A stretch of DNA of 51,030 nt from an uncultured Chitinophagaceae bacterium. GTDB lineage: Bacteria > Bacteroidota > Bacteroidia > Chitinophagales > Chitinophagaceae. The notes under the pieces were generated by a model. It was given only the letters and a program-made list of their open reading frames with translations. It made no database searches and was not told the DNA's origin. A program made the translations under genes and the position numbers. Shown here piece after piece: positions 1 through 51,030 of the stretch. How positions within the stretch are numbered: position 1 is the stretch's first letter; the number at the start of each line of letters is the position of its first letter. The stretch spans positions 1-51,030 of the forward strand of contig CAITVK010000056.1 in assembly GCA_903895845.1 (NCBI GenBank), read 5' to 3'.

Positions 1-47
1 CGCTTAATATTGTCCCATTGGGCATCTGTTAAATTTGTCGAATACAT
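1..47 (-). CDS. IS5-family transposase, N-terminal fragment (runs off window)
   Basis: The minus strand from 47 reads MYSTNLTDAQWDNIKR before the window ends. The pattern M-Y-x-x-[ND]-L-T-x-x-Q-W-x-x-I-[KR] is the standard beginning of IS5-family (DUF4096-type) DDE transposases. The protein would catalyse cut-and-paste movement of the element described at 1-139. Nothing of the catalytic domain is visible. The assignment rests on this short but characteristic start and on the terminal repeat upstream. Confidence 0.72.
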   Translation of the reverse strand, partial: MYSTNLTDAQWDNIK

Positions 48-139
48 ATTTTCTTTAAGCTTGGTAACTCTAAGAACGTATGTATCTCTTTTTTAGCATG
101 TGCCCTTACTTCTTTTAAAGAACATTTTTAAACAGGCTC
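1..139 (-). mobile_element. Left-truncated IS5-family insertion sequence (5' end of element)
   Basis: The minus strand begins near 139 with GAGCCTGTTT, the kind of terminal sequence seen in IS5-family elements of the IS1031/ISL2 type. About 90 bases later, at 47, a transposase reading frame opens and runs off the left edge of the window. Only the start of the element is present, so the other terminal repeat and the target duplication cannot be checked. The outer boundary at 139/140 is inferred from the GAGCCTG sequence and could be off by a base or two. Confidence 0.7.
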
Positions 140-154
140 TAAATCTAGAACAAA

Positions 155-192
155 AAAGGCAATAAATTATCCGATCATAATTTATTGCCTTT
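155..192 (-). terminator. Rho-independent terminator of the aminotransferase-like gene
   Basis: A perfect 16-bp inverted repeat (arms 155-170 and 177-192, loop CCGATC) lies just downstream of the minus-strand gene ending at 213. On the minus strand it is followed by a run of T (152-157 read in reverse). It lies between that gene and the IS element. Confidence 0.85.
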
Positions 193-212
193 GCTTTGCT
201 ACTATATTTTTT

Positions 213-1466
213 TTATCCAGCCATGTCGGGTATCAGTTCTACCTTATAATGTCCGGCATCCAACTTTTCTTTTGTTTCGGTAAACGCCTTCAATGTTTCT
301 TCTATATCGGCATCTGTATGCGCCGCAGTTGGAATCAACCTGTAAATAATATGTCCCTTTGGAATAACTGGGTACACCACAATAGAACAGAAGATGCGGT
401 AGTTCTCGCGCAAATCCATCACCATTGCAGTTGCTTCTGGCACCCCGCCTTTCATGTAGATTGGTGTAACAACGCTATCCGTTTTGCCAATATCAAACCC
501 ACGTGCCTTTAAGCCTTCTTGCAACTTGCGGGCATTGCTCCATAGTTTATCTTTTAATTCCCTATGATTACGCAAGAGTTCCAAGCGCTTTAGATTACCA
601 ATTACAAATGGCATTGGAAGACTCTTTGCAAATATCTGGGAGCGAATGTTGTATCTGATATAATCGATAATTACTTTTGGTCCTGCCATGAAGGCGCCAA
701 TACTTGCCATCGACTTAGCGAATGTGCTAAAATAAAGATCTATCCCATCCTGGCAACCTTGTTCTTCGCCCGCACCAGCGCCTGTTTCTCCCAAAGTGCC
801 AAATCCGTGTGCATCATCTACCAACAACCTGAAATCGTATTTGCTTTTCAGGTCAACAATTTCTTTCAGCTTTCCTTGGTCACCTGCCATGCCAAACACG
901 CCTTCGGTAATAACCAATATACCACCAGTCTTTTGTTTTTCTATCAAGGCAGTCGCACGCTCCAATTGTTTATCGCAGTCTTCTACATCATTGTGTTTAA
1001 AAACATATCTGTGACCAGGGTGCAAACGCAATCCATCAATAATGCAAGCATGACTTTCCGCATCATATACTATTACATCGTGTCTACCACAAAGTGCATC
1101 AATAGCACTCATGATTCCTTGATAGCCATAGTTCATCAATATAGAATCTTCTTTTTGCTCAAAGGCAGCCAACTCAGCTTCTAGTTGTTCGTGGTAATTA
1201 CTATTTCCACTCATCATCCTTGCACCCATTGGAGTTGCCAATCCGTAATCAGCCGTTGCATTCGCATCCGCTTTACGGACTTCTGGATGATTTGCTAGAC
1301 CCAAATAGTTATTCAGACTCCATACTATCATTTCTTTTCCACGAAACTTCATCCTGTTGCCAATTTCACCTTCCAACTTGGGGAAAGCGAAATACCCATG
1401 CGCTCTTTCTCTATGCTGCCCAAGAGGGCCCTGATTCTTAATTAACTTCTCAAAAATGTCTGCCAT
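213..1466 (-). CDS. PLP-dependent alpha-oxoamine synthase (possible serine palmitoyltransferase)
   Basis: This 417-residue protein belongs to the fold-type I PLP family that includes serine palmitoyltransferase, 2-amino-3-ketobutyrate CoA ligase and 8-amino-7-oxononanoate synthase. These enzymes condense an amino acid with an acyl-CoA. Visible landmarks are NNYLGL (52-57), the His that stacks on PLP in ESHA (H139), DDAHGFG with the PLP-binding Asp (D217) and H220, and the Schiff-base Lys in STFAKSMASIG (K251). Length is normal for the family. No biotin or threonine-catabolism genes are nearby, and Bacteroidota commonly make sphingolipids, so serine palmitoyltransferase is the most attractive reading. 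Substrate cannot be fixed from sequence alone. The gene stands alone with its own terminator. Start at 1466 gives a typical N-terminus (MADIFEKL). Confidence 0.85.
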   Translation of the reverse strand: MADIFEKLIKNQGPLGQHRERAHGYFAFPKLEGEIGNRMKFRGKEMIVWSLNNYLGLANHPEVRKADANATADYGLATPMGARMMSGNSNYHEQLEAELAAFEQKEDSILMNYGYQGIMSAIDALCGRHDVIVYDAESHACIIDGLRLHPGHRYVFKHNDVEDCDKQLERATALIEKQKTGGILVITEGVFGMAGDQGKLKEIVDLKSKYDFRLLVDDAHGFGTLGETGAGAGEEQGCQDGIDLYFSTFAKSMASIGAFMAGPKVIIDYIRYNIRSQIFAKSLPMPFVIGNLKRLELLRNHRELKDKLWSNARKLQEGLKARGFDIGKTDSVVTPIYMKGGVPEATAMVMDLRENYRIFCSIVVYPVIPKGHIIYRLIPTAAHTDADIEETLKAFTETKEKLDAGHYKVELIPDMAG

Positions 1467-1672
1467 AATATTTTGTTTCTTGCGTTAGCCCCTGATACCA
1501 TAAGGAAAAAGGGTATTTATAAAGTGAACTTACAAGGTCTCGTTCAATACAAAGTGCGCAAAAATAAGATTTACGGGTCGATGTAGCTATTATAAAAAAT
1601 AAACGAATGTTAACATCCTCTTGGAAAGAGAATATTTACACGGCACTTTTGCGCTGCTATTTTGAAGAGGAG

Positions 1673-2491
1673 TTACTTAACCGTAGTTGTAATCACCCCT
1701 TTTAAACTGATGGGAATGCTATTGCCCATTACTTCCTCTGTGCCTGTCATAGCAATGTTTTGGGTTGCAGCACTTAACAAACCTGTGGCTTTTTGATAAG
1801 TGGAGGTAGAAGTATGGGAACCACTGAGGTTTTGATTCACATCCATCCCCATCATCTTAATTTTACCTTTTACAGTCATGGTAGTATTGGCAGTAACTTC
1901 AGACGTGGCAGGCGTTAATTTGGTTAATGCAAACAAGGTAGTCTGTTGCTGTGTACCATCTTCACTTTTATCATCAGAAGTCCATTTGAAGCCTTCGGCC
2001 TTATTGTTTATTTCTGAGGGAACAAATAAACCTTCCACAATCGATTCTTCGCCTGCATCTACCACCTTTGCTAATGACTGATCTGTAGATGCCTCCTTTG
2101 CATTTTCTGTTTTGGCTTTACCGTTAATGATAGTAAATGTTTTGGACTGATTGATATCTTTCAACTGAGATGCTACAAGCGGGTTATTAACAGAAGAAGA
2201 ATCATTAGAATCGTAGCTATTGTCTTGCCCTAATGCCTTTACGTTACCGGTTATCCTTGTGGTAGTAGAGGAAACAACAATGCTGTCTCCAATTATACGC
2301 TTAATCTCGACAGTACTGTAAATGGTACTATTAATTTCGGTTGTCATATCGGTTCCCATCATATTCACAGCATTAATCAGTTTAGATACCTGCGTAATCT
2401 GCAATCTAGTACCCGCAACCAATTTATTGGTTTGTGCCTTTGCACCCAACCAGCCAGCTATAAAACAAACAAAAAGTAGCTTAACCCTCAT
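1673..2491 (-). CDS. Exported protein of unknown function (DUF6263-like)
   Basis: A 272-residue protein with a clear signal peptide (MRVKLLFVCFIAGWLGAKA, then Q). The mature part is rich in Thr, Ser and Asn and looks like one beta-rich domain. It contains alternating hydrophobic stretches such as TIYSTVEIKRIIGDSIVV and a closing ISLKGVITTTVK. The layout, with a hydrophobic-ligand-style beta sheet and conserved 'fkw' and 'G.....' strands, reminds me of the DUF6263 family of Bacteroidota exported proteins, but I cannot confirm this. It is probably periplasmic or surface-exposed. It is transcribed in the same direction as the downstream PLP enzyme, with about 200 bases between them, so it is not obviously in an operon with it. 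Confidence 0.7.
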   Translation of the reverse strand: MRVKLLFVCFIAGWLGAKAQTNKLVAGTRLQITQVSKLINAVNMMGTDMTTEINSTIYSTVEIKRIIGDSIVVSSTTTRITGNVKALGQDNSYDSNDSSSVNNPLVASQLKDINQSKTFTIINGKAKTENAKEASTDQSLAKVVDAGEESIVEGLFVPSEINNKAEGFKWTSDDKSEDGTQQQTTLFALTKLTPATSEVTANTTMTVKGKIKMMGMDVNQNLSGSHTSTSTYQKATGLLSAATQNIAMTGTEEVMGNSIPISLKGVITTTVK

Positions 2492-2576
2492 AATTAATAT
2501 TTATGCAGCAAAGAAAAGGGATTTGCTTAGTCCTGACATGAGAACCATTAAATAAGAGAGTGAATAAAAAATATAC

Positions 2577-2609
2577 TTTGCTCCTTTGAAATAAAACCCC
2601 TACATTTGC
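2577..2609 (+). promoter_or_regulatory. Bacteroidetes-type promoter for the initiator tRNA
   Basis: TTTG at 2577-2580 and TACATTTGC at 2601-2609, separated by 20 bases, match the -33/-7 signature (TTTG ... TANNTTTG) used by the Bacteroidetes housekeeping sigma factor. The tRNA begins 14 bases after the -7 element. Confidence 0.75.
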
Positions 2610-2622
2610 ACCCCAAACAAAT

Positions 2623-2694
<72 letters not shown>

Positions 2695-2699
2695 CAAAG

Positions 2700-2736
2700 A
2701 AAGAGGTTGTCTCATTATAAATGGGTCAACCTCTTT
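2700..2736 (+). terminator. Terminator after tRNA-fMet
   Basis: AAAGAGGTTG (2700-2709) pairs with CAACCTCTTT (2727-2736) and is followed by a T-rich stretch. The hairpin starts five bases after the tRNA, so the tRNA is probably a single-gene transcript. Confidence 0.75.
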
Positions 2737-2842
2737 TAGTTTCTTACAGATTTTTATTCTCCGCGTCTCAGTTGCAAATAGAATTTTTAAATAATTGCCA
2801 CTAAAGCAAATAGAGAAAGGAGAAATAACAGAGAGATTAATC

Positions 2843-2873
2843 ATTGTATTATTGAAATTGTTTCAATAACAAT
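2843..2873 (+). other. Hairpin in the leader of era
   Basis: ATTGTATTATTGAAA (2843-2857) and TTTCAATAACAAT (2861-2873) form a hairpin with a single bulge, ending 17 bases before the era start codon. It is AT-rich and has no T-run to the right, so it is not an obvious terminator. It may shape the era leader RNA or may be chance in AT-rich DNA. Confidence 0.35.
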
Positions 2874-2890
2874 TATTCTAATCATAATTT

Positions 2891-3763
2891 ATGAAAGCAG
2901 GCTTTGTAAACATTTTCGGCAAACCTAATGCAGGTAAAAGCACATTGCTTAATGCACTGATGGGTGAAAAGATGGCTATTGTGTCTCACAAAGTACAAAC
3001 AACCAGACACCGCATCAAAGCTTTCTTAAACAAGCCGGGCGAATACCAGATAATTTTTTCGGATACCCCTGGGATTATTGAAGCTAAATACAAATTGCAC
3101 GAAAAGATGATGGGGGCTGTAAAGAGTGCCTTAGAGGATGCCGACCTTGCGCTACTCATCATGGACTTGAACGATAACTTTGAGGAGTGTGATGCCATCT
3201 TTCAATCATTAAAATTAAAAGTTCCTGCAATCCTAATTTTGAACAAAATAGATATTGCAGGAAATGGTAAAATTGCAGAGGCGGAAATCTATTTTAAGGA
3301 GAAACCTTATTGCAAAAAGATAGTAAAAATATCAGCCTTACAAAAGAATCACTTGCAAAAGTTGTTGGCTGCCATATTAGAGGAACTGCCAGAAGGTGCA
3401 CCTTTTTATGATAATGAAGATTTAAGCGATTTACCAACCCGTTTCTTTGTGAGCGAGATAATAAGAGAGAAGATTTATGAGCTTTTTGGTGACGAAATAC
3501 CTTACCAGACAGCTGTAATGATTAATGAATATAAAGAAAAAGAGGGCATTACAAAGATTCAGGCAGATATAATAGTAAACAGGGATTCTCAAAAGTCAAT
3601 TATCATCGGAGAGCGTGGTAATATGATCAAGAAAATTGGCATCGCTTCTAGAACTGATATTGAAGCATTTATTCAGCAGAAGATCTTTTTGGAGTTATTT
3701 GTGAAAGTAAAACCAAAATGGCGTGACAATGATTTGAAACTAAAAGAGTTTGGATACAATTAA
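2891..3763 (+). CDS. era: GTPase Era
   Basis: Era is an essential GTPase that binds the 3' end of 16S rRNA and helps 30S subunit maturation. This 290-residue protein has the usual layout. The GTPase domain carries the P-loop GKPNAGKST (10-18), the switch region VQTTRHRI, DTPG, and the base-specificity motif NKID. The C-terminal KH domain carries the RNA-binding loop IIGERGNMIKKIG. Length is normal. It is followed 90 bases later by der, a pairing often seen in Bacteroidota. No ribosome-binding consensus is visible, as usual for this group. Confidence 0.97.
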   Translation: MKAGFVNIFGKPNAGKSTLLNALMGEKMAIVSHKVQTTRHRIKAFLNKPGEYQIIFSDTPGIIEAKYKLHEKMMGAVKSALEDADLALLIMDLNDNFEECDAIFQSLKLKVPAILILNKIDIAGNGKIAEAEIYFKEKPYCKKIVKISALQKNHLQKLLAAILEELPEGAPFYDNEDLSDLPTRFFVSEIIREKIYELFGDEIPYQTAVMINEYKEKEGITKIQADIIVNRDSQKSIIIGERGNMIKKIGIASRTDIEAFIQQKIFLELFVKVKPKWRDNDLKLKEFGYN

Positions 3764-3853
3764 AATTAATTGATAATTTATAATTGATAATCGAGACTGA
3801 AGAAGGAACAGTTACTTATCAATTGAAAATTATCAATTATCAATTAGAATATT
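3764..3853 (+). repeat. AT-rich inverted repeat between era and der
   Basis: The 90-base gap is made of TAATTGATAATT-type words on the left (about 3768-3791) and their reverse complement on the right (about 3818-3846). They form an imperfect long hairpin around a less AT-rich centre. It lies between two GTPase genes on the same strand and could attenuate or stabilise the transcript. It is also a composition commonly seen in Bacteroidetes intergenic DNA. Confidence 0.5.
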
Positions 3854-5173
3854 ATGGGTGGATATACAATAGCAATAGCAGGTAGGCCCAATGTGGGGAA
3901 AAGTACCTTGTTCAACCGTTTGCTGGAACAACGCAAGGCAATAGTAGACGATATAAGTGGCGTAACACGAGATAGACAATATGGTGTTGCCGACTGGAAT
4001 GGGAAGGTCTTTAACCTGATAGATACAGGTGGATTTGTACCTGATTCGGTAGATATATTTGAAACAGAGATACGCAAACAAGTGAAAATTGCTATTGAAG
4101 AAGCCAATGCCATCATATTTATGGTGGATGTAACGACAGGCATTACCGATCTGGATGAAGCAATGGCAGACTTGTTGAGACGTAGCAGCAAGCCTGTTTA
4201 TCTGGTGGTGAACAAAGTAGACAATGGACAAAGAAATCTGGATGCAACAGAGTTTTACAGCCTTGGTTTGGATACGATATACACGGTTAGTTGCTTGAGT
4301 GGTACTGGAACAGGAGAACTGTTGGATGCAATAGTTGAGCCTATTACTCCTGAAGAGGTAGAGGCAGCTTCAAAAGAAAGCGAGTTGCCCAAATTTGCCA
4401 TCATGGGACAACCAAACGTGGGCAAATCATCCTTGCTGAATGCAATGGTTGGTGAAGAACGTACCATTGTAAGCAACATTGCGGGTACCACCAGAGATAC
4501 CATTCATACTTATTACAACTTATTCCAAAAAGAATTTATACTTATAGATACCGCAGGCTTAAGAAAGAAAACAAAGGAAAAAGAAGACCTAGAGTTCTAC
4601 TCTGTAATAAGAGCAATCAGGGCGATGGATGAAGCTGATGTATGCCTGTTGGTGATAGATGCTGTGAATGGGATTACAGCACAGGATGTAAACATTTTTA
4701 GCTTGGCAACCCGTAAAGGAAAAGGAATTGTTGTGTTGGTAAATAAATGGGATCTTGTTGAAGACAAAAAGACTAACACAGCCCGTGACTACGAAAAACA
4801 ATTAAAAGAACGCATTGCACCTTTTACAGATGTTCCAGTCATCTTTATCTCTGCGAAAGAAAAAACAAGGATATTTAAAGTGATAGAAGTGGCTTTGGAT
4901 GTTTATGCAAGCAAGAAAAGAAGAATACAAACATCTGTTCTAAATGAAATAATGCTAAAAGCAATTGAGTCATATCAAGCACCAGTTGTTAGAGGGAATT
5001 TAGTGAAAATAAAGTATGTAACCCAGATACCAACGCACGTTCCTTCATTTGCTTTTTTTACAAATTATCCAGATGACATTAAATTAGCATATAAAAATTA
5101 TCTAGAAAATCAACTGAGGAAGAACTTCGATTTTTGCGGAGTTCCCATTCGGATATTCTTTAGAAAAAAATAA
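3854..5173 (+). CDS. der: Ribosome biogenesis GTPase Der (EngA)
   Basis: Der carries two tandem GTPase domains and a C-terminal KH-like domain, and is needed for 50S subunit assembly. Both P-loops are visible: GRPNVGKST (10-18) and GQPNVGKSS (185-193). DTGG and DTAG follow the switch regions, with NKVD and NKWD as base-specificity motifs. The final 90 residues (around VLNEIMLKAIESYQAP to the end) are the KH-like domain. The length of 439 residues is typical. It probably shares a transcript with era. Confidence 0.97.
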   Translation: MGGYTIAIAGRPNVGKSTLFNRLLEQRKAIVDDISGVTRDRQYGVADWNGKVFNLIDTGGFVPDSVDIFETEIRKQVKIAIEEANAIIFMVDVTTGITDLDEAMADLLRRSSKPVYLVVNKVDNGQRNLDATEFYSLGLDTIYTVSCLSGTGTGELLDAIVEPITPEEVEAASKESELPKFAIMGQPNVGKSSLLNAMVGEERTIVSNIAGTTRDTIHTYYNLFQKEFILIDTAGLRKKTKEKEDLEFYSVIRAIRAMDEADVCLLVIDAVNGITAQDVNIFSLATRKGKGIVVLVNKWDLVEDKKTNTARDYEKQLKERIAPFTDVPVIFISAKEKTRIFKVIEVALDVYASKKRRIQTSVLNEIMLKAIESYQAPVVRGNLVKIKYVTQIPTHVPSFAFFTNYPDDIKLAYKNYLENQLRKNFDFCGVPIRIFFRKK

Positions 5174-5186
5174 ATTCGAGCTAAAA

Positions 5187-5218
5187 TTTGGTAGTTTCCC
5201 TTGTAACTATATCTTTGC
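5187..5218 (+). promoter_or_regulatory. Promoter for the small lipoprotein gene
   Basis: TTTG at 5187-5190 and TATCTTTGC at 5210-5218, with 19 bases between them, match the Bacteroidetes promoter form. The downstream ATG is at 5252, leaving a leader of roughly 25-30 bases. Confidence 0.7.
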
Positions 5219-5251
5219 GACTATTAAATAACAAATAAAATAAAAAATTAC

Positions 5252-5437
5252 ATGAAAAAATTATTCGCAGTTCTTTCTTTGGCAGTAGTTTTCGCTGCTT
5301 GTGGTAGTGGTGAAACAAAAGCTCCTGCTGGTGATTCTACAAAAACTGATACTTCAAAAGCAGTAGCTGATACTACTAAGAAAGATTCAGCTAAAGTTGC
5401 AGTTGATTCAACTAAGAAAGATTCTACTAAGAAATAA
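5252..5437 (+). CDS. Small Lys/Thr/Asp-rich lipoprotein
   Basis: A 61-residue protein with a lipoprotein signal peptide ending in VVFAACGSG, giving lipidated Cys17. The mature part is about 44 residues, almost entirely D, S, T, K and A, with short repeats of the form DSTKK (DTTKKDS, DSTKKDS, DSTKK). It would be a charged, unstructured tail anchored to a membrane. It has its own promoter and a perfect terminator, so it is likely a real and well-expressed gene. The function is unknown. Small lipoproteins of this composition are frequent in Chitinophagaceae-like genomes. Confidence 0.82.
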   Translation: MKKLFAVLSLAVVFAACGSGETKAPAGDSTKTDTSKAVADTTKKDSAKVAVDSTKKDSTKK

Positions 5438-5460
5438 TTTTAGTGATCTTGACTTAATAT

Positions 5461-5490
5461 AAAAGCCGCTTCTATAGAAGCGGCTTTTTG
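5461..5490 (+). terminator. Strong terminator after the small lipoprotein
   Basis: A perfect palindrome spans 5461-5488 (AAAAGCCGCTTCTA and its complement) and is followed by more T. It can act for the plus-strand lipoprotein gene and, because the A-run mirrors the T-run, also for the convergent minus-strand gene ending at 5508. Confidence 0.92.
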
Positions 5491-5507
5491 TTTTATGCCC
5501 AATCCAT

Positions 5508-5792
5508 TTACTTGATTACTGTTACAGTCTTTGACTCTAAAGAAACAATAGAAGTAAAAATATTAGAACAAAAGTCCTTGAAAGTAAACTCTGTTTTTAC
5601 AGTATAGTTAGCTGCGTCCCCAGCCATCTTTTTAGGATCAACACGGTTTAATCTGACTAACCCCCACAAGGCATACCATTGTTTCTTTTCTACAACTGTA
5701 CTTTTAGATGCGCCAGTGCCTGCAACATTCAATGTGGTATAGCAGGAACTAAAAAGAAAAGTGATAACTATTGCAAGAACTAAATTCTTCAT
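5508..5792 (-). CDS. Bor-like outer-membrane lipoprotein
   Basis: The likely start is the ATG at 5792 (5795 is an adjacent alternative). The reading frame extends further upstream but there it lacks signal-peptide character. From this start the protein is 94 residues with signal MKNLVLAIVITFLFSSC and a lipobox Cys at residue 17. The rest (KKQWYALWGLVRLNRVDPKKMAGDA..., then a central YTVKTEFTF strand and a hydrophobic stretch before TVTV) follows the layout of the Bor family. That family is named after the phage lambda Bor lipoprotein, with its 'W/F ..G ... vDa..lc......V.t' pattern. A clear paralogue lies at 8247-8612. The function in Bacteroidota is unknown. Confidence 0.72.
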   Translation of the reverse strand: MKNLVLAIVITFLFSSCYTTLNVAGTGASKSTVVEKKQWYALWGLVRLNRVDPKKMAGDAANYTVKTEFTFKDFCSNIFTSIVSLESKTVTVIK

Positions 5793-5907
5793 CATTAAAC
5801 TAATTTGAAGAGCGAATTTATATAAATGCAGCTCATCAAAAGCATAATCTTCTTTCGTACAAAACATAAACACAAAACTTAAATGACTGACTATTATCTT
5901 TACGCCA

Positions 5908-7110
5908 ATGCAAAAGATTATAAACGATCCAGTTTACGGGTTCATTACTATTAATAACCCACTACTTTTTCATGTTATAGCACACCCCTGTTTTCAGCGT
6001 TTACGTCGCATACATCAGATGGCGCTGGCATATTTAGTTTACCCTGGTGCTGTCCATACAAGATTGCATCACGCTTTGGGTGCCTACCATCTCATGTGCA
6101 ATGCCATTAACGAGCTAAGGCTAAAAGGTACTGGAATAACTGCCGAAGAAGAGGTTGCTGCCAAAGCAGCTATTCTTTTACACGACGTTGGGCATGGTCC
6201 TTTTTCGCATGCGCTGGAAAAGCATTTGGTTAAGGGGGTTCACCACGAACAGCTTAGTTTGTATATGATGCAAGCAATGAATGAGGAACTTGGCGGGCAA
6301 CTGGATATGGCCATTGAAATATTTACAGGAACTTATCATAAAAAGTTTCTTCATCAATTGGTGAGTGGGCAAGTGGATGTGGACAGAATGGACTATTTGA
6401 CGCGAGATAGTTTTTACACCGGGGTAAGTGAAGGGGTAATTGGATATGACCGGATACTCAAGATGCTGACCGTACTTGATGGAGAGCTAATGGTTGAAGA
6501 AAAAGGCATCTACAGCATCGAAAAATTCTTGGTAGCAAGAAGACAGATGTATTGGCAGGTTTACCTTCATAAAACTGTATTGAGCGCCGAAATAATGTTA
6601 GTTCACTTATTAAAGAGAGCTAAACAACTGGCACTCGCTGGCGATAAAAGTCTTGCTACTGGTGGTGCTATTGATTATTTCTTGTTCGACTTTGATGGCA
6701 TTGTCAACAAAGAGATGCTTGCTAAATTTTGCGACCTTGATGATTCTGATTGCACTTTTGCAATAAAAAGATGGGCTAACCATACAGACTTTGTATTAAG
6801 CAACCTATGCAAAAGGTTACTTAACAGAAGATTATTAAAAATAAAATTGCAATCAGAACCTTTTGAAGAATCTTTGATTGAAGTAAAGCTGAAAGAAGCA
6901 ATGTTAACTTTAAATGTGGGTGAGGAGGATGCTTCTTACTTTGTTTTTACCGGTGAAGCAGATAATACGATGTATAATATGGGAGATGACAAAATAAATA
7001 TCCTCTTTAAAGATGGTGTAGTGAAGGATATTGCCAACATCGACAATCCATTAATTCATCAAACCATATCTGCTCCCATTAAAAAATTCTACATTTGCTC
7101 TCTTAGTTGA
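5908..7110 (+). CDS. HD-domain phosphohydrolase, dNTPase/SAMHD1-like
   Basis: A 400-residue metal-dependent phosphohydrolase. The HD core is complete: H55 in RLHHALG, H92-D93 in LLHDVGHGPFSH, and D161 in VDVDRMDYLTRDSFYTGV, in the order and spacing of SAMHD1 and bacterial dGTPase-like enzymes. Such proteins cleave dNTPs or related nucleotides. The remaining C-terminal half is specific to the subfamily. It lies 68 bases upstream of lpxD on the same strand, an order often conserved in Bacteroidota, so co-transcription is likely. The substrate cannot be deduced. The start is the first ATG of the frame. A TATCTTTAC sequence about 15 bases upstream could be a promoter with a very short leader. Confidence 0.9.
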   Translation: MQKIINDPVYGFITINNPLLFHVIAHPCFQRLRRIHQMALAYLVYPGAVHTRLHHALGAYHLMCNAINELRLKGTGITAEEEVAAKAAILLHDVGHGPFSHALEKHLVKGVHHEQLSLYMMQAMNEELGGQLDMAIEIFTGTYHKKFLHQLVSGQVDVDRMDYLTRDSFYTGVSEGVIGYDRILKMLTVLDGELMVEEKGIYSIEKFLVARRQMYWQVYLHKTVLSAEIMLVHLLKRAKQLALAGDKSLATGGAIDYFLFDFDGIVNKEMLAKFCDLDDSDCTFAIKRWANHTDFVLSNLCKRLLNRRLLKIKLQSEPFEESLIEVKLKEAMLTLNVGEEDASYFVFTGEADNTMYNMGDDKINILFKDGVVKDIANIDNPLIHQTISAPIKKFYICSLS

Positions 7111-7178
7111 TCAGGATAAATAAATCACGATCTCTTTTTTCAATATTGAGAACATTAAATAATTCGATTTAATAAGAT

Positions 7179-8210
7179 ATGCGATTTACTGCTGCCCAAA
7201 TAGCGATAATATTAGATGCCACAATTGAAGGTGATGCAAACGCTTCCGTTGATGGTTTTGGAAAAATAGAAGAAGCGAAAGAAGGGCAGCTTGCCTTTTT
7301 GGCCAATCTAAAATACGAAGAGCATTTATATACAACTGCTGCCTCGATAGTGATTGTAAATGACAGTCTTGTTCTGAAAGAGCCTGTAACAGCTACACTG
7401 CTTCGTGTACCTGACGCTTATTCTGCCTTTGCAACGCTCTTGATTAAATATCAAGAAATTGCTAGCCAACAATTGACAGGTATTCAAGATCCAGCATTTA
7501 TTGCTAAGTCCGTAAAGCTTGGTAACAATGTTTTCGTTGCTGCATTTGCCTATCTGAGCGAGAATGTAGTAATTGGAAATAATGTGAAAATATACGCTGG
7601 GGTTGTCTTGGGAAACAATGTTACCATTGGTGACAATACCATATTGCACGCTGGTGTAAAGGTTTATCATAACTGTGTGATTGGTGCCAACGCAACCATT
7701 CATGCGGGTAGTGTGATAGGTAGTGATGGCTTTGGCTTCGCACCATTAACCGATGGAACTTACAAGAAAATACCTCAGATTGGGAATGTAATTATTGAGG
7801 ACTACGTTGAAATTGGAGCTAATGTTACGATAGACAGGGCAACGATGGGCTCTACCATTATCAAAAAGGGGGTCAAACTAGACAACCTCATCCAGATAGC
7901 TCATAATGTAGAAATAGGCGAACATACGGTGATGGCTGCTCAGGTAGGCGTAAGTGGGAGTGCCAAAATTGGTAGTAATGTGATGATTGGTGGTCAGGCG
8001 GGCATTGCCGGCCATATAAGTATAGCTGACGGAACAAAAATTAATGGCAAGAGTGGTGTTGCGAGAACAATAACAATTCCAAACACCTCTGTTACGGGAA
8101 ATCCTGCCGAAAGCTATATCGCCATGAAAAAGGCTGAAGCTATCTACCGAAATCTTCCCGCGCTCGAGAAAAGAATACAAGAACTAGAAAAGAAACTAGC
8201 AGAAAAATAA
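7179..8210 (+). CDS. lpxD: UDP-3-O-(3-hydroxyacyl)glucosamine N-acyltransferase LpxD
   Basis: LpxD adds the N-linked acyl chain during lipid A synthesis, using acyl-ACP in the cytoplasm. The 343-residue protein has the N-terminal uridine-binding domain (1-100). This is followed by a long left-handed beta-helix of hexapeptide repeats (about 110-290: VIGNNV, VTIGDN, CVIGAN, KIGSNV and so on), with the catalytic His in [12 protein letters not shown] (H242). It ends in a C-terminal helix ([16 protein letters not shown]). Length is standard. In many Bacteroidota lpxD is followed by lpxC/fabZ and lpxA. Here the next gene, 36 bases on, is a Bor-like lipoprotein instead. Confidence 0.96.
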
Positions 8211-8246
8211 TTCATCCCTGTACATTTATTCCCATCAAGCTCATAT

Positions 8247-8612
8247 ATGAAAGCGTTTTTTGTGTTATTGGCAATCATCTTCTCACTCTCCTCTTGCTTT
8301 ACATATAAGCAGGATATAGGTAAAGGTATTGTACAACCCGGCACAAGAGACTCGGTAAAAGTGGCTACAAAAGTGATAACAGTCAGCAAGAAAAGGTGGT
8401 ATTTATTGTGGGGCTTGTCGCCATTGAATACTGTTGATGCCAAGAAAATGGCAAAAGGGGCAACCAACTATACAATCAAACAACGTATCTCTGTTTTTGA
8501 TATGGTATTAAGTCTTCCAACAGCATTCTTTCTATCTTCTCAAACTGTAACTGTCAAGAAGCTAGCTCCCTCTAATCAACCCATCAAAAAGACCATTCGC
8601 CTGAAAAGATAA
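8247..8612 (+). CDS. Bor-like outer-membrane lipoprotein (paralogue)
   Basis: A 121-residue lipoprotein with signal MKAFFVLLAIIFSLSSC and lipid-modified Cys17. Its core KKRWYLLWGLSPLNTVDAKKMAKGATNYTIK aligns readily with KKQWYALWGLVRLNRVDPKKMAGDAANYTVK of the minus-strand gene at 5508-5792, so the two are paralogues of the Bor-type family. This one carries an extra basic tail (KKTIRLKR). It begins 36 bases after lpxD and is probably on the same transcript. The function is unknown. Confidence 0.78.
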   Translation: MKAFFVLLAIIFSLSSCFTYKQDIGKGIVQPGTRDSVKVATKVITVSKKRWYLLWGLSPLNTVDAKKMAKGATNYTIKQRISVFDMVLSLPTAFFLSSQTVTVKKLAPSNQPIKKTIRLKR

Positions 8613-8723
8613 GAATTGCTAATTATCCTCCGTATGGCAATTGATTGCATATGAAGTAACCTGTTATTAAATTCACACTAAGAAACAACCTAAAGGCCTG
8701 TTTGAATGAACTCTATCTGATTT

Positions 8724-10040
8724 ATGCATACACTGGCACAATTACAATCGGGACTACTAAAAGGGGCTACTAAGATTACGATGAGTTGTGGACTACACGA
8801 TTTCCCTACTGAACTATATTCACTAGCAGATACACTAGGGATACTCGACCTCTCGGGCAATAATCTGTCCACTCTCCCTGCGGACTTTTATCGCCTACAT
8901 CAATTGAAAATACTCTTTCTATCCAACAATCTCTTCAAAGTTTTCCCTGAGGTTTTGGGACGATGTAAGCAGTTAGACATCATTGGTTTTAAAGCAAACC
9001 TCATCGAGACCATTAGCGAAAACTCAATTCCATGCAATACAAGATGGTTAATTCTGACGAATAACAGGCTAAAAGAGCTACCTAAGTCGATAGGTACTTG
9101 CTTAAGAATGCAAAAGCTGATGCTTGCTGGCAACCAATTAAAAGAATTACCTATTGAATTGAGCAACTGCAAGAATCTTGGGCTATTGCGCATCTCAGCC
9201 AACAAAATGACCGAATTACCAGATTGGTTATTACAAATGCCCAAACTATCATGGATTGCCTTTGCAGGCAACCCATTTTGCGGTGATTATAACAGAGAGG
9301 ACGCTGGATTGAAATCAATAGACTGGGCGGAAGTGACCCTGCAAGAAAAGCTAGGGGAAGGGGCGTCTGGAATCATCTGGAAAGCGATTTGGAAACAAGC
9401 GACTGGAAATGAGGAAGTTGTTGCAATAAAACTTTTTAAAGGAGCTGTTACCAGCGATGGCTTACCAGACGATGAGATGAATGCCTGTATGCTGGCTGGA
9501 AATCATCCCAATATTGTACTGCTTCTGGGTAAATTAATCAATCATCCCGAAGACAAAAAGGGTTTGCTCTTGTCCCTCATACCATCACATTATACCAATC
9601 TGGGTAACCCTCCCAGCTTTGAGAGTTGTACAAGGGATATCTATGAAGATGGAACAAGTTTCTCGCTGAAAGAAACAACTACCATTGCTACAGATATTGC
9701 CTCGGTTGCAAAACAACTTCACCAAAAAGGCATTATGCACGGCGATTTGTATGCACATAACATCTTGATTGGAACAGATGCCCACCCATTGTTTGGCGAT
9801 TTTGGGGCAGCATCGTTGTACAATACATCAGATAGTAAGGCATCTTTGTTAGAGAAGATAGAAGTGAGTGCTTTTGGTTGTTTGCTTGAAGATTTATTGA
9901 CTCATACCACATATAATTCCATTCATGAAAAAGAATATGCAGTCTTATGGCGATTGAAAGTAGCGTGTATGCAAGAAACGGTAGAGGATAGACCTGATTT
10001 TAATACAATTTACAGTCGATTGGAAGCACTTGCATTATAA
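8724..10040 (+). CDS. Leucine-rich-repeat protein kinase
   Basis: A 438-residue fusion. Residues about 36-185 are leucine-rich repeats (LDLSGNNLSTLPADF, LILTNNRLKELPKSIG, LMLAGNQLKELPIEL and others). Residues about 203-438 are a eukaryotic-type kinase domain: glycine loop GEGASG (211-216), ATP-anchoring Lys in VAIKLF (K236), alpha-C Glu candidate E251, catalytic loop HGDLYAHN (339-346, catalytic D341), and DFG (359-361). The Arg of the usual HRD is Gly (HGD), so this is a non-RD kinase. There is no signal peptide or membrane segment, so it is probably cytoplasmic. The LRR part would select a partner or substrate. No phosphatase or obvious target is adjacent. Confidence 0.9.
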   Translation: MHTLAQLQSGLLKGATKITMSCGLHDFPTELYSLADTLGILDLSGNNLSTLPADFYRLHQLKILFLSNNLFKVFPEVLGRCKQLDIIGFKANLIETISENSIPCNTRWLILTNNRLKELPKSIGTCLRMQKLMLAGNQLKELPIELSNCKNLGLLRISANKMTELPDWLLQMPKLSWIAFAGNPFCGDYNREDAGLKSIDWAEVTLQEKLGEGASGIIWKAIWKQATGNEEVVAIKLFKGAVTSDGLPDDEMNACMLAGNHPNIVLLLGKLINHPEDKKGLLLSLIPSHYTNLGNPPSFESCTRDIYEDGTSFSLKETTTIATDIASVAKQLHQKGIMHGDLYAHNILIGTDAHPLFGDFGAASLYNTSDSKASLLEKIEVSAFGCLLEDLLTHTTYNSIHEKEYAVLWRLKVACMQETVEDRPDFNTIYSRLEALAL

Positions 10041-10359
10041 ATTTAAAATTTATATTTCGCATCAATTTACATATTTAAATACAATCACTTCCTGAGACCA
10101 TTCAATTGCTGACTATGAAACACTATTTGTGACCAAGTATTTGTATTGATAAGATTTACTAGTGTTTCTTTTATATTTTAATTCAAGAGCAAACCAATGC
10201 ACTAGCAATATAAACTAGCAATCAACTTCTTTGCAAACAGATTTTGACGAATTAAAAAATTTGTGGTAAATGTTATTAAAATGTTTAATTAAGTAGACAA
10301 GTCTTTTTTTTATGTAAATCTGCCATTTATTACTCTTATCAGAAACAAAAAATAAACTC
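10041..10359. other. Intergenic stretch without recognised feature
   Basis: This 319-base AT-rich stretch lies between the LRR-kinase gene and the DUF4139 gene. I see no coding frame with support, no RNA gene, no strong hairpin with T-run, and no clear TANNTTTG promoter in either direction. It probably holds the promoter of the gene at 10360, in the AT-rich segment just before it. Confidence 0.5.
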
Positions 10360-11982
10360 ATGAAAAGAATACTCATTACCGTATCCATTTTGATTAGCAT
10401 TACTGCTTTTGGAAATGATGGAAGAACGATTGTAAACGCCAGATTGCAGTCGGTAACTGTATATAGAAGTGGTGCAGAAATGGTGCATACCGCCAGTGCG
10501 ATGTTGAAAGAAGGCAGTAATGAATTGGTGATAGACCAACTAAGTAGCAATATAGATGTGAATAGTATTCAGGTGAAAGTATCGGATGGCGTGACGATTC
10601 TGGGGACTGAATTTGGCAAAAATCATTTGGTGGGTTCTGTAAAAACGGCTAGGGTGAAGTTGCTGGAAGACTCTCTGGAAGTATTAAGAAAGGATCTTAC
10701 CAAGATAGACATTGGCATTACAACCAATACCGAATTGCAACAAGTATTGAAGAATAATAGAGACATTAAGGGTTCGCAAACTGGCGTAAGTGTGGCCGAG
10801 CTGATGAAGTTGATGGATTATTACAAACTAAAAAGTGATGAATTGCAGGTGGAATTGGTGCAATTGCAGGGCAAAAGAGGCAAGTTGCAAGAATCTTTTG
10901 ATAAATTGGAGGGGCAAATAAAGGAAGAAAACAATAAAAACACCTCTACAACGGGGCAGATTACTTTGCAACTACAGGTATCAGATGCGGGTAAATATAA
11001 TTTTGAAGTGAGTTATATTGCTTTGGTAGCTAGTTGGAATCCGTTTTATGATCTGAGGGTAGATGACATTAAGAACCCTATAAAGCTGATTTATAAAGCA
11101 AATATCAGTCAATCGACAGGGATTGATTGGAAACAGGTGAAGTTGTCTTTATCTACTGCTACGCCTAACCAATCGGGTACTGCGCCTCAATTGACTCCTT
11201 GGTTTTTGGGATATGTATATCCGCGCAACAGAATGCTTATGGGAAGTCCAGGCGCAGCTGCATCAATGGCAGTTAGGAATGAATCTTTAGACGAAGTTGT
11301 CGTTATAGGGTATGGTGCATCAAAAGCTCCTAAGGCTAAGAAATTGGAAGACTATGTTTCCGTTTCTGACAATACCCTGAACGTTACATTTGATATAGAC
11401 ATCCCTTATGATATTCCTACCAATGGTAAAGAACAAACGGCAGTATTAAAGACCTTACAAGTACCTGCAACGTACAAGCATTCTGCCATACCGAAGCTGG
11501 ATAAAGATGCCTACATAATTGCTGATATATTGGATTGGCAGAAGCTGAACCTATTGCCAGGCAATGCCAATGTGATATTGGAAGGAACGTATACCGGCAA
11601 AACTTTCATTGACCCAAATGCCACAAACGACACACTTAGTCTGACACTTGGAAAGGACAAAAGGGTTGCTGTAAAGCGTGATAAACTGGTAGACTATAGT
11701 AGTGTGAAGTTTTTGGGAAGTAATAAACTACAGAAATTTACCTATGAAATTACGGTAAAAAACAATAAGAATGTGGCAATTAGTCTGGACTTGAAAGACC
11801 AGTTTCCATTGACTACTAATAAAGATATTGAAGTAGAGCTGATTGATGGAGGTGGTTCGAAAGTGAATAATGACACCGGATTATTAAATTGGTTAGTAAC
11901 AATAGCGGCAGGAGAAAGCAAGAAATTTAAGTTTACTTACAGCATCAAATATCCGAAGGATAAGCTGGTGAATGTGCAGTAA
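10360..11982 (+). CDS. DUF4139 / mucoidy inhibitor MuiA-like exported protein
   Basis: A 540-residue protein with a signal peptide (MKRILITVSILISITAFG). An N-terminal DUF4140-type segment (about 26-125) contains VTVYRSGAEMVH and LVIDQLSSNIDVNSIQV. A coiled-coil stretch follows (about 150-195), then a C-terminal DUF4139 domain (about 205-540) with YIALVASWNPFYDLRV and the closing FTYSIKYPKDKLVNV. This is the MuiA-type family, of unknown biochemical role and named for a mucoidy phenotype. Inserted at 310-319 is LDEVVVIGYG, nearly identical to the motif at the start of SusC-type TonB-dependent receptors. It is preceded by an Ala/Met-rich linker. It is probably periplasmic or on the outer membrane. 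It is monocistronic as far as I can see. Confidence 0.88.
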   Translation: MKRILITVSILISITAFGNDGRTIVNARLQSVTVYRSGAEMVHTASAMLKEGSNELVIDQLSSNIDVNSIQVKVSDGVTILGTEFGKNHLVGSVKTARVKLLEDSLEVLRKDLTKIDIGITTNTELQQVLKNNRDIKGSQTGVSVAELMKLMDYYKLKSDELQVELVQLQGKRGKLQESFDKLEGQIKEENNKNTSTTGQITLQLQVSDAGKYNFEVSYIALVASWNPFYDLRVDDIKNPIKLIYKANISQSTGIDWKQVKLSLSTATPNQSGTAPQLTPWFLGYVYPRNRMLMGSPGAAASMAVRNESLDEVVVIGYGASKAPKAKKLEDYVSVSDNTLNVTFDIDIPYDIPTNGKEQTAVLKTLQVPATYKHSAIPKLDKDAYIIADILDWQKLNLLPGNANVILEGTYTGKTFIDPNATNDTLSLTLGKDKRVAVKRDKLVDYSSVKFLGSNKLQKFTYEITVKNNKNVAISLDLKDQFPLTTNKDIEVELIDGGGSKVNNDTGLLNWLVTIAAGESKKFKFTYSIKYPKDKLVNVQ

Positions 11983-12139
11983 GGTTATTTTAAATTTTGT
12001 ATTTTGTTTTAAATTCAGGACACTGCTAGTTTAAAATAAAATACAACCAGAATTTATAGCCCTCGTTCTCAAACCGATATTGGTATTCTTAAAGTTAATT
12101 TACGTTGTTTTAAACACAAAAAACGCCATCTTTCTTTTA

Positions 12140-12386
12140 ATTCAGACCATCTGAACGATCATTTAGACAGTCAAAACGATCGTTCAGACAGTCAAAATAC
12201 TCATTTAGACAGTCTAAATAAATTTCAGACCTTCAAAATGATCATTTAGACAGTCTAAATGGTTGCTCAGACAGTCAAAATACTCATTTAGACAGTCTAA
12301 ATAAATTCTAGACCTTCAAAATTATCATTTAGACAGTCTAAATGATTGCTCAGACAGTCAAAATGCTCATTTTGACTGTCTGAAAC
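12140..12386. repeat. Array 1: twelve 21-bp palindromic modules in three 83-bp super-units
   Basis: The GAC of each module falls at 12145, 12166, 12187, 12208, 12228, 12249, 12270, 12291, 12311, 12332, 12353 and 12374. The steps are therefore 21, 21, 21, 20, repeated. Every fourth module (12145, 12228, 12311) is a variant carrying GACC and an adjacent TC in place of GACAGTC. The best modules are perfect dyads, TTTAGAC-A-GTCTAAA. The array lies between the DUF4139 gene and the histidine kinase gene. In the rest of this intergenic region (11983-12139 and 12387-12644) I see only a weak inverted repeat at 12391-12425. Confidence 0.93.
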
Positions 12387-12644
12387 TTTATTTAATCTTC
12401 TTATCACTAAAAAAGATAGATTAAAAAAAGAAAATCATGTTTCATATCTCATTTTGGAAACTTAAAACTTCAAATGCGTTTTGTAAATTAACCAATCCAT
12501 TTTCTTTGATAATTGACCATATTTTTCCGATTTGACAATAGGTGATTTCCTTTTTCTTTTACTTTTACAATAAGAGTTTTTATTTGAAGTCTCTCAGAAA
12601 AGTACGCCCCACAATTTGATTAATCTAGATAAAACTATTGAAAA

Positions 12645-13850
12645 ATGATGATTCCTTACCCACCCATTAACGAGGATCAGCGCCTGAAGGCCTTAAAGAA
12701 TTATAATATTCTGGACACTTTACCTCAGGCTGAGTATGATAACATTACTTACATTGCTTCATACATCTGCAAAACGCCCATTTCACTGGTATCGCTGATT
12801 GATGAAAAGAGGCAATACTTTAAATCGCACCTTGGGTTGGATATATTGGAAACTAGCAGGGATGTTTCTTTTTGCGCACATGCCATCCATAATCACAATG
12901 AAGTATTTACGGTATCTGATGCTCGTTTAGACGAACGATTTCACGACAACCCGCTGGTAACAGATGAACCAAAGGTTGTTTTCTATGCCGGAATGCCTTT
13001 AGTTACAAAAGAAGGACATGCATTGGGGACGCTTTGTGTGATTGATAGAGAGCCACACCACCTTACAGATGAACAAAAAGAAGTATTGAAACGGCTTTCC
13101 CAACAAGTGATGTACTTATTGGAACTACGCCAAAAGCGCTTTTTGAACAAAACATTGCAACACAAGCTGGAGGCCTATGCGCAAGATATGGGGGCATTTG
13201 CCTACAGTGCATCCCACGACTTGCAAGAACCATTGCGCACGGCTAAATCTTTTTTGGAACTATTGGAAAGAACACATGCCGACAAATTTGATGAAACAGG
13301 GAAAAAGTATATGCAGCTTGCAGTTGGAAGTATGAGCCGCATGACCCAACTGATAAATGATTTGTTGGAATATTCCCGCTCTGGCAACTCGGATGAGGAT
13401 TGCGACGATATGGATTTGAGGAAGGTGGTAGAAGATATTGCCGAAATGAATAAGTTGATAATAACCGAAAAGGGAGTGCAACTAGAGCTAGGCGTATTAC
13501 CTGTAATTAAAATATCAAAGGCAGCCATTACACAGTTGATGCACAACCTGATTGGAAATGCCATCAAATATCAAGCGCCAGGATTAAAACCTATTATCAA
13601 AATAAATGCGTCAGACTTAGATACTCATTGGCAAATTTCGGTAAAAGACAATGGTATTGGTATTGAGGAAGAGAATCAGAAAGTTATATTCAAAATCTTT
13701 AAGCGGGTAAAAACACAAGGTGCTTATGTGGGAAGCGGTATTGGGCTTGCCATCTGCAAGAAGATTGTGCAACACCACGGTGGGGAAATTTGGGTAGAGT
13801 CGGAGTACGGAAAAGGAAGTACATTTTACTTTACCATACACAAAATATAA
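12645..13850 (+). CDS. GAF-domain sensor histidine kinase
   Basis: A 401-residue soluble sensor kinase. Residues about 10-165 form a GAF domain of the type found in many bacterial light or redox sensors and two-component kinases (PISLVSLIDEKRQYFKS, DVSFCAHAI, GMPLVTKEGHALGTLCVID). A HisKA dimerisation domain follows, with phospho-acceptor H191 in SASHDLQEPLR. The ATPase domain has the N-box MHNLIGNAIKY, G1 DNGIGI, F-box FKIFKRV and G2 GSGIGLAIC. There is no transmembrane segment and no receiver domain. No response regulator is adjacent, so the partner must be elsewhere. Two in-frame ATGs open the frame (12645, 12648). Array 1 lies about 260 bases upstream. Confidence 0.93.
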   Translation: MMIPYPPINEDQRLKALKNYNILDTLPQAEYDNITYIASYICKTPISLVSLIDEKRQYFKSHLGLDILETSRDVSFCAHAIHNHNEVFTVSDARLDERFHDNPLVTDEPKVVFYAGMPLVTKEGHALGTLCVIDREPHHLTDEQKEVLKRLSQQVMYLLELRQKRFLNKTLQHKLEAYAQDMGAFAYSASHDLQEPLRTAKSFLELLERTHADKFDETGKKYMQLAVGSMSRMTQLINDLLEYSRSGNSDEDCDDMDLRKVVEDIAEMNKLIITEKGVQLELGVLPVIKISKAAITQLMHNLIGNAIKYQAPGLKPIIKINASDLDTHWQISVKDNGIGIEEENQKVIFKIFKRVKTQGAYVGSGIGLAICKKIVQHHGGEIWVESEYGKGSTFYFTIHKI

Positions 13851-13879
13851 AAGAAACGAATTTAATTGGATGAACTTTT

Positions 13880-13944
13880 GCCGCTAATCATACTAATAAA
13901 CACGAATATTTTCATTATTAGTGATTATTAGTGCAATCAGTGGC
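13880..13944. repeat. Imperfect 65-bp palindrome between convergent genes
   Basis: GCCGCTAATCATACTAATAA at the left and the reverse complement of GCCACTGATTGCACTAATAA at the right form a long imperfect hairpin between the ends of the histidine kinase and ABC-F genes. Related CTAATTNCACTAAT-type palindromes are common intergenic elements in Bacteroidota and Chlorobiota genomes. It may act as a bidirectional terminator. Confidence 0.65.
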
Positions 13945-13953
13945 AGCTTCTTA

Positions 13954-15906
13954 TTATCCTTCCAACTCCATTATCTGTTCAAACAATTGCTCGTATTGAG
14001 CTTCAGCTTGTTTTATTTTTTCATTGACAGACTTGTAGCTTTTCTCAGTCTCAGCAAACTTAGCAGCATTCTTATAACTATCTGGTGAAGCCAGTTCCAT
14101 TTCTATCGTATGCTTCTCTTGCTTCAACTGCTCTAATTCCTGCTCAACCTTATGAAACTTATTTTGAAGTTTCTTTATTTCGGTATTGTCTAGTCTAGGC
14201 TTCGTATTCGTTAGTGTTTCTTGCGGTTTGGCCTTTGGTGCTTCTACCTTTTTTGCTTCCTCCTTGTTAGCAGCAGCCTTTCTACTTTCTTCTTTGGCCT
14301 GCTTTGCCATGCGCTCTTTCCACTCCACATATTCGGTATAAGTACCCTTAAATTCCTTTATTTCATGGTCAACAATTTCCCATATTTTATTGGCAGTCTT
14401 AGAAACAAAGAACCTATCATGACTTACCAGAATCAAACTGCCTTCATATTTATTTAAAGCTTCAGCTAATAATTCCACACTATGCATGTCCAAGTGATTG
14501 GTAGGTTCATCGAGCATCAGGAAGTTGCTTTTACTAACAATTACTTTTGCCAGAGCCACACGCGCTTTTTCTCCCCCACTCAATACCTTAATCTTCTTAT
14601 CAGTATCATCGCCACTAAACAAGAAACATCCCAACAAACTTCTTAGTTCCACTTCTGTCTTGCCGCTTCGGCTTTCCAACATCTCTTCCAAAATGGTATT
14701 GTTCAGGTTCAATGCTTCCAATTGGTGCTGGGCATAGAAACTGCTTTCAACATTGTGTCCCCAAACTCTCTCTCCACCAAAGTTCTCTTCTGTGCCTGCA
14801 ATAATCCGCAGCAACGTACTCTTTCCCTTTCCGTTAGCACCAATCAAGGCAATCTTGTCACCACGGTCTATCTCGGCAAAGCATTTGTCAATGATTAAAT
14901 TGTCGCCATATTGTTTGTGAACATCTTTCAGGGTAACTAGTACACGCCCGGGTTGATTGTTTACCTGAAAGTTAATTCGGATGTTTGGTCGTTCTATTTC
15001 TACATTTTCAATCCGGTCAATCTTATCCAACCGCTTCATGATACTTTGTGCAGCAGCAGCCTTACTGGCCTTTGCACGGAAACGTTCCACGAAACGTTCT
15101 TGCTGACGAATATATTCTTGCTGGTTCTCAAAAGCCCTTTGTTGCATTTCTACACGCAGCTCTTTCTCCGTTTCATAATACTCATAGTTGCCGGAATAGA
15201 TGTGTAGTTCTTGCTGATAGATTTCAACAATCTTATTGACCATCCTATTCAAGAAGTATTTATCGTGGCTCACAATAACCACACTTCCTTGATAATGAAT
15301 CAAATACTTTTCTAACCACTCAATAGATGGTAAATCCAGGTGATTGGTAGGTTCATCCAACAACAATACATCAGGTGATTGCAAGATCATTTTGGCCAAC
15401 AATACCCGCATACGCCAGCCTCCGCTAAATTGCTTGTAAGGCTTGCCCATTTGTTCGGTAGTAAAACCTAGCCCATGCAATACTTCTTCTGTTTTATATT
15501 GAATGTTGTAGCCATCCAACACATCCATCTCATGTAATAAATCTGTGTATTTGGTAAGTAACTCTTCGTTCTCATTTGATTCTAGTTCAATCCCCAACTC
15601 TTCTATTTCTTTTTCTAATTCACGCACTCTTTCAAAAGCCCCCATCCCAACTTCAAGGATGCTTTCATTGGTATCAAAACTTAATAAATCCTGATGTAAG
15701 TAGCCAATAGTTGTTTCGCGTCCTTTCTCTACAGAACCTTTTGATGGCAAGTATTGTCCCACTAAAACCTTTAATAAGGTAGATTTACCTGTGCCATTGT
15801 ATCCAATCAATCCAATCCTTTCTCCCGGGTTTATATGCCATGTGGCGTCTTCTACAATTACCCTTGCACCAAATTCGAACGTTAAATTTTGAAAGCCTAT
15901 CAACAT
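13954..15906 (-). CDS. ABC-F family ATPase (Uup/YdiF-type)
   Basis: A 650-residue soluble protein with two ABC cassettes and no membrane segments, as in ABC-F translation factors that act on the ribosomal E site. Cassette 1 has Walker A GYNGTGKST (35-43), signature FSGGW (160-164) and Walker B LLLDEPTNHLD (181-191). A charged linker (about 245-300) contains the ABC-F interdomain helices. Cassette 2 has GANGKGKST (356-364), LSGGE (442-446) and FLMLDEPTNHLD (462-473). A Lys/Glu/Ala-rich linker and a C-terminal coiled coil (about 575-650) resemble Uup. The role could be ribosome rescue, translation tuning or antibiotic protection. The subfamily cannot be fixed here. Confidence 0.95.
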   Translation of the reverse strand: MLIGFQNLTFEFGARVIVEDATWHINPGERIGLIGYNGTGKSTLLKVLVGQYLPSKGSVEKGRETTIGYLHQDLLSFDTNESILEVGMGAFERVRELEKEIEELGIELESNENEELLTKYTDLLHEMDVLDGYNIQYKTEEVLHGLGFTTEQMGKPYKQFSGGWRMRVLLAKMILQSPDVLLLDEPTNHLDLPSIEWLEKYLIHYQGSVVIVSHDKYFLNRMVNKIVEIYQQELHIYSGNYEYYETEKELRVEMQQRAFENQQEYIRQQERFVERFRAKASKAAAAQSIMKRLDKIDRIENVEIERPNIRINFQVNNQPGRVLVTLKDVHKQYGDNLIIDKCFAEIDRGDKIALIGANGKGKSTLLRIIAGTEENFGGERVWGHNVESSFYAQHQLEALNLNNTILEEMLESRSGKTEVELRSLLGCFLFSGDDTDKKIKVLSGGEKARVALAKVIVSKSNFLMLDEPTNHLDMHSVELLAEALNKYEGSLILVSHDRFFVSKTANKIWEIVDHEIKEFKGTYTEYVEWKERMAKQAKEESRKAAANKEEAKKVEAPKAKPQETLTNTKPRLDNTEIKKLQNKFHKVEQELEQLKQEKHTIEMELASPDSYKNAAKFAETEKSYKSVNEKIKQAEAQYEQLFEQIMELEG

Positions 15907-15928
15907 TAGTTACCTAAATTTTTGAGCC

Positions 15929-15937
15929 GCAAATGTA
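15929..15937 (-). promoter_or_regulatory. -7 element upstream of the ABC-F gene
   Basis: On the minus strand this reads TACATTTGC, a full match to the Bacteroidetes -7 consensus, 23 bases before the ATG at 15906. I do not see a convincing -33 TTG at the right distance. Confidence 0.6.
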
Positions 15938-16151
15938 GGGCGTATGAAGTAAGGAATAAGACTTGCATTTGGAATGACAAAGTATGAGGAATAGGAGTGT
16001 ATGAAACAGTGCTGTTATAAAAAAAAATTCTTGAAATCTATTCTGTAGAATAATAATAAAGCCAAGCTACTTTACGTTATAACCAGTTGTGGATTAAAAA
16101 TAGAAGAGTAAAACTTTTTTATTTTACATTTACCCTTACAAACGGCTAGTT

Positions 16152-16733
16152 ATGTGGAAATTTTTTATAATAATCGCTTCTCTTTTTGCACTCGCATCAT
16201 GTGATGACAATGGTGGAAAAAACAATGTTCCTGAAGGGGCGCCACTTACCACACAAGGTAACAATAGTGACATCGTTAATTACGGAATAGGCGGAATTGT
16301 CAATGAATATTATGCTATTAAAGATGCTTTTGTATTGGAGAATGATGCCATTATCAATCAACACGCATTGGCAATGCAAAAAGGGATAGACACACTAGAC
16401 CTTAAGTCTGTACAAGGGACTAACCTGGATAAGGACAAAAACACACAGTTGATTACAGAAATTGTAGCCGCCCTAAAAATATTGTTGAACGAAAAAGAGA
16501 TAGATGCCAAGAGAAAGCCTTTTCAAACAATTAGTGATAAGTTGTATGACTTGATAAAATCTGTCCGTTTTGACAAACAAATTATTTATCTTGAACATTG
16601 TCCGATGGCTTTCAACCAAACTGGCGCTAACTGGTTGAGTAATACACCTGATATCAAAAACCCCTACATCCCTAAGAAAATGATTGATTGCGGCGAAGTG
16701 TTGGATACACTAGATTTTACCAAACCGCAGTAG
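16152..16733 (+). CDS. Lipoprotein of unknown function
   Basis: A 193-residue protein with a lipoprotein signal, MWKFFIIIASLFALASC (Cys17), followed by Asp-Asp. Asp after the lipidated Cys would favour inner-membrane retention under the E. coli rule. In Bacteroidota, acidic residues near the Cys can instead be part of a surface-export signal. The mature part is mostly helical in appearance (about 60-150: EYYAIKDAFVLENDAIINQHALAMQKG, NTQLITEIVAALKILLNEKEIDAKRKPF). It ends in a segment containing CPMAF and DCGEV. This resembles a DUF3347-type small helical domain (the helix-rich partner of some copper-handling proteins), but I cannot confirm that. It converges with the minus-strand gene ending at 16741. 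Confidence 0.72.
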   Translation: MWKFFIIIASLFALASCDDNGGKNNVPEGAPLTTQGNNSDIVNYGIGGIVNEYYAIKDAFVLENDAIINQHALAMQKGIDTLDLKSVQGTNLDKDKNTQLITEIVAALKILLNEKEIDAKRKPFQTISDKLYDLIKSVRFDKQIIYLEHCPMAFNQTGANWLSNTPDIKNPYIPKKMIDCGEVLDTLDFTKPQ

Positions 16734-16740
16734 ACGATTA

Positions 16741-17832
16741 TTAGTGTTGCTCGGGGGCTTTCATATACTTCAAGACTATTTTAGCATTGCGTTGCTCATC
16801 CGAAGCAATGTTTATTTCATAATGCTTGGTTCCAGATGAAATAATTACCAAGGCTGTGTTGGGTGGTACAGTTCCCAGGTTTTCGGCAACTACAATAAAT
16901 TCATACGCAGAATCTTTTTCTATGTGAGCCTGCATTACTATAGGTGAATAGGTAAGGCGTTGGCTGTTTACAATTCTTTTGTTGTTATGATATACACTGA
17001 TAGTATCCCCATCTATCTGCCCATTGTCATAGAACTCAATTCTAGCTTCTTCACTATCAACGATAAATGTTTCTGTTAACACATTTTCTCTCTTCGTTAA
17101 CACTTCTGGCACAGGAATGATATTTTCGGTGTCCTTTAATGCTACTACGACAGTATCTGGTTTAGTTATTATTTGTTTAGATGGGTTATTGTCTATAGTA
17201 TCTACAGGTATTTTTTTTGAAGGCTTAATAATTCCTTTACTAACCATAAAATCTTCTGCTCCAGGCTTAGTTAAAACCAATGATGGAGACAATTTTTTAT
17301 TGGCAGGATTGGATTTACGTTTAAGTGCATTTTCTCTTTTAATGATAAAATCTTCCTTGTCAAACTCAGTGGTAGTCACTTTTTCTAAATAAACTGTACC
17401 ACTGCCACATTCAGCCTTATTCAATTCATTTGTACTAGTGTAACTTCCGGTCAGTGTTTCTTTGGTTCCATCTGCCGATTTTGAGTAATCTAAGTAGCAA
17501 GTCATCAGGCAGGCAACAGATTGGTCACTTATTTTAAGTTCAACCATCTTTGTCTCCTTTAGCAGTAAGGTCTTAGTCTTTTTTGAATAAATTCCTTGAG
17601 ATGCTGCTTTGCCGTAAAAAAGTGTGGTCTTGTAGGAATACGTTACGCCTTCAATAGCATCATTCGGAAGGTCATTTATTTGTATTTCATATTTATATTT
17701 ATCTTCAATCATCCCACCCGAACGAAGATGAAAAGCATTCTGTACAAAATAGCCACGCCATATTCCAGTTATATTTTGTGAAAAGCCGACAGTAGAAATA
17801 AGTAATATCAAGTATGTAATAAATAATCTCAT
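16741..17832 (-). CDS. Exported beta-rich protein of unknown function
   Basis: A 363-residue protein with signal peptide MRLFITYLILLISTVGFS. The N-terminal half (about 20-160) begins ITGIWRGYFVQN and looks like a lipocalin-like or 'NITG.W.G' beta domain with two Cys pairs (ACLMTCYLDYSK, AECGSG). A proline/lysine-rich linker follows (about 170-240). The C-terminal domain contains EARIEFYDNGQIDGDTISVYHNN, a signature I recognise from many Bacteroidota exported proteins. It is probably cell-surface or periplasmic. Function is unknown. Confidence 0.75.
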   Translation of the reverse strand: MRLFITYLILLISTVGFSQNITGIWRGYFVQNAFHLRSGGMIEDKYKYEIQINDLPNDAIEGVTYSYKTTLFYGKAASQGIYSKKTKTLLLKETKMVELKISDQSVACLMTCYLDYSKSADGTKETLTGSYTSTNELNKAECGSGTVYLEKVTTTEFDKEDFIIKRENALKRKSNPANKKLSPSLVLTKPGAEDFMVSKGIIKPSKKIPVDTIDNNPSKQIITKPDTVVVALKDTENIIPVPEVLTKRENVLTETFIVDSEEARIEFYDNGQIDGDTISVYHNNKRIVNSQRLTYSPIVMQAHIEKDSAYEFIVVAENLGTVPPNTALVIISSGTKHYEINIASDEQRNAKIVLKYMKAPEQH

Positions 17833-17916
17833 ATTCGAAATAGCCGTGCAAATTAATCTAGAAGCCTTAAAAGAATAGTTAAAGGTTTTTTTTGATGGGT
17901 ATGATTAATAAAGATA

Positions 17917-17947
17917 ATTGATACACCAACTCATTTGTTACATTTGC
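17917..17947 (+). promoter_or_regulatory. Promoter for thrS
   Basis: TTG at 17917-17919 and TACATTTGC at 17939-17947 are separated by 19 bases and match the Bacteroidetes promoter signature. The thrS ATG is at 17979, giving a leader of about 25 bases. That is too short for a T-box or other long leader control. Confidence 0.7.
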
Positions 17948-17978
17948 GAACTTTCAAATAATAGGGTTCAACAGATAT

Positions 17979-19916
17979 ATGGTAAATATTACTTTTCCTG
18001 ACGGTGCTGTAAGGCAATATGAAAACGGAACAAATGCGCTTGATATAGCAAAATCTATCAGCGAAGGATTAGCAAGAAAGGTGCTTGCTGCAAATGTAAA
18101 TGGTCAGGTATGGGATGCATTTAGGCCAATAAACACAGATGCTTCTTTAAAATTAATTACGTGGGATGACAATGAAGGAAAGAATACTTTCTGGCACTCT
18201 TCTGCACACTTGATGGCAGAAGCAGTGGAAAGTGTTTTTCCCGGAGTGAAGTTTTGGGTAGGGCCAGCTTTGGATAAGGGCTTCTACTACGATATGGACT
18301 TAGGAGACAGAAAACTGACTGAAGAAGACCTTGCAGTATTGGAAAAGAAGATGCAGGAACTTGCTAAACAGAATAACCGCTTTCTTCGTAAAGAAATCTC
18401 TAAGGCAGACGCCATCAGTTATTTCGAAGAAAAAGGAGATGAATATAAATTGGATTTATTAGGCCATCTTACAGATGGAGAGATTACCTTTTATTCTCAA
18501 GGTGCATTTACCGATTTATGTCGTGGTCCACACATCCCATCTACAGGAGCAATCAAAGCAATTAAACTAACCAATATTGCAGGTGCGTATTGGAAAGGTG
18601 ATGAAAATAACAAGCAGCTAACCAGATTGTATGGTATCACTTTCCCAACTCCTAAAGAATTGGATGAATACCTGTTGATGCTGGAAGAAGCAAAGAAAAG
18701 AGATCACCGGAAGTTGGGCAAAGAATTAGGCATCTATACAATGGATGATGAAATTGGACAAGGGTTGGTACTTTGGATGCCTAATGGAACGGTGATAATT
18801 GAAGAACTTGAAAAGCTGGCAAAGGAAACGGAAGGTGCTGGTGGATACAAACGTGTAGTAACACCACACATTGCCAAGGAAAGTATTTACCTCACAAGTG
18901 GACACTTACCATATTACGCCGATAGTATGTTCCCTCCAATGGAGATGGATGGAGAGAAGTACTATCTGAAACCAATGAACTGTCCGCATCACCATAAGAT
19001 TTTTGGGGCAGAACCAAAGAGTTACCGCGATTTGCCTTACCGCATAGCCGAGTATGGTACTTGTTATCGTTACGAGCAGAGCGGTGAATTGTTTGGATTG
19101 ATGCGTGTACGTTGTTTGCACATGAACGATGCTCACATCTATTGTAGTAAAGAACAGTTCTTCGAAGAGTTTAAGGCAGTAAATGAAATGTATCTGAAGT
19201 ACTTTAAAATCTTTGGGATTGAGAAGTATGTAATGCGTTTGAGTCTACATGACCCTGCAAAACTTGGAAAGAAATATGTTGATGCGCCTAAATTGTGGCA
19301 AGAAACAGAAGCAATGGTGCGCAAGGTTTTAATTGAAACTGGTACACCATTCATTGAAGTTCAAGATGAAGCGGCTTTCTACGGTCCAAAGATTGACGTG
19401 CAGATATGGAGCATCATCGGCAGAGAATTTACCTTGGCTACCAATCAGGTAGATTTTAATAGTGGTCGTAAATTCAAATTGGAATACACGACTCAAAATA
19501 ACGAGAGTGATATTCCTTTAATCATCCACAGAGCACCTTTGGGAACGCACGAGCGTTTTATTGGATTCTTGTTAGAGCATTATGCAGGTAAATTCCCTGT
19601 TTGGTTAGCACCACTCCAAGTGAAAATATTGCCAATCAGCGATAAGTTTATGGACTATGCCAATGAGGTGAAAGCTACTCTGGCAAAATCTGGTGTACGT
19701 GTGGAAATTGATGAAAGACAAGAAAAGATTGGTAAGAAAATACGTGAAGCAGAGTTGAGTCGCGTACCTTATATGTTGGTAGTAGGCGAGAAAGAAGTAG
19801 CGGAAAATAAACTATCTGTACGTAGACAAGGAAAAGGAGACGCAGGTTCCTTAGATTTGCAATCTTTCATAGAGAATATAATCGTAGAAATTGCTGAAAG
19901 AAGGAGCGCTGAATAA
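17979..19916 (+). CDS. thrS: Threonine--tRNA ligase
   Basis: ThrRS charges tRNA-Thr and edits serine. The 645-residue protein has the full layout: TGS domain (about 1-60), the editing domain with HSSAHLMAEAV and the LCRGPHIP motif, a class II catalytic core, and a C-terminal anticodon-binding domain (about 540-640). The catalytic zinc ligands are visible as C335 in MNCPHH, H386 in MNDAHIY and H517 in IIHRAPLG. Class II motif 2 is YRYEQSGELFGLMRVR. Length is typical. infC follows 57 bases downstream, the usual order. Confidence 0.98.
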   Translation: MVNITFPDGAVRQYENGTNALDIAKSISEGLARKVLAANVNGQVWDAFRPINTDASLKLITWDDNEGKNTFWHSSAHLMAEAVESVFPGVKFWVGPALDKGFYYDMDLGDRKLTEEDLAVLEKKMQELAKQNNRFLRKEISKADAISYFEEKGDEYKLDLLGHLTDGEITFYSQGAFTDLCRGPHIPSTGAIKAIKLTNIAGAYWKGDENNKQLTRLYGITFPTPKELDEYLLMLEEAKKRDHRKLGKELGIYTMDDEIGQGLVLWMPNGTVIIEELEKLAKETEGAGGYKRVVTPHIAKESIYLTSGHLPYYADSMFPPMEMDGEKYYLKPMNCPHHHKIFGAEPKSYRDLPYRIAEYGTCYRYEQSGELFGLMRVRCLHMNDAHIYCSKEQFFEEFKAVNEMYLKYFKIFGIEKYVMRLSLHDPAKLGKKYVDAPKLWQETEAMVRKVLIETGTPFIEVQDEAAFYGPKIDVQIWSIIGREFTLATNQVDFNSGRKFKLEYTTQNNESDIPLIIHRAPLGTHERFIGFLLEHYAGKFPVWLAPLQVKILPISDKFMDYANEVKATLAKSGVRVEIDERQEKIGKKIREAELSRVPYMLVVGEKEVAENKLSVRRQGKGDAGSLDLQSFIENIIVEIAERRSAE

Positions 19917-19973
19917 CCACCTTCGTTGGCATATTAATAAACAAACAAGTCACAATTAAATTAAAAAAGCTTA

Positions 19974-20570
19974 ATGGCATTACCTTTTAAAAGTAATAAC
20001 GGCCCGGGCGGAAGGTTCAATCCCCGTTTCGGCAGGCAACAAGAACCAGAACACAAAATCAACGAAAAAATAAGGGCGTTACAAGTCCGTTTGGTTGGCG
20101 ATAACGTAACTGTTGGTATCTATCCCATTCAGGAAGCACTGAGAATAGCCAGACAGTTGGAACTTGATTTGGTAGAGATTTCTCCAACAGCAGATCCGCC
20201 TGTTTGTAAGGCAATTGATTACAAGAAATTCCTTTACGAGAAGAAACGTAAAGAAAAAGAAATGAAATCTAATGCCAAGCAAAGTGAGGTGAAGGAAGTT
20301 CGCTTTACACCAGGGACAGATGATCATGACTTCGATTTTAAATCTAAGCACGCTGAGAAATTCCTAAAAGAAGGAAATAAAGTGAAAGCATGGGTTCAGT
20401 TTAAAGGACGTGCTATCATGTTTAAAGAGCGTGGTGAATTGATACTACTGAAATTTGCAGAGCGTTTAGCAGATTGCGGACAACCAGAAAGCTTACCAAA
20501 GTTGGAAGGTAAAAAGATGTTCCTGATGCTGACACCAAAGACAGCAAAGAAGAAAAAGGAAAACGAATAG
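19974..20570 (+). CDS. infC: Translation initiation factor IF-3
   Basis: IF-3 binds the 30S subunit and checks start-codon and initiator-tRNA selection. The 198-residue protein has both domains: the N-domain (about 28-95, with INEKIRALQVRLVG, LVEISPTADPPVCKAIDYKKF), a Lys/Glu-rich helix linker, and the C-domain (about 110-190, VKEVRFTPGTDDHDFDFKSKHAEKFL, GNKVKAWVQFKGR). The start codon is an ordinary ATG, not the rare ATT used for autoregulation in enterobacteria. rpmI and rplT, normally next in the operon, are absent. A terminator follows instead. Confidence 0.97.
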   Translation: MALPFKSNNGPGGRFNPRFGRQQEPEHKINEKIRALQVRLVGDNVTVGIYPIQEALRIARQLELDLVEISPTADPPVCKAIDYKKFLYEKKRKEKEMKSNAKQSEVKEVRFTPGTDDHDFDFKSKHAEKFLKEGNKVKAWVQFKGRAIMFKERGELILLKFAERLADCGQPESLPKLEGKKMFLMLTPKTAKKKKENE

Positions 20571-20594
20571 TTACTGTTTTCTAATTAAATATTC

Positions 20595-20637
20595 AGCCAT
20601 TGATAGCACTGTTACAGCTGTTGTCGATGGCTTTTTT
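20595..20637 (+). terminator. Terminator after infC
   Basis: AGCCATTGATA (from 20595) pairs, with wobble, with TGTCGATGGCT (to 20632), and a run of T follows directly. It closes the thrS-infC transcript. Confidence 0.8.
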
Positions 20638-20738
20638 ATGTCCTCACGGGTTCATATTCATTTGTTTGTTTTTGTCAAGAAATAATAATTCTGACTAAAC
20701 CCCTCGATTATAATATTTTTACAATTCAAAAGTATTAT

Positions 20739-20966
20739 ATGAATACAATAACGCTTACACTTCCAGATAAGGTAGAACTTGATGAAAAGGAAACTGTAAA
20801 GTTTTTGGCTGCAAAACTTTACGAGTCGGGAAAACTGTCCTTGGGTCAAGCTTCTGAACTAGCTGGCTATTCCAAAGTTGCATTTTCCGAAATACTAGGC
20901 GACTATAAAGTGGCGCTCATCAATTATCCCGTTTCCGATATCATCTCCGATGCCGCAAGAATATAA
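20739..20966 (+). CDS. UPF0175-family antitoxin-like protein
   Basis: A 75-residue protein of the UPF0175 family. It has an N-terminal strand (ITLTLPDKVEL) and a helix with KFLAAKLYESGKLSLGQASELAGYSKVAFSEILG, the typical 'yrrGklSlgkAAelaGls..eFle.L' pattern of a helix-turn-helix-like antitoxin. It overlaps the next gene by 17 bases (20950-20966), which suggests translational coupling. These proteins are usually paired with DUF3368 (PIN-like) partners and are thought to act as antitoxin and repressor. Confidence 0.88.
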   Translation: MNTITLTLPDKVELDEKETVKFLAAKLYESGKLSLGQASELAGYSKVAFSEILGDYKVALINYPVSDIISDAARI

Positions 20967-21414
20967 CGTAGTCATTGCCGATACCACTTGCTTCATACTT
21001 CTTTCCAAGATAGATAGGTTACACCTATTACAACTGCTTTTCAAGTCTATCACTACCACAAATATTATTGCAAAAGAATTTGGGAAACAATTGCCAGACT
21101 GGGTGCTTGTTGCAGAAGTAAAGGATGCACATTATTTGGAAATACTAAAGCTAGAAGTGGATGAGGGTGAAGCCAGTGCAATTGCTTTGTCTTTTGAATT
21201 TGAGAAACCATTACTGATATTGGACGATTTGAAAGCAAGAAAAGTTGCTATTAAACTAAACTTGAACTTTACTGGCACCTTGGGGATATTGCTAAAAGCA
21301 AAAGAGGCTGGATTCATTGATGCATTAAAACCTATTCTCCAAGAAATACAATTGACCAATTTTAGGTTTTCAGAAGATATACTGCGTCAAATTTTATTAA
21401 TTGCGAAGGAATAA
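20950..21414 (+). CDS. DUF3368 PIN-like toxin
   Basis: A 154-residue protein of the DUF3368 group, related to PIN-domain ribonucleases. Acidic residues in the expected places are D11 (VVIADTTCFILLSK), E43 (AKEFG), E72/E74 (DEGEASAIAL) and D92-D93 (LILDDLKARKVA). The GTLGILLKAKEAGFI segment is the family hallmark. It overlaps the upstream UPF0175 gene and is very probably the toxin half of a type II toxin-antitoxin pair acting on RNA. The RNA-cleaving role is inferred from the family. The pair sits immediately after the infC terminator, where rpmI-rplT would be expected. Confidence 0.88.
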   Translation: MPQEYNVVIADTTCFILLSKIDRLHLLQLLFKSITTTNIIAKEFGKQLPDWVLVAEVKDAHYLEILKLEVDEGEASAIALSFEFEKPLLILDDLKARKVAIKLNLNFTGTLGILLKAKEAGFIDALKPILQEIQLTNFRFSEDILRQILLIAKE

Positions 21415-21501
21415 CGACTGGGTAAAATAATTTATGTCCTCCCCAAGATATTCCTAGCCAAAACAACCTTTATATTCTATTGCTGTTAGTAACTGTCTAA
21501 A

Positions 21502-22209
21502 ATGAGTACTATGGCAAAATATCTGGTTGTAGGGGCGTCTTCTGGCATTGGTAATGCATTGGCAAATCAATTGTCGGCAAGTGGGCATCAAGTATATGCA
21601 ACCTATTTTAAGAATGAAACAGTTACATCAAATCCTAATCTTAGCTTTCATTCCTTGAATGTGTTGGATGAAAACCTTTCTCTCGATTTCCTTCCCGACA
21701 CCATCAATGGCATTATTTATTGTCCCGGAAGTATTAATCTGAAGCCTTTTTCGAGGATTAAGCCTGAGGACTTTGTGAGCGATTATCAGTTGCAGGTAAT
21801 AGGTGCTGTAAAAGTGATTCAGGCAGCTTTACCTAAACTAAAGGATTCTGACAATGCCTCTATTGTTTTGTTTTCAACGGTGGCAGTGCAGTCTGGTCTT
21901 AACTTTCATTCATTGGTAGCGTCTTCCAAAGGGGCTATAGAAGGATTAACAAGGGCTTTATCTGCGGAGTTAGCGCCAAAGATTCGCGTCAATTGTATTG
22001 CACCTTCACTTACTGATACGCCACTTGCTGCTTCGCTACTTAATACCGATCAAAAGAAAGAGGCCAATGCCCTACGCCATCCATTAAAAAGGATTGGTAC
22101 GGCTACTGACATAGCCAACATGGCGGAATTTCTTTTGTCGGATAAATCTAGTTGGATTACTGGGCAAATCCTACATGTAGATGGTGGCATGGGAAGTATC
22201 AAATTATAA
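21502..22209 (+). CDS. SDR-family oxidoreductase with altered active site
   Basis: A 235-residue Rossmann-fold SDR protein. The cofactor motif GASSGIG is at 11-17. The catalytic Ser is at S125 (LFSTVAV) and the Lys at K143, but the Tyr of the YxxxK motif is V139 (LVASSKGA). The conserved PSLTDTPLA and WITGQILHVDGGMGS segments near the C-terminus match a subgroup of SDRs found beside photolyase genes. An ATG at 21511 is an alternative start. The gene is separated from the DUF2071 gene by only 2 bases and begins a run that reaches the photolyase. The reaction, if any, is unknown. Confidence 0.9.
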   Translation: MSTMAKYLVVGASSGIGNALANQLSASGHQVYATYFKNETVTSNPNLSFHSLNVLDENLSLDFLPDTINGIIYCPGSINLKPFSRIKPEDFVSDYQLQVIGAVKVIQAALPKLKDSDNASIVLFSTVAVQSGLNFHSLVASSKGAIEGLTRALSAELAPKIRVNCIAPSLTDTPLAASLLNTDQKKEANALRHPLKRIGTATDIANMAEFLLSDKSSWITGQILHVDGGMGSIKL

Positions 22210-22211
22210 TT

Positions 22212-22922
22212 ATGGACTTTCTAAATGCGCGTTGGGAGAATCTGATAATGGCTAATTATGCTGTACCTCCCGCTGTTCTGCTCCCTTTTCTACCAAAGGG
22301 GGTAGAACTAGACACTTTTCAGGGGAAAGCCTATGTTAGTTTGGTTGGATTTATGTTTAAAAACACCCGACTCTTTAAAGTGCCGATACCTTATCTAGGT
22401 ACATTCGAAGAAATAAATCTACGCTTTTATGTGGTAAGAAAAGAGTGTAATGAAATGAAACGTGGTGTCGTTTTTATCAATGAAACCATCCCCTTTAAAC
22501 CTGTGGCTTGGGTAGCGAACTGGTTGTATAAGGAACATTACATCTCCATACCTACCAAACATGAATGGCTTGTTAATGAGCATAACAAAGAGATTTCTTA
22601 TCAATGGAAAGTAGGAGGGGAGTGGAACGCAATGCAAGTGAATGCCTCTAATCATAAGCAACCGATGGCGGTGGGAAGCATAGAAGAATACATTTTTGAG
22701 CATTATTATGGCTATACCAAAGTGAATGAAACAACGTCGCAGGAGTATAAAGTGAATCATCCTCGTTGGGAAACAAATAGGGTAAAGGACTACGAGATAA
22801 ACTGTGACTTTGGTAAGATGTACGGTAAGCCCTTCGAGTTTCTTAACAATAAAGAGCCGGATAGTGTAATCATGGCAGAAGGTTCAGAGGTTTCTGTAAA
22901 GTGGAAAAGGGAGACTATATAA
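22212..22922 (+). CDS. DUF2071 (YqjF-like) protein
   Basis: A 236-residue protein of the DUF2071 family. I use the ATG at 22212, two bases after the SDR stop. The frame opens earlier, but that part overlaps the SDR gene and is not conserved-looking. Typical features are ARWENLIMANYAVPPAVLLPFLPKGVELDTFQGKAYVSLVGFMF at the start, EINLRFYV, and FINETIPFKPVAWVANWLYKEHY. The biochemical role of the family is unknown, although the fold resembles acetoacetate decarboxylase. It is translationally coupled with the SDR and part of the photolyase neighbourhood. Confidence 0.9.
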   Translation: MDFLNARWENLIMANYAVPPAVLLPFLPKGVELDTFQGKAYVSLVGFMFKNTRLFKVPIPYLGTFEEINLRFYVVRKECNEMKRGVVFINETIPFKPVAWVANWLYKEHYISIPTKHEWLVNEHNKEISYQWKVGGEWNAMQVNASNHKQPMAVGSIEEYIFEHYYGYTKVNETTSQEYKVNHPRWETNRVKDYEINCDFGKMYGKPFEFLNNKEPDSVIMAEGSEVSVKWKRETI

Positions 22923-22924
22923 CT

Positions 22925-23000
22925 ATAAGGAAGGTTTCTCTCTAAGCGAAGCCTTCCTTGGATGAAAACCCCATAAGGGCTCCAAGCCCTTATAGGGTTA
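22925..23000. terminator. Two hairpins between DUF2071 and TIGR03643 genes
   Basis: AAGGAAGGTTTC pairs with GAAGCCTTCCTT (about 22928-22960, one mismatch). Next comes a GC-richer hairpin of the form AACCCCATAAGGGCT...AGCCCTTATAGGGTT (about 22966-23000). Neither has a T-run, so they may be processing or stability elements within the photolyase transcript and not true terminators. Confidence 0.5.
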
Positions 23001-23014
23001 AATAGATTAATAAT

Positions 23015-23284
23015 ATGGATTTAATAACTAAAGATAGAATCATTGAAATGGCTTGGGAGGATAGAACGCCCTTTGAAGCCATCAAAATACAATTCGACAT
23101 CACTGAGGCAGAAGTGATTCAACTGATGCGGCGCGAACTGAAAAGAAGCAGCTTCAACCTTTGGAGAAAGCGGGTGAACAGTGGCATCAGCCAGAAGCAT
23201 CTTGCGAAAAGAAACCCTGAAATCAGCCGGTTCAAATGTGCGTTGCAACGTACCATTACCCATAATAAAATCAGTAAAAGATAA
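23015..23284 (+). CDS. TIGR03643 / DUF2805 family protein
   Basis: An 89-residue basic protein with the full family pattern: [47 protein letters not shown], ending in a His/Lys/Arg-rich tail. It looks like a small helical, possibly helix-turn-helix, nucleic-acid-binding protein. The function is unknown, but this family is repeatedly found beside photolyase/cryptochrome genes, as here (11 bases upstream of one). Confidence 0.9.
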
Positions 23285-23295
23285 GTAACACAGCC

Positions 23296-24831
23296 ATGCT
23301 TTCAGCTCCACAAAGCATTAATATTGTTTGGCTAAAGCGCGATTTGCGCTCGCAAGACCACGAGGCATTGCATGCTGCTGAAAAGAATGGATTGCCTTAT
23401 CTAATTATTTTCCTTTTTGAGCCATCTATCATCGCGCATCCCGATTGTTCGTTACGTCATCTGCAGTTTCAGTATCATTCGTTGGTTGAGTTGAATGTAT
23501 ACTTCAAACCCTATAACCAAACGATATACCTCTTTCAGGAAGAAGCAATTCCTGTTTTCAATCACCTGATTAGTAGCTTCAACATACAAAACATTTACAG
23601 CTATCAGGAAAGCGGGATACAAAAAACATTCGATAGGGATTTGGCACTGAAGGAACTATTCAATCAACAAGGGATTACATGGAAAGAGTTTCAACGGGAT
23701 GGCATCGTCCGAGGACTCAGGAACCGAAAAGACTGGGATAAAATGTGGTTTGGCCAAATGCATCAACCTATCATTGCCAATAGTTATTCGGTAAAAGAAG
23801 TACTCCCTTTCAATAATCCTTTTCCTTTGGATACTGCTTTCATCAATCAGCTATCAGCATATCCTTCCAGCTTTCAGCCTGCGGGCGAAAAGAATGCCTA
23901 TCGGTATCTGCAATCTTTTATAGATGAGCGGGGCATCAATTACAGTAAACATATTTCAAAGCCAATGGATAGCCGCAAGTCGTGCGGTCGTCTCTCGCCC
24001 TATCTCGCTTGGGGAAATGTATCCATCAGGCAGGTATATCAATATACGATGAGTGCCCTTCAGTCCAAGAAAAATAAACGGCCTTATCAAAACTTTATTA
24101 CGCGATTGAGGTGGCATTGTCACTTTATTCAGAAGTTTGAGATGGAGTGTCGTTATGAAACTGAGTGCATCAACAAGGGCTATGAATTATTGGAGCGAAC
24201 AGAAAACAAAGCTTACCTAGATGCTTGGAAAAAGGGCGAGACGGGCGTTCCACTAATAGATGCTTGTATGAAATGTTTGGAAGTAACGGGTTGGATCAAC
24301 TTCAGGATGCGCGCTATGGTCGTTTCTTTTCTTACGCATCACCTGTTTCAGGATTGGCGTTTGGGTGTATATCACCTAGCGAAACTGTTTTTAGATTATG
24401 AACCCGGCATTCATTACCCACAGTTTCAGATGCAGGCCGGCACAACGGGTATCAATACAATAAGGGTTTATAGTCCGGTAAAGAATTCGTTGGAGCATGA
24501 CCCCGATGGATTGTTCATTAAAAAGTGGCTGCCACAACTGGCTGTCTTGCCCATTCACCTCGTGCATCAACCTTGGACGATAACGCCAATGGAAGCCGAC
24601 TTGTATCATTTTGAGTTAGGCAAGGATTATCCTTTCCCAATAATAGATTTAAACAAAGACCTGAAAAAGAATAAAGATGCCTTGTGGGCGATGCGCAAAA
24701 ATGAGTTGGTGCGGGCAGAGAATGTGCGGATAGTAAGTACCCATGCCCGAAAGAAAAGGGAGAAGACGGCTAAACCATCAAAGCAAGCAAAAGCACCAAA
24801 ATCACCAAAACCAAGTAAGGAGCAAATATGA
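23296..24831 (+). CDS. Cryptochrome/DNA photolyase family protein
   Basis: A 511-residue flavoprotein of the photolyase/cryptochrome family. The N-terminal alpha/beta antenna domain starts [17 protein letters not shown]. The helical FAD-binding domain has [67 protein letters not shown], and [19 protein letters not shown] followed by WLPQL. It should bind FAD and either repair UV lesions or sense light. The subclass (CPD, 6-4 or cryptochrome) cannot be fixed here. The C-terminus is a Lys/Pro/Ser-rich low-complexity tail (about 485-511). Its stop overlaps the ATG of a tiny DUF2256 gene (ATGA), so the two are translationally coupled. Confidence 0.94.
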
Positions 24832-24971
24832 AAAATGTAAAGAAGCAACACTTACCACAGAAGATATGCCTTGTTTGTAAACGTCCTTTTACGTGGCGGA
24901 AAAAGTGGGAGAAGGTGTGGGACGAAGTGAAATATTGCAGTGAGAAATGTAGGCGGAGTCATAAGTTATGA
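24828..24971 (+). CDS. DUF2256 mini-protein (47 residues), zinc-binding
   Basis: A short gene starting inside the photolyase stop (ATGA overlap). The 47-residue product begins [20 protein letters not shown] and continues [20 protein letters not shown], then CRRSHKL. The four cysteines, C14-x2-C17 and C37-x3-C41, around the invariant PFTWRKKW...VWDEVKYCS block identify DUF2256. It probably binds one zinc. The partner of this family is the adjacent photolyase in many genomes, so a role in photolyase or cryptochrome function is plausible but unproven. Confidence 0.92.
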
Positions 24972-24986
24972 GTTATAAGTTAAATG

Positions 24987-25025
24987 AAAAAGCAGCCCTC
25001 AAAACTTTCGCTTCAAGGGCTGCTT
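24987..25025 (-). terminator. Terminator of the minus-strand exported protein gene
   Basis: AGCAGCCCT (24991-24999) pairs with AGGGCTGCT near 25016-25024. On the minus strand the stem is followed by T residues (the A-run at 24987-24991). It separates the convergent DUF2256 gene and the gene ending at 25070. Confidence 0.8.
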
Positions 25026-25069
25026 CACATATTTCTTATGTCTGATGCCTTTGTCCTTCTTGCCTCAAT

Positions 25070-25747
25070 TTATTGTGTAGTAATTGGCAAACTGGTATTC
25101 ATGGGTCCCATGCCTTTGTTGTTTACGCCAAAAGCAGTAACATTCATTGGGATAGCGGGAAGATTAGAAAAAGCCACAGCGTGCGATGTGCTTATTTTTA
25201 TGTACGTAGATACGCCTGCACTTGTTACTACCAATGTATTATTTATCTGGGTGATAACAACACCAGTCGGACTACTTACAAAAACATAAGTAAGATTTTT
25301 TACACCCGTTATTGGGGCAACAGATGCCCTGAATAATCCTTTTACGGTAGAGGCAACTAATTTAAATACAAGAAACAATGTTGGTAATACCCCAGCTGAG
25401 GAAGTAGCTTTACTTGCTTCGAAGCCTGCGTTTATAATAACATTTTCATCGCCGGCTGCAGTTACGCTTACATAGTTTGCCGTCTGCCTAAAAGCGTTGT
25501 TCCAGTTTTTAACGGCTGTTTTCAAATCAGACTTAGACGTTTTAAGCCCCAAGGCAGCAGAAGCAATTGCTGTATTGAGTGCATTATTCAAGCCCGTTAA
25601 TTCAAGAATTGTGTAAGGAAGATTTGTAAACTTAGCTATCGTGTTTCCGATGCCTGTGATAACGCCTTTGCCAAATGTAACTTTTAGTTCGGGGGTAATT
25701 TTGATAAAAGTGAGTAATGCTTTAACAGATAATGTCATTATTTTCAT
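25070..25747 (-). CDS. Uncharacterised protein, possible fibronectin-III-like C-terminus
   Basis: Chosen start at 25747 (MKIMTLSVK), because the longer frame adds a sequence without signal or conservation. The product is 225 residues. The N-terminal half is helical (ELTGLNNALNTAIASAALGLKTSKSDLKTAVKNWNNAFRQTANYVSVTAAGDENVIINAGFEASK). The second half is rich in Val/Thr strands (LTYVFVSSPTGVVITQINNTLVVTSAGVSTYIKIS). This matches a common Bacteroidota type of unknown protein with a helical hairpin domain ('GD..II..aGFe.sK') followed by an Ig/FN3-like beta domain. No signal peptide is seen. Function is unknown. Confidence 0.7.
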   Translation of the reverse strand: MKIMTLSVKALLTFIKITPELKVTFGKGVITGIGNTIAKFTNLPYTILELTGLNNALNTAIASAALGLKTSKSDLKTAVKNWNNAFRQTANYVSVTAAGDENVIINAGFEASKATSSAGVLPTLFLVFKLVASTVKGLFRASVAPITGVKNLTYVFVSSPTGVVITQINNTLVVTSAGVSTYIKISTSHAVAFSNLPAIPMNVTAFGVNNKGMGPMNTSLPITTQ

Positions 25748-25928
25748 TTTAGGCAACAAGCAAAATACTTGTTGTAGCCCCACAGAGGTAATCTTATTAA
25801 TCCATACCGCAACACACTATTTTCAAATAAGGGTATTTATTTTTATTTCAGGTGTAAAATAATTTTTAGAGGATACAATTTTGGAGAATTTAAGTACAGA
25901 AATAAGGAGATTTATAGGAAATAAATTT

Positions 25929-26154
25929 ATTTACACCGTGGAAAAAATCATTTACACGGTGTAAATGACCATTTCGACAGTGTAAATGAACGCTGCGACA
26001 GTGTAAATGACCATTTCGACGGTCTAAAAAAGATTTACACGGTGTAAACGACCATTTACACCGTGTAAATGATCATTTCGACAGTGTAAATGGTCGTTGC
26101 GAAGGGATAAAATTCATTTACACCGTGTAAATGAGTATTTACACGGTGTAAATG
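25929..26154. repeat. Array 2: eleven 21-bp palindromic modules with 83-bp super-period
   Basis: Equivalent core positions fall at 25935, 25956, 25977, 25998, 26019, 26039, 26060, 26081, 26102, 26122 and 26143. Steps are 21 except for 20 at 26019-26039 and 26102-26122, exactly 83 apart. The best modules are perfect dyads such as TTTACAC-G-GTGTAAA; others are TTTCGACAGTGTAAA. Read on the minus strand, the order and the degenerate 20-bp modules match array 1. The array lies between the divergent genes starting at 25747 and 26301. The rest of this gap holds nothing else I can identify. Confidence 0.93.
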
Positions 26155-26300
26155 AAAAGAAAGATGAGGTATTTTTTATTTAAACTAATCTTATTCTTCT
26201 TTACAATAGCTAATAAATAAAGTAGCGTGTGTTTATTTGAGGGATGTTATATTTACAAAGTGGAGAAGATGGTGGTGATGAAATGAAAACATAGGCAAAA

Positions 26301-27920
26301 ATGAATAAGAGACAAAACATAATATCAGAATTGGATTTGATTTCTGCTGCAAGCAACTTTCTCATGGTCTTAATTAGATTAGTTTCTATAAATCTAAATT
26401 CAAGTTTAGAAAATCTTGCAACCCGTGATTACAGAGAGCTCTTAAATCAAAATGAAATAGCATTCTTATTTGGGTTATGGCTTAAAAATCGTCATCAGAA
26501 AACCAAAGAAATTGTAGAGATTTCCCAAATGTGTGACAAAGTACATCAACTTATGAATGATTTACACTTTGCAATTTATGAATCAGTCCCTAAACTTTCC
26601 CAAAATACCACCTTTGAAGAATTAATGATTAATAGTTCGCAATTACAAGAAACCATTTTTTATTCTGGAACTGGTGCTTATGATTATCAGTTTATGGATT
26701 ATCTTAAGCATAAGTATAAATATGATTTAGAATGGATAAAAAAAAATAAAGATGTAGATCTTTCAGACTTTATAGCTTTTTACAGCTCATTAAGGTCAAT
26801 TCTAAAAATCAAATTGAATTATAAAGACATTCCTAAAGATTCAATTGAAATATATTCAATTGATAAAAATTGTTACATCTTTAAGAAAAATCCTGAATTC
26901 TTGAAAATAATAAATCTCTTTTCGATTAAAGATGATGAGGTATTAAATAGTGATTTAAATGATATTGGTGACTTGAATGAATTCGCCTTAAGACCAATAA
27001 TTGATACTGCTAACAAATATATTTTTCCGTTTCCTTATCTAATTGCTGAGACAATGTTTCAAAGCCCTTTTTATTGGATGAAAGGAGATAATACTTATGA
27101 AGATATTGCTGCAAAGAATAGAGGTACTGTCGCGGAAGAAATTGTAAAAACTGAGCTTCTTAAAATTTTTCCTTGTGAGTATGTTTACAATAATGTTTTT
27201 GTCAACATTAATAAAGCAACAAGATTAACAGATATTGATGTATGTATTTTTTTTGAAGGAACATTAGTTATGTTCCAAGTGAAATCAAAGATGCTAACTC
27301 AATTATCCAAGAAAGGTGATTTGTCACAAATAAAAATGGATTTCACAAAAGCTGTTGAAGAATCTTTCAAACAAGCAATAAAAGTTTATGATCGAATTTT
27401 ATCTGGAACTTGTAAACTTGTCGATGAAAACAGAAAAGAATTGATTAATGTTCAATCAATAAAAGAGATTTACTCCATTTGTATTGTTTTAGATAATTAT
27501 CCGCCACTCTTGGTTCATTCGCGTGTTTTTTATCATGATAAAGAGAGTGTTCCTATCGCTATGAGTATCTTTGATTTTCAGGTTTTAGTAAAATACTTGA
27601 CGACCCCTCTAATGTTTATAGATTATATAAAAAAAAGAACTAAACACTCGAAAACAATCGTAACTGATACGGAACTTTCATATTTAAAGTTCTTTCTTGA
27701 TTATGAATTTAAAATTCCAGAGAACTCGGATTTACTGATGCTAGACGGGGATTTTGGTCAATACTTTGACAAGCATTTTTATATGCAACTTTTAGATAAA
27801 TATGAATCGCAATTTCCAAATTTTGTAAATGACATTGGTCGTAATGATGGATGCTTTTGTGGAAGTGGTAAAAAATTTAAACATTGTTGTAAAAATCAAT
27901 TAGTTAAAACTGGTTCATAA
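26301..27920 (+). CDS. PD-(D/E)xK nuclease-like protein with C-terminal SEC-C zinc motif
   Basis: A 539-residue protein not recognised as a named family. A central segment (about 273-345) has the layout of the restriction-endonuclease fold: E279/E280 in RGTVAEEIVKTELLKIFP, then TDIDVCIFFEGTLVMFQVKSK with D311/D313 and Q326-x-K328. This is D-x(n)-[EQ]-x-K, as in NERD and other DNA-cleaving modules. The C-terminus GRNDGCFCGSGKKFKHCCK (C518, C520, H528, C529, C530) is a SEC-C zinc motif. The N-terminal third is helical and unknown. The gene is visibly more AT-rich than its neighbours, which suggests recent acquisition, and stands alone. A role in defence or DNA processing is an inference. Confidence 0.7.
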   Translation: MNKRQNIISELDLISAASNFLMVLIRLVSINLNSSLENLATRDYRELLNQNEIAFLFGLWLKNRHQKTKEIVEISQMCDKVHQLMNDLHFAIYESVPKLSQNTTFEELMINSSQLQETIFYSGTGAYDYQFMDYLKHKYKYDLEWIKKNKDVDLSDFIAFYSSLRSILKIKLNYKDIPKDSIEIYSIDKNCYIFKKNPEFLKIINLFSIKDDEVLNSDLNDIGDLNEFALRPIIDTANKYIFPFPYLIAETMFQSPFYWMKGDNTYEDIAAKNRGTVAEEIVKTELLKIFPCEYVYNNVFVNINKATRLTDIDVCIFFEGTLVMFQVKSKMLTQLSKKGDLSQIKMDFTKAVEESFKQAIKVYDRILSGTCKLVDENRKELINVQSIKEIYSICIVLDNYPPLLVHSRVFYHDKESVPIAMSIFDFQVLVKYLTTPLMFIDYIKKRTKHSKTIVTDTELSYLKFFLDYEFKIPENSDLLMLDGDFGQYFDKHFYMQLLDKYESQFPNFVNDIGRNDGCFCGSGKKFKHCCKNQLVKTGS

Positions 27921-28012
27921 ATATCTAGGTATAGTTCCTGCACTTCTAATAAATAAATTGCTGGCGCATTGCGTACCGCATGTGCCTTCGCTAAGTTTTA
28001 GTTTATTACACA

Positions 28013-28052
28013 AACAACAACGCCCACGACAATCATCGTGGGCGTTGTTGTT
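28013..28052. terminator. Bidirectional terminator between convergent genes
   Basis: A perfect 17-bp stem, AACAACAACGCCCACGA (28013-28029) with its complement (28036-28052), lies between the stop of the plus-strand nuclease-like gene (27920) and the stop of the minus-strand FG-GAP gene (28071). Its symmetry lets it serve both. Confidence 0.85.
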
Positions 28053-28070
28053 AAGTCAATATAAAAACAA

Positions 28071-30128
28071 TTATTCTATCACAACTTGCTTGGTTTGTTT
28101 ACCCGAAGGGGTGAAGATGGTTACTGAATAAACACCTTTGGCAAAACCATTCACAGGGACTTGTTGCAACGGTGTGTTCTGCATCTTATTTGTATAAACA
28201 GCGTTTCCTGCCTGGTCTGTTATCAGAATCAACCCATTGGCACTCACTTCATCTGTTTTTATGTTAAGGATACTTTTTGCCGGATTAGGAAACACAGCAA
28301 AAGAAACCTTCTTGCTGCAATCTATAGAAACAGTGTTGCTATATGTTTTTGCACCGTTATTATCCACCGATTGCAACCTGTAATATACCAGCGAAGCATT
28401 GTTTGCCAATGGCAAAGCATCAGTAAATGTATAGGTATAGCCTGCACCATGCACCCCTACCCTTCCCACTTCGGCAAAAGATCCGCTACCATTGCTACGT
28501 TGCACAATGTAATAGGAAGTATTTGTTTCGGTAGCAGTTTTCCAAGACAACAAGGCGCTGCCCGAGGTTTGATACTTACCTGTAAATGAAAGAAATGAAA
28601 CAGGAAGGGCAGTTGAACCCGCATTGTGAAAGACTGAGATTGTATTCTTGCCATAATCGGGCACAACTAAATCTGCTTTACCATCGCCATCCACATCTGC
28701 AATGGCAGCAGAAAAAGGATACGTGCCTGTTGCAAAGCTTACACCTGCAGCAAATGACGCCGCTGAAAATGTACCAGTAGTATAATTATTTTTGATGGCA
28801 GAAACAGTGTTACTGATAAGGTTTGCCACTACAATATCTGGGATACTATCGCTATCAACATTACCTACAGCAACAAAATAGGGAGATGCACCATTGGAAG
28901 GCAAATCGAACTTAGCAGCAAAGGAAGCAGCCGTTATTGCACCTGCCGTAGCTGTATTTCTGAGAACTGAAAGGGTATTACTTCCCTGATTGGCAACAAT
29001 AATATCGGGTTTACCATCATTGTTCAAGTCACCAATAGCCAACGCATTAGGCCCGGTACCCACTGTAAAATCAACTTTAGCAGCAAAAGAAGTGGTATCA
29101 ATGCTGTTGGCAATACCCTTGTTGTGTAGTATAGATATTGTTTTTGCATTTAGATTAGAAACTACTAAGTCCAACTTTCCATCGCCATCTACATCTGCAA
29201 TTGCTACAAAGGTTGGTCCTAATCCTGTTGTAAAGTCGACAGCGGCTGCAAAAGAAGACGCATCGATATTGCCCACCGTGGATGTATTTTTCAATACAGA
29301 AACTGTATTATTAAAACTATTTACTACTGCCAGATCAAGTTTGCCATCCCCATTCAAATCGCCAATGGCAACAGAAGTAGGCAATGATATTGAATCTGCC
29401 ACAAAGCTCACTTTGGCAGCAAGGGAAGATGCACTGATGCTACCAACTTTGGCCGTGTTTCTATATACAGATATTTTATTGGTGAACATATTGGTGATAA
29501 CGATATCTGGCTTACCATCCCCATCCAGATCGGCAATTGCAACTGCACTTGGTGTTGAGTCGGTTGCAAAATCTACCTTAGTAGCAAAGGCAGCTTGTGA
29601 CAGTGTACTCGTGTTTCTTAAAATAGAAAATGTATTGGTACTTCTGTTAACAACCACAACATCTGGCTTACCATCCCCATCAATATCTGCAACAGCAATA
29701 AAACCGGCAGGGTTATTACCTGTAGTAAAATCTGCTTTAGCACTAAAAAAGGAAGATGCTATTGGCTGACCAACACCCGTATTGAACGTTACTTCGAAAG
29801 GCTGCGTAGCACTTCCTATTAAATTTGTTTCTGTATTCACAACAGAAATAGGTTGATACGTTGCACCCGCTGGTACGGTTACTACCAAACTATTGGTAGT
29901 GGCACTTTGCACAGTAGCTATAGTTGCACCAAAAAACACAACATTCTTGGCAGTGTTGGAACTAAAATTATTACCGGTGATAGTCACAGACGTACCTACA
30001 GCCCCACTTGTAGGTTGAAAAGAAGTAATGATGGGCTGTGCATTGGATGCTATCGCAAAGAATAGAACCAGAAAAAGACTAAAGCCCTTTGAAGCTGACG
30101 ACCTGCTATATTGTAATTTTTGTTGCAT
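28071..30128 (-). CDS. Secreted FG-GAP/VCBS-repeat protein with IPT domain and T9SS sorting signal
   Basis: A 685-residue exported protein. After a signal peptide ending near SNA-Q (about 30) comes an IPT/TIG domain (ITSFQPTSGAVGTSVTITGNNFSS, about 33-115). Seven FG-GAP/VCBS repeats of about 58 residues follow, each containing D-x-D/N-x-D-G-x-x-D calcium-binding-type loops (IADVDGDGKLDLVV and variants). One of the loops is degenerate (VGNVDSDSIPDIVV). The C-terminal domain (about 605-685, FAVFPNPAKSILNI ... KGVYSVTIF ... KQVVIE) is a type A T9SS sorting domain that directs secretion across the outer membrane and attachment to the surface. It probably acts as an adhesin or carbohydrate-binding surface protein. 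It sits 27 bases from the GH28 gene upstream and may share its transcript. Confidence 0.92.
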   Translation of the reverse strand: MQQKLQYSRSSASKGFSLFLVLFFAIASNAQPIITSFQPTSGAVGTSVTITGNNFSSNTAKNVVFFGATIATVQSATTNSLVVTVPAGATYQPISVVNTETNLIGSATQPFEVTFNTGVGQPIASSFFSAKADFTTGNNPAGFIAVADIDGDGKPDVVVVNRSTNTFSILRNTSTLSQAAFATKVDFATDSTPSAVAIADLDGDGKPDIVITNMFTNKISVYRNTAKVGSISASSLAAKVSFVADSISLPTSVAIGDLNGDGKLDLAVVNSFNNTVSVLKNTSTVGNIDASSFAAAVDFTTGLGPTFVAIADVDGDGKLDLVVSNLNAKTISILHNKGIANSIDTTSFAAKVDFTVGTGPNALAIGDLNNDGKPDIIVANQGSNTLSVLRNTATAGAITAASFAAKFDLPSNGASPYFVAVGNVDSDSIPDIVVANLISNTVSAIKNNYTTGTFSAASFAAGVSFATGTYPFSAAIADVDGDGKADLVVPDYGKNTISVFHNAGSTALPVSFLSFTGKYQTSGSALLSWKTATETNTSYYIVQRSNGSGSFAEVGRVGVHGAGYTYTFTDALPLANNASLVYYRLQSVDNNGAKTYSNTVSIDCSKKVSFAVFPNPAKSILNIKTDEVSANGLILITDQAGNAVYTNKMQNTPLQQVPVNGFAKGVYSVTIFTPSGKQTKQVVIE

Positions 30129-30155
30129 AATATTTTAAATATTGAGTTCTGTTGA

Positions 30156-31376
30156 TTAAAATCCTTGAATACCTGTAACACCCGTACAAATAACGTTGGT
30201 ACCATTTTTTGCAGCAGCTTTATTGATAATTACATTTTTGAATGTAACCCCATTTGCATAATTGATAGTTATATTCTTGCTAGAGATGTTTGCATTTTTA
30301 ATAACAATGTTTTGAATGATACTATTTGATAGTCCATTGAAAGTTACAGGATTAGTGGAACCTGTAACAGTAAGGTTATTAAAGTAAAGGTTAGCTCCAG
30401 CCGGAACATTTGGGGGAGTAGTTACAACAGCGGTTGAATAATTCCAGTCAATTACAATTGGATTTGTAACACCTGTCATTGTGATATTGGAGTAGTAGGC
30501 GTTTGTAACAAGTCCACCCGCACCTGTATAAGATTTAATTCTTATGCCATTTGTTGTCTTATTAAAAGTGCATCCTGTAACTCTCAGGTTATTATATCCC
30601 CCGCTAGTTTCACTTCCTATGGATAGTCCATGTCCGTAACCAAATGTACAGTTGGCAACAGTAATATCCTGACAACCTGCTGCTGCTCCAGCATTTCCAC
30701 CAGCTTTAATGGCAATGTTATCATCTCCATCACTGATAGAGCAATTGGTAATTAATACATTAAAGCATTGTGAAGGATCAATCCCATCCGTGTTTGGAGA
30801 GTTTTTATCGGTATTGATAGTGATGTGGTCTATCACAACATTGGTACAAGCATTGGGGACAATATGAAAGCTTGGAGAATTCTGAATGGTGAGACTGTCA
30901 ATGGTGAGGTTGGTAATATTTGACAAATAAATTAATCGAGGTCTATTGCTGATTGTTTTTGCATTGTATGCAGCCCACCAAGGAGCCCCACTTCCATCGA
31001 TAGTGCCTCCACCAGTAATTCTAACATTGGTAATTGCACTACCAGTGTACAACAAATTCTTCAGAGACCCACTAACTGTCCAATCTGCCATATTAGGACT
31101 ACCCAGTAGTGTAGCAGCACTGTCAATTCGCAAAGTGACATTACTCAACATTTTTAATGGTGCAGTACGGTAGGTTCCTGCTGTTAGTCTTACTGTACCC
31201 CCACCTGTTTTATTGCAATAATTTATTGCACCTTGTATGTAAGTTGTTTTCAAAGTTGTATCGCCCGAAGCAATAGTCAATGTGGAGTCATTGTCGTCAT
31301 AATAAGCGAAAGTCTTTCCAGAATAAATACACAAAACACAAAAAGCAAGAAAGTAAACCAGATGTTTATTCATCAT
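30156..31376 (-). CDS. Glycoside hydrolase family 28 (polygalacturonase-like)
   Basis: A 406-residue exported parallel beta-helix enzyme. The signal peptide is MMNKHLVYFLAFCVLCIYSGKTFA. All GH28 active-site motifs are intact: NTDGID (D197), DGDDNIAIK (D218, D219), GHGLSIGS (H249) and GIRIKS (R279, K281). The expected activity is hydrolysis of polygalacturonate or rhamnogalacturonan in the periplasm or outside the cell. The upstream gene on the same strand encodes a GntR/LacI-type regulator (42 bases between them) and the downstream gene an FG-GAP T9SS protein. This looks like a small pectin-related unit, although no SusC/SusD pair is present in the window. Confidence 0.94.
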   Translation of the reverse strand: MMNKHLVYFLAFCVLCIYSGKTFAYYDDNDSTLTIASGDTTLKTTYIQGAINYCNKTGGGTVRLTAGTYRTAPLKMLSNVTLRIDSAATLLGSPNMADWTVSGSLKNLLYTGSAITNVRITGGGTIDGSGAPWWAAYNAKTISNRPRLIYLSNITNLTIDSLTIQNSPSFHIVPNACTNVVIDHITINTDKNSPNTDGIDPSQCFNVLITNCSISDGDDNIAIKAGGNAGAAAGCQDITVANCTFGYGHGLSIGSETSGGYNNLRVTGCTFNKTTNGIRIKSYTGAGGLVTNAYYSNITMTGVTNPIVIDWNYSTAVVTTPPNVPAGANLYFNNLTVTGSTNPVTFNGLSNSIIQNIVIKNANISSKNITINYANGVTFKNVIINKAAAKNGTNVICTGVTGIQGF

Positions 31377-31418
31377 ATATTATTAAAATCTAAAAGTTAT
31401 TGCTCAATCAAAACTCCC

Positions 31419-32450
31419 CTACAATGATGCCCTCTCGTATAAATGAAATGGCATAGCCTCATGCAACAAAGATTTTTCCAGCACTGCATTGGCAGCCCTC
31501 TCTCCCATTAATTGAAAATCGGTAGAGATAGTGGTAATACCTTTAAGAATTATTTTCTTCAATGGAGATTCATTATAAGAAATAACCCCAACATCTTTCC
31601 CTACCACTAAGTCGGTAGATAAAATCTTCTCTATCAGTTCCACAAGGTCATTCTCCATGTGCGTAATAAAAACATCGCCTGCCTCAATGGTTAAATTATT
31701 AAAGTCTTGTACCACCACATAATTAAACGCATACTCGTGACAAAAATTCAAGAAGCCTTTTACAATCTCAATTGGATAAATGGCATACTCCAAACTAATA
31801 ATTTTTAGCGTATGATATTTACTCAACAAGGGTAAGGCCTTCTCTAAAGCGAGGTAGATATCCTTTTCAAAATTTTGATATACTGCCGCATAGCTTCCTG
31901 TAACCTTAGGCACAAGCTTGTCAATTATTATCAGTTTATCCTTAGGGATTTTATTGATAATCTCATGTGCATTATCACCACCATCTTTAAAGTGAGGCAT
32001 AATCAGGTAATGTGTGTACTGATCGATTCTTGGAGACAATATCTTCTTAAAGAAAGTGAAATCATTATTATAAATAAAGAAATCTACTGCCGCAGTTTCA
32101 GGAATATTTTCAACAAATGCATCGTAAATGATTTTCTTATGAGGACTCAGTTTATTAAAAAGCATCAATATTTTAAGGTGATCTTCCACCTCGATGTTCT
32201 TAATAAAATACCCTTTTCCGGGGATTGAACCCAATATTCCAATATTCTTCAGATGCTTATATGCTTTCTCAACTGTATCCCTGGATATTTCATATTCAAA
32301 ACTTAGTTCATTAATTGAAGGAAGCGACTCCTCTTTCTCTAGCTTACCCTCATTAATCGCTTTAGTAATTGCATTCGCTAATTGCAAATACTTAGGAGTA
32401 GCTGAATAGTAACTTAAGTCTATGTACTTGTAAAAATTTTTTATGACCAT
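31419..32450 (-). CDS. GntR-type transcriptional regulator with LacI-like sugar-binding domain
   Basis: A 343-residue regulator. The N-terminal winged helix of GntR type (about 15-85) is ATPKYLQLANAITKAINEGKLEKEESLPSINELSFEYEISRDTVEKAYKHLKNIGILGSIPGKGYFI. The remainder (about 92-343) is a periplasmic-binding-protein-like effector domain as in LacI/AraR-type proteins (for example DVGVISYNESPLKKIILKGITTISTDFQLMGERAANAVLE). This fusion type in Bacteroidota controls sugar-catabolism genes in response to a monosaccharide. It is 42 bases upstream of GH28 on the same strand and most likely regulates that gene and itself. The effector is unknown. Confidence 0.92.
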   Translation of the reverse strand: MVIKNFYKYIDLSYYSATPKYLQLANAITKAINEGKLEKEESLPSINELSFEYEISRDTVEKAYKHLKNIGILGSIPGKGYFIKNIEVEDHLKILMLFNKLSPHKKIIYDAFVENIPETAAVDFFIYNNDFTFFKKILSPRIDQYTHYLIMPHFKDGGDNAHEIINKIPKDKLIIIDKLVPKVTGSYAAVYQNFEKDIYLALEKALPLLSKYHTLKIISLEYAIYPIEIVKGFLNFCHEYAFNYVVVQDFNNLTIEAGDVFITHMENDLVELIEKILSTDLVVGKDVGVISYNESPLKKIILKGITTISTDFQLMGERAANAVLEKSLLHEAMPFHLYERASL

Positions 32451-32484
32451 AACATGCAGTTGAAAATAATAATTAAGAACTAAA

Positions 32485-32513
32485 CCAAATTTAGATTATC
32501 GAACCCAAATTTA
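32485..32513 (-). promoter_or_regulatory. Duplicated -7-like element / possible operator before the regulator gene
   Basis: The minus strand carries TAAATTTGG twice, at 32505-32513 and 32485-32493, 20 bases apart. Each fits the TANNTTTG consensus, and together they form a direct repeat in front of the GntR-type gene. They could be two promoters or an autoregulatory operator. Confidence 0.45.
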
Positions 32514-33029
32514 GTACTTCCCCCGAAGTTGTTCCCTTTTATCATTATTAGCATATATTTCAATCTACAATTTATCTACTCACTATCTAACAAAGCTGAA
32601 ATAAAAGCTTTGTTGCTTGCCTGATCCATACCACACAAACTAGAAAGCGTTTTTTACTGACATTATATTATGTATTGAAAAGACAATTATAAAAGTCTTA
32701 CATATCCATACACAACACCTAGTCATCAACACTTTTTCAAATTGCAAGAACCATTCGTTAGATAAATCAATTGATAACTATGTTGCCTAAATGACAATTA
32801 TTATCTTCTTGATCCAAAGTTTTTATATAAGATAAGGGTTAGGGTCTTCCGCTTAAATAAGATTACCTAGCGACTGCTTGCATAAAGCATCTAGTCTAAA
32901 TAGGTTGTTTTAATTTGTATTTATAAACTTATCCTAACCTTTTTTGGTAGCTATCTGCATTACACCAAGTTTTATTTTCCTGATTAACACAACTAACTAC
33001 ACAACCCTTGTAACAGTCAGTATCATAAT
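32514..33029. other. Intergenic stretch without recognised feature
   Basis: About 515 bases of AT-rich DNA lie between the regulator start and the small PID-CTERM-like gene. I find no supported coding frame, no tRNA or recognisable non-coding RNA fold, and no array of the 21-bp type. The mixture of stops in all frames argues against a decayed gene. Confidence 0.5.
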
Positions 33030-33296
33030 TTATTTAGTCACCAATCGCTTTGGGTATTTATTTTTAATTATTTTAGACGCATAGGCAATGCCACTTGCAG
33101 CCAACATCAAACTCATCCCTCCATCAAAAGGTACAACCGGGCCGCCATCTCCACCAACGCCTTCACTAGGACTACCAGGTCCACCAATACCAGGATCATC
33201 GGCAGGACTTTGGGCACTTACATTAATAGTTGCGAAACATACGCCTACCAAAACGGTAATCACCATCAGCCTGATACTTTTTATCACTTGTTGCAT
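33030..33296 (-). CDS. Small exported protein with PID-CTERM-like sorting domain
   Basis: An 88-residue protein. A signal peptide (ending VSA-Q) is followed by a short Gly/Pro/Asp/Ser linker (SPADDPGIGGPGSPSEGVGGDGGP). Next comes a C-terminal VVPFDGGMSLMLAASGIAYASKIIKNKYPKR: a motif, a hydrophobic helix and a basic cluster. This tripartite end matches the PID-CTERM type of sorting signal described in Bacteroidota and resembles exosortase-type signals. The mature peptide has almost no room for a domain. It lies upstream of, and on the same strand as, nothing closer than the giant protein's terminator, whose gene ends at 33369. It may be a surface-anchored linker peptide. Confidence 0.75.
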   Translation of the reverse strand: MQQVIKSIRLMVITVLVGVCFATINVSAQSPADDPGIGGPGSPSEGVGGDGGPVVPFDGGMSLMLAASGIAYASKIIKNKYPKRLVTK

Positions 33297-33322
33297 AACG
33301 CTAGTTTAATTTGTTTTGAATT

Positions 33323-33360
33323 TAGCAATTGCACCCAAGTAATCTTGGGTGCAATTGCTA
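33323..33360. terminator. Perfect hairpin after the giant surface-protein gene
   Basis: TAGCAATTGCACCCAAG (33323-33339) and its exact complement (33344-33360) form a 17-bp stem with a 4-base loop, eight bases beyond the giant gene's stop (33369, minus strand). It lacks a long T-run but is a strong candidate terminator or transcript end, and separates that gene from the small gene at 33030-33296. Confidence 0.75.
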
Positions 33361-33368
33361 TTTATTAT

Positions 33369-36300
33369 TTAGGGTTGAACTGATAGATTTGTTTGATGAA
33401 CCACTTGCTTGCTGTTTGCTTCACTTATTGTGACACTGTACACACCCGCAGCCAATGAATTGTCGATGTTGATAGCATGTGTGGCACTACCACCTGTATG
33501 GCTGATAGTTTGTCCACTCACTCTTTGGCCCAACGCATTGTAGATGCTCACTGTGTATTTACCTGCTACCACATTAGCCAATTCCACGTTCAAGGTCTTG
33601 CCCTTCAATGGATTAGGATACAAGTTATACGTTGTAAGTTGTACGTTGTACGTGAGTTTAGCAACGTTGCTGTAAGAGATGCTACCTCCTGTGCTTATTG
33701 CCTTGATGCGGTAGTAAGTAGTTGAGGTTACACTGTTGTCAGTTGAAGCGTAAGACGCCGTTGCAGTGTTCTTAGCTGTTACTTTTTCAATAGCTGTGAA
33801 GTTCTTCGCATCAGCAGATTTCTCAACCTCATAAGCTACTACATTCTTCTCGCCCACTGTGTTCCAGTTGATGGTCGCTATCTTGTTGCTCAAGGCCGCA
33901 CTGGCAACAATGCTGTTAACTGGCAATGCACTTGGTGCAAACAGGATGGTGAACCTGTTGCTGAAACTTGCGGCATTGCTGGCATCAACCGTGAAGCTGA
34001 TGGTCGTGTTGCCTGTCCCCAATGCCTTGGTCGTATTCTTGAAAGCATCATACAACATTGGTTCAAAACCTTCATTGATGTAATTAGTTGCATCAATGCT
34101 CAGTTGATAAGCTGTAGCTGTTGGCTTAGTGATAGCTAACGGAATAGCATCACTTGCTGTAGCAGGCAATCTTCCATCAATGCTCAAGTTCTTGCCCTTA
34201 TCGCTGATTGCTAGGTTATCTGTTGCATTGCTAAACTTCAACGCATCTTGAGGGCCGTATGTCTTGTTACCAAAGTCTCCTCTGAAAGCTACTGCAGCTC
34301 CATCAACCTTATCAAAAGTTTTTGTAGTTGCTGATTGCTTCATCAGGCTGACATAGATTTTACTCAATTGAGTAGCTCCAAAGACAGCAATCTTAGTAGA
34401 ATTTGTTGCCTTAGCAGTTTCCAAGAACACCACCTGAGGAGTAGCACTAGCAGACTGTACAAATACAGCCTGACCAGGTTGAATGTATTGGTAACCGGCA
34501 GCACCACTTGAAGGCAGACTTGTAGCAAAATTTGTATAAACACTACTTCCGGTAAGTGCGTTGTATGCACGATAAAAACCAGTGGCACCCAAGGTTGGAT
34601 CTAAGAACCAGTAGCTACCATTGATACCACCGGCAGCAGCTGCATTAGATGCACCATATACAGTTGTAGTAGCACTTTGAGAGCCAGAACCTGTACCCCA
34701 TAATACAGGAGCTACATAAGGATTAGCTACTAAGCTAAACCCACCAGGTGTTGCACTTAAAGTGCTTGTAGAGGTCACAGTAGTGCCATTTGATGTGCCA
34801 GAAACACCAGTAGTACTATTATAGGTAACAGTTCCATAAACAAGCTGACCAGTTGCTCGAAGAGTTGTTGCATTCAGCATTGCCAGACCAGATTGTGTAT
34901 TAACAATTGGAGTTGTTGCCAAGTTAAAACTTCTGTCACCTCTCACTAAAATCCTATACCCTTGGAAACAATCAAGATTAGTTCCTTTAGTACTTGTAAT
35001 TGCTGGCCATGTACCTCCTCCATAAGTATAGGCTGAACTAATACCGTTAATGCTGTAATCTAACCCTGTAGAACTATTGGCTGTTTTTTGACCAGAAGCA
35101 TAGTCTGTAAGGGTAGCATCAGTTGAAGTTGGCCCGGTAATAAATATTCCATATCCATTATTCAAAAGGCTTCCATTTTCCTGCCAATTATAGTACATTG
35201 TTTTTGTACTTGAACCGGATGCGTTATAAACTTCAGGCGCTATATCACGGTATGCTCGGAAGCCTTTAGGAATATATCTTTCAACTTGAACTGTTCCAGT
35301 TATGGCACCAGTCACTGCATCTACTATTGCGGTATTGGCTATGGAAGTAGATTTTAGGATTATACCTTTTGTTCCAGTATTAAGTGTCCCACTCACTACA
35401 CTAAGTAAGCTAGTAATTGATTGAGAGCCACTTGTAATACTCGCTCCAGCACTATTGTTTAAGCTCAACGCTCCCAATGTTCCTGTACCAGTTATTGTTT
35501 GCGCACTTGAACCATTCAAATTAATAGTTCCATTAATAGTTCCGTTATTTGTGAAAGCACCAGTTAATGCAAGCGTTCCATTACCGATGGTAATAGTACC
35601 AGTCGAATTATTAACCAAAGATGCAAGTGCCGTTATAGCTGAAGGGAGTGTAATTGCACTCGTGCCTGTGTAGGTGATAGAGGCTGTAGAACTTGCAGTC
35701 ATTCCTCCTCCGCTAGTAGTCAGTCCACCAATTGATAAGCTATTTGAACCAACACTTAGGTTTCCAGCAACTAATGATAATGTCCCTAAGGTTGAAAAGT
35801 TAGAACCCAAAGTGATACCAGAAGTATTATTTATTTCTATCGCCTGCAGTGCTACTGTTGTGAGCGTTCCGGCATTCGTAAATGTCTTGGCAGAAGAGCC
35901 ATTCAGACTTAAAGTTGCTGCTGAAGCTGGGTTGAACTTTAATGTAGCACCCGATGCAATGTTTATATTTCCTGAGATGGAGTTTGCACTACCAGTCTCA
36001 ATAATAGTAAAAGTACCTGTATTGACATTCAGATCACCGTTAATTGTGAAACCTGCAGATCCAACAACAGGAGATGCTGATGCCCCAATTGTCAAATTAC
36101 CGAAAGTATTTCCATCTATTGCTAGTGCTGTAGAGCTAGCAGAACAGTTGTATATGTAAGTGCTTCCTGTCTGAAGCGTAACAACTTTATTGCCCCCGAA
36201 AATATCTCCCGCCTTGGTATTAGTTAAAGTTGATCCACTAGCAAATATTACAGAACCCGCAGTTCCTGTACCAAAAGGAGCGGTTGAGGAGCTACTGTTA

Positions 36301-39300
36301 TTAAACGTACAAGTTGAACCATTATTGAATGTAACAGCACCAGCATCTGCCGCAACTATAGTTGTAGTACTTGATCCAGTCCCTAATGTTAAAGTTCCGG
36401 ATATACTACCAGTCGTACCAGTAAGAAGTGAAAGTGTTGTTGTAGAACCAGTTGTTGACAAGCTACAACCACTAGGGACAGAGAAATCAGTTCCCACGCC
36501 TCCATTAATCGTAATTGTTCTAGATCCAGTAGCATTTGCTATTACTGTAGCGCCATTTTGTAGCTTAATTTGTCCGTAGTATGTTGTTGAAGAAGATGGC
36601 CAGTTAAAGTTAACTGTGCCTGTTGCTCCTCCTCCCAGATTTGTTCCATCAAATATTATTACGTCTGTGTTTCCAGCAGTATTCATACCCGTGTAAGCAG
36701 TTGCGTTCCCTGTTCCTCCAACGGAAGTTGCAAGTGTACCTACAGCCCCAAATGTTGTTCCAGCGGTAGTTCCACCAACCCAATAATAAACGGTAGGGCC
36801 AGGCACTGTGAAAGTGCTAGAAGTTATACCAGTAAGCGAGCCAGAAGTAAATGATATGGTAGATCCTGAAACGGCTGCTGCTGCTGCCCCAGTTAGGTTG
36901 GTAAATGTAGCAGTACCGCTCACAGCTGTAGTAGTCAAAGTACCACCGATTGTCCAACTACCTGCACCAACTGCTGCAGTAACAGTAGCCGTACTAGTTG
37001 TTGAATTACCATACTGATCTTGTATATATACTGCAGGCTGAGTAGCAAACACCGACCCCGTTGTAGCAGGAGCTGTAGGCTGTGTTTTCATAGCAAGCTT
37101 GGCAGCTACACCTACTCCAATTGTCTGACTTATTGTAGCATCATTATATCCAGTGGCAGAAACAGTGACTGTTTGTGTACCAGCGATTCTCAACCCACTT
37201 CCAGAACTTCCACCAGGTTTCAAGGTCAATGTACCTGCGGACAAAGTATAATCTGTACCTGCAGACAGAACATTAGAGCCATATTTAACTGTTGTAACAG
37301 CGGAACGCCATGCAGAATTATCTGTAAACGTTACATTTAGGTTTGCATCTACTGTTGCACCTACAGCTGCTGTCAAAGCAGGAGGGTTACTCAATGCAAA
37401 TGCATTAGCAATCACAAAATCACCTAAAGTATTAAAGTTAGTAGCTGAAGTAATTGTACCAGAACCACTAGCACTACCCGTTCCACCCAAGTTGTTCCAT
37501 CCGCTCAATCCTGCAATCCTGATGTTCGCAGCAGTCGTTACATCAACCCCACCTGTTCCTCCTGCATCGTTCGCATCATAAACTAAAGTTATAGAAGCAG
37601 TAGAAATATTACTTGCACTTGAAGAAAGTGTATAATACCTTGTTTGAGAAACTACTGAAAGTGTACCAGGTATAGTATGAGTTGGTGTTGTACCACCGGC
37701 AAATACTTCTGCTTTGTAAGTTGTGGATGTTGCAGCAGTCTGAGCAACTGTTAAGGTAACCGGACTATACTCACCGCTCTTACCAATTGGGAATGTTACA
37801 GGCGTAGAGGCAGTTCCTGAAATCGTATTCTGCATCGGACCACTAACATAGCTTGAACTTGAACCGCCGCTAACTGTAGCAGTTGTTGCAAGTGTTAGTA
37901 TGTTTGAAGAAGTAGTTGTAAGTGTACCTGAAGTTAAGGTAAGTGCACCTGCAACAGAGACAGATCCACCCAAGGTAACCCCATTTGCATTGTTAATTTT
38001 TAATCCGCCGAAAGTATTAGCACCCACCCCTTGTGCTGACGTACCGTCAAACTCAACTGTAAGGTTAGTCAATGTTTTAGGAATAGTGTACTGAGCAGCA
38101 AAGTCACCTGAACCTGTTGCTCTAGTAACATCTATCGTTCCTGTGCCAGTTAAAGAACCTGCCCCACTAATTACATTAGCGGCTGCAGGAATAAACAACC
38201 CTGTTACACTCATCGTTCCACCCACTGAAATACTACTACTAGAGGTAACACCACTGGTATTTGCTATAGTTAGATTGTTTAATGAAGAAACATTCGAAGG
38301 AATAACTACACCTGTTGAAGTTCCACCAAAAGATAAGCTAGAGGAAGAAGTAGTAATCAAATTAGTATTTGCACCAGCGCCTGTAATGGAAGCTCCATTT
38401 AATGAAAGCGTATGCGCACCTACAACAAACTGACCACTTGTTAAAGTAAGAGTACCTCCTACAGTCAGATCATTGCTGATAGTTACTAAATTATTAGGAG
38501 ATGTTCCAGTGTTAGCAACAGTATAACCGATTGTTCCGGTTATAGTTCCACTATTTGTAAATGTTTGATTACTTGAACCTTGGAAAACGACAGTAGCTGT
38601 TCCTTTATCTTGATATAAAGTTGCAGTTGCAGCACTTCCTGTTCCTGGGTTTGTCCCAGAAGTAATAACAATATTTCCGCCAACATTTAAGGTTGTAGAA
38701 GGTGTACCACTACCCCCTACCCTGTTTGTAGCTAAATCAAGTTGAGGACTTGTAAAGTTTGTTGAGCCAACATTCTGTGTTGCATCAATGTTCAAATTAC
38801 CCAACACGGTGATAGTAGCAGTGGTGAAGTTATTCCAAGCCCATTCACCTGCATATACATTCAGGTCTCCATTAATTGTAACAGCAGTTCCATTGGTTGA
38901 GGAGATCATTTGAACGCCAGTTGAAGTTGCCCTTTCCAAGGTAACACTACCACCAAATGTAATAGAGCTAGCCCAGTTTTTCCAAAGCTTAAATCCAGTT
39001 GCAGAAGGAATATCTACTACTAAGTTGCCATAGTTGCCACTTGTAGGCGCATTTACTGTAGCTAAGTTAGCCGCAGAAGTAATACCATTAATCTTTATAG
39101 TGGATGATGCATTCCAAGTTGCGGCAGGTATAACACCACCATTAGCCGAAAGTATATAATTACTACTAGCCCCAAATGCTAAAGTACCAGTTGTGGTAAT
39201 AGCTGTGGTGACTGTATTGTTTATGGTACCTGTTACACTCAATGAAGATCCACTTGCAATAGTTAATGATCCTCCTGTATTAATATCAAGCTCACCTTCA

Positions 39301-41672
39301 ATAGTGGCTGCAACATTATTTGTTGTTATTGTACCGATGGTAACGCCAGAAGAAACCCCTACAACGTTCCCAACACGAATATCTATACCTTTTGCAGCGG
39401 CTGTAGGAGCAGCAGAAGCTGTGTACCAAGTACTATTGTCTGGGCTACTTTGCCACGTGCTAGCAGTTGCCCAATCGGCGCTTGCATTAGACCTGAAATA
39501 ATCAGTAGAACTTGTTGCATAAGCAGGAATCACGAATGAAGCAGAGGCTACGGTAGATAAAGATCCTGATGTAAATGTGATGGTGGCACCACTATATAAA
39601 ACCCCACCAGTAGAACCGGCAGTAAGATTAGTAAAAGTTGCTGTACCTGCTACGGCTGCTTTACCGCTTGCTTCCGAGCCACCAATTAACCAAGTTTGAC
39701 CACCAGTAACTGTAGGGGTTACTGTTGCAGTGCTTGTAGTTACATTACCATATTGGTCTTCAATGTAAACAGCAGGTTCTGTTGCAAATACTACACCGTT
39801 GGAGGCGGGTGCAACTAATGCTGTTTTGATGGCTAGTTGAGTAGCTGTACCAGCTATTGTTGTTTTAACTACAGAAGCATCATTATAACCAGTGGCTTTG
39901 ATAATAATAGTATGACTTCCAGGGGTATGCAATGCTGTAATAGCCGATGTATGAACTGAAACCGACCCAGCCGCAGGTGTAGTATAATAGGTGCTGCCAG
40001 AAAGAGTGCTTCCACCATCTACAGTAATGCCAGTTACAGCAGCATTCCATGTATTATCATTTGTATAGGTAATTACAAAATCATTATCCACAGTTTGATT
40101 AGCGGCAGCTGCCAGTGTTGGTGGCGTAGATAATCCTGCGGCAGCAATAGTTAAAGCTGCATTACCAGAAGTTACGCTACCACATGGGGAAGCCCCTGAA
40201 ACAACACATTGATAATAATCATTAACACCTACAGTAGACGACCCACTTGCGGTAATACTCAAAGTAGCACTTGTTCCAGAACCACCGTATGTTACACCTG
40301 TTGGTGTACCATCAACAACATTTGTATAAGTACCACCAGCAGATGTAGCGTGCTGCCACTGATAGGTAGGAGATGTACCTGTAACGCTTGAAACAGACAT
40401 GGTAGCTGCCGAACCACTTTGCGTTACAGAAGTGGCTGATGGGCCAGTACCAATAACTATAGGTTGAGCAATAGTAAGCTGTGTTGCAGCAGATGTACCT
40501 GAGCTAGCGTTGCAAGCAACAGAAGCAATACATTTATAATAATAACCAGACCCTGCGGTAGCGGTGTTACCAGCCGTAATGCTTAGTGTAGCACTTGTAC
40601 CAGAGCCCCCATAAGTAACACCTGTTGGCGTACCGTCGGCTACGTTGGTATAGCTACCACCAGAAATAGTTGAAAACTGCCACTGATAAGTTGGTGAACT
40701 ACCTGTTGTAGCACCAGACATGGTAACAGCACTACCACCCATACACGCTGTTACGGCAGATGGGCTTGGCGTACCTGCTGTAGTACAAGCAGGACTCGTT
40801 ATAACAATATCATCTATGTAAGCTCCAACTTGTGGAAAAATTCCAAGTTGGCATGGCTGTGTGACATTTATTGTCCATGAGGATGAACGAGCATAGGAAG
40901 TAGAAGATGTACCTGATGTAGATGCTGTACCAGAAGTATAAGTGTAAGTAAAAGCTGAGGAAGGCAGGAAGGAGGCCGAAGTATATCTAAAATTCACTGA
41001 AGATGCTGCTGCTGCCGACAACACCGTCGCAGTGGTATTAGTATTAACACCTAAAATGAGCAATGGTGTGGTAGAGGGAGCACCAGCTCCCCAAATTGTT
41101 ACCGTAGCAATACCCGTAGTAATTACAGGTGTAATAATGTAGGAACTAGTACCTGAAGTTTTCCAAGAGTGTGATGCAGAAGAAACTTTGCCCAATTTGG
41201 CATCTGAGGATAAGGAACCCTGAGAATACCACCAAGAACCGGCGTTGTTTATCGTGTTAACAGATGTTGCCGTTCCAGTACCAGCCGTAGTGGACACAAA
41301 AACATAATTTGTTACAGTACTACTTACCGTATTGGTTGGCATAACAACAGTTCCCCCAGAAGTAGTCCCTGTCGCAGCACTGCTTGATGTCCACGCGGCT
41401 TCTTCAAACGTTTCATTAATCACCTGTGCCTTAACACTGTTAGTCATCAATAAAGAAATTGATAACAACACAAAAGCAATTGCTTTTGGTAGGAAGTTGA
41501 ATGAACCTTTAACATTTAAGGGTTTAGCATGTAACTTGATTACATCCAAAAAAGATGTAGCCATGCCATTTGTTGTTTTTTTCATATACATGTAATTGTT
41601 GTGCTGATTTGCTGAGGTTGTGTGTGCCACTTTGAACAGGGACGACTTAATGACAAGTAAACATTTTTTCAT
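33369..41672 (-). CDS. Giant T9SS-secreted surface protein with Ig-like and HID-like repeats
   Basis: A 2767-residue protein, about 16% of the window. The N-terminus contains a signal peptide whose hydrophobic core is at about 65-78 and cleavage near KA-Q (82). An internal ATG at 41585 is an alternative start that shortens the long N-region. Two adjacent Ig-like repeats (about 293-400 and 401-505, with YQWQ..T..GTYTNV.DGTPTGVTYGGSGTSATLSI) are followed by DUF1533/Shr-HID-like domains near 515-600 and 1424-1517. The long middle is Ser/Thr/Gly/Ala-rich, made of beta-helix-type repeats (GNLTLTSGTL-like). The end (about 2683-2767, NLYPNPLKGKTLNVEL ... AGVYSVTI) is a type A T9SS sorting domain. 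It is probably a large adhesin. Composition gives long open frames on the opposite strand, which I do not count as genes. Confidence 0.93.
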   Translation of the reverse strand: MKKCLLVIKSSLFKVAHTTSANQHNNYMYMKKTTNGMATSFLDVIKLHAKPLNVKGSFNFLPKAIAFVLLSISLLMTNSVKAQVINETFEEAAWTSSSAATGTTSGGTVVMPTNTVSSTVTNYVFVSTTAGTGTATSVNTINNAGSWWYSQGSLSSDAKLGKVSSASHSWKTSGTSSYIITPVITTGIATVTIWGAGAPSTTPLLILGVNTNTTATVLSAAAASSVNFRYTSASFLPSSAFTYTYTSGTASTSGTSSTSYARSSSWTINVTQPCQLGIFPQVGAYIDDIVITSPACTTAGTPSPSAVTACMGGSAVTMSGATTGSSPTYQWQFSTISGGSYTNVADGTPTGVTYGGSGTSATLSITAGNTATAGSGYYYKCIASVACNASSGTSAATQLTIAQPIVIGTGPSATSVTQSGSAATMSVSSVTGTSPTYQWQHATSAGGTYTNVVDGTPTGVTYGGSGTSATLSITASGSSTVGVNDYYQCVVSGASPCGSVTSGNAALTIAAAGLSTPPTLAAAANQTVDNDFVITYTNDNTWNAAVTGITVDGGSTLSGSTYYTTPAAGSVSVHTSAITALHTPGSHTIIIKATGYNDASVVKTTIAGTATQLAIKTALVAPASNGVVFATEPAVYIEDQYGNVTTSTATVTPTVTGGQTWLIGGSEASGKAAVAGTATFTNLTAGSTGGVLYSGATITFTSGSLSTVASASFVIPAYATSSTDYFRSNASADWATASTWQSSPDNSTWYTASAAPTAAAKGIDIRVGNVVGVSSGVTIGTITTNNVAATIEGELDINTGGSLTIASGSSLSVTGTINNTVTTAITTTGTLAFGASSNYILSANGGVIPAATWNASSTIKINGITSAANLATVNAPTSGNYGNLVVDIPSATGFKLWKNWASSITFGGSVTLERATSTGVQMISSTNGTAVTINGDLNVYAGEWAWNNFTTATITVLGNLNIDATQNVGSTNFTSPQLDLATNRVGGSGTPSTTLNVGGNIVITSGTNPGTGSAATATLYQDKGTATVVFQGSSNQTFTNSGTITGTIGYTVANTGTSPNNLVTISNDLTVGGTLTLTSGQFVVGAHTLSLNGASITGAGANTNLITTSSSSLSFGGTSTGVVIPSNVSSLNNLTIANTSGVTSSSSISVGGTMSVTGLFIPAAANVISGAGSLTGTGTIDVTRATGSGDFAAQYTIPKTLTNLTVEFDGTSAQGVGANTFGGLKINNANGVTLGGSVSVAGALTLTSGTLTTTSSNILTLATTATVSGGSSSSYVSGPMQNTISGTASTPVTFPIGKSGEYSPVTLTVAQTAATSTTYKAEVFAGGTTPTHTIPGTLSVVSQTRYYTLSSSASNISTASITLVYDANDAGGTGGVDVTTAANIRIAGLSGWNNLGGTGSASGSGTITSATNFNTLGDFVIANAFALSNPPALTAAVGATVDANLNVTFTDNSAWRSAVTTVKYGSNVLSAGTDYTLSAGTLTLKPGGSSGSGLRIAGTQTVTVSATGYNDATISQTIGVGVAAKLAMKTQPTAPATTGSVFATQPAVYIQDQYGNSTTSTATVTAAVGAGSWTIGGTLTTTAVSGTATFTNLTGAAAAAVSGSTISFTSGSLTGITSSTFTVPGPTVYYWVGGTTAGTTFGAVGTLATSVGGTGNATAYTGMNTAGNTDVIIFDGTNLGGGATGTVNFNWPSSSTTYYGQIKLQNGATVIANATGSRTITINGGVGTDFSVPSGCSLSTTGSTTTLSLLTGTTGSISGTLTLGTGSSTTTIVAADAGAVTFNNGSTCTFNNSSSSTAPFGTGTAGSVIFASGSTLTNTKAGDIFGGNKVVTLQTGSTYIYNCSASSTALAIDGNTFGNLTIGASASPVVGSAGFTINGDLNVNTGTFTIIETGSANSISGNINIASGATLKFNPASAATLSLNGSSAKTFTNAGTLTTVALQAIEINNTSGITLGSNFSTLGTLSLVAGNLSVGSNSLSIGGLTTSGGGMTASSTASITYTGTSAITLPSAITALASLVNNSTGTITIGNGTLALTGAFTNNGTINGTINLNGSSAQTITGTGTLGALSLNNSAGASITSGSQSITSLLSVVSGTLNTGTKGIILKSTSIANTAIVDAVTGAITGTVQVERYIPKGFRAYRDIAPEVYNASGSSTKTMYYNWQENGSLLNNGYGIFITGPTSTDATLTDYASGQKTANSSTGLDYSINGISSAYTYGGGTWPAITSTKGTNLDCFQGYRILVRGDRSFNLATTPIVNTQSGLAMLNATTLRATGQLVYGTVTYNSTTGVSGTSNGTTVTSTSTLSATPGGFSLVANPYVAPVLWGTGSGSQSATTTVYGASNAAAAGGINGSYWFLDPTLGATGFYRAYNALTGSSVYTNFATSLPSSGAAGYQYIQPGQAVFVQSASATPQVVFLETAKATNSTKIAVFGATQLSKIYVSLMKQSATTKTFDKVDGAAVAFRGDFGNKTYGPQDALKFSNATDNLAISDKGKNLSIDGRLPATASDAIPLAITKPTATAYQLSIDATNYINEGFEPMLYDAFKNTTKALGTGNTTISFTVDASNAASFSNRFTILFAPSALPVNSIVASAALSNKIATINWNTVGEKNVVAYEVEKSADAKNFTAIEKVTAKNTATASYASTDNSVTSTTYYRIKAISTGGSISYSNVAKLTYNVQLTTYNLYPNPLKGKTLNVELANVVAGKYTVSIYNALGQRVSGQTISHTGGSATHAINIDNSLAAGVYSVTISEANSKQVVHQTNLSVQP

Positions 41673-42204
41673 GGTGCAATCATTTTTCTTTCATTAGAAT
41701 CCGAATCATGTCATTTTTACACAATCCCAAAAGATTCTAAATATTTGAGCGGTGAAATTAAAATTCTAAAATTGTTGCACCATCCTGTACTGTCCTGCAA
41801 CCGTTGCCAAACCATCTTTAAGCAACTCTTTTTTTCGGCTATTATCATTGATTTTCAAATCGTTTGGTTTAAAAAAATCATTTCATCAAATACCCTTTTA
41901 GAGAGGGAAACAGACGCAAAATCCAGTAATCCCCCTTTCACCAACCTGTACTATTTAGTGGATGTACCTATCCTTTATTAATTTCTAAATGATTCATTAT
42001 TAACCAAAATTTTACAGGTTTCCTATGCGCTAACGGGGTATTCTGTCAGTCGAAGCATCTATATCAAAAAAATCATACCCCTGAAAAATGGATAATCGGG
42101 ACTAGTTTTTATTGACAAACACCGCAGGTCTTCTATTTGCACTCAACAAAAAGCAAGAGTCAGCCAAAAACGCTCACAGTGGGTCTCTCTTTTTTGTGTG
42201 CAAG
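41673..42204. other. Intergenic stretch upstream of the giant gene
   Basis: This is the promoter side of the giant minus-strand gene, before array 3 begins. A 78-codon open frame at 41745-41981 (plus strand) has no signal or recognisable domain, so I do not call it. No RNA gene or clear promoter motif is seen for the minus strand. Confidence 0.45.
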
Positions 42205-42212
42205 CACAAACA

Positions 42213-42480
42213 AGCTTACTTATGCCTATCTTATTTTTTCGAATGCCATCAAAAACGTTATTTATGCCTATCTTAATTTTATGATAGGCGGAAACAGGCT
42301 TACTTATGCCTATCTTATTTTTCGGAATACCATCCACAACGTTATTTATGCCTATCTTAATTTTATGATAGGCGGAAACAGGCTTACTTGTGCCTATCTT
42401 ATTTTTCGGAATGCCATCCACAACGTTATTTATGCCTATCTAAATTTTATCATAGGCACAAACAAGAATTTTTATGCTTA
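42213..42480. repeat. Array 3: three 84-bp units (4 x 21 bp) plus a partial unit
   Basis: Units start at 42213, 42297, 42381 and (partial) 42465. GCCTATC recurs every 42 bases (42224, 42266, 42308 and so on), so each unit is two 42-bp halves, or four 21-bp modules. Within each unit, GCCTATC pairs with GATAGGC 17 bases later (for example 42266-42272 with 42283-42289), making a 7-bp stem with a 10-base loop. Because 84 is a multiple of 3, long open frames appear on both strands (plus 42137-42619, minus 42143-42421) that simply translate the repeat. I treat the array as non-coding. Confidence 0.9.
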
Positions 42481-42778
42481 CTTCAATATTGGTGCAGAGG
42501 TTCTACAACTGCTTTGTGCAATAACACAAATACTTTACCCTGCAACGCACGTTATTTATGAAGGCTCTAAACTAAGGACTATCGAACTTCTAAAAATTTA
42601 CAGGTACCGAATGGACTGACTAGGGTGAATGAATGAATTTTTGGTAGTTGTTGGAAACAGAAGGTCCACCCCTACAACAATTGCCAGATGCTGCTTGATA
42701 CCCTCGGGGTAAAATGAACCTAATGTTGGGGGTTCTTCAATAAAAACAGGAATAAAAATAGCAATTATCCAAATCTAC

Positions 42779-42787
42779 TACATTTGC
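42779..42787 (+). promoter_or_regulatory. -7 element upstream of the TMTC-like operon
   Basis: TACATTTGC matches the Bacteroidetes -7 consensus exactly. Transcription would start about seven bases later, so the in-frame ATG at 42784 cannot be the start codon. The ATG at 42814 becomes the likely one. A clear -33 element is not seen. Confidence 0.7.
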
Positions 42788-42813
42788 GGCTCACGCTGAA
42801 AGAATGCTGGTTA

Positions 42814-44859
42814 ATGAAAAAAAACAATAAAATAGTTTCACCTACACAGACCCCGACTCCTACTATTGGAGACAGGGCAACTAATGTCCTTATCGACAAA
42901 TTTGAATCCAAAACAATCTGGCACCTGCTCCTTCTGGTGTTATTGCCTTTCTTTATTTATGTAAAAGTTACTAGCTTTCAGTTCATCAACAACATGGACG
43001 ATACGAGTATCATCGTTCAGCATTTTGATTTTTTTACGCATTTCAAATATATTCTCGTTGCCTTTAAATCTGATGCATTCATCAACCCTTATGGCGATTT
43101 CTATCGGCCAATGCAGACTATAAGTTATATGTTAGACGCTTTTATAGGCGGCACGAATCCTTGGATATTTCATTTTACCAACCTGCTTTATCATCTCTTT
43201 ACGGTTATCTCAGTTTATTTTTTACTCCGTCTTCTACGTCTCAATCATCTCACTGCTTTTATCGCGGCTTTACTTTTCTCTGTTCATCCTTTGTTGTCCT
43301 CCGCCGTATCTTGGATACCCTCAAGAGGCGATTTATTAATTGGATTATTTGGCATATTGCTTTTTATCACCTTTATCAAGTATTGGACAAGCAATAAAAT
43401 AGTTTATATTTCATTGCATACTATTTTGTTTGCTTTGGCACTATTCAGTAAAGAAATAGCTATCCTGCTTCCTTTATTGTGTTTGTTTTACTACTTCTTC
43501 TTAATAAAAAAGAAAATTAGTTCGGCTATCAGAGAACTCTGGCCCTTTGCAATTGCATGGATTATCCCCTTTATTTTCTATTATATGTTGAGAAGCAAAG
43601 TCGTTGTTGTTACGCCACCTAGTTTCATATTGGGCTTTGGTCCCCTCTTAAACGATCTGCCTACTATCCCTATCATACTAGCCAAATTGTTTATTCCGCT
43701 ACAACTTTCTACCATGCCCCTGTTCGATAAACCTTTTACCATCATCGGTAGCCTTCTTTTACTTGGCATCATCTATCTGATTATAAAATATGCAAAAGAG
43801 AAGAAATGGCTGGCAGTACTTGGCTTTGGTTGGTTTATTCTGTTCATCGTTCCCCCATTATTTTTCAAGCTCTATTATAGCAAGTACATCGTTGAATATT
43901 ATGAACACCGCACTTATCTGCCACTGATTGGGCTTATTATTTTGGTAGCCTTCTGGTTAGACGAACTCCGCTCCAGAAATTACACCAAGGTTTATACAAG
44001 GCTTCCATTGGCACTGGTTCTGGCTTTCATATTCCTTGCTTCTTCACATAGCGATGATTTTAAGGAGTCGGTTGCTTTCTTCACCAATGCCACCGAGCTG
44101 GGCAATGCTGGCGCTTGTACCAAAAGAGGCGAATTGTATGCCCAACAAAGGGACTTTGCAAATGCTTTGAACGACTTTGACAAAGCAGTTGACTTATCGG
44201 GGGAGCAATACCCACCTGCCTTGTTTGCCAGAGGTAAGATAAGAGTCACTGCCAATAAAGATCATAAGGGTGCAGAGGAAGACTATACAAAAACAATTGC
44301 ATTGGATTCTACCTATCTGGATGCCTACATTGGAAGGGCGGAGGAGCGGACTGCCACCTCCAACTTCAGTGGTGCTTTGAATGATATTGAGAAAGCCAGA
44401 TTACTGGATAGTACCAATGTATATGTTTATTATACACACGCCAAAATACTGACATCGGCAATGAATTTTAAGGAAGCATTGCCTTTTTACAACAAAGCAA
44501 TCTCGATGGGTTCTTACTCTGCTGATATGTATAATGACCGTGCTTATGTGAAGTATAGATTGAATATTTTTGATGATGCCATCAAAGATTGTGATACCGC
44601 CATCCGCCTGTTTCCTCAGTTTATGAATGCCTATTACAACAAAGGCGTCATCTACCTTGGGGTTGGCAATGCCAAACAAGCCGTGAAGGAATTTGACACG
44701 ACACTTGCACTTAGCAATAATTTCTACTTTGGATACTTCTATAGAGGGATGGCTAAGAAACAACTGAACGATATGAAAGGTGCCTGTGCTGACTGGAACG
44801 AGTCTGCCAAACTAGGTTTTGCGGCAGCTCAGGATACGATTGCCAGATATTGCAGATAA
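42814..44859 (+). CDS. TMTC-like GT-C membrane protein with TPR tail (copy 1)
   Basis: A 681-residue protein, starting at the ATG after the promoter element (see 42779). The first 420 residues or so are polytopic membrane (around 10 helices) with features of the TMTC/GT-C glycosyltransferase fold. These are a first-loop acidic motif in FINNMDDTSIIV, then YRPMQTISYMLDAFIGGTNPWIFHFTNLLYHLF, HPLLSSAVSWIPSRGDLLIG and YYEHRTYLPLIGL. In the eukaryotic relatives these enzymes transfer mannose to proteins. The C-terminal 240 residues are TPR repeats (for example ACTKRGELYAQQRDFANALNDFDKAVDL). It heads a run of envelope-glycan genes. A close paralogue follows. The donor and acceptor are unknown. Confidence 0.85.
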   Translation: MKKNNKIVSPTQTPTPTIGDRATNVLIDKFESKTIWHLLLLVLLPFFIYVKVTSFQFINNMDDTSIIVQHFDFFTHFKYILVAFKSDAFINPYGDFYRPMQTISYMLDAFIGGTNPWIFHFTNLLYHLFTVISVYFLLRLLRLNHLTAFIAALLFSVHPLLSSAVSWIPSRGDLLIGLFGILLFITFIKYWTSNKIVYISLHTILFALALFSKEIAILLPLLCLFYYFFLIKKKISSAIRELWPFAIAWIIPFIFYYMLRSKVVVVTPPSFILGFGPLLNDLPTIPIILAKLFIPLQLSTMPLFDKPFTIIGSLLLLGIIYLIIKYAKEKKWLAVLGFGWFILFIVPPLFFKLYYSKYIVEYYEHRTYLPLIGLIILVAFWLDELRSRNYTKVYTRLPLALVLAFIFLASSHSDDFKESVAFFTNATELGNAGACTKRGELYAQQRDFANALNDFDKAVDLSGEQYPPALFARGKIRVTANKDHKGAEEDYTKTIALDSTYLDAYIGRAEERTATSNFSGALNDIEKARLLDSTNVYVYYTHAKILTSAMNFKEALPFYNKAISMGSYSADMYNDRAYVKYRLNIFDDAIKDCDTAIRLFPQFMNAYYNKGVIYLGVGNAKQAVKEFDTTLALSNNFYFGYFYRGMAKKQLNDMKGACADWNESAKLGFAAAQDTIARYCR

Positions 44860-44976
44860 AAAATAACAATTGCCCATTATAAAGAGGGGCGTTGCAATGA
44901 ATAGCGTGCATAATAAAGAATAAAAAAGCCATCGGATTTATCAGTGCAGCTGGTGGCAAAAAATAAAGTAATAAAT

Positions 44977-47007
44977 ATGGACAAGGTTACAACAGACACG
45001 CTTAGCCCATCTTGGTTCAGGAAACATTTTATTGATGGCTTCCGTAATAAAACTTTGTTGCACCTACTGATTATTACCATACTCCCTATTTTGGTTTATG
45101 TGCAGTCGGTTAATTACGATTATACCAACTTTGATGATAATGGTATCATTCTTCAAAAGTTTGATATTGTAGGTAATATCCACCATATAGACACTGCCTT
45201 TAAGGTAGATGCCTTCTTTAACCCAACAGGAGACTTTTATCGTCCTGTCCAGAACATAACCTTCATGCTGGATGCGCAAGTGAGCAAGGATAAACTCTGG
45301 ATGTTCCATATTACCAATCTGCTCATCCATATACTCACGTGCATCTCCCTGTACTTCTTCCTCCCTTTTCTCAACATCAAGAAATATACTTCGTTCCTGC
45401 TGGCGGCACTCTTTAGCATCCACCCTTTGTTTGCCTCGGGCGTGGGATGGATACCCTCCAGAGGGGATATCTTGATTGGCGTATTGGGCATTCAGTTATT
45501 TATCACTTTTGCGCTTTACTTCCGAACCAAAAACATACTCTACCTGATTGTACACATCCTATTGTTTCTGGTGACCATTTTCACTAAAGAAACAACGGTA
45601 TTCTTCCCTATTCTTTTCTTGTACTATTATTTCTTTCTTATAAAAGAGCAATTCAGTTTCAGGAGTATCCTGCGTTTGGTTCCTTTTGGGGCTGCCTGGC
45701 TAGGTATCCTTGTTTACTATTTAATACTGAGAAGTAAAGTGGTTGCCAAGTCCGGTGCAACAGTAGATGTATTGGGGATTATCCCTTTCTTCAAGAACAA
45801 TACGGTAATACCAACCATCATTGGTAAATTCTTTGTCCCTTTTAATTTATCTACATTCCCGCTGTACAACAATGCTTCCACCATCATAGGACTCATTTGT
45901 CTGTTGGGCATATTGTACCTCACCTTCGAATATTCTATTGAAAAAAAGTGGGCTGCCTCTCTGGGTTTCCTTTGGTTTTTACTATTTGCCATCCCTCCTA
46001 CTATCTATCGTCTACAAAATGCCGACATATTTTTTAACTACCTCGAGCACCGTACTTATCTTCCCATGATTGGTATCGTGATTATACTAGCACTATTTAT
46101 TGATGACCATATAGCTTCTACCAACTTCCACAAGTGGTTTATCTGGGCGTATATCCCTGTCATCATTTTATTTGGCATATTGGCACATATCCATTGTGAG
46201 GATTATAAAGATGGTTATTCTGTTAATGATCGTGCAGCCCGATTAAATAATCCTTCTGCATTGGCAGGAAGGGCAGGCAGGGATTTGGAAAAGAAAGATA
46301 CCATTCAGGCGATGAGCGACATCAATAAAGCAATTGAACTGAATCCTACAGATCCTAACATGTACTTTCAGAGAGGAAAGATTATGGCTAGAATGCTGAA
46401 CCATGAAGCAGCAGAACAGGATTTCTCCCTGACACTGAACATGCAGCCAACCACAGATGCTTTGCTTGGCAGATCTATTGAACGCAGATACCTGCATAAA
46501 TATGAAGCTGCACTCAGAGACATCTATCAGGCAGCAACGCTAGACCCCAATAATCCCAAAATATTTTATTCGTACGGTAACCTGCTGGTTGCCACCAAGA
46601 ATTATAAGGAAGCGGACAGTTGCTATTCGAGGGTAATAAAATTAGTCCCCAACTACGCAGAAGCCTATAATAACAGGGCTTATTGCAAGCTATTTACAGG
46701 AGACTATACCGGAACTATCTTAGATTGTAATCAAGCATTGAAACTAATGGGAAACAAGCCGTCGCCCATTGTTTTTAATAATCTAGGGCAAGCTTATCGT
46801 GAATTAAACAAACTGGATAGTGCTTTCATCTATTTCAATGAGGCAGTAGCACTAGACAACACCTTTGCACAAGCTTACTTTGAAAGGGGCAAGGCTTATC
46901 TGAAGATTAACAATTTAAACAATGCCTGTGGAGACTGGCTTAAATCCAAGAGCTTGGGTTATACCGATTCAACAGGAATGATAAATAAATATTGCAACAT
47001 TAAATAA
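44977..47007 (+). CDS. TMTC-like GT-C membrane protein with TPR tail (copy 2)
   Basis: A 676-residue paralogue of the previous gene. I use the ATG at 44977 because it gives the same N-terminal register (short cytoplasmic head, first membrane helix LLHLLIITILPILVYV). Matching motifs are YTNFDDNGIILQ (acidic pair), YRPVQNITFMLDAQVSKDKLWMFHITNLLIHIL, HPLFASGVGWIPSRGDILIG and YLEHRTYLPMIGIVI. The C-terminal third again is TPR repeats, ending with a short YxDSTG-type tail. The gap to copy 1 is 117 bases. Sequence divergence is clear but the layout is the same, so it is a tandem duplication that has probably split function (different acceptors or donors). Confidence 0.86.
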   Translation: MDKVTTDTLSPSWFRKHFIDGFRNKTLLHLLIITILPILVYVQSVNYDYTNFDDNGIILQKFDIVGNIHHIDTAFKVDAFFNPTGDFYRPVQNITFMLDAQVSKDKLWMFHITNLLIHILTCISLYFFLPFLNIKKYTSFLLAALFSIHPLFASGVGWIPSRGDILIGVLGIQLFITFALYFRTKNILYLIVHILLFLVTIFTKETTVFFPILFLYYYFFLIKEQFSFRSILRLVPFGAAWLGILVYYLILRSKVVAKSGATVDVLGIIPFFKNNTVIPTIIGKFFVPFNLSTFPLYNNASTIIGLICLLGILYLTFEYSIEKKWAASLGFLWFLLFAIPPTIYRLQNADIFFNYLEHRTYLPMIGIVIILALFIDDHIASTNFHKWFIWAYIPVIILFGILAHIHCEDYKDGYSVNDRAARLNNPSALAGRAGRDLEKKDTIQAMSDINKAIELNPTDPNMYFQRGKIMARMLNHEAAEQDFSLTLNMQPTTDALLGRSIERRYLHKYEAALRDIYQAATLDPNNPKIFYSYGNLLVATKNYKEADSCYSRVIKLVPNYAEAYNNRAYCKLFTGDYTGTILDCNQALKLMGNKPSPIVFNNLGQAYRELNKLDSAFIYFNEAVALDNTFAQAYFERGKAYLKINNLNNACGDWLKSKSLGYTDSTGMINKYCNIK

Positions 47008-47074
47008 TCGGTTGTTAACGATTGGCGCTTAGTAATAATAAAAAATGTAAATCACTAATAACTAATAACTAATT

Positions 47075-47815
47075 ATGGTACAGAACAAAAAAGTAATCGT
47101 AGTGATGCCCGCCTACAATGCGGCAAAAACGTTGGTAACAACCTACAACGAAATCCCATTTGACATTGTAGACGAAGTGTTATTGGTGGATGATGCAAGC
47201 ACGGATGAGACCGCCAAAATTGCCAAGGAGCTGAATATCAAATTGATTATTCATTCAAGCAATTTAGGGTATGGTGGCAATCAGAAGACTTGTTACAACG
47301 AAGCCATCAAGGCGGGTGGTGACATCATTATCATGCTTCACCCCGATTACCAATATACACCCAAACTCATTGGTGCCATGGCCTATCTACTCAATTCAGA
47401 CGAATTTGATATTGTACTAGGCTCTCGTATATTGGGTGGTAAATCGCGCATTGGTGGGATGCCTTTATACAAATACATCAGCAACCGTGCGCTTACGCTG
47501 ATGCAGAATATACTGATGGGTGCCAAGCTATCCGAATACCACACGGGTTACAGGGCTTATACCAAACAAGTGCTGGAAACAATCCCTTGGAAAAACAACT
47601 CAGATGATTTCGTTTTCGATAATCAATTCCTTTCACAAGCCATCTATGCCGACTTCCGCATTGGCGAGATTACCTGCCCTACCCGATACTTCAAGGAGGC
47701 CTCTTCAATCAACTTTGCACGAAGTGTGAAGTACGGCTTGGGTTGCCTGAAGACTGCTATGCTTTTCAGGTTACAGAAAATTGGACTAGTGAAGACCAAA
47801 TTATTCTCTTTTTAG
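47075..47815 (+). CDS. Family 2 glycosyltransferase
   Basis: A 246-residue GT-A-fold enzyme without membrane segments. It opens with VIVVMPAYNAAKTL, has the nucleotide-binding DD pair in LLVDDAST (39-40), and a catalytic-region motif LHPDYQY (D91) in place of the usual DxD. The C-terminal part (SEYHTGYRAYTKQVLETIP, DDFVFDNQFLSQAIY) matches bacterial GT2 enzymes that resemble dolichyl-phosphate mannose synthase. It could supply a polyprenyl-linked sugar to the membrane GT-C enzymes next to it. It is 67 bases downstream of TMTC copy 2 and likely in the same transcript. Confidence 0.9.
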   Translation: MVQNKKVIVVMPAYNAAKTLVTTYNEIPFDIVDEVLLVDDASTDETAKIAKELNIKLIIHSSNLGYGGNQKTCYNEAIKAGGDIIIMLHPDYQYTPKLIGAMAYLLNSDEFDIVLGSRILGGKSRIGGMPLYKYISNRALTLMQNILMGAKLSEYHTGYRAYTKQVLETIPWKNNSDDFVFDNQFLSQAIYADFRIGEITCPTRYFKEASSINFARSVKYGLGCLKTAMLFRLQKIGLVKTKLFSF

Positions 47816-47959
47816 AGGGAGACGACAAAAGTAATTGCATTACATTTTTTGAATGTTAAGATTGCACAAGCTTAATTGGATAATTATTTTTTGTGCATAA
47901 CATATAGTTAATACCCAACTATCGCCAATAAAACTAACTTTACTGCCAAAGTAAGTTTT

Positions 47960-50392
47960 ATGACTAAATTATTTTCTCTGTTATCGGCAACCATCATTGC
48001 TACTACTACCCTCGCACAATCAAATGCCCCCCTGCTTCCAACGCAAGTGCAACTTCCAAACGGATGGCACCTCACTCCTGCTGGAAAGAATATACAACTT
48101 GGGGATTTGCCCTTGAATATGGCAGTTTCTCCCTCCAAAAAATACCTTGCTATCACAAACAATGGTCAGAGTACGCAAAGTATTGAGCTGATTAGTGTAA
48201 AAGACGACAAGCTTGTAGACAGCATTACCGTTGCCAAAGCATGGGTAGGTCTTGCCTATGGGGCTGATGACAAAAATATCTATGCCTCTGGTGGGAATGA
48301 CAATGTTATTCTTCATTACACCATAGAAAACAATAAACTTAAGTTGAGTGATAGTCTGGTACTAGGTGCTAAATGGCCTACTAAAATTTCCCCTGCCGGG
48401 CTAGCCATTGATGATGATAAACACCTTATTTATGTTGTGACCAAAGAGGATAATAGTTTGTATGTGGTAGATATTACAAGTAAACAAACAATTAATAGAG
48501 TTGCCTTACCCGCAGAAGCTTACACCTGTGTGCTATCGTCCAACAAAAAACAACTCTACATTTCCTGCTGGGGCTGTGGCAAAGTACTTATCTATAATAC
48601 TGTCAGCAACAAAATAGACGGTGAGATTGCAGTGGGTAGTAACCCGAATGATCTTTGCCTGAACAAAAAAGGGACTATCCTATACGTTGCCAACTCCAAT
48701 GACAACAGTGTGTCGGTGGTGGACTTAAAAGCAATGAAAGTTATAGAGACATTGAATGCGGCTTTGTATCCAGATGCGCCTGCTGGTTCTACCACCAATG
48801 GCGTTGCCTTGAGTGCCGACGAGCAAACCTTATATATTGCCAATGCCGACAACAATTGTCTGGCTGTATTTGATGTTACCAATCCGGGCAATAGTAGCAG
48901 CAAGGGTTTTATACCTGTGGGCTGGTACCCAACTTCTGTGAAAGTGGTTGGCAAAAAGATATTTGTGGCCAATGGAAAGGGCTTATCCTCTATGGCAAAC
49001 CCCTTTGGCCCCAATCCACTCAACAAGAAAACAAAGGTTACTTACCAACAAGGCGACCCCAATAAACCACAAGACATACAGTATATAGCTGGTCTGTTTA
49101 AGGGTACGCTGAGCATCATCAATACCCCCAGTGAAGAAGAACTAAGTGCTTATTCTCAAGCTGTTTACAAAAACACCCCTTATACAAAAGCAAAAGAAAC
49201 AATCTCAGAGGGAGAACCCGACAATCCTATCCCTAGGAAAGTAGGCAAGGTTTCCCCTATCAAGCACGTATTTTATATCATCAAAGAAAATAGAACCTAC
49301 GATCAGGTATTAGGAGATATCAAAGAGGGCAATGGAGATAGTAGCCTGGTATTGTTTGGTGAGAAGATAACACCTAATCTCCACGCTTTAGCCAAGCAAT
49401 TTGTGCTGTTAGATAATTTTTATTGTGATGGCGAAGTAAGTGCCGACGGACATAACTGGACTATGGGTGCCTATGCCAATGATTATCTGGAGAAAACCTG
49501 GGTATCTAGTTATGGCGGCAGAGGTGGTGACTATGATGCTGAGGGCAGGCGTGCAATTGCCAATAACAAGAAAGGCTTCTTGTGGGATTATGCCCAACGA
49601 GCAGGAGTCAGCTACCGGACGTATGGTGAGTTTGGAGATAATTATAAACCTAACATTGCGGTATTGAAGGATCATATTTGTCCTTATTTTACTTGTTGGG
49701 ATATGAATACCAGAGATACTACAAGGTTTGGCCAATGGAAGCGAGATTTCGATTCTTTGCTTGCCATTCATGCAGTACCCCAACTAAATACGCTCCACTT
49801 GGGTAACGACCATACCGAAGGCTTAAAGCTTGGTAAACCTACTCCATTAGCCTACGTGGCTGACAATGATTTATCGGTTGGGATGTTTGTAGACTATCTA
49901 AGTAAAAGCCCTATCTGGGGGGAGAGTGTTGTTTTTGTGGTAGAAGATGATGCACAAAATGGTTCGGATCATGTGGATGCACACCGTACTACTGCTTATG
50001 TGGCAGGTGGGTTTGTGAAGAGAAATTTTGTAGATCATACCATGTATTCCACTTCGTCTATGCTGCATACGATTGAGTTGATACTCGGGTTGCCTCCTAT
50101 GAGCCAATATGATGCTGCGGCAACCCCAATGTGGCGTTCTTTCAACATAGAAACAGATACGACCGGATTTGATGTCAAGCCCTTGCTAACAGATATCAAT
50201 GCAAGAAATGACAGACACAGTGTCTGGCAACAGAAAAGTGAAAGCTTCGACTTCAGCAAGGAGGATAAAGTACCAGATGGCATATTTACGGAAGTAATCT
50301 GGAAAGCCGTCAAGGGATTGGATACGCCACTCCCTTCTCCCAACAGGGCCGCATTTCTAAAGCTTAATCCCAGAGACAAGGATGGTGACTAG
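47960..50392 (+). CDS. YncE-like beta-propeller fused to an alkaline-phosphatase-superfamily phosphoesterase
   Basis: An 810-residue exported fusion. After a signal peptide (MTKLFSLLSATIIATTTLA), residues about 50-400 are a YncE/YVTN-type beta-propeller (repeats such as IYASGGNDNVILHY, LYVVDITSKQT, LYVANSNDNSVSVVDLKAMK). Residues about 430-800 are a phosphoesterase of the phospholipase C / acid phosphatase type: IKENRTYDQVLGDIKEGNGDS, DNFYCDGEVSADGHNW, FVVEDDAQNGSDHVDAHR. The catalytic residues of the superfamily are probably among these Asp/His/Asn positions. Known homologues carry the same fusion and are annotated only as phosphoesterases. It would act on a phosphorylated or lipid-linked substrate in the periplasm. 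It sits within the glycosylation run. Confidence 0.9.
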   Translation: MTKLFSLLSATIIATTTLAQSNAPLLPTQVQLPNGWHLTPAGKNIQLGDLPLNMAVSPSKKYLAITNNGQSTQSIELISVKDDKLVDSITVAKAWVGLAYGADDKNIYASGGNDNVILHYTIENNKLKLSDSLVLGAKWPTKISPAGLAIDDDKHLIYVVTKEDNSLYVVDITSKQTINRVALPAEAYTCVLSSNKKQLYISCWGCGKVLIYNTVSNKIDGEIAVGSNPNDLCLNKKGTILYVANSNDNSVSVVDLKAMKVIETLNAALYPDAPAGSTTNGVALSADEQTLYIANADNNCLAVFDVTNPGNSSSKGFIPVGWYPTSVKVVGKKIFVANGKGLSSMANPFGPNPLNKKTKVTYQQGDPNKPQDIQYIAGLFKGTLSIINTPSEEELSAYSQAVYKNTPYTKAKETISEGEPDNPIPRKVGKVSPIKHVFYIIKENRTYDQVLGDIKEGNGDSSLVLFGEKITPNLHALAKQFVLLDNFYCDGEVSADGHNWTMGAYANDYLEKTWVSSYGGRGGDYDAEGRRAIANNKKGFLWDYAQRAGVSYRTYGEFGDNYKPNIAVLKDHICPYFTCWDMNTRDTTRFGQWKRDFDSLLAIHAVPQLNTLHLGNDHTEGLKLGKPTPLAYVADNDLSVGMFVDYLSKSPIWGESVVFVVEDDAQNGSDHVDAHRTTAYVAGGFVKRNFVDHTMYSTSSMLHTIELILGLPPMSQYDAAATPMWRSFNIETDTTGFDVKPLLTDINARNDRHSVWQQKSESFDFSKEDKVPDGIFTEVIWKAVKGLDTPLPSPNRAAFLKLNPRDKDGD

Positions 50393-50486
50393 TATAGAGT
50401 TTTAGTTTATTCCGAACTTAATTGAGTAACTGTTCAATTAGGAAGTTCAAGAGATTTTTGCACCCATAAAAAAGCACATTTAAAGT

Positions 50487-50909
50487 ATGAAGAAAAACAA
50501 CTGGATATTGTTTGGCTTTATAATCATAAAATTCATACTTCAATATGTGCTTGTGAATCCTGTTTATGATTTGCAGCGGGACGAATACTTGTATCTCGAT
50601 CAAGGCAATCATTTGGCTTGGGGTTATATCTCAGTGCCACCCGTTACGTCTTGGCTTTCTTTTGCAATCAATCTTTTGAGTGGCTCTGTCGCTTTGGTAC
50701 GATTCGTCCCTGCACTGTTTGGAGCTTTGACGATACTCCTTGTCTGGAAAATAGTAGAAGAACTAAAGGGTAACTTATTCGCTTTGATATTGGGTTCATT
50801 ATCTGTACTTGTATCAGCCATCCTTCGGGTAAATATCTTGTATCAACCCAACTCTCTGGATGTATTCTTTTGGTGTCTTTTTGACTTTACTAACGTGAGT
50901 TCGGGATAA
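50487..50909 (+). pseudogene. GT39-type (ArnT/PMT-like) glycosyltransferase truncated by an IS982-type element
   Basis: The N-terminal 135 residues of a membrane glycosyltransferase of family 39: a first helix, then YDLQRDEYLYLDQGNHLAWGYISVPPVTSWLS (acidic D-E pair), then a helical region ending ILYQPNSLDVFFWCLFDF. The family is normally about 500 residues. After about 50890 the frame runs into an insertion-sequence end (TNVSSG, then stop at 50909). The gene is therefore broken unless its other half lies beyond the window after the element. It is the last gene of the glycosylation run, 94 bases after the phosphoesterase. Confidence 0.87.
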
Positions 50910-51030
50910 GAGATTAAGAAAAAAGGTGTAAATTAGAGGATATAATGTACCACCATTTTATCACTAAAATACACCCTTATGTTGCGGGATAAAGTTATAG
51001 ATATTTTCGTTCCAGTAGATGATTTCTGTA
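50893..51030 (+). mobile_element. IS982-family insertion sequence, left end (runs off window)
   Basis: The element appears to begin near ACGTGAGTTCGGGATAAG (about 50893-50910), which interrupts the GT39 frame. About 85 bases later a transposase frame opens. The terminal sequence and the leader (GGTGTAAATTAGAGG) resemble IS982-type elements of Bacteroidota. The exact boundary and any target duplication cannot be verified because the far end is outside the window. Confidence 0.72.
50979..51030 (+). CDS. IS982-family transposase, N-terminal fragment
   Basis: The frame from 50979 reads MLRDKVIDIFVPVDDFC and leaves the window. The pattern M-L-x-x-K-[IV]-x-[DE]-I-F-x-x-V-D-D-F-C is the well-known start of IS982 transposases. 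Nothing of the catalytic part is seen. Confidence 0.78.
   Translation, partial: MLRDKVIDIFVPVDDFC

Follow-up and report, generated by a model that had tools for sequence, protein, structure and literature searches.

Intergenic tandem arrays with a repeat of about two helical turns in a lake-dwelling Chitinophagaceae bacterium and its congeners

Introduction

Two arrays of short, largely palindromic units lie about 13.5 kb apart in a 51,030-bp stretch of DNA (the window; contig C56 of genome G000, which comprises 138 contigs and 4.01 Mb) from an uncultured Chitinophagaceae bacterium. In both, the units are 21 bp long, except for a 20-bp "degenerate" unit that recurs once every 83 bp (Table 1). 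The locus raises the question of how the two arrays are related, whether the symmetry of their units is kept by selection on pairing, and what kind of element they represent. An initial annotation had placed array 2 at 25929-26154 and the spacing at about 13.6 kb; the array is confirmed, with its start three bases further out, at 25926, and the spacing is slightly smaller.

Table 1. Arrays and associated features (window coordinates unless a piece such as L009 is named)
Feature	Coordinates	Strand	Structure	Neighbouring genes
Array 1 (A1)	12140..12388	+	three 83-bp blocks (20+21+21+21 bp each), 12 units in all; palindromic, type TTTAGAC-A-GTCTAAA	DUF4139/DUF4140 protein; GAF histidine kinase
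Array 1, degenerate unit, block 1	12140..12159	+	20 bp
Array 1, degenerate unit, block 2	12223..12242	+	20 bp
Array 1, degenerate unit, block 3	12306..12325	+	20 bp
Array 1, left flank	12043..12139	+	alignable with the A3 left flank (contig C83) in one stretch with the array
Array 2 (A2)	25926..26154	-	11 units, 229 bp; palindromic TTTACAC-N-GTGTAAA units and non-palindromic units with right arm GTCG....	protein without Pfam match; protein with SEC-C motif only
Array 2, degenerate unit u3	26093..26112	-	20 bp
Array 2, degenerate unit u7	26010..26029	-	20 bp
Stretch around array 2	25837..26215		duplicated on contig C83 (L009 5422-5804), 91% identical
A3 (contig C83)				Mrr endonuclease; arginase-family genes
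A6 (G007)				PIN-domain protein; ECF sigma factor
Third array in the window	42208..42464		84-bp block x 3.1, inner 42-bp period, inner dyads; overlaps a 160-aa ORF call	TPR-protein gene (array upstream)
Heptamer-type runs	24956..24982; L009 7090-7151, 7534-7561 and 2901-2993

Results

Array 2 is a diverged, inverted copy of array 1

On its minus strand, array 2 is 68% identical to array 1 in a gapless alignment of 208 bp, and good registers recur 83 bp apart (offsets -42, 41 and 124), as predicted by a common block of 20+21+21+21 bp. In direct orientation the identity is 66%, nearly as good because the units are near-palindromic, so that the arrays alone barely fix their relative orientation. 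It is fixed by a flank alignment through a further copy, A3, found on contig C83 in a BLAST search of the genome against itself. A3 is array 2 reversed (92% over 373 bp), and it aligns in equal direction with array 1 plus about 95 bp of left flank (window 12043-12302, plus strand, E = 6.6e-6); the match of A3 to array 1 by the array alone, in the opposite direction, has the better E-value (4.5e-8). The degenerate modules of the two arrays match at 67.5% of positions against 26.7% for letter shuffles (0 of 5000 shuffles reach the observed value), and degenerate and ordinary modules match at 59%. The suggestion that array 2 is a diverged, inverted copy of array 1, with full and degenerate modules in the same order, is thus borne out, and the two arrays are copies of one non-coding element.

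A3 is the one further copy that BLAST detects in this genome. Arrays A2 and A3 have about 380 bp in common, flanks included, at 91-92% identity, and similarity drops sharply outside. Three more copies occur in two relatives: A4 and A5 in G012, at the locus of the C83 copy and at the array 2 locus (its gene side), respectively, and A6 in G007. All five arrays from A2 to A6 comprise 229 bp and 11 units and align without indel across the three genomes. An exact-pattern search of genome contigs, from which the source genome may have been left out, gave three stretches, in the MAGs G007 and G012, and a search of viral contigs with one exact pattern of the array type gave none. With covariance model R1, run on 294 genomes of the family under strict filters with 15 candidates scored per genome, the source genome is the sole match among those listed, G007 and G012 being absent there. 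In 13 genomes of the genus, with E values up to 0.5 accepted, the search matches five, including three strong matches, and the model of the 83-bp block also reached arrays of other sequence in these genomes.

In the A1-A6 family, symmetry of the unit arms is not repaired pair by pair

The typical dyads of the two arrays, TTTACAC-N-GTGTAAA and TTTAGAC-N-GTCTAAA, had been read as a base pair exchanged on both arms with symmetry kept. The difference is real: the swap is present in 10 of 10 counted units of array 1. Symmetry, however, is not kept throughout, since in the five arrays of the array 2 type the position is C-G in just 22 of 45 full units, and 16 of 45 have C facing C. This is the only clear G-C to C-G swap, and it splits array 1 from the other five arrays as one block.

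For the arms as a whole, A1 to A6 were cut into 55 full-length units with 440 arm cells (among them the first unit of array 1, taken at a length of 21 bp). Complementary cells number 328, compared with 334.6 ± 4.1 when right arms are shuffled within arrays (1924 of 2000 shuffles reach 328) and a mean of 324.0 when they are shuffled over all arrays (505 of 2000). Pairwise comparison of homologous units in A2 to A6 gives 535 unchanged cells, 174 one-arm changes, 11 other double changes and no compensatory double change, and the compensatory covariation proposed for the arms is therefore not supported, real pairing being no better than shuffled. Of 72 columns per arm, 10 vary in the left arm of these units and 31 of 72 in the right arm. 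In the A1-A6 family, one arm is conserved and the other variable, and symmetry is common but not repaired pair by pair.

The covariation score that the initial annotation had proposed as a check, computed on an alignment of the 83-bp block with 12 distinct rows, is 0.126 versus 0.100 and is reached by 5 of 500 shuffles; yet six of the seven double-changed cells are the single swap of array 1 counted in three rows. In the consensus fold of A2 to A6, double changes occur in 5 of 69 pairs and the covariation term is unfavourable (+3.92). Across 26 other arrays of the class described below there are 26 compensatory, 9 other double and 219 single changes; permutation gives an expectation of 16.5 ± 2.9 compensatory changes, with a maximum of 26 in 1000. 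This excess across the class is weak and may reflect a minor effect; among the arrays that contribute to it, several have composite units of 42 bp.

The two arrays belong to a large class with a common period

Tandem repeats of at least 80 bp were collected with TRF from the window and twenty 20-kb pieces of the same genome (451,030 bp in total), a sample in which contigs C28, C50 and C53 were picked for model matches and C109 for a weak BLAST match, so that the density may be somewhat high. Of the 40 arrays found, 35 repeat at 21 bp or close to a multiple of it, and their unit sequences are mostly different; two of the 35 are short and resemble heptamer runs (L113 10139-10220 and L123 10302-10390). 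The remaining five have periods of 147, 147, 153 and 60, in long ORFs, and 31. Extrapolated to the whole genome, the sample corresponds to about 310 arrays. By the same method, six congeners yielded 21 such arrays in 400,000 bp, with 1 to 6 each. In 55 other genomes of the family, 2 arrays were found in 1.35 Mb: none in 400,000 bp of G016, none in 347,712 bp from 14 genomes, and two of similar look (L241 14361-14470 and L247 9338-9569) in 604,731 bp from 40 genomes. The class is concentrated in the genus but not confined to it. The congener G005 also has two arrays of period 40 (L205 4791-5076 and L206 15300-15587), which may represent two turns at 20 bp or a separate class.

Among 72 arrays collected in this analysis, mostly chosen for a period near 21, 53 have an effective unit of 21.0 bp, 7 of 20.5, 10 of 20.67-20.83 and 2 of 21.5; the median array length is 193.5 bp. 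The unit stays within 20.5-21.5 bp in all 72, including arrays with periods of 41, 82, 83 and 86 bp, which points to helical turns rather than codons. Under lenient clustering, in which links below about 65% identity may reflect periodicity alone, the 72 arrays fall into eight multi-member groups, the largest with 19 members, and 26 singletons; array families occur at several loci and in several species. In these lake bacteria, such blocks of roughly 200 bases make up a large class. Most are intergenic, and most have a repeated word of their own, whose length is almost always close to 21 bases. A literature search, with subscription papers mostly outside its reach, found no description of these arrays. 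They are not CRISPR arrays, their units standing head-to-tail at 20-21 bp without spacers.

Dyad symmetry exceeds that of column shuffles (P < 0.05) in 25 of 47 tested rows, corresponding to 24 of 44 distinct arrays since three rows repeat an array (12 rows not cut into 21-bp rows were set aside); in the sample of the source genome it does so in 15 of 28. Variability with period 3 was significant in none of 55 arrays (P < 0.05). Open frames average 2.1 per array versus 1.8 in column shuffles, which is not significant; 13 of the 55 arrays have none, and no frame is open in arrays 1 and 2. A protein-coding heptad repeat was rejected on these grounds. The variability of 50 arrays clusters at periods 21 and 10.5 (P < 0.05 in 22% of them at each), which fits a helical face and also clustered changes. 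A conserved 10-column block per unit is significant in 6 of 50 arrays, too few for a half-conserved, half-variable unit to be the general rule. A/T phasing at 10.5 bp is slightly raised (P < 0.05 in 15% of 55 arrays), too weakly to be the main signal.

Gene context

Of the 35 arrays in the source genome, 27 lie in gaps between called ORFs (two of these reach 15 and 38 bp into an ORF, and two are at piece edges) and eight overlap called ORFs of 91-160 aa. The 25 arrays with a called ORF on both sides are in 15 tandem, 7 divergent and 3 convergent gaps. No common function is evident in the small set of neighbours in Table 1. The Mrr restriction endonuclease gene adjoining A3 is at L009 4354-5253, and a short ORF by A5 (L029 5670-5810) resembles the start of that gene by eye.

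Another class of repeats in the same genome consists of dispersed heptamer-type runs (AAGTTATGAGTTAT) between genes. In some arrays, of which four were noticed by eye, the terminal unit or units are inverted relative to the rest and form a terminal hairpin (window 12349-12388, L124 3376-3421, L126 2092-2141 and L107 9640-9690). The two outer ends of array 2 are inverted repeats of each other over 43 bp, at 91%; palindromic units give such ends anyway.

Arrays are better conserved than their flanks in two pairs, and some positions have different arrays in different species

In the orthologous pair A3/A4, identity per 60-bp step is 0.77-0.85 within the array, without gaps, and 0.53-0.75 with gaps in the intergenic flanks; the genes are mostly at 0.85-0.97. 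In the pair A2/A5 the array core is at 0.78-0.85, the right flank at 0.35-0.40 and the near left flank at 0.63-0.65, and the neighbouring gene is mostly at 0.65-0.72, its start at 0.78-0.88. The arrays are better conserved than nearby intergenic DNA in both pairs.

Species also differ in the array found at a given position. At the gap that holds L108 1148-1318 on contig C28 of the source genome, G007 has a different array (L177 483-737), G012 and G010 have related arrays of a third type by the same right-hand gene with an extra gene between, and the gap in G011, G009 and G008 is about 100 bp long, without any array. At the position of L108 10408-10550, another array type is common to G007 and G012, and G009 and G011 have none; the type that the source genome has there is found elsewhere in G007 (L195). 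At the array 2 position, G007 has repeats of another type next to the same left-hand gene (TRF period 20, 3.2 and 2.7 copies). The neighbouring genes are still present where species have no array. Array 1 allows no such comparison: the DUF4139 genes of G012 and G002 adjoin a different gene, and there is no array up to about 0.7 kb away. Each of the five homologues has 11 units and array 1 has 12; in one family at another position the number ranges from 5.6 to 8.4.

The 800-bp region of G007 and G012 (L183/L184) that contains the array common to them at the L108 10408-10550 position is mostly 95-100% identical, which suggests recent transfer; at another position the arrays of the same two genomes differ.

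Discussion

That a two-turn unit recurs between genes, some ten times in a row, suggests that the DNA double helix is at work here, and not codons or a specific RNA. Our preferred reading, held tentatively and at somewhat less than even odds, is that the arrays are helically phased platforms for a DNA-binding protein, whose sequence families are moved or replaced. The conserved property would be the repeat of about two helical turns (20.5-21.5 bp, usually 21) over roughly 10 units. The arrays would act as double-stranded DNA, each unit turning the same face to a putative DNA-binding protein, perhaps architectural or oligomerising, so that several to a dozen molecules could be aligned on one side of the helix between genes. 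Unit sequence would drift, or be exchanged as families spread to intergenic positions or are replaced there, and the spacing of two helix turns may thus matter more than the letters. The arrays with their period and distribution are observed; the protein, its binding to them, a helical cause of the period and the way in which families spread are inferred. In favour of this reading are the near-21 period of 35 of the 40 arrays in the source genome, the alignment of A2 to A6 without indel, the conservation of arrays over flanks in two pairs, the lack of period-3 variability, the reoccupation of positions by other arrays, the dyads in more than half of the distinct arrays tested, and variability at periods 21 and 10.5; an iteron-like platform would have just such a two-turn unit kept free of indels. 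Against it, near-identical units are expected from slippage without selection, arrays are absent at some positions whose neighbouring genes remain, and low-frequency variability could come from multi-base conversion tracts. The 10-column block is found in few arrays and A/T phasing is barely raised. A binder blind to sequence would also leave the likeness of units within an array unexplained, and the higher conservation of arrays may partly be due to concerted evolution.

Neutral turnover by biased mutation is nearly as likely, at roughly one chance in three. The arrays, tandem repeats of one unit as defined by TRF, would then be selfish or neutral minisatellites, made and renewed in any intergenic sequence by a bias of replication or repair in this clade (slippage plus template switching at quasi-palindromes) and without function. 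That most arrays have their own unit, many of them singletons even under lenient clustering, that one position holds different arrays in different species or none, and that heptamer runs are common too would all follow; so would the inverted units at the ends of array 1, L124 3376-3421 and L126 2092-2141, as from template switching. Less easily accommodated are the exact conservation of 11 units and 229 bp in five homologues across three genomes, the conservation of arrays over adjacent intergenic DNA in two pairs, and the families at several loci in several species, and single-strand slippage gives no obvious reason for the two-turn multiples of 41, 82 and 83 bp. We consider it rather improbable that the array is a non-autonomous mobile element, a set of sites to which a transposase or integrase would bind in order to copy the array, with short flanks, into intergenic DNA. 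The common stretch of A2 and A3 with its sharp ends, a 288-bp copy pair of C28 and C11 at 87%, the families at several loci and the inverted repeat at the outer ends of array 2 agree with such copying, but many pairs (C28/C111, for example) have the array alone in common and not the flanks, and many unrelated unit sequences would require as many enzymes. Common ends or target duplications were not identified, in comparisons short of a systematic search, and the flanks at positions without an array are too diverged to place ends.

That the arrays are transcribed into a structured RNA, shaped as a long rod or as a string of hairpins and under selection for pairing, is very unlikely. Predicted folds are very stable on both strands (z of -12.8 and -13.4 for array 2, -10.9 for array 1 and -5.6 for A5), and the excess of dyads and the weak excess of paired changes over the class go in the same direction; any tandem array of palindromes folds well, however, the arms of A1 to A6 show no excess of compensatory change, and the covariation term of A2 to A6 is unfavourable. 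Among 103,331 bases of six sources, Rfam at gathering score matched only a tRNA (2623-2694) and no array, and the below-threshold matches of array 2 are to unrelated families. Bidirectional terminators or attenuators, which hairpin-forming units between genes might suggest, have the lowest probability of all, close to negligible, as the orientation of neighbours does not fit: only 3 of 25 arrays are in convergent gaps.

Like bacterial intergenic minisatellites or VNTRs, the arrays are short tandem direct repeats between genes with their own unit per locus. VNTR loci vary in unit number, whereas the arrays here occur at high density, with 35 in 451 kb, nearly all share one period, and the homologues in three genomes have equal unit numbers without indels. 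In plasmid origins, iterons of about 20-22 bp follow each other in tandem, so that a protein binds them along one face of the helix. The arrays resemble them in their tandem two-turn units, with binding a matter of conjecture here, and differ in that no replication gene was identified beside the arrays looked at, hundreds are extrapolated per genome, and many units are unrelated. REP/BIME elements are dispersed intergenic palindromes in families, as the arrays are, but have one sequence per genome and do not form 21-bp tandem arrays of about 10 units. Heptamer direct repeats (TAACTGA) between genes in Beggiatoaceae, Cyanobacteria and some Bacteroidetes offer another case of many intergenic tandem repeats in one genome, with 169 sets in one genome and a proposed role as binding sites, according to the accessible part of the source (PMC4679880). 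The same part describes one heptamer throughout, mostly just upstream of start codons, whereas the arrays here have many 21-bp unit sequences and no gene-orientation preference was seen. DNA features phased with the helix are also described for prokaryotic A-tract periodicity and nucleoid proteins; in the accessible part of that source (PMC3940949) this is a statistical signal of short A/T runs, not of tandem arrays, and A/T phasing is weak here.

A further extension of the platform reading, which we regard as unlikely though less so than a mobile element, is a bacterial equivalent of satellite chromatin. Each genome would then have some hundreds of platforms between genes, identified through the two-turn period and not by sequence, whose unit sequences would diverge and be swapped as period, rough length and position persist. 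Most arrays are unlike each other, so that sequence-similarity searches miss the class. If the period is under selection, the arrays would amount to a genome-wide system of DNA architecture in a bacterium in which spacing is conserved rather than sequence, and the positions that hold different arrays in different species would permit a direct test of spacing against sequence. If the arrays are neutral, the clade would have a mutational process of fixed 21-bp length of its own, which would itself need explanation.
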